Translations under genes and position numbers: made by a program
Part shown: positions 1 through 38,049 of the stretch, piece after piece
Layout of the letters: each line of letters begins with the position of its first letter
Numbering within the stretch: the first letter of the stretch is position 1
The notes under the pieces: generated by a model
The model's database searches: none
Told to the model about the DNA's origin: nothing
The model's input: the letters and a program-made list of their open reading frames with translations, nothing else
From: a virus
Reading direction: 5' to 3' (one strand)
DNA length: 38,049 nucleotides
Virus record (IMG/VR): IMGVR_UViG_3300034107_000939
Coordinates: 1-38,049 of that record

Positions 1-235
1 ATAGGAGATAACGGATGTTTGAAATGAAGTACAAATGGGTGGAAACAAAACCCCATTTGCTCTGGCGGATCCTTGGGAGTCGTGAGTGGGTCCAAGTCTC
101 CGATTCTGCGATGCGAATTGAACGCACAGAATTGCGGTACGTTGCCCATTGTTTTGGCCAGACTCACTCGGCCATGACTTTTCGGCAGGCCCGATTGTGG
201 GCGGAAAAGTTGCAAAAACAGCGATTGGCGAAGGT
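1..235. repeat. Terminal direct repeat, left copy (circular overlap)
   Basis: This stretch is repeated at 37815-38049 with two mismatches (A128/G and C173/T). Both fall in third codon positions of the first gene (ACA/ACG Thr and GCC/GCT Ala). The simplest reading is an assembly overlap of a circular genome with two population variants. A true terminal repeat or a tandem head-to-tail copy is less likely but not excluded. Confidence 0.9.
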
Positions 236-431
236 GGTCAATCACTCCGAATTTGTGATGAACGCGATCGTCGTACATTGTTACGATTGCGGCACCGAGA
301 TGGCTTTGGGGCCTCGGATCAATCCTGTGGAGTTCCGTGGAAAGCTGGTTCTGAAGTGTGCGAGTTGCAATCCTTCGAGCGGGATTGCCGGAATGGTTGC
401 GAAAGCGTTTTTGGAAGAGGATACCGAATGA
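15..431 (+). CDS. Hypothetical zinc-ribbon protein
   Basis: Protein of 138 residues with no family that I recognise. The C-terminal half has two CxxC pairs (CYDC and, about 27 residues later, CASC), which would make a four-cysteine zinc ribbon. A good ribosome binding site (GGAG at 4-7) lies 7 bases before the ATG. The stop overlaps the next start as ATGA. The 5' part is present again at the right end, so in the circular genome the gene follows the one at 37626-37841, which overlaps its start. A nucleic-acid or protein-binding role is likely from the fold only. Confidence 0.75.
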   Translation: MFEMKYKWVETKPHLLWRILGSREWVQVSDSAMRIERTELRYVAHCFGQTHSAMTFRQARLWAEKLQKQRLAKVVNHSEFVMNAIVVHCYDCGTEMALGPRINPVEFRGKLVLKCASCNPSSGIAGMVAKAFLEEDTE

Positions 432-688
432 GCGCCTACGAAATGGAAAAAGTCATACCGAACTGCCTGGGCCGACTGGATCCGACCATGGACGCTCTGA
501 GGGCGTTTGATGTGGAGGCGGTTTTGACTTTGGCCGGGGCTGAATCCCGTCGAAGACAAATCAAATCGGCGCGGTACATCCAGCGATTTGAGAATGAGAT
601 TCTGGCCATCCAGAACATTGCTGAATTCACAGCGAATTTGGGGGATATCAAATTTCTCGAACGCGCGGTTCGCGAAGCTGGTTCGTGA
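428..688 (+). CDS. Hypothetical small protein
   Basis: Protein of 86 residues starting at the ATG that overlaps the previous stop (ATGA, 428-431). The reading frame is open further upstream, but that part lies over the first gene and the overlap start is much better placed. The sequence looks helical and charged, with no cysteine motif, signal or membrane segment. It is not recognised. Translation is probably coupled to the upstream gene. Confidence 0.65.
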   Translation: MSAYEMEKVIPNCLGRLDPTMDALRAFDVEAVLTLAGAESRRRQIKSARYIQRFENEILAIQNIAEFTANLGDIKFLERAVREAGS

Positions 689-728
689 ATTTCTTGATTT
701 CTTTGGCCTCTTGATGGGAGTGATCGAC

Positions 729-1232
729 ATGCCTTATATGGGCAATTTGCCAGCGGATACTTCCGAATGTCTGATTCCGGATCGGACTCAAATGGAAGTG
801 GATTTGTTGTTTGCCAAGCGGCAATTGGAGTCGATGCGGCAGCATAATGAAAATCAGGCTGAATCGATTGAGACTCTGAACGCTCGGGTGAATGAGTTGG
901 AAGGAACGCGGGGCTCGTGCCCAGGCTACTACCGTACCAGTCCGATTTATCAGTTTGTGGACTATCAAAAAACGGTGCTGGTTCCGTTGCTCGTGTGGCT
1001 GCAATATGACGAGCACGTTATTCACTGTATGCTTTCGGCATCGGAGCACTACTTTCGCAAGGGTCGAAAAACGGCGGATGAAAGCCATGACATTACGGCT
1101 TGCGATTGGTGGTTGTCCGAAGCCGATAATCAGTGGAAAACATTGACAAATTGTAAAGTACAATCCCCGATCGGGATTTTCGTCGAATTGGTTCAACCGT
1201 TGTTGGATAAGCTGATTCCGGATGGTGAATGA
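729..1232 (+). CDS. Hypothetical protein with N-terminal coiled coil
   Basis: Protein of 167 residues. The start at 729 is chosen because GGGAG at 716-720 lies 8 bases upstream; an ATG at 714 in the same frame has no such site. Residues about 15-50 are rich in E, Q, R and L with heptad-like spacing, suggesting a coiled coil. The rest is tryptophan- and aromatic-rich with four scattered cysteines. There is no recognised family. It overlaps the next gene by 11 bases. Confidence 0.65.
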   Translation: MPYMGNLPADTSECLIPDRTQMEVDLLFAKRQLESMRQHNENQAESIETLNARVNELEGTRGSCPGYYRTSPIYQFVDYQKTVLVPLLVWLQYDEHVIHCMLSASEHYFRKGRKTADESHDITACDWWLSEADNQWKTLTNCKVQSPIGIFVELVQPLLDKLIPDGE

Positions 1233-1533
1233 CTTGAGTAAATCACATGAAAACACGTTTTTGGAGTTCGCGACCACTCAGCAAATGGTGGCCGAGCTCA
1301 AGCGGCGCGGGAATCAAGTTGTCCTGATTCTTGACAAGACATGCTCGCGAGATGAGCAATTGGATGAGTTTTCAGCGGTCTGGATGGGTGGTGTCTGTCA
1401 GGTGTTGGGGATGTTGGAGCGTTCAAAGCAGCTCGTATCGGGGTGGGCGGATGCGTATTCGGACGATGACGACGACGACGATGATGACGACGAAGACGAT
1501 GAACGGTTTTCTCCGCACTCGATGCTGGCCTGA
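1222..1533 (+). CDS. Hypothetical protein with poly-aspartate tail
   Basis: Protein of 103 residues. The first 80 residues look like a small helical domain. A run of about ten Asp, then E-D-D-E, follows at the C-terminus, encoded by GAC/GAT codons at about 1462-1503. The start ATG overlaps the previous gene by 11 bases and has only a weak binding site; GTG at 1225 is possible. Acidic tails of this kind can bind basic proteins or mimic DNA, but no function can be assigned. It lies directly before the sigma-like genes. Confidence 0.65.
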   Translation: MVNDLSKSHENTFLEFATTQQMVAELKRRGNQVVLILDKTCSRDEQLDEFSAVWMGGVCQVLGMLERSKQLVSGWADAYSDDDDDDDDDDEDDERFSPHSMLA

Positions 1534-1541
1534 AAGCGAAG

Positions 1542-1814
1542 ATGTCAGGATATGCCTCCGGAATCACTTCTGATCAGGATCCTCCGAACAGCCTTGACGA
1601 GCTGATTCTTGTCGAGGATTTAGGCAAGTTACGGGCGGCCATTGGCCAATTGTCAGTCGATCAATCGAAAGTCCTGATGTGGAAGTATGGTCTGGATGGG
1701 ACTCCGCCCAGGTCGATTACCTACATCGCGAACCGCATGCGGTGGCCTGTACCGGAGGCTCAGAAGCAGATCGGCTTGGCGATTGAGCAATTGAGGGGGG
1801 CGATCCGTGATTGA
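1542..1814 (+). CDS. Sigma-70 region 4-like protein
   Basis: Protein of 90 residues. Residues about 25-88 follow the region 4 pattern of primary sigma factors: a helix equivalent to L-x-x-x-L-D-x-L, then VLMWKYGLDG, a short turn, and a helix-turn-helix ending in a stretch matching the Q-I-E-x-x-A-L-x-x-L-R recognition helix. In sigma factors this region binds the -35 element and the RNA polymerase beta flap. No region 2 is present in this protein. Its end overlaps by 8 bases the start of the next gene, which carries a region 2-like domain. Likely role: half of a two-part sigma factor for late genes. Confidence 0.75.
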   Translation: MSGYASGITSDQDPPNSLDELILVEDLGKLRAAIGQLSVDQSKVLMWKYGLDGTPPRSITYIANRMRWPVPEAQKQIGLAIEQLRGAIRD

Positions 1815-2124
1815 CAAACCGGTGAAACGGCTCACGAAACGGCAGCAAAACAAAGTCGTCAAATGGCTGCCGGATTGCTACAACATTGCGTTCGATAAAA
1901 ATCGGACGATTCGTTTATCGCCTGATCAGGTCGTGGAACGCAAGAGGGTTGCGGAGGACGCTTTGATTGCGGCGGTTTTGGAGTGGCGATCGGACAAAGG
2001 GACCACGTTTCGAACGTATCTTTGGCGCAAAATTCAGTGGGCGATTCTGGACGCGCACCGACGTTCGAAACAGCGTAGGAATCAGCAGATCACTTTCACA
2101 GACCTTGATTCAGAGGATGAATGA
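1807..2124 (+). CDS. Sigma-70 region 2-like protein
   Basis: Protein of 105 residues with a GTG start inside the end of the region 4-like gene. Residues about 50-90 match sigma region 2: an A-L-x-x-A-V-x-x-W segment, then GTTFRTYLWRKIQWAILD and an R-R-S-basic tail, as in the G-x-x-F-x-T-Y-A-x-x-x-I-R-x-A-I-x-D core. Region 2 binds the beta-prime clamp helices and the -10 element. No region 4 is present. The overlap of the two genes suggests coupled, balanced production of the two parts. Known parallels are SigO/RsoA of Bacillus subtilis and gp55/gp33 of phage T4. Confidence 0.7.
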   Translation: MIDKPVKRLTKRQQNKVVKWLPDCYNIAFDKNRTIRLSPDQVVERKRVAEDALIAAVLEWRSDKGTTFRTYLWRKIQWAILDAHRRSKQRRNQQITFTDLDSEDE

Positions 2125-2125
2125 A

Positions 2126-2305
2126 ATGATGAAACCACCAGGATATCGGACCAAAGAACAGCCTGTTTTGACGCGGCCTGAATGTATTCAGATCGACACG
2201 GAACAGGTTCGAAAATTGACCGAAGCGGAAATCGCGGAAATCGGCAAGTTGTTTACCCCGCAAACGATGGTGAATCGATGGTCAACGATGGCGCTACAAC
2301 TGTAA
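2126..2305 (+). CDS. Hypothetical small protein before terminase
   Basis: Protein of 59 residues (ATG at 2126; ATGs at 2117 and 2129 are alternatives). AGAGG at 2112-2116 gives a 9-base spacing to 2126. The sequence is polar, with a short helix rich in E, I and L in the middle. It is not recognised. The gene begins just after the region 2-like gene and ends 3 bases before the terminase, whose own binding site is weak, so it may serve translational coupling. Confidence 0.55.
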   Translation: MMKPPGYRTKEQPVLTRPECIQIDTEQVRKLTEAEIAEIGKLFTPQTMVNRWSTMALQL

Positions 2306-2308
2306 AAG

Positions 2309-4075
2309 ATGCGAGAAGAAAACGGGCGATTCACACCCGGTCACAAATTTAGCGGGATCACTCGATTCCAGCCGGGGAATCGGGTACGCGCTAACTTCAC
2401 GCAACGAAAAGAGGCGTACAAGGAAGCGCTGCGACGGCTTTTGAACTCGTTTACCGATGACGGTTTAAGTATCGCCGACAAGCTCGCCATGGAGACTGTC
2501 ACGCAGGCTCTCTCAGGCGACGAAATGGCCGTCACTTGGATGAAATTGATTCATGACACGGTCGATGGCTCGCGAACGGTCTTGGAAGTTCCCGACGAAC
2601 CGGACGATCCAGATGACGACGAAAACACGCCAGAAATACCCCAAGGCGATGTGATTGACGTTGAGTTGGTCGATCCACCACGAAAACTGACGAAGCCAAA
2701 GGAAGCGAAACAAGGGCGGTTTAACGCGTGGCTGAAAAAGGTGTCGCCAGATCGGGATTGGGACGCTCCGCATTTGGTCCTTTTGCAAAGCAAGGTGGAG
2801 CTGGTCAATTCTGGCCACCTTCGACGCCTGATCGTTTCGATGCCACCACGGCACGGGAAAAGTGAGCTGCTTTCGATTCATGCGCCGGTGTGGTTATTGG
2901 AGCAAAATCCAAAGCGTGAAATCATCACGGCGGGCTGGGGGGTGGCATTATCGAGAAAATTCACGCGGAAAGCGCGGTTGTTGGCCGAGCGGATCGGGAT
3001 GCCACTTTCGAGCAAGGTGGCCCAGGCGGGTCAATGGGAAACGGCTGAGGGCGGGGCCGTGTTTGCGGTCGGGGTCAAAGGTGGGGTGGCCGGTTATGGT
3101 GCGGATATCCTGATTTGTGATGACCCGGTGAAAGATGTCAAAGAAGCCAATTCGCCACTCCAAAGGGAACGGGTTTGGGATTGGTTTACCTCTGAGGCGA
3201 TGACCCGTTTGAGCCCCAACGGCGCGGCGATTGTGATTATGACTCGTCGGCATGAGTCGGACTTAATCGGTTCGTTGGTCGAAGGTCGTGACGCGGAAAC
3301 GGGCGAAGCTGTCGAGTCTGAAGACGTCGAAGACCGGTGGGAATATATCTCACTTCCAGCGATTTCCGAGGGCGATGGGGATGCGATTGGGCGGCCTGAG
3401 GGGGCGGCTCTGTGGCCAACTCGATTCAGCCTGGCGAAATTGGCGAAAATACGTGAAACGGTGGGATCATGGATTTGGGCGGCACTTTACCAACAACGAC
3501 CGTCACCACGTTCCGGGGGGCTTTTTCAGCAAACTTGGTTCGCTCAGTTTGTCGATGTGGCGCCAGCGGGGCCGGGTCTCAAGTGGGTGCGATATTGGGA
3601 TAAGGCTTCGACGGTCGATGGTGGGGACTATACCGTTGGCGTTTTGATGTGTGAGTGGGACGGCAAGTTTTATGTGGTCGATGTGGTGCGGGCTCAGGTG
3701 TCGCCACAACAACGGCGGATTTTACAGCGTCAATGTGCCGAAATGGACCCGCGCGGAACGGTGTGCTGGATTGAGCACGAAGGCGGATCGGCGGGGAAAG
3801 ATGCGGCGGAATTGGAGGCGCGAGAATTGGCCGGGTTTGCGGTGCGGCACGAACATCCGACCGGCTCAAAGGAAGTCAGGGCCGATCCGTTTGCGGCTCA
3901 GTGCGAGGCGGGGAATGTCATTTTGGTGCGTGCAAAGTGGAATCGAAAGTACATTGAAGAACTGTGCACATTCCCGAACGCCAAGCACGATGACCAGGTG
4001 GATGCGTCAAGCGGGGCGTTTGGCAAACTTGCCGTGAAACGGCGGATCCGAGTTGTAGGAGGCCGGGATGATTAG
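2309..4075 (+). CDS. terL: Terminase large subunit with DUF5681-like N-terminal extension
   Basis: Protein of 588 residues, the ATPase and nuclease that packages DNA into the prohead. Residues 178-186 are the Walker A motif (MPPRHGKSE), 266-273 the Walker B (DILICDDP), followed by a coupling motif around MTRRHES. The C-terminal RNase H-like nuclease shows Asp431 (RYWDKAS) and the terminal DDQVD at 561-565. The first 90 residues begin GRFTPGHKF..GITRFQPGN and continue as helices, resembling DUF5681, a domain often found in small-terminase-like proteins. An acidic linker joins the two parts. No separate small terminase gene lies next to it; a P27-like one is at 23816-24097 on the other strand. 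Confidence 0.95.
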   Translation: MREENGRFTPGHKFSGITRFQPGNRVRANFTQRKEAYKEALRRLLNSFTDDGLSIADKLAMETVTQALSGDEMAVTWMKLIHDTVDGSRTVLEVPDEPDDPDDDENTPEIPQGDVIDVELVDPPRKLTKPKEAKQGRFNAWLKKVSPDRDWDAPHLVLLQSKVELVNSGHLRRLIVSMPPRHGKSELLSIHAPVWLLEQNPKREIITAGWGVALSRKFTRKARLLAERIGMPLSSKVAQAGQWETAEGGAVFAVGVKGGVAGYGADILICDDPVKDVKEANSPLQRERVWDWFTSEAMTRLSPNGAAIVIMTRRHESDLIGSLVEGRDAETGEAVESEDVEDRWEYISLPAISEGDGDAIGRPEGAALWPTRFSLAKLAKIRETVGSWIWAALYQQRPSPRSGGLFQQTWFAQFVDVAPAGPGLKWVRYWDKASTVDGGDYTVGVLMCEWDGKFYVVDVVRAQVSPQQRRILQRQCAEMDPRGTVCWIEHEGGSAGKDAAELEARELAGFAVRHEHPTGSKEVRADPFAAQCEAGNVILVRAKWNRKYIEELCTFPNAKHDDQVDASSGAFGKLAVKRRIRVVGGRDD

Positions 4076-5333
4076 CGGCAACGGCGGCAACGCGTTTGGC
4101 GACAATGGTTCGAATCTGAAAATATACAACGGGATGGGCGGGGGCGGCGGAGGTCGCAGTTTTGCCCTTTTACCGGGTGCGAAACATGACTGGGAATTGG
4201 AGGCGGGGCGGCTTTATCTCAACGATGTCGTTTCCATCGCCTGCAATTGGATTGCCGAAAAGGTCAATTTGTGCCCGTTGGTCGTGGAGGAGCGCCAAGG
4301 CGATGGCACCTGGGCACCGGCATACGATACAGGCTTGGCCGAATTGTGGGTCAAATCGAACGACAATTACGACTCTTTTACGCGAGATTTGGCGATGGCT
4401 TTATCAGTCATCACTTCCGGAAATGCGTTTTTATACATCGAACGCGACGCTTTTGCGGGGCTGCCGATCGGACTTCACTGGCTTGACGAACGATACGTTT
4501 TCCCGCTCTATCCAGCGACTGGGGAACGCTATCTGGACTATTGGCGCTATATGGTCAACGGTCGGACGCTGAACATTCCCAAAGAAGATGTTTTGCATTT
4601 CCGCTGGGGAATTGATCCGCTCAACACGCGGCTCGGACTCTCCAAACTCAAGGCGGTTTTGCGCCAGATTTGCCTTTTGAATGAGGCGGCTGGCTATTCG
4701 GTTTCGATCCTCAAAAACGGTGGTGTGCCGGGCCTGATCATCACTCCTGAGGATTCGAACGACGAATTGTTGGACGACGAAGGCGGGGAAATTGAGAGTC
4801 AGGTCAACCGAATGACCCGTGGTGATAATCGGGGGCGAACGATTTCGCTGAATCGTCGGATCAAGATTGACACGATTGGTTTTTCGCCTGAACAAATGGC
4901 GCTGGACAAGCTCCCAAACGGGGCTATGCCCATGGTTCTGGCGGCTATTGGTACGAGTCCGGAGGTTCACGGCCTGCCAAGTGCCACCAAAACTTACGAT
5001 AATTTTGGCGTGGCCATTCAGGCTGCGTGGCGAAGCGGGGTTCTACCGATTTTGGGGCTGATTCGATCGACGATTTCACGGCGTTTGATGCCTGAGTTTG
5101 GGCTTGACCCGCGAAAGTATCGGGTGGTTCACGATTTGTCTCAGATTCCCGATTTGGCCGAAAACCTCAACGATCGTCACAAACGGGCTCGCGACAACTT
5201 TACTGCCGGTGGTATTTCGCTGAATGAGTTCCGGGCCGAGCTGGGCAAGGCGCCGGATCCGTTTGGGGATCGGTATTTTTGGGAGATCAATCAGCCAGGC
5301 ACGCAACCGGCGGTGATCGACCATGCCAATTGA
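4068..5333 (+). CDS. HK97-family portal protein
   Basis: Protein of 421 residues forming the dodecameric portal through which DNA enters the capsid. It has the usual portal features: an N-terminal glycine-rich arm, the conserved GNAFLYIERD segment, an HFRWGIDP motif and the long helical C-terminal crown region. Length is normal for the HK97 family. A strong site (AGGAGG at 4057-4062) precedes the ATG, which overlaps the terminase stop by 8 bases. The fixed order terminase-portal-head protein-protease-capsid supports the call. Confidence 0.95.
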   Translation: MISGNGGNAFGDNGSNLKIYNGMGGGGGGRSFALLPGAKHDWELEAGRLYLNDVVSIACNWIAEKVNLCPLVVEERQGDGTWAPAYDTGLAELWVKSNDNYDSFTRDLAMALSVITSGNAFLYIERDAFAGLPIGLHWLDERYVFPLYPATGERYLDYWRYMVNGRTLNIPKEDVLHFRWGIDPLNTRLGLSKLKAVLRQICLLNEAAGYSVSILKNGGVPGLIITPEDSNDELLDDEGGEIESQVNRMTRGDNRGRTISLNRRIKIDTIGFSPEQMALDKLPNGAMPMVLAAIGTSPEVHGLPSATKTYDNFGVAIQAAWRSGVLPILGLIRSTISRRLMPEFGLDPRKYRVVHDLSQIPDLAENLNDRHKRARDNFTAGGISLNEFRAELGKAPDPFGDRYFWEINQPGTQPAVIDHAN

Positions 5334-6147
5334 GCCAAACGACCACAATTTACCGCTTGGATCACGACTTTACCCAATCTTGGTGGGGAGCTTTAACGCC
5401 CAGGCTAAATTGGTAAAAGAGCGATTGACGGGGAAAAAGTCGATATTTTACACGCCTGCGGAACTGTTGAGACCGTCGGATAAAGGGTTGCTCGAAGAGT
5501 ACGAACGGATTGTGCCGGTGATTACGGGGATTTGGGACAAGAGCGGCAAGCGGCTTTATCGAGCTGTGGGGCTGGATCCAGAACGATGGCGGGTGAACTC
5601 CGAATATCTCAAGGGGGCGATTCGCGCCAGCACTCTCAATTTTGCCGAATCGACCCAGGCGACATTTCATGAAGATTTCAATGGGCATTACGATATGCTC
5701 AAACACGCGATCAGGGCTGAGATTGAGCTGGGGCGGCTGGGGGCGGGCGAATCGACCGACCAACTGACCAGACGACTGATGAAATATTTTCAAGACAATA
5801 ATCGATTTCGGGCTCGTCGAATCGCTCAGACCGAAGCGGTTAGGGCTCATCACTTGGCTATGCAATGGTCGGCAAAGGATTCCGGCGTGGTGGCTGGATG
5901 GCAATGGGTAGAGACTTCGGCGTCATGCCCAATCTGTCACGCGATTGCGAAGGATGCGAACAATCCGACCGGGCGAAGAACGGTCAAGCTGGGGCAGATA
6001 TTTGCGGTTCGTGGGACCAATCCCGATTACAAAAATATTCGGCACCCGCCAGCGCATCCGTTTTGTCGATGCACTTTGAAAGCGGTTTTAGAACCAAGTT
6101 ATACCCAAGACGATAAGCCGATTGACTGGTCATTTTTACCGGCTTGA
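5323..6147 (+). CDS. Mu gpF-like minor head morphogenesis protein
   Basis: Protein of 274 residues. The second half has the signature of the phage Mu F family: ARRIAQTEAVRAHH, then a CPICHAIA pair and a C-terminal HPPAHPFCRCTL, giving a Cys/His metal-binding set. These minor capsid proteins are needed for head assembly and are packed with the portal. The start overlaps the portal stop by 11 bases. The N-terminal half is helical and less conserved. Confidence 0.9.
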   Translation: MPIEPNDHNLPLGSRLYPILVGSFNAQAKLVKERLTGKKSIFYTPAELLRPSDKGLLEEYERIVPVITGIWDKSGKRLYRAVGLDPERWRVNSEYLKGAIRASTLNFAESTQATFHEDFNGHYDMLKHAIRAEIELGRLGAGESTDQLTRRLMKYFQDNNRFRARRIAQTEAVRAHHLAMQWSAKDSGVVAGWQWVETSASCPICHAIAKDANNPTGRRTVKLGQIFAVRGTNPDYKNIRHPPAHPFCRCTLKAVLEPSYTQDDKPIDWSFLPA

Positions 6148-6175
6148 TATCGGCTAGTCGGCACGTATCGAAAGT

Positions 6176-6200
6176 CTCTCCAAAGCAACCACTTTGGAGG
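6176..6200 (+). promoter_or_regulatory. Hairpin holding the ribosome binding site of the protease gene
   Basis: CTCCAAAG (6178-6185) and CTTTGGAG (6192-6199) form a perfect 8-bp stem with a 6-base loop. The 3' arm contains most of the GGAGG site used by the GTG start at 6208, so folding would hide it. The decamer CTCTCCAAAG of the 5' arm also occurs at 16977-16986 and 18224-18233, just before two other starts. Confidence 0.5.
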
Positions 6201-6207
6201 ACGAATC

Positions 6208-7044
6208 GTGACGCAAGCCGAAATCACCAGCGAACTGAAGCGAAAAACGGTGCCGTTTCTCATCAAATCGTCAGCAGGCGATTCGACGGGGACATTTTCC
6301 GGGATTTGCTCGGTTTTTAACAACGTCGATTTTGCGCGTGAAATCATTGCGCCGGGCGCGTTTTCCGAGACGCTTCCATACTTCCTGAGTGAAGGTTTTG
6401 TGACATACGAACACGATTGGGATGAACCGATCGGCAGGCCAACGGCGGCTGAGGAGACCTCCGAAGGGCTGTTGGTGACGGGCGAAATTTATCCGGAAAT
6501 GTTCGAGGCTTCGAGCGTCCTGGCTGGAATGAAACGCGGTGTCATCAAGCAAATGAGTATCGGTTACTACGTTCAAGAGGCGAAATTCCTTAGTCTCGAA
6601 GAAACTGTTGCCTACTGGAATCAGGTCGGATTTTCGCCCAGTCCGAACGATCTTGGATTGGCTGCCAACGGGGTGACGCTTCTGACTAAGTTGAAGCTCG
6701 AAGAGGCTGCGATCTGTATGCGAGGGGCGAATAATCAAGCCCGCGTCACAGGCGTGAAAAGCTATCTGAAGAGCGTTTTGGCGGATCTGTTTGGGAAGCC
6801 GGAAACGAGTCCGGTTGCGGATCAAAAGCACATCGATTTATTGACTGACCAGATCTGGAAGTCAATTCGCCCGGCCATTCGCTCAGAGGTTTTGAACCTT
6901 TTGGGCCCAGCTCCACACGAGCCACAAAAATCACAGGTTCCGGACGTGGAATTTGTCTCGAAATCAGCTCAAAGCGAAATGCTGAGAGTTGATCGTTTAT
7001 TGATCGATCTGCAAGTCGAAGCGGCCCTTGGGAGGGGCGTATAA
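6208..7044 (+). CDS. HK97-type prohead protease
   Basis: Protein of 278 residues with a GTG start 7 bases after GGAGG. It processes the capsid and scaffold. The family pattern is clear: FSGICSVFNNVD, IIAPGAF, a catalytic His69 in YEHDWD followed by PIGRP, and the catalytic Ser117 in QMSIGYY. The C-terminal 90 residues may act as scaffold, as no separate scaffold gene is present, although the capsid protein also carries a long N-terminal delta-like domain. It ends 2 bases before the capsid gene. Confidence 0.93.
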   Translation: MTQAEITSELKRKTVPFLIKSSAGDSTGTFSGICSVFNNVDFAREIIAPGAFSETLPYFLSEGFVTYEHDWDEPIGRPTAAEETSEGLLVTGEIYPEMFEASSVLAGMKRGVIKQMSIGYYVQEAKFLSLEETVAYWNQVGFSPSPNDLGLAANGVTLLTKLKLEEAAICMRGANNQARVTGVKSYLKSVLADLFGKPETSPVADQKHIDLLTDQIWKSIRPAIRSEVLNLLGPAPHEPQKSQVPDVEFVSKSAQSEMLRVDRLLIDLQVEAALGRGV

Positions 7045-7046
7045 CA

Positions 7047-8447
7047 ATGGAAGTATCATCGGACTATACCGCCTGGGTGTCGCAATTGCTCGAAATGCAA
7101 AGCGAGTCTCGGGATCTGTCAAACCGGATCACGGAGGGCACTGCCTCCCCTGATCAAAAAAACAAGTTCAATGAGATTGTACCCAAAATATCGGTTTTGG
7201 CGAACCACATTCAGAACTTCCGAACCGCTCAAAGCCAAGAGCAATTCAAGGCCATGGAATCGGCTCTGAATTATTCACTTAGGGAACAACCGACGGCTCC
7301 GGCCCGTCCGGGTGCTCGGTTTTATAACCTTGGGGCTGAGAAAACCGAAGAAGAAGTTTTGGACCAAAAAACCATACACAAATATGGAAGTTTGGAACGG
7401 GAATTGGGCCTGAAGAAGTTTTCGGCCATTTCCGATCCTGAATATAAAATGGCCGTCGAAAGTGCTCTCCGCTACGGCTGGAGCGGCGTTTCGAACGGTG
7501 AAATGAAAGCGCTTGATTCCGGTGCTGACGAACGCGGCGCGGTGACGGCACCGGCTGAGGTGATCAACATGATCATTTCACGGCTGAACGCTCCGACTCG
7601 CGTGGGTGGGATCGTCAAAGAGATCAACACAGCGCGGGATTCCGTGCAGTTTTACCGCAACGCCTATGATGGCGACGATATGTACACGAACTCCTTTCGC
7701 CGGATTGCGACTGGGAGCCGACCTGCAACGGACACGGAAGCCATTGTGACGGGATCGGGAACGGCTTATGTCGAGCCCGTTAAAATCCAAGTCCATACTT
7801 ATATGATGGTCGGACAGATTGAAAATGATCTGTTGATGGATTCAAGTTTCGACTTGATGAGCTGGTTTACGAACGAAATTTCCAAGTCGGCGGCTCAGGA
7901 TCGTGATAATGATATTATCAACGGGACTGGCGTTGGCCAGAATATGGGGATTATGAACTATGTCGGTACGGGCGCTGTGTTTGGCGTTTCCGCCGTCAAT
8001 ACTGGCGATGCCAATCTCTTGACTGTGGCCGGGCTTTCGAATCTGCTTTGGGATCTGCCTGAACAGTATTGCGAAAATGCTGTTTTGACGATGAACCGGA
8101 CCCATGCGGGCAAGGCTTTGGGCGCTCTTCGAGGATCGACGGGCCTGCGAATCTATGGCGATGTGGACGCAGCCAACGGCGCTTCCATGGTGGGTCCATC
8201 GGGTCAAAAGCTCGAAGGATATCCCGTCATTTATAGCTCGAAAATGCCGACCGTTGCTGCCGGTACGTTCCCAATTCTGTTTTGGGATCCATCGGCCTAT
8301 GTCAGTTTGACTCGTCAAAATATCTCGATCAAGATTCTTGATCAGACACGGGCCAAGCAAAACATGACCGAAATTGTTGCCAAAATCCGCTACGGGGGCG
8401 ATTTGGTTGAACCTTTTCGTTGTCGCGCTCAAAAGGTGTCCGTCTAA
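7047..8447 (+). CDS. Major capsid protein, HK97 fold
   Basis: Protein of 466 residues. Residues 1 to about 110 are helical and charged, as in the delta (scaffold) domain removed by the prohead protease. The rest has the HK97 organisation: a segment ending in ERGAVTAPAEVINMI, the RVGGIVKEINT turn, the E-loop region with repeated Y/F and acidic residues, a DIINGTGVGQNMGIMN motif and a C-terminal stretch with LEGYPVIYSSKMP and WDPSAYVSLTR typical of the A/P domains. A purine-rich GGGAGGGG site lies shortly before the ATG. Confidence 0.95.
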   Translation: MEVSSDYTAWVSQLLEMQSESRDLSNRITEGTASPDQKNKFNEIVPKISVLANHIQNFRTAQSQEQFKAMESALNYSLREQPTAPARPGARFYNLGAEKTEEEVLDQKTIHKYGSLERELGLKKFSAISDPEYKMAVESALRYGWSGVSNGEMKALDSGADERGAVTAPAEVINMIISRLNAPTRVGGIVKEINTARDSVQFYRNAYDGDDMYTNSFRRIATGSRPATDTEAIVTGSGTAYVEPVKIQVHTYMMVGQIENDLLMDSSFDLMSWFTNEISKSAAQDRDNDIINGTGVGQNMGIMNYVGTGAVFGVSAVNTGDANLLTVAGLSNLLWDLPEQYCENAVLTMNRTHAGKALGALRGSTGLRIYGDVDAANGASMVGPSGQKLEGYPVIYSSKMPTVAAGTFPILFWDPSAYVSLTRQNISIKILDQTRAKQNMTEIVAKIRYGGDLVEPFRCRAQKVSV

Positions 8448-8472
8448 ATCTCCACAGAAAGGAGCTTGAACC

Positions 8473-8934
8473 ATGTTGATGTCAAATTATCTATCGACTG
8501 CCGTGCAATTAAAGCGCGTTCTGAACGCCACGGCGGCTGGTTTGACTGCGGTCAATACCACATCGGTCGATCTGCAAAACAAAGATGGTTGTCGATTCAT
8601 TGTTGCCTTTGGGGCGTTGACCGCGACACAGGTGACGAGTGTTAAATTGCAAGGGTCGAATGACAATACCAACTGGCTTGACCTGTTGGACGTCGATTCG
8701 GGCACAGTGATCACAACGGGCAACCTGGCTGACGCTGACTCAAATAAAGTCGTGTCGCTTGAGGTTTACAAATGCAAGCGGCGCTATGTTCGTGCCGTGA
8801 TTTCACGCGGTACGGCCAATGCCGTCATCGACGGTGCCTGGGGCGAACTGGTGTTGCGGAACGCACTGCCGATGGCACTCGATGCCACTCAGGCCAAGAC
8901 TGCAATCATGTCTGGGTACTCCTATACCACCTGA
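8473..8934 (+). CDS. Probable capsid decoration or head structural protein
   Basis: Protein of 153 residues, predicted all-beta: alternating hydrophobic strands, NDNTNWLDLLD in the middle, and a C-terminal G-x-W-G-E-L strand. The AAAGGAG site followed by CTTGAACC gives an 8-base spacing to the ATG. Its place straight after the capsid gene and its size fit a cement or decoration protein, but no specific family is recognised, so the role is inferred from position and fold. Confidence 0.7.
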   Translation: MLMSNYLSTAVQLKRVLNATAAGLTAVNTTSVDLQNKDGCRFIVAFGALTATQVTSVKLQGSNDNTNWLDLLDVDSGTVITTGNLADADSNKVVSLEVYKCKRRYVRAVISRGTANAVIDGAWGELVLRNALPMALDATQAKTAIMSGYSYTT

Positions 8935-8948
8935 GTTTAGGGGCCGGC

Positions 8949-9524
8949 ATGGCTGCACTCATTTCACCCGCAGATCTGCCTGAATCGCTTTCGGGCAGGT
9001 CTGACATTAGCCGGCTGATCATCGCTGCAAGTTCGTTGGCAGAGCAATTCTGCCGACGGACTTTTTCGCGTGAAATCGGTCGTGTTGAAACTCACGACGG
9101 TGGGGACTGGGCCGAAATCTGGCTCAGGCTCACACCTGTTGAAACTGTCACTTTGGTCACTCACAACGGCAGCACTGTTTCCGAATTTGTATTTAATCCG
9201 GAAACGGGCCGTCTCCGGCGTGGCGATGGCTATGGCGATATCGACTTTTCGGAGTGGTTTCCCGCTGGTGCCGACAACATCTCTGTCACTTACACGGGCG
9301 GATATGCCAAGATTCCGGAGGAAATCAAGGAAGCGGTGGTCATCGGCGTGACCAACCTGGTACGCGAAAAAAACCGTGATATCGGATTGCAATCGGAAAA
9401 TATTGGTGGCGAATATTCCTGGACAGCAAAAACCGATACGACCGATCGCTATTGGATTTTTGGCAACACCGGAAAGTCACTGCTCAGGGGCTTTCGACGG
9501 TCTGGAAAGTATGTGATTGGATAA
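8949..9524 (+). CDS. Head-tail connector (gp6/phiE125 gp8-like)
   Basis: Protein of 191 residues from the ATG at 8949; the open frame extends upstream over the previous gene and that part is not used. It starts with a short helical region (ISPADLPESL...LIIAASSLAEQFCRRTF), followed by a beta region with VTLVTHNG and YTGGYAKIPEEIKEAVV, which is the typical end of gp6-like connector proteins. It forms a ring below the portal. It overlaps the next frame slightly. Confidence 0.85.
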   Translation: MAALISPADLPESLSGRSDISRLIIAASSLAEQFCRRTFSREIGRVETHDGGDWAEIWLRLTPVETVTLVTHNGSTVSEFVFNPETGRLRRGDGYGDIDFSEWFPAGADNISVTYTGGYAKIPEEIKEAVVIGVTNLVREKNRDIGLQSENIGGEYSWTAKTDTTDRYWIFGNTGKSLLRGFRRSGKYVIG

Positions 9525-9528
9525 GAAA

Positions 9529-9864
9529 ATGGCATTCGAAGACTATCTCACAACCACCTGCGATATTTACACATCGGACAACACCCGAAATGTTGCCGGC
9601 GCGGTTCGTGGTGATGTTTTCGCGTTGTTCCTGGGCGGTCAACCTTGCACGTTGCCGATGCCGATTGACCAATCCAAGGGCGAAACTTTGGGCCGGGCCG
9701 GGCTGATTTTGGATACGAAAATCTTGATGGCTGGGCCACGGCGCGGACTGACGGTGGATCATCAGATTCGGATCGGGTCCAGACGGTTCGACGTCGATTC
9801 CGAGCTGGATCAAGTTGGATATGGTCGGGTGATCAAGGTGCTTTGCAGGGAGGTCGTGGGCTAA
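9529..9864 (+). CDS. Probable head closure / adaptor protein
   Basis: Protein of 111 residues from the ATG at 9529; a TTG at 9517 is in the same frame. The sequence is a small beta protein (FEDYLTTTCDIYT..., later DVDSELDQVGYGRVIKV) of the size and position of head-closure proteins that sit between the gp6-like connector and the gp10-like protein. It is not recognised by a specific motif. The stop shares one base with the next start. Confidence 0.7.
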   Translation: MAFEDYLTTTCDIYTSDNTRNVAGAVRGDVFALFLGGQPCTLPMPIDQSKGETLGRAGLILDTKILMAGPRRGLTVDHQIRIGSRRFDVDSELDQVGYGRVIKVLCREVVG

Positions 9865-10256
9865 TGTCATTCAAAATCAACGAAGCGGAAATGAAGCAAA
9901 TCCGAGGCGATTACATGCCACGGGTTGACGCGGCTGCGGTGGTGGTCAAGAATGAGATGGTTCGATTGTTGACCTTGGTTGATGGTGCGTCGATGCGTGC
10001 GGGTGGTGGTGGGAGGCGGTCGAAACGGCGTCTGAAGTACGGCGCACGACGTTCGCAAGTTGGCGAAAGTCCGTACAAGCAAACGGGGACACTTTCGGGG
10101 AGCGTCGCAATCGAGCGGCGGCCTGCGGAATTGACCTGCTTTGTGGGTGATGGGGTTTTCTACGGGGCCATCCTCGAATTGCAACTTGACCGGCCTCACA
10201 TGCGTTTGGCTCTTGATAATACAAGCGCGGAAGTCTTTCGAATATTGGGGGTCTGA
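9864..10256 (+). CDS. HK97 gp10-like tail/neck protein
   Basis: Protein of 130 residues. The ATG at 9864 follows AGGGAGG at 9847-9853. The middle is very basic (GGRRSKRRLKYGARRS), followed by PYKQTGTLSGSV and a C-terminal Y-G-A-I-L-E-L...RPHMRLALD pattern typical of HK97 gp10-family proteins (Y-x-x-x-L-E-x-G...R-P-F-L-x-P-A-L). It probably joins the tail to the head. Order relative to the two preceding connector genes supports this. Confidence 0.8.
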   Translation: MSFKINEAEMKQIRGDYMPRVDAAAVVVKNEMVRLLTLVDGASMRAGGGGRRSKRRLKYGARRSQVGESPYKQTGTLSGSVAIERRPAELTCFVGDGVFYGAILELQLDRPHMRLALDNTSAEVFRILGV

Positions 10257-10258
10257 TC

Positions 10259-10591
10259 ATGACACCGGGAAATTGGCCGATCACGATCATTCAAGGCCAG
10301 ACTAAGCTGGTGAAAGTCACCTGGACGAACAAAGATTTGACCGGTTGTACGGTTCGATATTTAGCGAAAAATAGCCCGGTGGATGGCGATTTGGAATTGA
10401 GTTTGACGGATGCGAATAGCGGGATCACTTGGGTATCGCGTACTCCGAGCGGGTGTTTTCAAATCAATTTCACTTCGGCAATAACGGCGAATTTGACTGA
10501 AGGCTCTGGCGATCATCTGGTTTGGGTGGACTTTCCAAACGGTTCCAAGTTCCCACTTTTGTCGGGCTCTTACCAGATCCGGAAAGGCTAA
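10259..10591 (+). CDS. Small beta-sandwich virion protein (BppU N-terminal-like)
   Basis: Protein of 110 residues: PGNWPITIIQGQTKLVKVTW, then DLTGCTVRYLAK and a C-terminal FPLLSGSYQIRKG. This resembles the immunoglobulin-like N-terminal domain seen in baseplate or fibre-associated proteins such as BppU, where the domain anchors a fibre. It lies immediately before the fibre gene, 3 bases away, which fits an attachment role. Similarity is judged by eye and is moderate. Confidence 0.6.
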   Translation: MTPGNWPITIIQGQTKLVKVTWTNKDLTGCTVRYLAKNSPVDGDLELSLTDANSGITWVSRTPSGCFQINFTSAITANLTEGSGDHLVWVDFPNGSKFPLLSGSYQIRKG

Positions 10592-10594
10592 AAA

Positions 10595-12079
10595 ATGGCC
10601 GATCAAGTGATTGTGACTTACGACGATGACACCGTGACGGTGGTATCGGTTGCGGATCAAGGCCCGCCAGGTGTGAGCGGCTCGTCAGTTCCAGCGACGA
10701 CTTCCACTTTGGGCGGGATTATTGTCGGGGCTAATCTGTCGATCACTGGAAACGGCGTGCTCTCGGCCAACGGCACGAGTAATTTGCCTTGGTCGAATAT
10801 CACCAGCAAACCAACATTTGCCAATGTTGCCACCAGTGGTCTTTACAGCGACCTGACTGGCACTCCTAATTTGGGTGTCTATCTCACGATCACAGCGGCC
10901 AGTGCAACTTACGCGCTGATATCGAGCCTTGCAAGCTATTTGACAACGGCCAACGCATCGACGACTTACTCCGTTTTGGGTCACACTCACACGATTCCCA
11001 ACGTGACGGGATTGCAAACGGCTCTGGACGGCAAGCAAGTAAGCGGGTCGTATGTCCTCACCAGCAACTCTGCACTGACGGACGCACGCACACCGCTTGC
11101 CCACACTCAGGCGTTTAGCACACTGACGGCCTTGCCAGCCACGCTCGCGGCGCATGGGATCACTGACGGGCTGCTCGCTACCACGGCGGCGTCAACTTAT
11201 CTACCGATCACCACGGCGGCGTCAACTTACGCCCCGCTTTCCAGTCCAACGCTCACAGGCGTTCCATTGGCTCCAACGGCCACGGCTGGATTATCGACCA
11301 CGCAAATCGCAACCACTGCGTTTGTGACGGGCGGGATCAGCACACTTTCAAACACGGTTGCAGCAACTTACCTTACAGCCTCAGACGCAAACAATGCGTT
11401 TGCCATCAAATCCCGTTCGATTTTATCCGGTACGGGATTAACGGGCGGCGGCACGCTAGAGCTTAATCGAACGCTGTCGCTTGCCGTAAGCAACGTCACG
11501 GCGGGAACCTATGGATCGGCAACAGTGGTGCCGGTGGTCACCGTTGATATTTATGGGCGGATTACCAGTGTCTCAAATATAGCGATCTCTGGCGGCGGCG
11601 GTGGGGTCACATCGGTGACGGGTGGCACGGGCATCACGGTTACAGGTACGACCACTCCATCAGTTGCAATTGACTCGACTGTTGCCACGCTCACCGGTAC
11701 GCAGACGCTCACAAACAAGTCAATTGCAGCCGAACAACTCAACAGCGGCACGCTGGCAAACGCTCGTTTAGGTGTCTCAAATACCACTCTGACCTATGCG
11801 GTAAGTGTCACATGGGCCTCAGATTATCTCAAAGTGGCAACAATCACCCTCACTGGTGCATGCTCGCTGACGATCACAGGACTGACAGCCGGTGGGACAT
11901 ACAATCTGATCGTCAAACAAGATGCAACCGGTTCGAGGATTGTGACATGGGTCACGACCGTGAAGTGGTCGGCGGGTGCTGCTCCGGTGCTTTCGACGGC
12001 GGCCAATGCGATTGATATCGTGTCGCTGATTTATGATGGCACAACCTTGTTTGGCACGGCCCTGAAAGGCTTTGCCTAA
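10595..12079 (+). CDS. Tail fibre protein
   Basis: Protein of 494 residues, strongly enriched in S, T, A, G and L. It contains fibre-type repeats: LGHTHTIPNVTGLQTALDGKQ (with the H-x-H and ALDGK marks), two TTAASTY units, and TGVPLAPTATAGLSTTQIATTAFV. Glycine-rich turns (SGGGGGVTSVTGGTG) divide the later part. A 20-bp direct repeat (11180-11199 and 11210-11229) underlies the TTAASTY duplication. The start (ATG at 10595) follows the previous gene by 3 bases. Probably the receptor-binding side fibre. Confidence 0.85.
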   Translation: MADQVIVTYDDDTVTVVSVADQGPPGVSGSSVPATTSTLGGIIVGANLSITGNGVLSANGTSNLPWSNITSKPTFANVATSGLYSDLTGTPNLGVYLTITAASATYALISSLASYLTTANASTTYSVLGHTHTIPNVTGLQTALDGKQVSGSYVLTSNSALTDARTPLAHTQAFSTLTALPATLAAHGITDGLLATTAASTYLPITTAASTYAPLSSPTLTGVPLAPTATAGLSTTQIATTAFVTGGISTLSNTVAATYLTASDANNAFAIKSRSILSGTGLTGGGTLELNRTLSLAVSNVTAGTYGSATVVPVVTVDIYGRITSVSNIAISGGGGGVTSVTGGTGITVTGTTTPSVAIDSTVATLTGTQTLTNKSIAAEQLNSGTLANARLGVSNTTLTYAVSVTWASDYLKVATITLTGACSLTITGLTAGGTYNLIVKQDATGSRIVTWVTTVKWSAGAAPVLSTAANAIDIVSLIYDGTTLFGTALKGFA

Positions 12080-13569
12080 TGTTGATGCCATTTGCATTTC
12101 AACAGTCTGGCACAGTGGTCTTTGATCCAGCCTCAATCTCTGGATTAACGCATCGCTATTCGGCCTCAGGTGCAGCCTCAGGGCTGTCTGGCAGTTTCGT
12201 GACATCTTGGACCGATGCCGTATCTGGTGTCAACATGGTTCAATCGACAGCAGGCCGGCAACCGATCTATATCGCGTCATCTTACAACTTCAACGGCCAG
12301 CCAGTGGTCAGGTTTTTATCCGGCAAGGTACTGGCTTCCACATCGCTTTCGAGCGTGTTTGGATCGGCCAATCGAACCGTGTTTGTCATTGCTAAAACAA
12401 ATGCTATCGGCGATGTAACTTACGGCGACAATCTATTCGCCACCGATGACGCTCCGATTGCAAGTTACAACTCCAACACGTGGCCTTATTACTTGCCAAA
12501 AGCAATTTCAACGCGAGGTATCCACGGCTGGGCAAGTGCTTCGTCGTTTTACGGCGAACAGCCTGTTTCCAAGCCAATAACGATAGTCTGGCGACAAAAC
12601 AGCGGAACGATAACCTTCAGACGAGAACAGACAACCTTAATTAACGCAGCCTTTTCAGTGTCGGGTAATCAAGGTTACTGTGTCGCTGGCAAGGGGATGC
12701 AAAATACCGGACACGATTCCGATTGCGATATCTCGGAGATTCTGGTGTACAATCGGGCCTTGTCGGATGCGGAAATCACACAGGTCGAAAATTACGCCAT
12801 CGCAAAATACAATCTAGGCTCTTATGGGACGCTCCCAGTCACCGGCGCAGCCCTCTGGCTCGACGCCAGCCGCAGCGACACGCTGTACACCGACAACGCA
12901 CTGACCACGGCAGCCACAACCGACAACGGGCCAATCGGCGGCTGGAAGGATCTGAGCGGTAATAATCGGCACGCACTGCAGACCGGCACCAATCGACCGA
13001 CCTGGCGAACGCCAATTAACGGACTTAATGGGCTAGGGATAACAAGTTATAACGGTTCAACGCAATTTTTTTCGGTGTCAAATACGATTGGCTGGGGCTT
13101 GGTGTATTCGGGGGATTTTACAATCAGCATGGTGCACAAAGTATCATCGGTAACGGGTGGCGTCCTGCTTGGGCAGGATAACGGATCAGGTGCCGTTGCT
13201 AAATGGATGTTCGGATACGGCAGCAATGGAGTGGTTGGCGCTGGAAACCTCGGATTTCATTACAACGGTGCTGGAAGCAGTTTCGTGAGAGTCGCGTGGA
13301 CTCCAACAGCAGGGCAAACATACTTGATCACCGCTAGTCGCAGCGGGAATGATCATTATTTTTACGTCGATGGAGTCCAAGTTGGCACAACGCAAACTAC
13401 AGCAAGCAGACCGTCAAACCCAACCGTTTTAGCTACTATGGGGCAGGCGGAAAACGTGTTTTGGCTGGGCGGATCTATCGCCGAAACGCTCGTCTATCTT
13501 AGCAACCTGAACGCAACTCAACTCGCCAGCGTCAAATCTTACCTGTCAACCAAGTGGGGGACACCATGA
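12079..13569 (+). CDS. Fibre tip or adhesin with two lectin-like (LamG/ConA) domains
   Basis: Protein of 496 residues made of two related halves. Each begins with a segment like ISGLTHRYSASG or ALWLDASRSDTLY, has a W-T/W-K-D-x-x-G-N core and ends with a strand like ISEILVYNRALSDAEI or IAETLVYLSNLNATQL. These are marks of concanavalin A-like (LamG) carbohydrate-binding domains, the second half from about residue 250. The start overlaps the fibre gene stop by one base. It likely binds a host surface glycan at the fibre end. Confidence 0.82.
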   Translation: MLMPFAFQQSGTVVFDPASISGLTHRYSASGAASGLSGSFVTSWTDAVSGVNMVQSTAGRQPIYIASSYNFNGQPVVRFLSGKVLASTSLSSVFGSANRTVFVIAKTNAIGDVTYGDNLFATDDAPIASYNSNTWPYYLPKAISTRGIHGWASASSFYGEQPVSKPITIVWRQNSGTITFRREQTTLINAAFSVSGNQGYCVAGKGMQNTGHDSDCDISEILVYNRALSDAEITQVENYAIAKYNLGSYGTLPVTGAALWLDASRSDTLYTDNALTTAATTDNGPIGGWKDLSGNNRHALQTGTNRPTWRTPINGLNGLGITSYNGSTQFFSVSNTIGWGLVYSGDFTISMVHKVSSVTGGVLLGQDNGSGAVAKWMFGYGSNGVVGAGNLGFHYNGAGSSFVRVAWTPTAGQTYLITASRSGNDHYFYVDGVQVGTTQTTASRPSNPTVLATMGQAENVFWLGGSIAETLVYLSNLNATQLASVKSYLSTKWGTP

Positions 13570-13991
13570 CGCAAATCCCTCTTCGCATCTATTTTGCCGT
13601 GCTTCCAGTCAATCGCCAAACCTTTGCCGACTGCCTCTCAGGTAACCTCTCAGAGGCGTCAATTCGGCTCAAAGAAGTTGCAACTGGCGATGAATGGTGG
13701 GGTTCAAACGGTGGCTTGTATTATCAATCCCCAAACGAGATCAACCGGACATGCTTAAATCAGGCTCAGGCGTGGTTTTTGGCGATCGGATTCCAAGCGG
13801 ATTCCGGCCAATTCGACGACAACGGCGAACCGATCACGATTGCATTTCCGGATGGCATCATCGTTGATGGCAACGCACCAATCACCGTGCCAGGCAGTCC
13901 AGATCCCGGCTTTGAGGCGTTCATCTTGGCATGTGGATTGGAACTGTGGACAGATACACCAGCAGCACCACCAAACGGGAACGGCACATGA
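13566..13991 (+). CDS. Hypothetical protein downstream of fibre genes
   Basis: Protein of 141 residues; the ATG overlaps the previous stop as ATGA and follows a GGGGG run. It contains EWWGSNGGLYYQ and a long helical-to-loop region, ending in a proline/asparagine-rich tail. No family is recognised. The position suggests a fibre accessory or assembly protein. Confidence 0.65.
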   Translation: MTQIPLRIYFAVLPVNRQTFADCLSGNLSEASIRLKEVATGDEWWGSNGGLYYQSPNEINRTCLNQAQAWFLAIGFQADSGQFDDNGEPITIAFPDGIIVDGNAPITVPGSPDPGFEAFILACGLELWTDTPAAPPNGNGT

Positions 13992-14203
13992 TCAAGCCTG
14001 CACTACCGAACCACTTTCGCAATTGCCTTGTATCCCTGCTCAAACTCCATGATCTGCAATTGGCTGGAAACGATGATTCCAGCGATGCGGAAACGGTTCG
14101 CGCGGCTCTTGATCTCGAATGGCCTCTTTTGTCCATGCGAGAGCAAGCGGCCTGGATTGAATTATCCGATCTTTTACCGACTCAGAAAGCGATATCCAAA
14201 TGA
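13988..14203 (+). CDS. Hypothetical small protein
   Basis: Protein of 71 residues starting at an ATGA overlap with the previous gene. It is predicted mostly helical (NHFRNCLVSLLKLHDLQLAG and WPLLSMREQAAWIELSDLL). There is no signal or motif. It overlaps the following nuclease gene, again with ATGA. Confidence 0.6.
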   Translation: MIKPALPNHFRNCLVSLLKLHDLQLAGNDDSSDAETVRAALDLEWPLLSMREQAAWIELSDLLPTQKAISK

Positions 14204-14559
14204 TCTTAGTTCCTGAGGTTACTTACACTTACAACGCAGCCGTCATTCGAATCGTCGATGGCGATACAGCCGAGCTTGACGTTGACCTTGGTTTCGACGT
14301 CCATTTTCGGATCTCCGTGCGTTTCAAAGGCTACAATGCGCCGGAAATGCGGGGCCCAAACAAGGCCGATGGCCAGTTGGCGAAAGATGAATTGACTCAG
14401 CTTTTGACTGGTCATTCGATCATCATCAAAACCGACAAGCTCCATTCTCAAAGTTTCGCGAGATATCTTGCGACGGTTTTTGTCGGCACCGCTGACGGCT
14501 GGGTTTCCGTTGCCGATCACATGATTGGCAAGGGTTTCAATGTCAAACAGGGCTTGTGA
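14200..14559 (+). CDS. Staphylococcal nuclease-like protein
   Basis: Protein of 119 residues with the SNase (thermonuclease) OB-fold: VDGDT at 19-23 (metal Asp20), the Arg41...Glu49 block (RFKGYNAPE) and Arg88 in ARYLATVF, matching R35, E43 and R87 of the S. aureus enzyme. The usual metal Asp40 is Asn46 here, which may alter metal use. It has no signal peptide, unlike secreted nucleases, so it probably acts in the cell or in the virion. The start overlaps the preceding stop. Confidence 0.8.
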   Translation: MILVPEVTYTYNAAVIRIVDGDTAELDVDLGFDVHFRISVRFKGYNAPEMRGPNKADGQLAKDELTQLLTGHSIIIKTDKLHSQSFARYLATVFVGTADGWVSVADHMIGKGFNVKQGL

Positions 14560-14566
14560 CTGAGGC

Positions 14567-14594
14567 ATGTTCCCGAAACGGATTTCGGGAACAT
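14567..14594. terminator. Perfect 12-bp hairpin after the nuclease gene
   Basis: ATGTTCCCGAAA (14567-14578), loop CGGA, then TTTCGGGAACAT (14583-14594). The stem is perfect and lies in the 126-base gap between the nuclease and the first holin-like gene. There is no T run after it on either strand, so it may be a weak terminator, an RNA end-protecting stem or a processing site. Confidence 0.45.
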
Positions 14595-14685
14595 CCTGAT
14601 TCAGATACCTAATTAAGCGGCCTCCAGATTGGGTTCGATGGTTCCCAGTGAACCTTTTTCGGACTCTCTTTTCGGAGGCTTTCGT

Positions 14686-14886
14686 ATGAATCTGCTCAAT
14701 CAAATCAATCGCAAACAAGCGTATGCGACTCTCGTGACGGCTCTATTGGTGGGTGGGGCTGCAAGCATCACCGCTCTTGCCGCAGATCTGCCGAAGTACG
14801 TGGACGTGTCCGGCCCGCTTGGCGCGGCTCTGTTGGCGGCTCTGTTTTACGCTCGCGCTGCCCTCAATTCGGGCTCTGATAAATGA
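14686..14886 (+). CDS. Small membrane protein, holin candidate
   Basis: Protein of 66 residues. The ATG at 14686 follows GGAGG (14674-14678) by 7 bases. Two hydrophobic segments are visible: ALLVGGAASITALA and GPLGAALLAALFYARAAL, with a short charged tail. Size, two membrane segments and the position at the head of a group of membrane and peptidase genes fit a holin; no family is recognised. Confidence 0.65.
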   Translation: MNLLNQINRKQAYATLVTALLVGGAASITALAADLPKYVDVSGPLGAALLAALFYARAALNSGSDK

Positions 14887-15155
14887 TGGTCGATCCTGAA
14901 TCCATTTTCCGTGATTTTGGAGTTCTCACAGCGTCACTCTATTTCGGATCTTCCGGTTGTACACTCGCGCTGGTAGCGAATCAACCGGAGGAAACGGCTG
15001 TGATCACTCTGATTAAAATCCTTCCTGCCATGTTTACGGCTTTCGTGGGCGTGTTGCAGGTGATTTACACGATCAAAATCAAGCGGGAAAAATTGGCCGT
15101 CGAACGCGAGTTGCGTTTGGAGCGGCTCCAACGTCAATTTCCTGATCCTGATTAA
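14883..15155 (+). CDS. Small membrane protein with charged tail, holin/antiholin or spanin candidate
   Basis: Protein of 90 residues overlapping the previous gene (ATGA). Two hydrophobic segments (FGVLTASLYFGSSGCTLALV and LIKILPAMFTAFVGVLQVIY) are followed by a strongly charged, probably coiled C-terminal tail (KREKLAVERELRLERLQRQ). This resembles phage holin or antiholin partners. A role in lysis timing is inferred from location. Confidence 0.62.
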   Translation: MMVDPESIFRDFGVLTASLYFGSSGCTLALVANQPEETAVITLIKILPAMFTAFVGVLQVIYTIKIKREKLAVERELRLERLQRQFPDPD

Positions 15156-15168
15156 ATTGGAGTTTTGT

Positions 15169-15429
15169 ATGTCCGATCCAGTCGATGATTCCCCTGAGGC
15201 TCTAAAGTTCGTTGGGATGGGGCTGGCGTGGCTAATCTTTTGGCCGATTTTCCAACTTTTGGCCAGGCGGCTGATTCGCAACTTGGTTCCGTACTTGCTG
15301 GATAAGCTGCGACAAGAGCTGACAACCGGCCTCCCAGCGAGCGTTTCAGACTCCGAAATTTCCGCGCTGATCCATAATCAACACGATAATTTAAAGGGGG
15401 CGTACCATGTCCGATACCTTGCCGATTGA
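15169..15429 (+). CDS. Membrane-anchored small protein
   Basis: Protein of 86 residues. The ATG at 15169 is chosen over a TTG at 15157 because GGAG (15159-15162) is correctly spaced. One hydrophobic segment, VGMGLAWLIFWPIFQLLA, is followed by basic residues and a polar C-terminus. There is no recognised family. It forms part of the run of small envelope genes and overlaps the next gene by 23 bases. Confidence 0.6.
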   Translation: MSDPVDDSPEALKFVGMGLAWLIFWPIFQLLARRLIRNLVPYLLDKLRQELTTGLPASVSDSEISALIHNQHDNLKGAYHVRYLAD

Positions 15430-15583
15430 TCCGGAAGTTCAAGCGTCGATTGACGATATCGCCAATTTGGTGCAAACCAAAGTTGACGCGGCTAAAAATG
15501 AAGTCAAGGCCGAATCTGAAGCTGTGAAAAAGCAGGAGACACTGGCCATTTTGGCTAATCTCAAAAGTCGGCTCACTCCTTAA
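15407..15583 (+). CDS. Small coiled-coil protein
   Basis: Protein of 58 residues, with AAAGGGGG and a good spacing before the ATG at 15407. Nearly the whole protein is a charged helix (DDIANLVQTKVDAAKNEVKA...ESEAVKKQE) with heptad-like hydrophobic spacing. No membrane segment is seen. It might partner the preceding membrane protein. Not recognised; the clean binding site and absence of stops support it. Confidence 0.6.
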   Translation: MSDTLPIDPEVQASIDDIANLVQTKVDAAKNEVKAESEAVKKQETLAILANLKSRLTP

Positions 15584-15614
15584 ATTCGCCATCGTTTTGG
15601 CTGCCGGGTGGATC

Positions 15615-16148
15615 ATGCGAAAGCCTGTTTTTGCGCTGCTCTCCTTCCTGCTCTTGGCGTCAGGTCCGATTTCGGATCCCGTTGTTGATCCGATTCCGCC
15701 GATGGTCGCTCACACCATTCCGCCATCATCCGAAGCCTCGTGGGGTTTTGGCGACGGCGGATCGTTTTTTCTCGTGGGCAAAACCACGGGCTCCGTGACG
15801 ATCCTGCGAGCCTCAAATATTCCCCCTGGACCGGATCCAAAACCGCGTCCATTGCCTAAGCCGGTCGCTGAGTTCAAACCGGTTTCCGCGTTTTTGTTCT
15901 TCGATTCGAAGAATTTCACGGTTGATCAAGCCACAATCAAAAACGATGTATCGTTGCGAGAAGCGGCAAGCCGTTTGGGCGTGCCACTTTATTCGGTATT
16001 TTCCGATGAAGCGGAATTTGCCGGTCCAACTTGGCAATCGGCCATCGGTCAAACGGGAACTCCGTGCCTGGTGCTTTTGGATAAGGCAAACAAGCCGAAA
16101 ACCGTGAAAATTCAAACCGTCGCTGATGTCTTGGAGGCTCTCAAATGA
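15615..16148 (+). CDS. Secreted thioredoxin-like protein
   Basis: Protein of 177 residues. MRKPVFALLSFLLLASGPIS is a signal peptide. A proline-rich linker (about residues 70-92) leads to a C-terminal domain with SAFLFFDSK, ...GVPLYSVFSDEAEF and GQTGTPCLVLLDK, which looks like a thioredoxin fold with the cis-Pro loop (GTP) but only one cysteine and no CxxC. It is therefore not an obvious oxidoreductase. It directly precedes and overlaps (ATGA) the papain-like gene, suggesting a joint role in the envelope. Confidence 0.6.
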   Translation: MRKPVFALLSFLLLASGPISDPVVDPIPPMVAHTIPPSSEASWGFGDGGSFFLVGKTTGSVTILRASNIPPGPDPKPRPLPKPVAEFKPVSAFLFFDSKNFTVDQATIKNDVSLREAASRLGVPLYSVFSDEAEFAGPTWQSAIGQTGTPCLVLLDKANKPKTVKIQTVADVLEALK

Positions 16149-16972
16149 ACTGGGACGATTTGGAGCCTGACCGGATCATTCTGCCTGACGACGCGCCGGA
16201 TGGGATTTTGCGAAAATTAGTGTCGTATCAAACTGAATCCGCTTTGATGCGTGGTTATACGGCTGATTTTGATATTCCCGACGTTCCGGAATCAGACTGG
16301 CGAGAATTTGAATATTCGACCACTTTGGACACTGTTGAAGATCAGGGCGATATCGGAGCCTGCAACGGTTTTGGGGCTTCGGGCGCGGAGTGGTGGGTTC
16401 GCTGGCTTGCCGGGCTGGGCACCCAACGGCTTTCGCCCTGGTTCGTCTATGCGATTTTGTGCCAAGGTCGCGATGTCGGATCAAGCCCACACGCGGCTTT
16501 GGAACTGCTCAAGACCTTGGGGACATGCTCATTCGATCGTGTTCCGATCGGCCTGATTAATCCTCGAAATTTGAGTCAGGGAGCCTATGACGATGCCCTT
16601 CGGTTTCGGGTCCAGCGCGGGCCTCATATTTCCGGCTTTCGCCAATTGATGAGTGCTACACAACTCGGATTCGTCGTCAATGGCACACTCCATGCCGACA
16701 ACGGGATTTATAAGCTCGATCGATTTGGTGTCAGTCAAAATCGTCCGGGGGTCCATAATCACGCGATTGTCAAAGGTCTGGGGGCGAAACGACTTCCGGA
16801 CGGTCGATGGGCCGTGAAGTACAAAAACTCTTGGGGTCTAAAGTTTGGGCTCGCTGGATACGCCTGGGGAACAGAGGCCACTTTCGAAGGTACCCATGCG
16901 GAGGAATTTGCCGTTGCCTCGGCCTCTTTCGATCCGCGAACCTACACACCGCCAGTTCGATTGGCGATTTGA
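16145..16972 (+). CDS. Papain-like cysteine peptidase
   Basis: Protein of 275 residues with a C1A-type active site: Gln67 and Cys73 in VEDQGDIGACNGFG, His206 in GVHNHAIVKGLG, and Asn228 in KYKNSWG. The spacing and the GYAW end of the domain fit papain family peptidases. There is no signal peptide, so release would depend on the preceding membrane proteins, as for holin-dependent endolysins. No muramidase or amidase is present in the window, and this enzyme sits where an endolysin is expected. It may cleave peptide bonds in the host wall or envelope. Virion maturation is an alternative. Confidence 0.82.
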   Translation: MNWDDLEPDRIILPDDAPDGILRKLVSYQTESALMRGYTADFDIPDVPESDWREFEYSTTLDTVEDQGDIGACNGFGASGAEWWVRWLAGLGTQRLSPWFVYAILCQGRDVGSSPHAALELLKTLGTCSFDRVPIGLINPRNLSQGAYDDALRFRVQRGPHISGFRQLMSATQLGFVVNGTLHADNGIYKLDRFGVSQNRPGVHNHAIVKGLGAKRLPDGRWAVKYKNSWGLKFGLAGYAWGTEATFEGTHAEEFAVASASFDPRTYTPPVRLAI

Positions 16973-16996
16973 TCCCCTCTCCAAAGGAGTTTCAAC

Positions 16997-17260
16997 ATGA
17001 TTCCATTTCTGATTGCTGCCAGTTTGATTGGCCAATGTCCGGGCGGAACTTGTCCGCTTCCTGTTCAAGTTCTTTCCGCACCGCAGTTTGTCTACTTTGT
17101 GCAACCCCCAGCGAAGGAGGTGAGAGTGACAGAAACGACGAAGACCACCATCGTATTTGTGCAAACTCAAAACCGTAAGGCCGGACTGTTTCGGAGGGGG
17201 GTGATCCTACCATTGTTTGCGAACGGATCCGGCCAGAATTGTTTGGGATCGTGCCGCTGA
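16997..17260 (+). CDS. Small secreted cysteine-containing protein
   Basis: Protein of 87 residues starting after AAAGGAG. The first ten residues are hydrophobic (MIPFLIAASLIG), followed by QCPGGTCPLPV, a motif I associate with small exported proteins of planctomycetes. Two more cysteines close the chain (NCLGSC). It may be a lipoprotein or disulphide-bonded envelope protein. It ends the lysis module, shortly before a terminator. Confidence 0.55.
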   Translation: MIPFLIAASLIGQCPGGTCPLPVQVLSAPQFVYFVQPPAKEVRVTETTKTTIVFVQTQNRKAGLFRRGVILPLFANGSGQNCLGSCR

Positions 17261-17287
17261 TTTGGTCGTTTGGTGCCTTGGGAGAGG

Positions 17288-17327
17288 GGCCGGGCCACCG
17301 TTGCGAAACTGGGGGCCCGGTCTTTTT
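17288..17327 (+). terminator. Intrinsic terminator between lysis and tail modules
   Basis: CCGGGCC (17290-17296) pairs with GGCCCGG (17314-17320), extended by two more pairs, with a 17-base loop and followed by TTTTT at 17323-17327. It lies between the small secreted protein and the tail genes. Some read-through or antitermination would be needed for late transcription to reach the tail genes unless a promoter lies just after it. Confidence 0.7.
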
Positions 17328-17342
17328 CCATTTTTAAGGAGC

Positions 17343-17762
17343 TTGAAAATCGATATTCAAACCTTGGTTTATCAAAGATGGTTGATGTGTGTCGAGACGC
17401 CCTTGAAAGTGCCTTTGACCACCTATTTGACACCTACCGGAATCGTTCCGCCGTATGCAACGGCGGAATATGTCACCAAACAAATCCCGATGGGCCGGGG
17501 TCGATCGTTGCAGGAACACACGCTGAAAATCACGGTCTATTCACCCGATGAACGTGTGATCCAATCCGTGTTTGTGGCATGTGGGCTGGATTCGACAGTT
17601 CCGATAGGATTCCACCGCGCCGAAATTGGTGATGACACGGTTAAAGCAGTCTCTCAGATCACTGAAGCCGGGCTGCCAAAAATCGAGCTTGATCCACCAT
17701 TGGGCGGCGGGAAATGCTACTCGCGAGTGCTGATCATTCGAATTCGAACTGGGAGCAAGTGA
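17343..17762 (+). CDS. Probable tail terminator / completion protein
   Basis: Protein of about 139 residues. The start is uncertain: TTG at 17343 is listed, but AAGGAG (17336-17341) is only 1 base before it and is 7 bases from an ATC at 17349; the first ATG is at 17385. The N-terminal helix (DIQTLVYQRWLM) looks part of the protein. Later PMGRGRSLQEHTLKITVYSP and RVLIIRIR give the beta pattern of small tail-completion proteins (DUF3168/gpU-like), and the gene directly precedes the tail tube gene. Confidence 0.65.
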   Translation: MKIDIQTLVYQRWLMCVETPLKVPLTTYLTPTGIVPPYATAEYVTKQIPMGRGRSLQEHTLKITVYSPDERVIQSVFVACGLDSTVPIGFHRAEIGDDTVKAVSQITEAGLPKIELDPPLGGGKCYSRVLIIRIRTGSK

Positions 17763-17766
17763 TAAA

Positions 17767-18153
17767 ATGCCTGACCTGAATTATATCGACGGATCTTCGG
17801 GAACGATGAAAGTCGGGACGGTCGAATATTCCGTCGAAAGTTGGAACGCCAAACTCGAAGCCGGGATGAACGCTTACACTGCTTCGAAAAACGGCGGATG
17901 GGCTGTTCACCGCAAGTCATTTAAGAAAATGACGGGCTCAGCGACAATTTTATATGAGTCCGACGTAGGCTGTTATGCCTCCGGCCCGATTCCGGGTAAT
18001 ACCGTCACATTGACGCTTATTGCTGCCAACACTTCGAATTTCACAGGAAATTTCGTGATTGGCGAATCCGATTTCAAGTGGGATCCATCTGGCGTTGCCA
18101 AGATTGATATTTCCTTTGGGAACAGTGGACCGATCACCACACTCCCATCTTGA
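17767..18153 (+). CDS. Major tail (tube) protein
   Basis: Protein of 128 residues, all-beta: MKVGTVEYSVESWNAKLEAG, GGWAVHRKSFKKMTGSATI and a terminal WDPSGVAKIDISFGN strand. This is the usual shape of siphovirus tube subunits, and the gene has the usual place: just before the frameshifted chaperone and the tape measure. It ends 89 bases before the next gene. Confidence 0.82.
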   Translation: MPDLNYIDGSSGTMKVGTVEYSVESWNAKLEAGMNAYTASKNGGWAVHRKSFKKMTGSATILYESDVGCYASGPIPGNTVTLTLIAANTSNFTGNFVIGESDFKWDPSGVAKIDISFGNSGPITTLPS

Positions 18154-18241
18154 TCCATGGATCATGATCGTTCTAGCGCTGGATTGACTGGTTTCCAGTT
18201 CGTCCAGCGTACTTTTAAAACCTCTCTCCAAAGGCAATCTC

Positions 18242-18733
18242 ATGACAAGCGGCAACCCAGTTTTAGTGACTGTATTTCCAAGCCCTCGCGAAGTTCTTTT
18301 TGCGGGGCAAGTGATCCGTGTCGGAAAACTCAAACAACGGCAAAAGGCGGATATCCAAGCGTTTTTGGATAATTTGCCCGACCCAAACGAACGGGTCGAA
18401 GCAGGTCTAAAAGCGGATGCCGAATTGCGGGGCTACAACTATGTTTGGCCTCTTTCGATTGACAAGATTGCTGTGCTGCTCGATTTGGATTATCAGTCCA
18501 GATACACGTTTTTGAGGATTGCAATCAAGCCCCACAATCTCGGTTTGAGCGACGATCAGATTAACGAGTTGGTGGACAATTGCGACAGTGACGATGAAGT
18601 TCTGGACGTCCTGTTTGCGGCGTTTGGTGTTGAACCGGCTGCCGTGAAAGCGTTGGCCGATCCGGTTTCGGAGACTTCAAGCCCAAAAAAAGACGATCCG
18701 GCGGGGCCACTCTCGACTGGGCCCGGATCCTGA
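18242..18733 (+). CDS. Tail assembly chaperone, short form (G-like)
   Basis: Protein of 163 residues made by normal reading. It starts with a beta segment (VLFAGQVIRVGKL) then becomes helical and acidic, ending in a poor-complexity tail after the slippery site. A -1 shift at 18682-18691 gives a longer product. By analogy with lambda gpG/gpGT it would bind the tape measure and recruit tube subunits. The ATG follows AAAGG within the repeated CTCTCCAAAG box. Confidence 0.82.
   Translation: MTSGNPVLVTVFPSPREVLFAGQVIRVGKLKQRQKADIQAFLDNLPDPNERVEAGLKADAELRGYNYVWPLSIDKIAVLLDLDYQSRYTFLRIAIKPHNLGLSDDQINELVDNCDSDDEVLDVLFAAFGVEPAAVKALADPVSETSSPKKDDPAGPLSTGPGS
18682..18729 (+). promoter_or_regulatory. 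Programmed -1 frameshift site with downstream hairpin
   Basis: The sequence CCCAAAAAAAG (18682-18692) is read AGC-CCA-AAA-AAA-GAC. Both C-CCA-AAA and A-AAA-AAA are canonical slippery heptamers. After a -1 slip the new frame is open from 18691 through to 18966. Three bases downstream GATCCGG (18695-18701) pairs with CCGGATC (18723-18729), with further G-C pairs possible inside, giving a stimulatory stem-loop. Confidence 0.85.
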
Positions 18734-18966
18734 TCGACGTTCAGAAATCGACTCACTGGTCATTGAGCCAGCTGGCTGATCTGGATGACGATCAGCTTTT
18801 GTTCTTCTGGACGGCCGGGAAATCGGTCTCAATCAAACGGCCTGAAATCTCGTCTGGTCTGACCATGAAAATCGATCGGAAATTGAGCTGGGCCGAGAAC
18901 ATGGCCAAGTTCGACGAAATCAAGCGTGATCATGAGGAGTTGAAACACCGTGGGCAAAATCGCTGA
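18691..18966 (+). CDS. Tail assembly chaperone, frameshift extension (T-like)
   Basis: This is the -1 frame part of the G-T fusion, about 91 residues added to the first 150 residues of the upstream gene (241 in total). There is no proper start codon of its own: the frame is open from the slippery site without a stop, and a TTG at 18763 has no binding site. The added part is helical and rich in L, W and charged residues. In lambda the T domain binds tail tube protein. It overlaps the tape measure start. Confidence 0.8.
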   Translation, partial: RRSGGATLDWARILIDVQKSTHWSLSQLADLDDDQLLFFWTAGKSVSIKRPEISSGLTMKIDRKLSWAENMAKFDEIKRDHEELKHRGQNR

Positions 18967-20812
18967 AGCCTTTGTTGAAATTGGTGGTCGCGATTCTGCG
19001 TTTCGGGAGTCCGTGCAAAAGCTCGAATCGATCATGCAACCGCTTGGGCGGAACGCTGAGGGATTTGCCAGGGCGATGGATTCGGCGGCGGATCATTCCG
19101 GAGGCGTGTTTTCATCGGTACTTTCTGGCGCGGCCACGGCTCTGCGTGCTTATACGACGGTCATGCTGGCGAATCGCGCTTACACGATTGCATCGAAATT
19201 TTCGGGTACAATCAATCCGTTTGCGGGCGTTAAAATCAGCGCGATTTCCGTGCTTTCGTCAGCATTTAGCGGGCTGACTTCCAAGTTCGGTCTGGCTGCC
19301 GTGAGTTTGCTTGCGGTGGCGGCTGCGGCGGCCATTGCGGTGGCGGCGTTTGCTTTGATTGCCGTGGGTGTTGGTAAGGCGTCGGACTTGGCTGAACAGG
19401 TCGATTTTTCGAAAATCGTGATGGGTGATGTCGGTTTTGACCAGGCTAGTAAAGCGGCTAGCGCCCTCTCCAATCAATTCGGAATTCTCAGAAAAGATAC
19501 CCTCAACGTCGCAACCACTTCCGCATCCATGGCCAAAAACCTTGGATTTACGCGCGAAGAAGCGACGGGTTTGGGTATCAGTGTGGCTCAATTGGCCAGC
19601 GACTTAAGCAGTGCCTCAAACACCTCGTTTCCACAGGCTGCGGGCGCGATCCAATCGCTGTTTCGGGGCGAAACGGAACCGATTCAACAATTTGGCGTTC
19701 TCATTAAGGAGGCGGAGGTTGAAGCGGAAGCGCTTAGTAGCGGCCTGGCGAAATCGAAAGATCAAATCGACGAGACGGTCAAGTTTCAGGCTCGTTGGAA
19801 CCTGCTGATCAAGCAAACGGGTGACTCTCAGGGCAATCTGAATAAAACCGCGTCGAGTTTTGCGAACGTGATGAGGAACGTCAAAGGTCAAGGGCAAGAG
19901 GCTCTGACGACTATTGGGGAATCGTTCATGCCTTTGGCCGGAATCTTTGCCCGCGTGGCTTTGGCCGGGATGACATTTGTTCGCCGGATGGCTGAAGGTT
20001 TTGATCTTTTGATGACACCTGTGAAGTATTTGGCCAACCAGGTCAATATGCTCTCTGATTCGCTCATGGGAATGGTGGGGATTGATCCCAAGAAATTCAG
20101 CCTGTTTACCGGTGATCCAGTCAAAGACGAAGCTAAAAAGGTCAAACGATTTACCGAAGAATTGGCTGCGGAGAAGATGAAAAAAGCGGCGGACTTGGCC
20201 GATTTTGAGTTGAAGAAAAAGCACGGTTTATTGACTGACGCTGACAAGGAAAAAGCCGGCCAGGCTGGGCAGGAAGAACTCCGAAAAAAACAACAGGAAA
20301 CTGAAACGGCTGCCAAGCGAATGACGGATTTGCAGGAGCGAGAAGCGGATTTGATCGAGAAAAAGAAGGAAAAAGAAGAAGATTACGCCAAGGCGATGAA
20401 CAAGACTTATGATGAGCACCTGAAAAAGCAGGCGGAACTCGAAGAAACGTTCAATCGCGAACGGCGACGAAAGGCTGAAGACGCGGCTATTGATGCCAAG
20501 CGGCGTCAAGAGGATCGGAACGCCTCATTTAATTTAAAGAGTGGTGGCGAAACGGCTGATATGCTCTTTACGGCGGCCATGGATCAGGGCCGCGAAGACA
20601 AGCGGAGCAGAGAAGACGCTGTTCTTGACGAGCAACGAAAACGGGGTGACATGGCGCGAGAGATCGAGGATTCCAGAAAGGCTGCCGAGGAAAAACGCGC
20701 CGAACTAAATGACGAAAAGGCGTTGACGGATGACGGGATGGCGAAAGAGATTGACAAGGTCGTTGTAGAGCTCAAGAAAATCTATTCGAAATTTGATATG
20801 AGGATGGCTTAA
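18950..20812 (+). CDS. Tape measure protein
   Basis: Protein of 620 residues with a GTG start preceded by GAGGAG, overlapping the chaperone extension by 17 bases. Features: N-terminal amphipathic helices, alanine/valine-rich hydrophobic segment (about residues 115-145, AVSLLAVAAAAAIAVAAFAL), a conserved-looking GVLIKEAEVEAEAL region and a long charged C-terminal coiled coil with many K, E, R and A. It sets the tail length; 620 residues would give a tail of roughly 90 nm at 0.15 nm per residue. No lytic domain is visible. Confidence 0.9.
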   Translation: MGKIAEAFVEIGGRDSAFRESVQKLESIMQPLGRNAEGFARAMDSAADHSGGVFSSVLSGAATALRAYTTVMLANRAYTIASKFSGTINPFAGVKISAISVLSSAFSGLTSKFGLAAVSLLAVAAAAAIAVAAFALIAVGVGKASDLAEQVDFSKIVMGDVGFDQASKAASALSNQFGILRKDTLNVATTSASMAKNLGFTREEATGLGISVAQLASDLSSASNTSFPQAAGAIQSLFRGETEPIQQFGVLIKEAEVEAEALSSGLAKSKDQIDETVKFQARWNLLIKQTGDSQGNLNKTASSFANVMRNVKGQGQEALTTIGESFMPLAGIFARVALAGMTFVRRMAEGFDLLMTPVKYLANQVNMLSDSLMGMVGIDPKKFSLFTGDPVKDEAKKVKRFTEELAAEKMKKAADLADFELKKKHGLLTDADKEKAGQAGQEELRKKQQETETAAKRMTDLQEREADLIEKKKEKEEDYAKAMNKTYDEHLKKQAELEETFNRERRRKAEDAAIDAKRRQEDRNASFNLKSGGETADMLFTAAMDQGREDKRSREDAVLDEQRKRGDMAREIEDSRKAAEEKRAELNDEKALTDDGMAKEIDKVVVELKKIYSKFDMRMA

Positions 20813-20815
20813 ATC

Positions 20816-21643
20816 ATGCCTGTACCGGCTGCGACGTGGAAATATGTGTTTGATTCAGCGCCTGAAGTCACCGGCAGCGGCGGCACCATGACGGCCTCGG
20901 CTCTTTTTGAAATTGCCATTGGAGATCGCAACGAATTTATCAATTCTGCTTGTGGTTTAACCAGCGGCGGCGGCGGCTGGCCACTGCCTCAGATTCCATG
21001 GGACTGCCCATTTCAGCCTGCTTCGGGTCTATTGTGCAGCGGTTTCAAGTGGGTTCCATTCGGGCTTCGCAACTCGATTTCAGCGTCTGACAACACCGTC
21101 GATGGGCACTACGAATTTGCTCACGTTACGCTGAATTTCGAGCGTCCGAAATACGATTACCAATCACCATCGCCTCAAAATCAGATTGATACCAGTCAAC
21201 CCATTCTGTTTTGCGAACAAACCATTGAGACTCACACGCGAACCGTGACGGTGCCTGGTTACGAACTTGAATACGTGGGGGCACCGGCCACGGAAAAGCC
21301 TGTGGGCCCGGTCGTGAAATTTGCGGTTCAAGCTGACTATGTGCTGAACTTCCCGTTTGTACCGTATATTCCTTGGAACTTTTTGGAGCCATATCATGAA
21401 TGTGTGAACGATCGCGTCTTATTCGGAAAAGCCAAAGGAACGATCCGATTCTCAGGCGCGAGCATTAAAAATGAAGTGCAGTCAAACGGTGTGACGCGAA
21501 CAAGTTGCGTCTTGAAAATGAGCTACAACGCGATAGGCTGGAATAAGCAGATGGCGACGAACGGACTGATCTATGAATTGAAGATCAAAAACAGTTCCGA
21601 TCGCATTTACAAATACGCCAATCTCGCAGCCATTTGGAGCTAA
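20816..21643 (+). CDS. Tail protein, probably distal
   Basis: Protein of 275 residues, three bases after the tape measure. It is mostly beta, with many aromatic and proline residues, GGGGWPLPQIPWDCPFQP, and a C-terminal strand run (RTSCVLKMSYNAIGWNKQ). The position right after the tape measure is usual for the distal tail protein, but no Dit motif is recognised. The role is inferred from order. Confidence 0.65.
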   Translation: MPVPAATWKYVFDSAPEVTGSGGTMTASALFEIAIGDRNEFINSACGLTSGGGGWPLPQIPWDCPFQPASGLLCSGFKWVPFGLRNSISASDNTVDGHYEFAHVTLNFERPKYDYQSPSPQNQIDTSQPILFCEQTIETHTRTVTVPGYELEYVGAPATEKPVGPVVKFAVQADYVLNFPFVPYIPWNFLEPYHECVNDRVLFGKAKGTIRFSGASIKNEVQSNGVTRTSCVLKMSYNAIGWNKQMATNGLIYELKIKNSSDRIYKYANLAAIWS

Positions 21644-21644
21644 T

Positions 21645-22955
21645 ATGAGAGAAATCATAAAAAAAGGCGACGATATCCGGTCGATCCGCAAGCCGATAAA
21701 CAAAATGGCGGAGTCTTTACCGCAAGCGTTTTGGGTGGAGAATGGAACGTCAACTTGCGATGACGGTAGTATTTCGATCACGGTTGACAGGGATGAAAAG
21801 CAGTGGATCAAACTGACCAGCAAGTTGGCTGGAACTCCGATCAAATACGCTTGGAAAATGGTCAATCACGATCGAACTACGGACGCCTGGACGGATTCTG
21901 TTGTGACTGGCGACACTGTGGCGGACTGGGCGGAGGAATTAAATAACGCGGATTTGGCCGTTGGTACGGATACTCGGTATTTAGCGCGATTGCATCCACA
22001 ATCGGGCCGGTGGATTATTGAGACGGGCGGAGGTGGTACGAACACCAAGACTCAAAGCAATCCGATTATCATGCTTTTAGGCCCGTGGGCCGACTATAAA
22101 GACTGTCCCGGTGTGCCTGCTAAACCGCCGACATTTACGGCCAACGGGACTGACTTTTGCGCCCCGCCTTACGCTTGGTCCGCTTATGACGTTTGCAATT
22201 ATAAATATGTCAAGAAATTTGACATGCGGGACTTTGGACATTGGGCCACTGAGCTTAATGGAGGTTCCGCAACAGCGTTTCGAAGGCTCTACAACGCCTA
22301 TTATGGCAACTCTACAGAGAGCGCAAACCTGACAGCCAACACGCCCACAAATTGTAAGGGTGTTCGATTCTTGGGGTACTCGTCTCAAGCCTCTCTGGTC
22401 TGCACTTGCCCATCTTGGATGACTCCGGTTAAATGTTTAATGCTCAAATTTAAGACGATTCCGCGGCCATGTGCAGCACCATCCACTTGCGGTTATTCTT
22501 GCGGGTCCACCTTCCTTCAAATGGACGAGTACGACATGTGGGATAAAGAGTACAACGTGCAACTCTGCTCTACGATCAGTTGCTTTTTTATCGGCAATGT
22601 CGGCAGCACCCCGTGGACGGTTGACTTGCAATACCTTCCGGCGTACACCGCTGACCAGTGTTTTTGGGGGCCTGAGATCATCGACCCTTGCAACCCGTGC
22701 GAAGGTTTTGGCAAGTTTACACTGGGAATTCTTTCAGGTATTCAGGCCTCGGATTGCGGCGGGGCGGGGATCATCACATCGACAATCACGGATGTCGAGA
22801 TGAAAGACTTGGTGACGAATTGCGTGGCGAAAAAGCCGACCAATATAGTCATGTGTAACAATTGCCAGAACGCAGGCGTCCCGATCAATTTTATCTTGCC
22901 GGAGACAGTCGAGCTGTCCTGTTGCACACCGAAAAACCTAGGCACTTGCCCATGA
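21645..22955 (+). CDS. Cysteine-rich tail-tip protein
   Basis: Protein of 436 residues, with GGAG five bases before the ATG. It contains about 27 cysteines, many as CxC or CxxC (LVCTCPSW, DPCNPCEGFG, MCNNCQNAG, SCCTPKNLGTC). Such a count suggests disulphides or metal sites in an extracellular tail-tip or receptor-binding protein. No enzyme domain is recognised. Its stop overlaps the next gene. Confidence 0.65.
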   Translation: MREIIKKGDDIRSIRKPINKMAESLPQAFWVENGTSTCDDGSISITVDRDEKQWIKLTSKLAGTPIKYAWKMVNHDRTTDAWTDSVVTGDTVADWAEELNNADLAVGTDTRYLARLHPQSGRWIIETGGGGTNTKTQSNPIIMLLGPWADYKDCPGVPAKPPTFTANGTDFCAPPYAWSAYDVCNYKYVKKFDMRDFGHWATELNGGSATAFRRLYNAYYGNSTESANLTANTPTNCKGVRFLGYSSQASLVCTCPSWMTPVKCLMLKFKTIPRPCAAPSTCGYSCGSTFLQMDEYDMWDKEYNVQLCSTISCFFIGNVGSTPWTVDLQYLPAYTADQCFWGPEIIDPCNPCEGFGKFTLGILSGIQASDCGGAGIITSTITDVEMKDLVTNCVAKKPTNIVMCNNCQNAGVPINFILPETVELSCCTPKNLGTCP

Positions 22956-23281
22956 TCTGCCAATGCCAATCACCTGGTCACTGCCCAATTCGTGGCATCG
23001 CAACCACCGAAGCGATGGTGTTGGTGTGCGTGCCATATCAACCGTTGCCGTGGGAACTGACGCCAGCTCTGACCACTCAGTCACAAGTGATCGGCAAGAC
23101 CTGCAGATCATGCGTCAACCGTGGCGAGCCGGTGATGGCGGCCAATGGTCGGCAAGTCGGGTCTGAGGGCTGTGGATGTACCAAACAAAGTATTCCCAGC
23201 GGCGTGCTCTGGTGGTCCTGTAATCTACGTGCGTTACCTGTTCGCGAAGACCGGGCCGAAACTTGCGAAAACTACTCTTGA
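22952..23281 (+). CDS. Small cysteine-rich tail-associated protein
   Basis: Protein of 109 residues starting at an ATGA overlap. The N-terminus is MICQCQSPGHCPI, with later CRSCVNRG and EGCGCTK, again pairs of cysteines like those of the preceding protein. It may be a small metal-binding or disulphide-bonded tail part. A second frame is open over the 3' half (from 23145), so the exact use of 23145-23297 is less certain. Confidence 0.55.
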   Translation: MICQCQSPGHCPIRGIATTEAMVLVCVPYQPLPWELTPALTTQSQVIGKTCRSCVNRGEPVMAANGRQVGSEGCGCTKQSIPSGVLWWSCNLRALPVREDRAETCENYS

Positions 23282-23297
23282 ACAAGGAATTCCGAAA

Positions 23298-23750
23298 ATG
23301 CCTCTGAACAGTTCTTCCGTGTCGTCAATCGTCTCGATTTCGTGTAGTCGAACCACGGCGAGCGGATCGATCGTGACGGCTTCGACACAATTTCAGGACA
23401 CGCCACTTTTTAACAACGGCACCGCCACCGTTTTGACGGCGGCTCACTGTGTCGATATCAATCTTGTGGCCAACGCGACGGCCTTGGTATTGGCCAATCT
23501 CACGACAACATTGACCGAAACGGTGACTCCAACGGCGCTGAAATATTTGCGAATTTCGAGTGCCGAGGGGAATTCGAACTTGACCGTGACGGCCTCGGTT
23601 TTGGGACTGAGCGCGTTCCCGATTCAGCCAGGCGGGAAATTCGAATGGCTGACACCTACGGCCAACGGTTTGACACTCACGGGAAATCAGACTTTGTTGG
23701 CTAATGGGACGGCGAACCAGACTTTGCGGGTTACGATGTTGGTCAATTGA
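23298..23750 (+). CDS. Probable tail virion protein
   Basis: Protein of 150 residues from the ATG at 23298, with AAGGAA upstream. It is beta-rich with many T, N, S and V residues and no charge clusters (TATALVLANLTTTLTETV), typical of virion surface proteins. A longer reading from 23145 overlaps the previous gene and has no binding site. It is the last gene of the late operon before the terminator. Confidence 0.65.
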   Translation: MPLNSSSVSSIVSISCSRTTASGSIVTASTQFQDTPLFNNGTATVLTAAHCVDINLVANATALVLANLTTTLTETVTPTALKYLRISSAEGNSNLTVTASVLGLSAFPIQPGGKFEWLTPTANGLTLTGNQTLLANGTANQTLRVTMLVN

Positions 23751-23758
23751 CGAAAAAA

Positions 23759-23791
23759 AAGCCCGGCGAAACACTTGTTTTCGGCGGGCTT
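23759..23791. terminator. Bidirectional terminator at the convergent gene end
   Basis: AAGCCCG (23759-23765) pairs with CGGGCTT (23785-23791) and inside, after one mismatch, CGAAA pairs with TTTCG. On the minus strand the stem is followed by eight T residues; on the plus strand by a weaker T-rich stretch. It lies between the end of the rightward late operon and the end of the leftward accessory operon. Confidence 0.85.
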
Positions 23792-23815
23792 GAATATTGT
23801 TTTGAGAATGCCGAA

Positions 23816-24097
23816 TCAGCGTTTTGACTGGGTTTTCATCATGGCGAGAACACGATTGCTTTTGACTTTTTTGAGCGAAGATAACACTTTGAATTGTTGC
23901 GACTGGATTTTGACGTAGGGATTCTCAAACGGTGTGCCGGTCCTTGGATGTAGGCAGATCACGCCATTTTTTTCGATATTGTCTGATGCCTCAACATAGG
24001 CTTTCAAGGCGTTTGCATACGCCTCGATTTCGATGTCTCGACACATCGGATTATCTCTTTTCAGTTCGGCAGTGATATCCATCATCATTTTGCCCAC
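23816..24097 (-). CDS. P27-like small terminase family protein
   Basis: Protein of 93 residues. EAYANALKAYVEASDNIEKNG, then CLHPRTGTPFENPYVKIQSQ and a helix, follow the P27 small terminase pattern (a Y-x-x-A-x-x-x-x-x-x-G block, then N-P and a long helix). Small terminases bind DNA and start packaging. This one is on the opposite strand and far from the large subunit, in an operon with a phospholipase D-like gene that overlaps it by 13 bases, so it may have another job. Confidence 0.65.
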   Translation of the reverse strand: MGKMMMDITAELKRDNPMCRDIEIEAYANALKAYVEASDNIEKNGVICLHPRTGTPFENPYVKIQSQQFKVLSSLKKVKSNRVLAMMKTQSKR

Positions 24098-24708
24098 ACT
24101 TTCGTTTGTGAAAACAGGTCAAGCGTTTCTTTGTCGAACGCGCTTGACACTTTGCTTGACTTGTAGACTTCGGCCCCATTGCAGGTGATTGGCAGGATTT
24201 CCAGTTCGGATTCGATCCGCTTGACCAGCTCGTAATCTTCGCCACCTTCGGTCAAGTCGAATTGTTCGAATCTAGGATTGAAATTTAGATTCATTGATCC
24301 TCTAAGCAGGAGCGTGAAATTCCCATCGGAAATCGTCGCGATTTTTGAGTGATTGACGACGAATCGAACGCTTTGGGCTCCAAATTGGTCTTGCCACTGA
24401 TTCAACAAAGTCCGGTTTTTTTTGATGCCGATGTGATCAATCACAAGTGTTGCCTCAGTGATTCGATTGTCGTTCCGTAAACGCTCCAGGCACTGAATCT
24501 CGTATTCGGCAATCGTCCAGGTCCAAAGCGATACCTTGGCGGGCCCGCATTGATCCAAGCAAGCCAGAATCGCGTCGATCATCGAGAATTGGCCTCGTGT
24601 GATTGCGAAAAGGGATGAACCTTTTTCGATCTTGCCGATACATTCGGCGGCGGTTTGAAAACTTTCGACGGCTCGTTTGCGTCTGGCGGACACGGATGCG
24701 GCTGGCAT
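24085..24708 (-). CDS. Phospholipase D-like (HKD) nuclease family protein
   Basis: Protein of 207 residues with one HKD-type motif: His120-x-Lys122 in VVNHSKIAT, then LLLRGSMNLNFNPRFEQFD with Asn140 and Glu148. One motif per chain implies a dimeric active site as in the Nuc nucleases. The family is one I have seen in phages next to a P27-like gene. The N-terminus is basic (ARRKRAVESFQTAAECIG). The substrate is not known; DNA cleavage is most likely by family. Confidence 0.75.
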   Translation of the reverse strand: MPAASVSARRKRAVESFQTAAECIGKIEKGSSLFAITRGQFSMIDAILACLDQCGPAKVSLWTWTIAEYEIQCLERLRNDNRITEATLVIDHIGIKKNRTLLNQWQDQFGAQSVRFVVNHSKIATISDGNFTLLLRGSMNLNFNPRFEQFDLTEGGEDYELVKRIESELEILPITCNGAEVYKSSKVSSAFDKETLDLFSQTKVWAK

Positions 24709-24730
24709 TGGATTGGCCTTTGGTTGGTGA

Positions 24731-24997
24731 TTAGGAGATTTTGATCAATCGGACGGAATCGGACTCGAATTCGTGACGCCATTCAACTCCCAGGCGGTAA
24801 TCGTCGCGATATAGGAACTTATCGTTGCCCAGGTCAATTGCGAGCGAGTTGCTGACGTTTGCCCACTCGTAGTGCTCGAAGCCGTCGTCGTCGATTGTGG
24901 CGATTTCGAGCGAATCGATACGGTAGACTGGCTTTCCAGATTTGAGGGCTTGATTCCACGTTTTGAGCTGACGGGCGGCGGAACGGGTGGCGATCAT
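24731..24997 (-). CDS. Hypothetical protein of the HKD/P27 operon
   Basis: Protein of 88 residues, beginning with a basic helix (TRSAARQLKTWNQALKSG) and continuing as beta strands with several acidic patches. It is not recognised. It lies 22 bases upstream of the HKD gene in the same operon. Confidence 0.6.
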   Translation of the reverse strand: MIATRSAARQLKTWNQALKSGKPVYRIDSLEIATIDDDGFEHYEWANVSNSLAIDLGNDKFLYRDDYRLGVEWRHEFESDSVRLIKIS

Positions 24998-25039
24998 TGT
25001 TTTGCTCTGTAAAGTTAGGGGAAACGCTGGTGAAATGTT

Positions 25040-25057
25040 GCCCCGGCGAACCGGGGC
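25040..25057 (-). terminator. GC-rich hairpin between two minus-strand genes
   Basis: GCCCCGG and CCGGGGC form a 7-bp stem around CGAA (25047-25050). On the minus strand no clear T run follows, so it may be a weak attenuator or RNA-stabilising stem after the zinc-finger gene rather than a full terminator. Confidence 0.35.
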
Positions 25058-25067
25058 GGGCGGGTTG

Positions 25068-25427
25068 TCAAACGGTGTTGATCTTGCAAAGCACAGCTGG
25101 GCGGATTGATTCTCGGTAAAAATGATAAAGCCACATACATTTACGGTCCATCGTCATACCAAGAACAAAGTCATCCATCGCACAGCATTGATGACTACTC
25201 ATCCGAGCCACATCCTCAATTGACATATTGACGATGAAAAGGATTTTTTTGGATAGAAATTCGCTCCACTCAAAGCTAGGTTTTCTACTGTTGGCATAAG
25301 CGGACATTTGCCCGGTGCCACTGCAAACAAAGCAGATTCCATTAGCGTAACTGGCGTAACGGCTGATGTAGCCAGTTCCGTTGCATTTATCGCATTCGAC
25401 CTTGATAACCTTTGGTGATTCTTGCAT
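25068..25427 (-). CDS. DnaJ-type zinc-finger protein
   Basis: Protein of 119 residues whose first 45 residues hold two CxxCxGxG motifs, CDKCNGTG and CFVCSGTG, the zinc-binding units of DnaJ. The rest has no J domain and is not recognised. It is the first gene after a copy of the 61-bp promoter repeat. Two such motifs give one zinc site; the likely job is protein binding or a small chaperone-like role. Confidence 0.72.
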   Translation of the reverse strand: MQESPKVIKVECDKCNGTGYISRYASYANGICFVCSGTGQMSAYANSRKPSFEWSEFLSKKILFIVNMSIEDVARMSSHQCCAMDDFVLGMTMDRKCMWLYHFYRESIRPAVLCKINTV

Positions 25428-25451
25428 CTTACTGACTCCGATACGTTGTTT

Positions 25452-25512
25452 TGTTTCTTACTTTTCTTTCCCTTACACCTATATTATAGCATCTATTCCG
25501 GATTAGTCAATA
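25452..25512 (-). promoter_or_regulatory. 61-bp promoter/operator repeat, copy 1
   Basis: On the minus strand TTGACT (25505-25510) and TATAAT (25483-25488) are 16 bases apart, a near-consensus sigma-70 promoter reading into the gene ending at 25068. A near-palindrome, CTATTCCGGATTAG (25493-25506), fills the spacer and is a likely operator. The whole 61 bp is identical to 27693-27753. Confidence 0.85.
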
Positions 25513-25535
25513 TTAACTCTCAAATATAAATAAAA

Positions 25536-25561
25536 AAACCGCCTTTTTTCGGGGCGGTTTT
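25536..25561 (-). terminator. Intrinsic terminator of the second minus-strand operon
   Basis: AAACCGCC (25536-25543) pairs with GGCGGTTT (25553-25560) around a 9-base loop. On the minus strand the stem is followed by a run of T (A run at 25532-25538 on the plus strand). It ends the operon that includes the gene at 25590-26348 and isolates promoter copy 1 immediately downstream. Confidence 0.85.
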
Positions 25562-25589
25562 CGATCAATTTAAATCACCGTCAATCGTC

Positions 25590-26348
25590 TTACCGATCCT
25601 CTTGCGGCCCGTTCAGGCGAGCACCTTTAGAGTATCGCTGACGTACCGATGAAATACTACGACGTTGCGACGAAGTCAGCCTGGCTGCGTCATTGGCGGT
25701 CATCGTCAACGGATTCAGATCGATTTTTAACGCGGCTTCGATGGCGGCGGATTCGCTTTTGGATTGAACGTAAGGGCCCAGTTTCACCCGCACACTTTCC
25801 GCCATTGCGCCTTGCTGATTTTCGCGCCGGATTGCTATCAAGATGCGTTCCGCGTCCATCACTGTGGGGGCGTCATATGCTTTTAATCGCTGTTTTACGG
25901 CGGCCTGAAGGCCAGAATCGAGATCAAGTAATTTCATTGAAATATCGAGTTCCCGCGCGGCGACGTTGTTTTTATCGCGCATCTTTTCCAGTTCCACCTT
26001 CTTTAACTCAGCCTTTTTTGCGGCGCTTTCCCGCTCGATTTTCGCGTTATCTCGCTCCGTTTGGGCGTGCTCCTGAGCCTCCGTCTTGGCTGCGTCGGTC
26101 CATTTCCGGACGTTCTCCATAAGCGCCCACGGCGGGATTTCGTACTTTTCCGATTTGAATCGAACGACTTTTTCGCCGTCGATTGTCTTCATTGCAATAA
26201 TCGGCCCGTGATCAAACGGACGCTCGAAGCCCCCGAACCGGGTGGACGCGGTTTCGGCGGTCCGATACAGCGATCCACCGGGCGGGATGTAAATTTCGTC
26301 ACCAAGTTTAAACTGAACCAACATCAGGGCTGCGATCGAAGCGAACAT
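25590..26348 (-). CDS. Hypothetical coiled-coil protein
   Basis: Protein of 252 residues. The first 12 residues are hydrophobic (MFASIAALMLVQF), followed by a beta-rich region to about residue 75 (EIYIPPGGSLYRT..., KTIDGEKVVRFKSEKYEIPPW). Then comes a long charged coiled coil (about 85-150; many E, K, A) and a C-terminal helical part with a basic end. A membrane-associated or exported coiled-coil protein is possible. No family is recognised. Confidence 0.65.
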   Translation of the reverse strand: MFASIAALMLVQFKLGDEIYIPPGGSLYRTAETASTRFGGFERPFDHGPIIAMKTIDGEKVVRFKSEKYEIPPWALMENVRKWTDAAKTEAQEHAQTERDNAKIERESAAKKAELKKVELEKMRDKNNVAARELDISMKLLDLDSGLQAAVKQRLKAYDAPTVMDAERILIAIRRENQQGAMAESVRVKLGPYVQSKSESAAIEAALKIDLNPLTMTANDAARLTSSQRRSISSVRQRYSKGARLNGPQEDR

Positions 26349-26388
26349 CGTTATTTTCCCAAAAAAAAGGTTGATCCGAATTGGAAAA

Positions 26389-26625
26389 TCATTCCGGCAG
26401 GGCGTCGATTGCCTGCCGGTTGATTTCGTTTTTCGACACGTTTTGCTGCATTGCGATCCGAGCCAACTTCTCCGCCTGGTGGCGGAAAAGAATTGTTTCG
26501 AACCGAACCAGTTCCTCCGCCGAATCGGCCAACGATTTTACGCGACGGTATTTTGGAGCTGGACCGGGCGGGGATTTTCGGGGCCTGCCGGGGCCACGTT
26601 TGACAGAGTCGGTCATAGTTTCCAT
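26389..26625 (-). CDS. AT-hook plus ribbon-helix-helix-like DNA-binding protein
   Basis: Protein of 78 residues. The N-terminus has RGPGRPRKSPPGP, an AT-hook-type minor groove binder. Residues about 37-78 (LVRFETILFRHQAEKLARIAMQ, then NEINRQAIDAL) follow the strand-helix-helix order of CopG-like regulators. It is a candidate regulator of the two promoter repeats. The start overlaps the upstream gene by 13 bases. Confidence 0.65.
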   Translation of the reverse strand: METMTDSVKRGPGRPRKSPPGPAPKYRRVKSLADSAEELVRFETILFRHQAEKLARIAMQQNVSKNEINRQAIDALPE

Positions 26626-26819
26626 TCTTGTTTAAGAGCCTCGCCAGCCTGACTGCATAGCCTGGCCAGTCGATCGGCGGGCCAGGCTGGGCACTTGTCC
26701 ATGTTGATTACCAGCCCGTCCCAATAGCCTTGGGGAGTCCGTTCGAACAGCCATATCAGGCCGGTTGGGAGGTGGGTCACTTCGGGGCGGTCTTTCGAGA
26801 CGATAAAATCAGATTTCAT
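26613..26819 (-). CDS. Hypothetical small protein
   Basis: Protein of 68 residues starting at an ATGA overlap with the upstream gene. It contains TGLIWLFERTPQGYWDGLV and a C-terminal helix with one cysteine. It is not recognised. It lies in the middle of the overlapping minus-strand operon. Confidence 0.55.
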   Translation of the reverse strand: MKSDFIVSKDRPEVTHLPTGLIWLFERTPQGYWDGLVINMDKCPAWPADRLARLCSQAGEALKQEWKL

Positions 26820-27094
26820 TCGCCTATAAACTCCTCTCCATCCACGTCTACACGGATCCGGGCATCTGGGTCGCTGTCGTCAAGCAACAGTGTGTCGCCC
26901 TCCCAGTCACCCCAGTTGCTATCACCGCCGGTCATCACGGCACCTCGACCGTTAGGCCACCGGCACATGCTACCTGACCAGCCCTCACCGCTGATGTGCC
27001 AAATCTCGCAACCGATCTCCAGTTCGCGAAGTTGATCGGGTGCGAAGCTCGTGTTTTTGGCTGTTTCAAGGTCTGCTGCTGTTTCGATCTTCAT
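26816..27094 (-). CDS. Hypothetical acidic protein
   Basis: Protein of 92 residues from the ATG at 27094, which follows an AGGAGTCAGTCAG leader; the longer open frame is not used. It is acidic, with an aromatic/glycine-rich middle (CEIWHISGEGWSGSMCRWPNG) and WGDWEGDTLLLDD. Not recognised. Same leader as the next upstream gene. Confidence 0.62.
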   Translation of the reverse strand: MKIETAADLETAKNTSFAPDQLRELEIGCEIWHISGEGWSGSMCRWPNGRGAVMTGGDSNWGDWEGDTLLLDDSDPDARIRVDVDGEEFIGE

Positions 27095-27111
27095 CTGACT
27101 GACTCCTTTGA

Positions 27112-27297
27112 TTATTTGATAATCTTGACAAAACCACAGTCGCAGCGAACAGCTGTTTCCCGCACAACTCTGACACCGCTGATTTCTTGCCATCCGAACC
27201 GAATATTTCCGTACCATCCGCCGATGGTGACTGGTTCATTCGATGACTGACCGAATGATTCGCTTTTGCATTTTGGGCAGCGTTTAGTTTTGGTCAT
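27112..27297 (-). CDS. Small zinc-ribbon protein
   Basis: Protein of 61 residues. CPKCKSESF near the start and CDCGFV at the end give two pairs of cysteines, a zinc ribbon. The start follows the same AGGAGTCAGTCAG leader as the downstream gene, 17 bases away. It may act as a transcription or translation adaptor; no family is assigned. Confidence 0.65.
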   Translation of the reverse strand: MTKTKRCPKCKSESFGQSSNEPVTIGGWYGNIRFGWQEISGVRVVRETAVRCDCGFVKIIK

Positions 27298-27340
27298 CTG
27301 ACTGACTCCTGTTGGGTGTGATTCAAACTTAGCAAACTTC

Positions 27341-27356
27341 CCCCTCCGCAGAGGGG
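27341..27356. other. Short GC hairpin after the first gene of the operon
   Basis: CCCCTC, loop CGCA, GAGGGG form a perfect 6-bp stem in the gap between the genes ending at 27371 and starting at 27297 on the minus strand. No T run follows, so it is more likely an attenuator or RNA stabiliser than a full terminator. Confidence 0.35.
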
Positions 27357-27370
27357 CCGGATGGTGTGGG

Positions 27371-27673
27371 TTATTTACAGGCCGCGTAAAGAATACGAAA
27401 GTCGGTTGAAGGTAAAATTGTTTCGAGCGTTTGAAGCTCTTGGAGCATTGAGCGACCTGCCAGTCCAGCGGACTCTTGCTTGCTCAGGTAGTAAGCACGA
27501 TTTGTCATTTTCTTAAGCGAGTCAATCGTAAACCCCTTTTTTAACCAAAAGAACTTAAGCAGTTCAGCGTCTTCTTTGAGTGTCAACAACCGGACCGAAC
27601 CGAGGTTGATCAAGCGGGTGCATTCGGCTTGTTGTGATTCGCTTAGGGCTGTAAAAACTGGCGTCATTGTCAT
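27371..27673 (-). CDS. Hypothetical helical protein, first gene of the accessory operon
   Basis: Protein of 100 residues (ATG at 27673; a second at 27667). It is helical and charged (LTLKEDAELLKFFWLKKGFTIDSLKKM) with no motif that I recognise. It is the first gene after promoter copy 2, so it leads the operon that ends at the 25536-25561 terminator. Confidence 0.65.
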   Translation of the reverse strand: MTMTPVFTALSESQQAECTRLINLGSVRLLTLKEDAELLKFFWLKKGFTIDSLKKMTNRAYYLSKQESAGLAGRSMLQELQTLETILPSTDFRILYAACK

Positions 27674-27692
27674 CGTTCCGGCTCCTGTTAGG

Positions 27693-27753
27693 TGTTTCTT
27701 ACTTTTCTTTCCCTTACACCTATATTATAGCATCTATTCCGGATTAGTCAATA
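27693..27753 (-). promoter_or_regulatory. 61-bp promoter/operator repeat, copy 2
   Basis: Identical to 25452-25512. On the minus strand TTGACT (27746-27751) and TATAAT (27724-27729) are 16 bases apart, with the near-palindrome CTATTCCGGATTAG at 27734-27747 between them. It should drive the operon beginning with the gene at 27371-27673. Confidence 0.85.
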
Positions 27754-27972
27754 ACTAATCCAAGATAATTCCAAAACTTTTTCGGATTCAGCCGACAAAA
27801 AAACACGCCTCTTCTAGAAAGCGTGTCTTCACTTCTTGAATACGTTGATCCTCCGATCCAAGCGGCTCCGTATTTGCGGCTCCACTGACTGGCACGAAAG
27901 CACCGATCAATAAGCTCCGCTCCGGCCTTCGCCGGTGTTGTGAATACACAGTGTAGCATAGGGTGCAAGGGA
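27754..27972. other. Gap with a terminator and no convincing gene
   Basis: This stretch, with the promoter repeat, makes a 299-base gap between the genes at 27371-27673 and 27973-28281. It holds the minus-strand terminator at 27797-27826. An open frame of 91 residues (27744-28019) crosses both terminator and promoter and is judged doubtful. A small CCGGC/GCCGG hairpin lies near 27920. Nothing else is seen. Confidence 0.5.
27797..27826 (-). terminator. Intrinsic terminator before promoter copy 2
   Basis: ACACGC (27803-27808) pairs with GCGTGT (27821-27826) around a 12-base loop. On the minus strand the stem is followed by seven T residues. It should stop transcription coming from the integrase region and so isolate promoter copy 2. 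Confidence 0.8.
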
Positions 27973-28281
27973 TCAATTTCGCACCTCTCCCCCCTCCCCT
28001 GCCCCGCCATCGGCCACAACTTCGACGGCCTGAATCGAGCGTTTTAGGCGCGACAAACTAGCCCCGCGAAGCCGCATCATCGCGGTGATTCCGTCGATCT
28101 GCGATCTTGGGAGCGTTTCGACCAACGCGACAATTCCCCGCGTGACAATAAGACCGGATCCGCCATCGATCGTATATTCCAAAGCACCCAGGAGCGCCGA
28201 AGCGTCGGGCGAAAGGTTGCATCCCAACTTTTGACCGGCGTTCGAAATCTTCGTTTCTTCGCCGCGTAATTTCTTCGCCAC
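27973..28281 (-). CDS. Hypothetical protein downstream of integrase
   Basis: Protein of 102 residues with a GTG start and GAGG 7 bases upstream. It contains a helical middle (SPDASALLGALEYTI, GIVALVETLPRSQIDGITAMMRLRG) and basic ends. It is not recognised. It follows the integrase by 77 bases on the same strand and ends before the 27797-27826 terminator. Confidence 0.55.
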   Translation of the reverse strand: MAKKLRGEETKISNAGQKLGCNLSPDASALLGALEYTIDGGSGLIVTRGIVALVETLPRSQIDGITAMMRLRGASLSRLKRSIQAVEVVADGGAGEGGEVRN

Positions 28282-28358
28282 TTCACAGCCTCATTTCTTC
28301 GAAAGATCCCGCCATCGCTGTGACGACGGGAAATCAACCCGTTGATCCTAAGCTACCT

Positions 28359-29447
28359 CTACCCCCCCCCCCCCCCTAAATTAACACCGGGATAGAGTTG
28401 TTCAGCGACACTTAAAAGCGCTTCGATTGTCTCTTTAGAGTATCGGCGTGTCATTCTTGGATCCGTATGCCTCAGCACCTTTTGCGCGGATTCAATATTG
28501 AGTTTTTCGTTGATTTCAGTTGCAAGATTGTGCCTAAGTTGGTGAGGGTACCAGTGAGGCACACCTGCCGATATACAAGCCTTGGCAACCGATTTAGCCT
28601 GGTGGCCGACTGACCACGGAAACCAACGATCGCAAAATGATTTGGGCATATTTGCAATCAAAATTTCAACGGCTGGCGAAGGTATCAAAACAAAAGTGAT
28701 ACCGATGTGCTCAACGGTTTTGTGTTTTTCTAACCGGTATATCCAGTGCGGTCGAGACATATCACAATCTTGGGGCCGCATTTTCAGAAGTTCCTGCGAC
28801 CTCATGCCTGTCAATCGCTGAATCTGAATTGCGATTTTTACGCGAGCTGGTAAGAAGGGCAGGGCCAGTTCATACTGAGAAGACGTGACGGGCTGCACGT
28901 CCGGATTATCCACCGCGCCTTCGCGGCCAGGTGCGATCGGCTTGACTGCTGAAAGCCTCTGCCAAACTTCCGGATCCACCAAACTTTCTTCGACCGCCCA
29001 TTTATAACATCCCACGATTTGGCTGGCTCTCTTATTGACTGTGCGCCTGACTTGACCACGCTTGATAAGCGCCTTTCGAACGGTCTTGAGATGTGCAGGC
29101 CCAAACTCGCTCGCAAGCCGGCTGCCCCACAGATCGCTCATCGCTTCAATCGCGTACTTAAGATTGACGGCCTCAGTCCGACCTTTCTTGTTGTGCCCAT
29201 AGTAGGCGACAGCGTAGGTAAGGTACTTGATTCCTAATTCCATCACCGTCAGTGGTTTTTGCGGCACAATCTCGGCTGGCCAATCACCGGTGGCATGGAT
29301 GATTTCGCACAGCTCATAGTAGGCTTGCCGAGACTCAGGGGAGTTATACAGCCCCGGAAGATATTTGAACACAGTGTTGAAATAGATTCGGGCGCGTCCC
29401 GAACTATGCAAAGTGTACGTGGGTATTGGGTTAGGTGGACGAGGCAT
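28359..29447 (-). CDS. int: Tyrosine integrase
   Basis: Protein of 362 residues from the ATG at 29447; an ATG further upstream adds an unlikely hydrophobic leader. Catalytic residues are visible: Arg216 (TGMRSQELL), a Lys in the beta hairpin near 241-243, His302 and Arg305 (HQLRHNLAT), His327 (LRHTDPRMT) and nucleophile Tyr336 (RRYSKET). The N-terminus (PTYTLHSSGRAR...YNSPESR) is like planctomycete integrases. It integrates the phage at the tRNA-derived attP just upstream. The last residues (GVNLGGGGG) are encoded by a run of 15 C on the plus strand. Confidence 0.93.
   Translation of the reverse strand: MPRPPNPIPTYTLHSSGRARIYFNTVFKYLPGLYNSPESRQAYYELCEIIHATGDWPAEIVPQKPLTVMELGIKYLTYAVAYYGHNKKGRTEAVNLKYAIEAMSDLWGSRLASEFGPAHLKTVRKALIKRGQVRRTVNKRASQIVGCYKWAVEESLVDPEVWQRLSAVKPIAPGREGAVDNPDVQPVTSSQYELALPFLPARVKIAIQIQRLTGMRSQELLKMRPQDCDMSRPHWIYRLEKHKTVEHIGITFVLIPSPAVEILIANMPKSFCDRWFPWSVGHQAKSVAKACISAGVPHWYPHQLRHNLATEINEKLNIESAQKVLRHTDPRMTRRYSKETIEALLSVAEQLYPGVNLGGGGG
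28362..28376. repeat. Homopolymer of 15 C at the integrase 3' end
   Basis: Fifteen consecutive C bases on the plus strand code for the five C-terminal glycines of the integrase, followed by its stop. Runs of this length are prone to slippage in replication and in sequencing; a change of one or two bases would alter the last residues and the stop position only slightly. Confidence 0.9.
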
Positions 29448-29551
29448 GACGCCACCGATGTATATTCTCAACATTTGTGTCAAAGAACTCAGGAAAACTA
29501 GAACGCTTAACATCTTGTTGTAAAAGTCTAATCCATAAAGACTTGGGCCAA

Positions 29552-29593
29552 TACACCCGAGAGGATTTGAACCTCTGACCTTTTGCTCCGGAG
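29552..29593 (-). other. attP: attP core: 3' half of a tRNA-Arg(CCG) gene
   Basis: On the minus strand, from the anticodon loop CTCCGGA through GCAAA, AGGTC, the T arm (AGAGG-TTCAAAT-CCTCT) and the acceptor strand CGGGTGT plus A, this matches the 3' half of a tRNA-Arg(CCG). The 5' half of a tRNA is not there: no D arm with GG, no U8, and the anticodon stem does not pair. It lies beside the integrase, as expected when the phage recombines into a tRNA gene and restores its 3' end. Confidence 0.8.
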
Positions 29594-29632
29594 ATTTGCT
29601 TAGTTGACATCATCAAATCGGGTCCGGGTGTA
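29552..29632. repeat. Split inverted repeat forming a tRNA-like fold around attP
   Basis: TACACCCG (29552-29559) and GACC (29577-29580) are complementary to the single 12-base stretch GGTCCGGGTGTA (29621-29632), with the T-arm hairpin pushed out between. Inside, GATTTG (29593-29598) pairs with CAAATC (29614-29619). The result is a cloverleaf-like or tmRNA-like shape of about 80 bases that is not an ordinary tRNA. Confidence 0.65.
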
Positions 29633-29675
29633 GTCGATGCAGGCTAAGGATTTACAGCGATTTAGCTGGCAAACG

Positions 29676-29900
29676 TCACGCTTCTTCTTGCTCCAGAAAC
29701 TTCGTCGTTGCCTGGTAAGCCTCTTCACGCTCTTTATCAGAGAGTGACAAGAAGTGGTTCAGCGCGGTGAGTGGTAGTAAATACTGACCAGACACCCGAC
29801 CACTCACTTTCCGCCCGTTTACCTGCTGCCGTGCGGTCTCTGTGCGGATCGTGTCCCGCCACTGTTTTGGGATCCGCATCTCAAATCTTACAAGTTCCAT
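29676..29900 (-). CDS. Small regulator near attP, possibly excisionase-like
   Basis: Protein of 74 residues with an excellent AAAGGAGGT site before its ATG. It begins MELVRFEMRIPKQWRDTIR, a short strand followed by basic helices, and ends in an acidic helix (DKEREEAYQATTKFLEQEE). The beginning resembles ribbon-helix-helix proteins. It is the first gene leftward from the divergent control region, near attP and integrase, so it may be an excisionase or lysogeny regulator. Confidence 0.62.
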   Translation of the reverse strand: MELVRFEMRIPKQWRDTIRTETARQQVNGRKVSGRVSGQYLLPLTALNHFLSLSDKEREEAYQATTKFLEQEEA

Positions 29901-29928
29901 TTTCGGTACCTCCTTTCTACTAAGAGAT

Positions 29929-29957
29929 AGTATCGTCTATTTACGTATTTCCGTCAA
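29929..29957 (-). promoter_or_regulatory. Leftward promoter of the control region
   Basis: On the minus strand TTGACG (29952-29957) and GATACT (29929-29934) are 17 bases apart, a good sigma-70 arrangement for the gene at 29676-29900. An ACGGAAAT element overlaps the -35, related to the ATTACGGA sites on the other side. Confidence 0.6.
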
Positions 29958-30004
29958 ACAGTGATTACGGATTTTCGATTTGGCCGATTTTACGAACTTA
30001 CCAC

Positions 30005-30033
30005 TTGACGTAATTACGGAATTGTGTTAGGTT
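30005..30033 (+). promoter_or_regulatory. Rightward promoter of the control region
   Basis: TTGACG (30005-30010) and TAGGTT (30028-30033) are 17 bases apart, 41 bases before the ATG at 30075. The spacer contains an ATTACGGA site, so a bound repressor would block it. It should start the early rightward operon. Confidence 0.5.
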
Positions 30034-30074
30034 CTCATTGCGTTGGTTGGTTTCACATTCAGGGGATAAATAAA

Positions 30075-30281
30075 ATGATTCGCAAGCGCGTCGAGTTCCA
30101 TCTCGAAGAGTCTCTCTATACCGATTTGTTGGTCATGTCCATTGAGCTGGATCAAAAGATGGCCACTTTGATCAGGGGCTCGCTGATCAAGCAACTCGAC
30201 CTTCATAAAAAAACATCGGCGAAATTTACGGAATTGCGAACTCTCGTATTGACGAGACGCCGAAAAAGCGTAAATTCGTAA
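30075..30281 (+). CDS. Ribbon-helix-helix regulator
   Basis: Protein of 68 residues from the ATG at 30075 (AGGGG upstream). RKRVEFHLEESLYTDLLVMS, then DQKMATLIRGSLIKQLD, gives the strand-helix-helix pattern of Arc/CopG repressors, with a basic C-terminus. As first gene of the rightward operon, beside repeated ATTACGGA sites, it may be an autoregulating repressor or Cro-like protein. Confidence 0.7.
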   Translation: MIRKRVEFHLEESLYTDLLVMSIELDQKMATLIRGSLIKQLDLHKKTSAKFTELRTLVLTRRRKSVNS

Positions 30282-30326
30282 TTACGGAAAAGCGGATTTC
30301 TGACACATCTAACGATAGGGATCAAA

Positions 30327-30527
30327 ATGCAAACAGTGAATTACGGTGCCGGTTACGAAGTCCAAATAACTCGGGAAAGAGGTGAGGGCTTTACGGTGAG
30401 ACGAATCGGCCCTTACCTCTCTCCACGAATTGCATCGCTCAAAGCTCGCAGGGTGCGTTACCGTGCTGATCAAGTGGTCGAAGTGATCCAGTGTAGTGAA
30501 AACAATGAAGATCGGTGGTCGGCATGA
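30327..30527 (+). CDS. Hypothetical small basic protein
   Basis: Protein of 66 residues with AGGG upstream and an ATGA overlap with the next gene. It is arginine-rich (RIASLKARRVRYRADQVVEV), beginning with a short beta hairpin (YEVQITRERGEGFTVRRIG). Not recognised; probable nucleic-acid contact by charge only. Confidence 0.6.
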   Translation: MQTVNYGAGYEVQITRERGEGFTVRRIGPYLSPRIASLKARRVRYRADQVVEVIQCSENNEDRWSA

Positions 30528-31435
30528 ACAGTATAGCAGAAGTCTTGCCAAGAGATATGTATTACGGGTCCGCCCTGGTGGCCTCCATCCTCGGATTGGA
30601 TGGAGCGTTTGGGTCACGGTATTCGGTCTGGGATCGGATGTTGTTCGGCCATCAAGATCCTGTCAACGATTACATGAAGTGGGGTGTGCGGCTTGAAGAT
30701 GACATTTTGGAGGAGTACGAAGAACACGAAGGAGCGGGCAAAATTGTTGCTCTCCAAGCTCATTATGCTTTTCCGGAATGGCCCAAAGCTCGTGCCACTC
30801 TTGATGCTGTCGCGCTGGTGGACGGCGAACGGGTTGTGGTTGAAGCGAAATCGTCGGGCGATTGGGACTGGGACGAAGTCCCGCTTTCCTATGAGGCTCA
30901 AGTTCAGTGGCAGCTCGGTTGCGCTGGCCTGAAACGAGCTCATTTGATTGTCTGGTTTCGGACGACCTGTAAACCGAAAATGTTCGTGATTGATTTTCAG
31001 CCACAAATCTTTGATCAAATGATCGAAGCGGTTCGATCGTTTGACGAAGACCACGTTTTGACGGGTATTCCGCCTGAAGTCGATGGGCATTCGGCCACGA
31101 CTGAGGCTCTGAAGCGGATCAAGGGTAATGGCCAAATTGCGGCCATTGATCAGGTGGCCGGTGATGTTGTTTTGTTGGGTCAATTAAAAGAGGCGATTAA
31201 ATCGCTCGAATCGCAGGAAGAAGAAGTGTCCAATCGGATCAAGGCGGCCCTGGGCGAATGCGAAAAGGGAACCGTAAATGGCGATGTGGTGGTGACTTGG
31301 GGCTCTCGGTCCAGCTCTCGGTTCGATCAAAAATCGTTTAAGGCCGATCATTCTGATCTGGCTGCAAAGTACGTTGTGACAAGTGTTTTTCGTGACGGTC
31401 TAAGATTCAAAAAACAGAAAGAAGCACTCAAATGA
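30524..31435 (+). CDS. YqaJ-like recombination exonuclease
   Basis: Protein of 303 residues (ATG at 30524; a GTG at 30515 is also in frame). The PD-(D/E)xK exonuclease pattern is present: SALVASILGLDG, YMKWGVRLEDDILEEYE, ARATLDAVALVDGERVVVEAKSS and YEAQVQWQLGCAGLKRAHLIVW. It should degrade one strand of DNA ends for the RecT annealase that follows with an ATGA overlap. The C-terminal 80 residues contain a coiled coil and a further domain. Confidence 0.87.
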   Translation: MNSIAEVLPRDMYYGSALVASILGLDGAFGSRYSVWDRMLFGHQDPVNDYMKWGVRLEDDILEEYEEHEGAGKIVALQAHYAFPEWPKARATLDAVALVDGERVVVEAKSSGDWDWDEVPLSYEAQVQWQLGCAGLKRAHLIVWFRTTCKPKMFVIDFQPQIFDQMIEAVRSFDEDHVLTGIPPEVDGHSATTEALKRIKGNGQIAAIDQVAGDVVLLGQLKEAIKSLESQEEEVSNRIKAALGECEKGTVNGDVVVTWGSRSSSRFDQKSFKADHSDLAAKYVVTSVFRDGLRFKKQKEALK

Positions 31436-32751
31436 GTATTGCAACAACTCCAGTCGGTGGTAGGCTCGATTCGGCCATGAATGGCCAAAAACGTCCGGCT
31501 CCGGATCATCCAACGATTGCCAGAATTCAGGCGAAAGCCATTGAATTTGGGAAGGCAATGCCAAAAGTCATGACGGTGGATCGTTTTATGAGAGTTGCCA
31601 TTGGGGCGATTCGTCGCAATCCAAAGCTGTTGGAATGCGATCCGCTTTCGCTCATGGGTTCGCTGCTGGTGGCGGCCCAGCTCGGGTTGGAGGTCAACAC
31701 GCCTTTGGGTCATTATTATTTGATCCCTCGGTATAACGGCAAAACTGGCAAAAACGAAGCCGATGGCCAGATTGGGTATAAAGGCTGGATTGAGCTGCTC
31801 AATCGAACCGGTGCGGTTCGTGATTTGGCGGCTCACGTTGTGTACGAACGGGACGAATTTACTTATTCGTTAGGCGATGACGAGAAAATTGTGCACGTTC
31901 CGGCCTTGGGTGATCGGGGCGAGGCTATTGCATTTTATGTGATCGTCAAATTGACGAACGGTGGGGTGAGACGTCGCGTTTTATCTCGTCACGATGTGGA
32001 CCAATATCGGAAACGTTCAAAGTCTCCGAATAATGGTCCTTGGGTGAGCGATTATAACGCGATGGCTTTGAAGACGACGTTTCTTCGCGAAGTGCCATGG
32101 TTGCCCATGTCGCTGGAATTGCGGGAAGCGGTGTCATATGAAAATGCGGTCGATGCCCAGGCGAAAATCGTTTACAAAGATGGCTCGAATCAGATTGATT
32201 ATGAAGTTCCGGAACCGGTTCAGCAAATTGAATCGCAATATCAACAACCGGAATACGAGCCTGAATACGAGCCTGAGCCTGAACCGGTGCCTGTTGAAAA
32301 GCCACGTCAAACACGTCGTGCGCCTTCGCGGCTGCCGGCTCCGGTGACGGTTATCGAAGAGGGTGTGCCTGATGTTGTGGCTCCGCCAGTGCCGTTGGCT
32401 CCTAGGCAATTGAGCGAGTCGAATCCTGATCATGTTCGGGCGTTTGAAAGTTGGATTTCGGCGAAAGAAACCGAAGTTCGAGCTGCTGGTCTGGATCATC
32501 TCTGCCTGCCGGGCGCATTGGCCAGGGCGATTTATGCGAATTTAGTGGAGCGCGGAATTGCCCAGCAATGTGCCGATACTTACGGCCAAAAACGGCTGAA
32601 TATTGCCAAACTGCGAAGGGATTGGGATGAGACTTTGAACATTCTGAATACCTCATTTGGTTTGCTGGTGAAAAAATCCGAGCCTGAAAAGAACGTCGAA
32701 GGTGAGGCGCCTTGGCAGGATGGTAACGACGGGTACCAGGGCGATTATTGA
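31432..32751 (+). CDS. recT: RecT single-strand annealing protein with C-terminal extension
   Basis: Protein of 439 residues. Residues about 20-250 follow RecT: LLVAAQLGLEVNTPLGHYYLIPR, IGYKGWIELLNRTG and ...YNAMALKTTFLREVPW. A linker of E, Y and P repeats (EYEPEYEPEPEPVPVE) then leads to a further helical domain of about 130 residues ending near 430. The annealing domain pairs single strands; the extension is not known. The exonuclease gene overlaps its start. Confidence 0.88.
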   Translation: MSIATTPVGGRLDSAMNGQKRPAPDHPTIARIQAKAIEFGKAMPKVMTVDRFMRVAIGAIRRNPKLLECDPLSLMGSLLVAAQLGLEVNTPLGHYYLIPRYNGKTGKNEADGQIGYKGWIELLNRTGAVRDLAAHVVYERDEFTYSLGDDEKIVHVPALGDRGEAIAFYVIVKLTNGGVRRRVLSRHDVDQYRKRSKSPNNGPWVSDYNAMALKTTFLREVPWLPMSLELREAVSYENAVDAQAKIVYKDGSNQIDYEVPEPVQQIESQYQQPEYEPEYEPEPEPVPVEKPRQTRRAPSRLPAPVTVIEEGVPDVVAPPVPLAPRQLSESNPDHVRAFESWISAKETEVRAAGLDHLCLPGALARAIYANLVERGIAQQCADTYGQKRLNIAKLRRDWDETLNILNTSFGLLVKKSEPEKNVEGEAPWQDGNDGYQGDY

Positions 32752-33007
32752 TTGGGGATTAAAACTGTCGTCAGTGGGTCAAGGGGGTCTATTTCCCTGC
32801 GTTGGTTCGATTCCAACGGGCGGCTTGTCAGGTTGGCTAACGATATCCAGTCGGCTTGACAGACTCCTCGATTTCTTGATTCCGACCTTGTTTTTCCGGC
32901 TTTGCAGTCGGGCAGGGTCACTTGATTAATGGGGGCGTTGGCTGGTCATACTCGCGCCGGGGGATTCATACACCCCCGGCACTCACATCATCAAGGAGGT
33001 TGCAACG
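32752..33007. other. Structured intergenic region with a T-arm-like hairpin
   Basis: This 256-base gap has no convincing gene. It contains GTTGG-TTCGATT-CCAAC (32801-32817), a perfect tRNA T-arm shape, preceded by AGGGG-GTCTATT-TCCCT (32782-32798), which looks like an anticodon stem with CTA in the loop. The acceptor and D arms do not form, so it is at most a tRNA remnant or mimic. A strong hairpin at 32956-32980 follows. Confidence 0.45.
32956..32980 (+). promoter_or_regulatory. Hairpin in the csrA leader
   Basis: GCCGGGGG (32956-32963) pairs perfectly with CCCCCGGC (32973-32980) around a 9-base loop. A GGA triplet lies at the stem-loop edge, about 30 bases before the GGA of the ribosome binding site (AAGGAGG). 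Two GGA elements in a leader is the layout CsrA proteins use to repress translation. Confidence 0.45.
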
Positions 33008-33238
33008 ATGCTCGTATTTTCAAGACACAAGGATGAATTCATTGACCTGTTTATTGACGGGGTCAAAATTGCGGAAATTTTGATTTCCGAAATCCGTGGC
33101 GATAAGGTCCGGATCGGTATTCAGGCTCCAAAAAATGTTGAAATCCATCGTCGCGAAGTTGCGGTGAAAGTTCAGCCGGATGCGATGCGGCAATTTAGCC
33201 AATTCGCGATCGAACAACCAACGTTAGAAAGTGCGTGA
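33008..33238 (+). CDS. csrA: CsrA homologue
   Basis: Protein of 76 residues. MLVFSRHKDEFIDLFIDGVK, then VRIGIQAPKNVEIHRREV, matches the CsrA/RsmA fold from end to end (L-V-L-S-R...G-I-x-A-P...I-H-R-x-E-V). CsrA dimers bind GGA motifs in mRNA leaders and block or stabilise messages. The conserved Arg in HRREV that contacts RNA is present. It has a strong AAGGAGG site and a structured leader. The phage copy may control host or phage translation. Confidence 0.9.
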   Translation: MLVFSRHKDEFIDLFIDGVKIAEILISEIRGDKVRIGIQAPKNVEIHRREVAVKVQPDAMRQFSQFAIEQPTLESA

Positions 33239-33241
33239 TTT

Positions 33242-33475
33242 ATGGCGGTACGAACTCACTCTGATAAGCGCCGGGCGCTTATGGATAAATTATTGACGAA
33301 AATCAAACTGATGCGAGCGGCTCAAAAGGCCAGTTTTGCAAGCAAATCATCGGGATTGCTTCATGAATCCAAAGCTCAGGAGCGGGATTGCGATGCGATT
33401 TTGTTGGAAATATCCGTGTTGGAACTCTATTCAGGCGATAGCGCTGTGATTCCACCAACCATGTTTGGGAGTTGA
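33242..33475 (+). CDS. Hypothetical small helical protein
   Basis: Protein of 77 residues, 3 bases after csrA. It begins basic (RTHSDKRRALMDKLLTKIKLMR) and becomes acidic and helical. Not recognised. It is probably co-translated with csrA. Confidence 0.6.
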   Translation: MAVRTHSDKRRALMDKLLTKIKLMRAAQKASFASKSSGLLHESKAQERDCDAILLEISVLELYSGDSAVIPPTMFGS

Positions 33476-33479
33476 TCGA

Positions 33480-33917
33480 ATGAAATTTCCGGACATGATC
33501 GCACATCGAATTTTGAATCACGCAAAACGAGCGAACCTGCAAGGTGCTCCACCGACCGTCACCAGCCTTTGTAAAGGTTATGGATACCCAATGACATCTT
33601 GGCTCCGGAAAACGGTTGCGGATCTATTGGACGCTGAGGGCGTTCCCCGCAGGCGTTCACCGCGTCGAACTGTCAAGGAATCCTTGTCAGTTGGAGCTGG
33701 GGGATTTGGCCAGAAATTCGAGTCGTTGTCACAGGTTTTTGTTGATATAAATAAAAACCCAATTCGTGATAAGATCATAGTCCAGGAATACGATTTCGCG
33801 ACCATCGCCAACAGAAATTTACAAAGTCCGTGTGACGACATAGATATCTATCTTGTTGCGCGGGCGAAAGCCGGAAGCGTTCGCGCTTTCGAGATACTCA
33901 AAAAGGTTGTAGGTTAA
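33480..33917 (+). CDS. Hypothetical protein upstream of replication initiator
   Basis: Protein of 145 residues; the ATG at 33480 follows GGGAG by 8 bases and is preferred to a GTG upstream. The N-terminal 60 residues are helical and basic (HAKRANLQGAPPTVTSLCKGYG...LRKTVADLLDAEGVPRRR), possibly DNA-binding, the rest beta-rich. It is not recognised. Confidence 0.6.
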   Translation: MKFPDMIAHRILNHAKRANLQGAPPTVTSLCKGYGYPMTSWLRKTVADLLDAEGVPRRRSPRRTVKESLSVGAGGFGQKFESLSQVFVDINKNPIRDKIIVQEYDFATIANRNLQSPCDDIDIYLVARAKAGSVRAFEILKKVVG

Positions 33918-33921
33918 ACTG

Positions 33922-34875
33922 ATGCGCAAGGCTTTTGTACCGGAATTTTGGATCATCTCCGATATTGGTGACGCGGCCTTGCGTACCATCATGGTTTTGG
34001 CTCTGCATAAAGATAAGCAAGATCATTGCTATCTGACAAACGAGAAATTGGCAGGCATTTTAAATAAAGATGCCAGGCGGGTCCGTTCGGATTTATTGAG
34101 GGCCGAACAATTAAGTTTGATCAGCCGAAAATACACCGATCGTGGCCAACGATATTTCTTACTGTTGATGAACGATTGTACAGAGGACGCAAAACGTCCG
34201 GAGGGGACGGAGGACGTCCAGAGGGGCGGACGCAAAACGTCCGGGGGGGCGGACGCTGAGCGTCCGGGGGGGCGGACGATATGCGTCCTCCCCCCTAACA
34301 ACCCCCATATAGGAACAACAGTTCTTAACAATCTATCTAAACAACAAACAGAACGCGGGGGTGACGATGTGAGTGAGTGTGTGTCTGTTTCCAACGCTAC
34401 GCTGCCTCCAACCGAACCGAAGCAGGAAGCACCACCGGACGTGATCCGAATGGCAACCCAATTGCAACTCGAAAGCTGGATTGGCGAAGTGCAGTTCCAA
34501 AACATCCTTTTATCCGATTGGAGGGTCAAGGAGACGCTGGCTCGGGTGCACAGCAAAGGTGGCGGCAAGGGTGGCCCGTATGCCTGGGGCATTTTTAGGA
34601 AATTGCCTGTGGAAAAGCCTAAGCCGGAAACGAACGGTTACAGTTCGGCGGCTGTCAGTCATATTCCGAATCTTCAACCAAAGCCACGGCAGGCCGATGC
34701 GTATGAGCTGGTTTTCAGGGAAATCAGCAACCGAATTGCCGATGCGAAGTGGTCGATTTCGGCTAAAAGTCGTTGCCTTGACAAGTTGTTTACACTGGAG
34801 CGAGCTGGAAGTTCGGAATCGTATCGATTTAAATTGGAAAAGCTGATTGAGGAGGTTAAAGATGACGTCCAGTGA
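33922..34875 (+). CDS. Replication initiator, O-like, with winged-helix N-terminus
   Basis: Protein of 317 residues. The first 80 residues look like a winged helix-turn-helix of phage replication proteins (FWIISDIGDAALRTIMVLALH, YLTNEKLAGILN, RVRSDLLRAEQLSLISRK). A low-complexity linker (about 88-170) is encoded by the iteron array and AT-rich DNA. A C-terminal region (RMATQLQLESWIGEV..., then a conserved-looking helical end) could bind the helicase loader. This is the layout of lambda O, where the protein binds iterons inside its own gene. Confidence 0.72.
   Translation: MRKAFVPEFWIISDIGDAALRTIMVLALHKDKQDHCYLTNEKLAGILNKDARRVRSDLLRAEQLSLISRKYTDRGQRYFLLLMNDCTEDAKRPEGTEDVQRGGRKTSGGADAERPGGRTICVLPPNNPHIGTTVLNNLSKQQTERGGDDVSECVSVSNATLPPTEPKQEAPPDVIRMATQLQLESWIGEVQFQNILLSDWRVKETLARVHSKGGGKGGPYAWGIFRKLPVEKPKPETNGYSSAAVSHIPNLQPKPRQADAYELVFREISNRIADAKWSISAKSRCLDKLFTLERAGSSESYRFKLEKLIEEVKDDVQ
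34184..34290. other. ori: Replication origin: inverted-repeat iterons inside the initiator gene
   Basis: Five copies of a GGACG-NNNNN-CGTCC dyad (one without the spacer) lie in a row. The last three start at 34227, 34250 and 34273, exactly 23 bp apart, each with CGGACG and CGTCC and separated by a run of G. The first two (34185-34199 and 34212-34219) are less regular. An AT-rich stretch of about 65 bases follows. This is the iteron-plus-unwinding-element pattern of lambda-type origins. Confidence 0.8.
34294..34360. other. AT-rich stretch next to the iterons (probable unwinding element)
   Basis: Immediately after the iterons the sequence becomes rich in A and T with several short repeats of AACAA and CTATCTAAACAAC. 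It is coding, within the linker of the initiator, and its composition contrasts with the G-rich array. It would be the first DNA melted at initiation. Confidence 0.55.
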
Positions 34876-35575
34876 CATTGCAATGATTGCGATTCGAGAG
34901 TGTTTCGAGCATTTTGATATCGATCAAATGCCTTCGAAAGATGAACAGACGCGCTGGCGGCACCTGGTGGAACGGTGCAAGTTGACCGTTTCGCAGGTCA
35001 GGTCGATCCTCTCCGAAATTGCGGCGGAAAACGAGAGTTTGAGTATGGAAAAAATCTTTCCCGCATTTTCCCGCATCGCTTTTGCTCAATCGGTTGTGAT
35101 CAAAGAAGAGGAAGCCGACCGGACGGGAAAACGAGAGTGTGCGTACTGTCGCGATCAAGGAATGGCCACATGTTACAACCCCCGCAATCCCAAGCTGCTC
35201 GTTTCGGTCGTTTGCATGTGCGATACGGGGGCGGCTCTATCGGAGCGGCTGAACGGGGCAAAGAATGCGACTGCTCACCATTCGGCTCGTACCGAGTCCA
35301 GCGTTCGCCAGGCTGTGATGCTTTTCCACCAGCACGAAAATGAGCGATTGGAATTGTGGCAGAAGCGTCACGGTCTGGAAATGGAAGATCGCGACGAATT
35401 TTTCCGGATATTCAAACTCCGTTTTCTGGCGAAATTGCCAGAACTGTTCAAGCCGGCAAAACCGATTGCGGTGAACACCAAGAACGCCCAGGTTGGTGGT
35501 TTGCCTGCAAGCGTCAACGAACACGAATTGGCTTTTGCTGCTTATCACAATGGGGATGAAAGGGGCTGGGAGTGA
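34862..35575 (+). CDS. Replication protein, helicase-loader position, with zinc finger
   Basis: Protein of 237 residues with GAGGAGG before its ATG. The N-terminal 90 residues are helical (RWRHLVERCKLTVSQVRSIL...), the middle has CAYCRDQG, a TC pair and VVCMCD, four cysteines that could hold zinc, and the C-terminus is helical. It follows the initiator directly, the place of the helicase loader (lambda P or DnaC-like). No P-loop is visible, so it is not a DnaC-type ATPase; the role is inferred. Confidence 0.6.
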   Translation: MTSSDIAMIAIRECFEHFDIDQMPSKDEQTRWRHLVERCKLTVSQVRSILSEIAAENESLSMEKIFPAFSRIAFAQSVVIKEEEADRTGKRECAYCRDQGMATCYNPRNPKLLVSVVCMCDTGAALSERLNGAKNATAHHSARTESSVRQAVMLFHQHENERLELWQKRHGLEMEDRDEFFRIFKLRFLAKLPELFKPAKPIAVNTKNAQVGGLPASVNEHELAFAAYHNGDERGWE

Positions 35576-35853
35576 TCAATAAACACGAATGGCTGGTGGT
35601 TGTGACGAGGAAGGCTTGCGAGTTGTCTGGACTCTGTCACAGAGACATTCCTTATCGGTTATTTCGGGAATCGACTCGTAGCCAAATGATGCCTCCGTAC
35701 CATGGCCAGGCGGTGATACTCGAAGATGACGGCAAGGTGGTTTGGAGGGTCACATATAGTCACGGGCTGGCTAACGACGGTGTCAAAGGTGTGGCTTATG
35801 TGGCCGATTGTCAGCGTTACGAACAAGAATGGGAGGTGGCCGATGATCGTTGA
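35572..35853 (+). CDS. Hypothetical protein
   Basis: Protein of 93 residues with a GTG start that overlaps the previous stop (GTGA). It has a basic N-terminus, two cysteines (ACELSGLC) and a beta-rich end (GQAVILEDDGKVVWRVTY). Not recognised. Confidence 0.6.
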   Translation: MINKHEWLVVVTRKACELSGLCHRDIPYRLFRESTRSQMMPPYHGQAVILEDDGKVVWRVTYSHGLANDGVKGVAYVADCQRYEQEWEVADDR

Positions 35854-36040
35854 ATCAAAAGAGCGGATCGAAAAACAAATACCGGCTGGATATCAGCGCA
35901 AGCCCTTTGGGCGAATTCTGGCGGGTGATCTGGTTTGGATGCCGAAATTCAAGGGCTTTCGTGAGCCAACCGATTTGAACTTTTCGGACCGGGTACGAGA
36001 CTTTTCTTTTGTCATCGAGTTGAAAGAGGTGGCGGGATGA
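35843..36040 (+). CDS. Hypothetical small protein
   Basis: Protein of 65 residues. The ATG at 35843 has GGGAGG six bases upstream and overlaps the previous gene by 11 bases. It is a charged beta-like protein (FGRILAGDLVWMPKFKGF). Not recognised. The longer frame starting upstream is not used. Confidence 0.6.
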   Translation: MIVESKERIEKQIPAGYQRKPFGRILAGDLVWMPKFKGFREPTDLNFSDRVRDFSFVIELKEVAG

Positions 36041-36276
36041 ACAAGCACAAATGGGACACGATTGACGGCGAATCGTGGCGGATTACTGTGGGGAACATGC
36101 AAGGCCGGGTGTGGATATCCGGGGCCGAATATTACGCTGCGATTTACTTTTTTGAGCGAGGTGATTACAAGACGCAACTGGGCAACTTTTTGAAGCTGGA
36201 ACAGGCGAAACGGGCGTGCGAAGATCAGATTGCAATCTTTGCGATGACTGAGGATCCAGATAATGACACAGCCTGA
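36037..36276 (+). CDS. Hypothetical small protein
   Basis: Protein of 79 residues at an ATGA overlap. It has tryptophan and aromatic residues (WRITVGNMQGRVWISGAEYY) then an alternating helix (LKLEQAKRACEDQIAIFAM). The fold could be a small beta-alpha domain; no family is assigned. Confidence 0.6.
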   Translation: MNKHKWDTIDGESWRITVGNMQGRVWISGAEYYAAIYFFERGDYKTQLGNFLKLEQAKRACEDQIAIFAMTEDPDNDTA

Positions 36277-36436
36277 GAAAGAACTGCTAACACCAGAAGT
36301 TGTTGATGGTTGGAAGCGTCTTGCAACCTATCAGATACAACACAAGCGTGAAAAGATTACTATCCCCACGACTCTACTACTAGCCCTGATCAACAAGATT
36401 CAGGCTAACGAGGAGCCGACAAATGACACCGCTTGA
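36263..36436 (+). CDS. Hypothetical short protein
   Basis: Protein of 57 residues. The ATG at 36263 is preceded by GAGG. The sequence is helical and charged (LLTPEVVDGWKRLATYQIQHKREKITIPTT, read in two parts) and overlaps both neighbours by 14 bases, a normal packing in this operon. Not recognised. Confidence 0.5.
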   Translation: MTQPEKELLTPEVVDGWKRLATYQIQHKREKITIPTTLLLALINKIQANEEPTNDTA

Positions 36437-36737
36437 TTTTATCGCATCGTTGACTGGCGAGGCCAAGGCTGCGGCGTTGACGACTTACAATCTGACGACT
36501 CCGCAATGGACCGAAATTACTGCCGATCCGGCAACGCTGCCGCCTTTAGGCGTGGCAGTTATTATACGCCTCTCCAACGGTTTAGAGGGTTTTGGCTATC
36601 TCGGCGAATGGTCAGAGGAAGGCGAGCCAATTTGGCGCAAAATCATCACGCCTGTATGGGATCGTTACACTCAGCGCGTCGATAGTAAAGGTTGCAAAGG
36701 TTGCGATGAACCCGTCACACACTGGAGGCCGATTTGA
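36423..36737 (+). CDS. Protein with DUF551-like C-terminal end
   Basis: Protein of 104 residues with GAGGAG before the ATG. Residues about 37-104 (LPPLGVAVIIRLSNGLEGFG..., then VTHWRPI) resemble DUF551-type phage proteins, whose hallmark is the closing V-T-H-W. A CKGC pair precedes it. Function is unknown. Confidence 0.6.
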   Translation: MTPLDFIASLTGEAKAAALTTYNLTTPQWTEITADPATLPPLGVAVIIRLSNGLEGFGYLGEWSEEGEPIWRKIITPVWDRYTQRVDSKGCKGCDEPVTHWRPI

Positions 36738-37201
36738 TGCCAATCAATCTCGAATTCACCGTTCAGGGGAAAGCCTCGCCAAGCGGGTCGAAAAAGGCTT
36801 TTGTCAATAAGCACACCGGGCGGGTTTGTGTGGTCGATACGGCGAAAAACAAGGATTCTTGGCAGTCGTTTGTTCGGTTGGTGGCCACCAGGGCGGCGGC
36901 TGCGGAACGGATCACTCCGACTCGGAACGGGTTTCGGTTGTCGTTGCAATTTGAGTTTGCGCGGCCGAAATCGCATTACGGGACCGGGAAAAACGCTTCG
37001 ATTTTGAAGCGTTCAGCGCCGACTTTGCACACTCAAAAGCCGGATACGACCAAACTGATCCGGTGCACTGAGGACGCTTTGCAGGGCGTTTGCTGGCATG
37101 ATGATTGTCAGGTTGTCTCTCAGCAAGCCACCAAGGTTTGGGCCGATGTGGACAGTGTTAAAATCGTTGTTGAGGAATGTATGACGTGGGGTGAATCATG
37201 A
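36737..37201 (+). CDS. rusA: RusA-like Holliday junction resolvase
   Basis: Protein of 154 residues (ATG at 36737 with GGAGG 8 bases upstream; a TTG at 36734 is in frame). The RusA pattern is clear: FTVQGKASPSGSKKAFV at the start and the conserved block KPDTTKLIRCTEDALQG, then VCWHDDCQVV with the paired Asp and, later, the basic residue near the end. It cuts branched DNA during replication and recombination and pairs functionally with the RecT/YqaJ genes. Confidence 0.87.
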   Translation: MPINLEFTVQGKASPSGSKKAFVNKHTGRVCVVDTAKNKDSWQSFVRLVATRAAAAERITPTRNGFRLSLQFEFARPKSHYGTGKNASILKRSAPTLHTQKPDTTKLIRCTEDALQGVCWHDDCQVVSQQATKVWADVDSVKIVVEECMTWGES

Positions 37202-37560
37202 CCGAGGTTCAGGCTTATCAGACACGAATCAAGGCGGCCTCTGATTACAAGTTCTATCACGGGGGCGCGGAAATTCCGACTGAAAAAGAACTTGACCTGA
37301 TGACGCCTGGCACTGTTGCGGCCATTGGCAACGGAAAAACGCCATTTTTGCTGAACCAAGCGAGGGCGAAGGAAAGAAGGGGCGGGCTGGTGGGTATCTT
37401 GCGTGAAAGGGCCGGGGTTTATTGCGTCAATTTTGAAATGAAACGATACGGAACTTACCGAACGGCTGTTGCTGCGGCTATAGAGTACAATCGTTTGGCG
37501 AAGCAGAAGTATCACGGAAACGCGGTTCTTTGCGATCTCGAAGCGGCCAAGAGGTACTGA
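37198..37560 (+). CDS. AP2-domain DNA-binding protein
   Basis: Protein of 120 residues at an ATGA overlap. The C-terminal 55 residues (GVYCVNFEMKRYGTYRT, then AVAAAIEYNRLAKQKYHG) match the AP2 domain pattern of phage and homing-endonuclease proteins: two-three strands with basic residues followed by a helix. There is no HNH nuclease part, so it is probably a DNA-binding protein alone, perhaps a former homing endonuclease that lost its nuclease. Confidence 0.7.
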   Translation: MTEVQAYQTRIKAASDYKFYHGGAEIPTEKELDLMTPGTVAAIGNGKTPFLLNQARAKERRGGLVGILRERAGVYCVNFEMKRYGTYRTAVAAAIEYNRLAKQKYHGNAVLCDLEAAKRY

Positions 37561-37625
37561 AATCGTTGTGTTGACAGGTTTGTTAGGATGTTTTCATGGT
37601 TAGTTCACCACACTTTGGAGGTGCC

Positions 37626-37841
37626 ATGAGAGTCCTGCCGAATGACCGAGATATTTTGATTCAGAAAATCACGAAAGCGATCTCTGAATTATTGGATGAA
37701 ATGAAGCGCGATCCCATTTGGTTCGAAATGGGCCCGGATCTGTCGCAGGCTGCTTTTCGTGCCAATCAAGTTAAGCACGAGGCTGCGGCTCACTGTTTCA
37801 AAACTGGTTTGAGCATAGGAGATAACGGATGTTTGAAATGA
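37626..37841 (+). CDS. Hypothetical small protein overlapping the repeat
   Basis: Protein of 71 residues from the ATG at 37626, where GGAGG sits 4 bases upstream; a start at 37596 is possible but less well supported. It is helical and charged (ILIQKITKAISELLDEMKRD) with an acidic centre and one cysteine near each end. It ends inside the terminal repeat and overlaps the start of the next gene by 13 bases, as happens when the circle is closed. Confidence 0.62.
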   Translation: MRVLPNDRDILIQKITKAISELLDEMKRDPIWFEMGPDLSQAAFRANQVKHEAAAHCFKTGLSIGDNGCLK

Positions 37842-38049
37842 AGTACAAATGGGTGGAAACAAAACCCCATTTGCTCTGGCGGATCCTTGGGAGTCGTGAG
37901 TGGGTCCAAGTCTCCGATTCTGCGATGCGAATTGAACGCACGGAATTGCGGTACGTTGCCCATTGTTTTGGCCAGACTCACTCGGCTATGACTTTTCGGC
38001 AGGCCCGATTGTGGGCGGAAAAGTTGCAAAAACAGCGATTGGCGAAGGT
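37815..38049. repeat. Terminal direct repeat, right copy (circular overlap)
   Basis: Same sequence as 1-235 with two synonymous differences. It repeats the ribosome binding site and the first 74 codons of the zinc-ribbon gene. See the left copy. Confidence 0.9.
37829..38049 (+). CDS. Second, incomplete copy of the zinc-ribbon gene (window overlap)
   Basis: This is the first gene of the window (15-431) again, cut at the window end after about 74 codons. The two base differences change no residue. In the closed circle it is one gene, not two. Confidence 0.8.
   Translation, partial: MFEMKYKWVETKPHLLWRILGSREWVQVSDSAMRIERTELRYVAHCFGQTHSAMTFRQARLWAEKLQKQRLAK

Follow-up and report, generated by a model that had tools for sequence, protein, structure and literature searches.

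A sigma factor is the RNA polymerase subunit that selects the start sites of transcription. The FliA/WhiG factors are of the sigma-28 type (group 3), RpoS and RpoD belong to groups 1–2, and Xpf of PBSX is a phage sigma factor encoded by a single gene. To our knowledge, hardly any two-subunit sigma factor is known beyond a single Bacillus regulon. In phage T4, gp55, a homologue of sigma region 2, binds the clamp helices and recognizes the −10 element, and gp33 binds the flap. Structurally, gp33 and sigma region 4 are unrelated, and gp33 acts together with gp45, the sliding clamp (PMC7892883). In Bacillus subtilis, initiation with SigO (sigma4) and RsoA (sigma2), i.e. YvrI and YvrHa, needs both proteins (PMC10028694; PMC8103513). 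Their operon is written yvrI-yvrHa, with the sigma4 gene first (PMC8103513), and the subunit masses are 22.54 and 9.00 kDa (PMC10141391). Two-subunit sigma factors have been characterized mainly in this bacterium; the pair analysed here, which we call R4 and R2, is a predicted one, located in a phage before the gene for the terminase large subunit (TerL). A search of open-access papers yielded no description of a two-subunit or split sigma pair in phages, which is not proof of absence.

The phage genome and the layout of the locus

The window, i.e. the whole stretch of DNA analysed, comprises positions 1 to 38,049 of the IMG/VR record IMGVR_UViG_3300034107_000939. Positions 1–235 and 37815–38049 are 99% equal, so that the unique sequence amounts to about 37.8 kb, and the record, though classed as linear, is the complete, terminally redundant genome of a small temperate phage. 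Its genes include those for an integrase, a YqaJ exonuclease, RecT, a replication-initiator-like protein, a RusA-like resolvase, TerL, portal, head and tail. The replication and recombination genes precede the R4/R2 pair and TerL comes after it; when the circle is read from the replication genes towards the late genes, the pair is the final recognizable regulator ahead of TerL. A scan of the window proteins against PHROGs revealed no clear late activator of the Q, ArpU or RinA type.

Several other regulatory features of this genome lie away from the pair. A CsrA-like RNA-binding regulator is encoded by the phage at 33008–33238 (Pfam CsrA, 1.4e-14). Beside the integrase, the minus strand carries a sequence resembling the 3' end of a tRNA (29513–29676), with an anticodon-arm-like CTCCGGAG and a T-arm GTTCAAATC; ARAGORN reports no complete tRNA. 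This site, which could reveal the host, is probably an attP that lies in a gene for arginine tRNA. The gap that separates the minus-strand and plus-strand operons (29900–30330) holds several copies of a TTACGGA-like motif, probable repressor operators.

The two ORFs, their lengths, the 8-base overlap and the GTG start of R2 lie exactly where the initial sequence-only reading had put them (Table 1). The overlap was read directly in two related contigs, L004 and L005, as well. The reading frame of R2 is +1 relative to that of R4, and a fused R4-R2 protein produced by +1 frameshifting was considered and rejected: no slippery codons precede the stop of R4, and translation of R2 can begin at its own start, which has a good Shine-Dalgarno site. 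The combination of this site with the lack of a slippery codon favours coupled re-initiation over fusion. Homologues of the upstream 103-aa protein are found directly 5' of R4 in L004 and L005; the aspartate run near its C-terminus is kept in L004, and the acidic tail is shorter in L005. This protein could be a partner or an inhibitor of the sigma pair.

Table 1. Coordinates of the R4/R2 locus in the window and of intact phage sigma genes in other contigs
Feature	Position	Strand	Basis or remark
103-aa protein with poly-aspartate tail	1222..1533	+	ORF; adjoins R4 directly 5'
R4, sigma domain 4-like, 90 aa	1542..1814	+	ORF (ATG), profiles, AlphaFold, dN/dS
Shine-Dalgarno-like GAGGGGGG for R2, within the end of R4	1793..1800	+	site also G-rich in L004 and L005
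R4 stop/R2 start overlap, 8 bases, GTGATTGA	1807..1814	+	also in L004 and L005
R2, sigma domain 2-like, 105 aa	1807..2124	+	ORF (GTG), profiles, fold matches, dN/dS
Conserved small protein, 59 aa, between R2 and TerL	2126..2305	+	homologue in the same place in L005
Terminase large subunit (TerL)	2309..4075	+	phrog_38 2.3e-91; Terminase_6N/6C
Intact 206-aa phage sigma	L055:7891-8508, L059:1990-2607, L062:1487-2104		two genes upstream of phrog_38 TerL
Intact 172-aa phage sigma	L054:5327-5842 (minus strand)		

Sigma domains in R4 and R2

Profile searches, a check proposed by the sequence-only reading, do return matches to sigma regions 2 and 4, although these are weak and, for R4, none comes from Pfam. 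For R2, the Pfam Sigma70_r2 match (E = 0.0052, 17 bits) is below the curated cut-off of 24; all nine NCBIfam matches are to sigma families, the best being FliA_WhiG (7.6e-4), and a PDB search with the profile of the five R2 sequences found only WhiG (9.3e-4). Sigma70_r4 matches nothing in the window, L004 and L005 genomes, whereas it does match the intact phage sigma factors of L054 and L059. The NCBIfam search brings R4 of the window to a cyanobacterial RpoD model (0.0021), and R4 of L005 to RpoS (3.8e-5), RpoD/SigA (1.5e-4) and five further sigma models. When the R2 and R4 profiles are compared with the profile of ten aligned sigma factors, R2 residues 16–84 land on region 2 (E = 2.6e-7) and R4 residues 29–89 on region 4 (E = 6e-4), compared with 0.76 and 0.34, respectively, for the control, a terminase alignment.

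AlphaFold models built from five-sequence alignments have mean pLDDT values of 79.7 (R2) and 78.5 (R4). When these are compared with the PDB using Foldseek, sigma domain 4 entries account for all 50 best matches of R4. For R2, 48 of the 50 best are sigma factors by name or RNA polymerase-sigma complexes, among them the SigE N-terminal domain, sigma-28 and RpoS; the remaining two are chains of a single designed epitope scaffold. The E-values of the structure matches are modest, as is usual for helical domains this short, but for the modelled structures the uniform sigma identity of the matches is decisive. By these models, R4 is a sigma-70 domain 4 fold and R2 a domain 2 fold. The original recognition of a region 4 protein and a separate region 2 protein is thus backed by profiles, predicted folds and conservation. 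In BFVD, the viral structures nearest to R2 are mostly two-domain sigma factors of 170–250 aa, which makes a one-domain protein such as R2 unusual.

The R2 model consists of helices at residues 11–28, 39–59 and 68–98. Residues 68–82 form a FliA/WhiG-like melting/−10 segment, F-x-T-Y-x-x-x-K-I-x-W-A-I-x-D, in which the region 2.3 melting residues F68, T70 and Y71, the counterparts of F427, T429 and Y430 of sigma-70, are invariant in all five sequences. The region 2.2 motif D-L-x-Q-E-G is not kept; R2 has E44-R-K-R-V-A-E instead, with only the acidic first position retained. In sigma-70, this motif (DLIQEG) contacts the beta-prime clamp, and with its replacement the binding of R2 to core polymerase is not assured. 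The R4 model has helices at 18–24, 27–34, 39–49, 59–66 and 70–89, the last two forming a helix-turn-helix. Between its region 4 helices, R4 retains the G-L-D-G loop seen in primary sigma factors, and its −35-recognition helix is altered relative to sigma-70. With R4 closest to RpoS/RpoD and R2 to FliA/WhiG, the two halves resemble different sigma groups; the pair may be of mosaic origin, with scores too low to insist on it.

Conservation and rarity of the pair

The R4/R2 family is rare. Besides the window, the pair occurs in the same order in four IMG/VR contigs (L002, L003/L006, L004/L007 and L005), which makes five in all and answers the call of the sequence-only reading to look for the same pair in other phages. 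L002, L003 and L004 are 93–99% identical to the window, and L005 is more distant, with 76% identity in R2 and 53% in R4. Between the window and L004, R2 has a dN/dS of 0.04 and R4 one of 0.17, as expected under purifying selection, which by this measure acts on both genes. The DNA identity between the window and L005 rises from about 0.42–0.54 in the upstream small genes to 0.63–0.69 over R4, R2 and TerL. The excess of synonymous changes and this rise in identity imply that R4 and R2 are maintained, and maintained together.

Searches of IMG/VR with R2, R4, an alignment profile, TerL and three DNA patterns produced no sixth contig with the pair; the extra matches were intact sigma factors and chance matches. 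Neither a tblastn search of INPHARED with R2 and R4 nor a scan of GTDB genomes with the R2 profile found anything, and the GTDB scan with TerL gave one match, a distant one in Streptomyces. Records of human-fecal ‘phage’ with a match to region 2 alone proved to contain intact sigma genes, mostly of the FliA type and situated amid flagellar or chemotaxis genes; these records are probably bacterial DNA. Two sister contigs, G010 and G011, begin inside TerL, so the absence of the pair from them is uninformative.

Search for late promoters

The sequence-only reading had found no late promoter in this genome, and further searches agree with it. Sigma-70-like sites show no excess in positions 1–7100 (2 against 4.4 expected by chance). 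The FliA/WhiG consensus with up to three mismatches occurs at 42 sites against 28 expected, none of them credible; the best sites carry two mismatches and none falls in the gap before TerL. A conserved non-coding island of 40 bases was not found upstream of TerL, and no exact conserved run is situated in a gap.

One clear promoter sequence is present elsewhere in the genome. A perfect 61-base direct repeat on the minus strand (25452–25512 and 27693–27753), upstream of two minus-strand genes, is a textbook promoter for the host sigma-70 (TTGACT-16-TATAAT, 11/12, with TG before the second hexamer). Two copies of this repeat are also present in the sister contig G011.

Proposed function and alternatives

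The R4/R2 pair is real, conserved and rare in phage; we infer that it functions as a sigma factor, with polymerase binding, joint action, promoter recognition and late timing all part of this proposal. Probably, R4 and R2 are the subunits of a phage two-subunit sigma factor for late transcription resembling SigO-RsoA. R2, as domain 2, would bind the beta-prime clamp helices and recognize and melt a −10-type element; R4, as domain 4, would attach to the tip of the beta flap and make contact with a −35-type element, and neither protein alone would do the whole job of a sigma factor. Translational coupling on one overlapping message would supply the two proteins in matched amounts, and the reprogrammed host RNA polymerase would then transcribe the downstream terminase, head and tail genes.

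Several observations point to this two-subunit late sigma factor. The proteins themselves contribute both predicted folds, the co-conserved overlap and Shine-Dalgarno site, dN/dS values well below 1 and the invariant F-x-T-Y. SigO-RsoA provides the precedent of a sigma4/sigma2 pair that needs both proteins. The late timing is suggested by the position of the pair, the lack of any other recognizable late activator among the proteins scanned and the intact sigma factors of L055, L059 and L062; control of the late genes is read from position. The negative promoter searches, the change in region 2.2, the altered recognition helix and the weak scores weigh against it. A more specific version, in which the late switch is an AND gate directed at an undescribed class of promoters and assembled from two coupled subunits that fold independently, R4 derived from an RpoD/RpoS-like and R2 from a FliA/WhiG-like factor instead of both from one divided gene, is doubtful.

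Alternatively, R4 and R2 might form no holoenzyme of their own and, as polymerase-binding regulators (a co-activator, an anti-sigma-like mimic or an antiterminator loader), might alter the host holoenzyme at late genes. In favour of this, region 2.2 is without the usual clamp-binding motif, R4 has an atypical recognition helix, the searches revealed no new class of promoter, and the T4 flap-binding protein acts as a co-activator without being sigma4 (PMC7892883). Two true sigma folds lie side by side and are co-conserved, however, and a mimic would have no need of the invariant melting residues in region 2.3; such a helper role is therefore rather unlikely. The different nearest relatives of the two proteins, RpoS/RpoD for R4 and FliA/WhiG for R2, could also mean that the two genes are neighbours by accident, R4 being a small activator and R2 a protein of another kind. 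This is improbable given that the overlap and the Shine-Dalgarno site are kept and that both genes are present in every relative found.

A role in packaging, with R4 as the DNA-recognition subunit, i.e. a small terminase, and R2 as an accessory, would fit a helix-turn-helix protein encoded just before TerL in a window where no separate small terminase gene was recognized. It would leave R2 unexplained, however, and the 50 best fold matches of R4 are exclusively sigma domain 4. DUF5681 is a domain that occurs at small-terminase positions, and the TerL homologue of the sister phage L005 carries a DUF5681-like N-terminal segment (E = 5e-5, just under the cut-off), so that TerL may itself contain the part that recognizes DNA for packaging. 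Altogether, a packaging role for the pair is improbable. That the two ORFs, short and with low family scores, are the decayed remnant of a normal sigma gene, or an assembly or sequencing artefact, is hardly credible and already refuted by conservation: the order is inverted compared with an intact gene, from which the sequence-only reading had rightly concluded that this is not a simple broken gene, and, an even stronger argument, independent contigs share the layout under purifying selection.

If R4 and R2 do act as a two-subunit sigma factor, the linker between sigma domains 2 and 4 is dispensable in this compact pair (90 + 105 aa), and nature would have provided an AND gate of small size. 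How split sigma factors arose would also become testable, given that intact phage sigma factors occupy the same neighbourhood elsewhere.

Comparison with known systems

The intact sigma factors of L055, L059 and L062 (Sigma70_r2 9.5e-13, Sigma70_r4 3.5e-6), encoded in contigs unrelated to the window, have a WhiG-like region 2 (F-R-T-Y-A-T-Y-K-I-R-W-A-I), as does the pair, and share with it the neighbourhood before a phrog_38 terminase. These and other single-gene phage sigma factors differ in that regions 2 and 4 are in one chain and in the normal order. Among the sigma families, FliA/WhiG is the best match of R2 and RpoS/RpoD that of R4; the members of these families are intact proteins, however, whereas R4 and R2 score far below the family cut-offs and the region 2.2 motif is not kept.

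The sequence-only reading had drawn a parallel with gp55/gp33 of T4, which holds for function and fails for structure. In both cases, the labour is divided between phage proteins, one for the clamp and the −10 element and the other for the flap, but R4 has a true sigma domain 4 fold by prediction, to which gp33 is unrelated (PMC7892883). No obvious sliding-clamp-binding tail was seen in the sequences of R4 and R2.

The closest likeness is to SigO-RsoA, where sigma4 and sigma2 are likewise in separate proteins and the sigma4 gene comes first. The order of the genes, taken in the sequence-only reading as unusual for a two-part sigma factor, is therefore shared with that operon (PMC8103513). The likeness is drawn from the published description, and one of the SigO-RsoA subunits is roughly double the size of either R4 or R2. 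SigO-RsoA is chromosomal and serves the oxdC regulon, whereas the R4 and R2 genes overlap, belong to a phage and precede its terminase.
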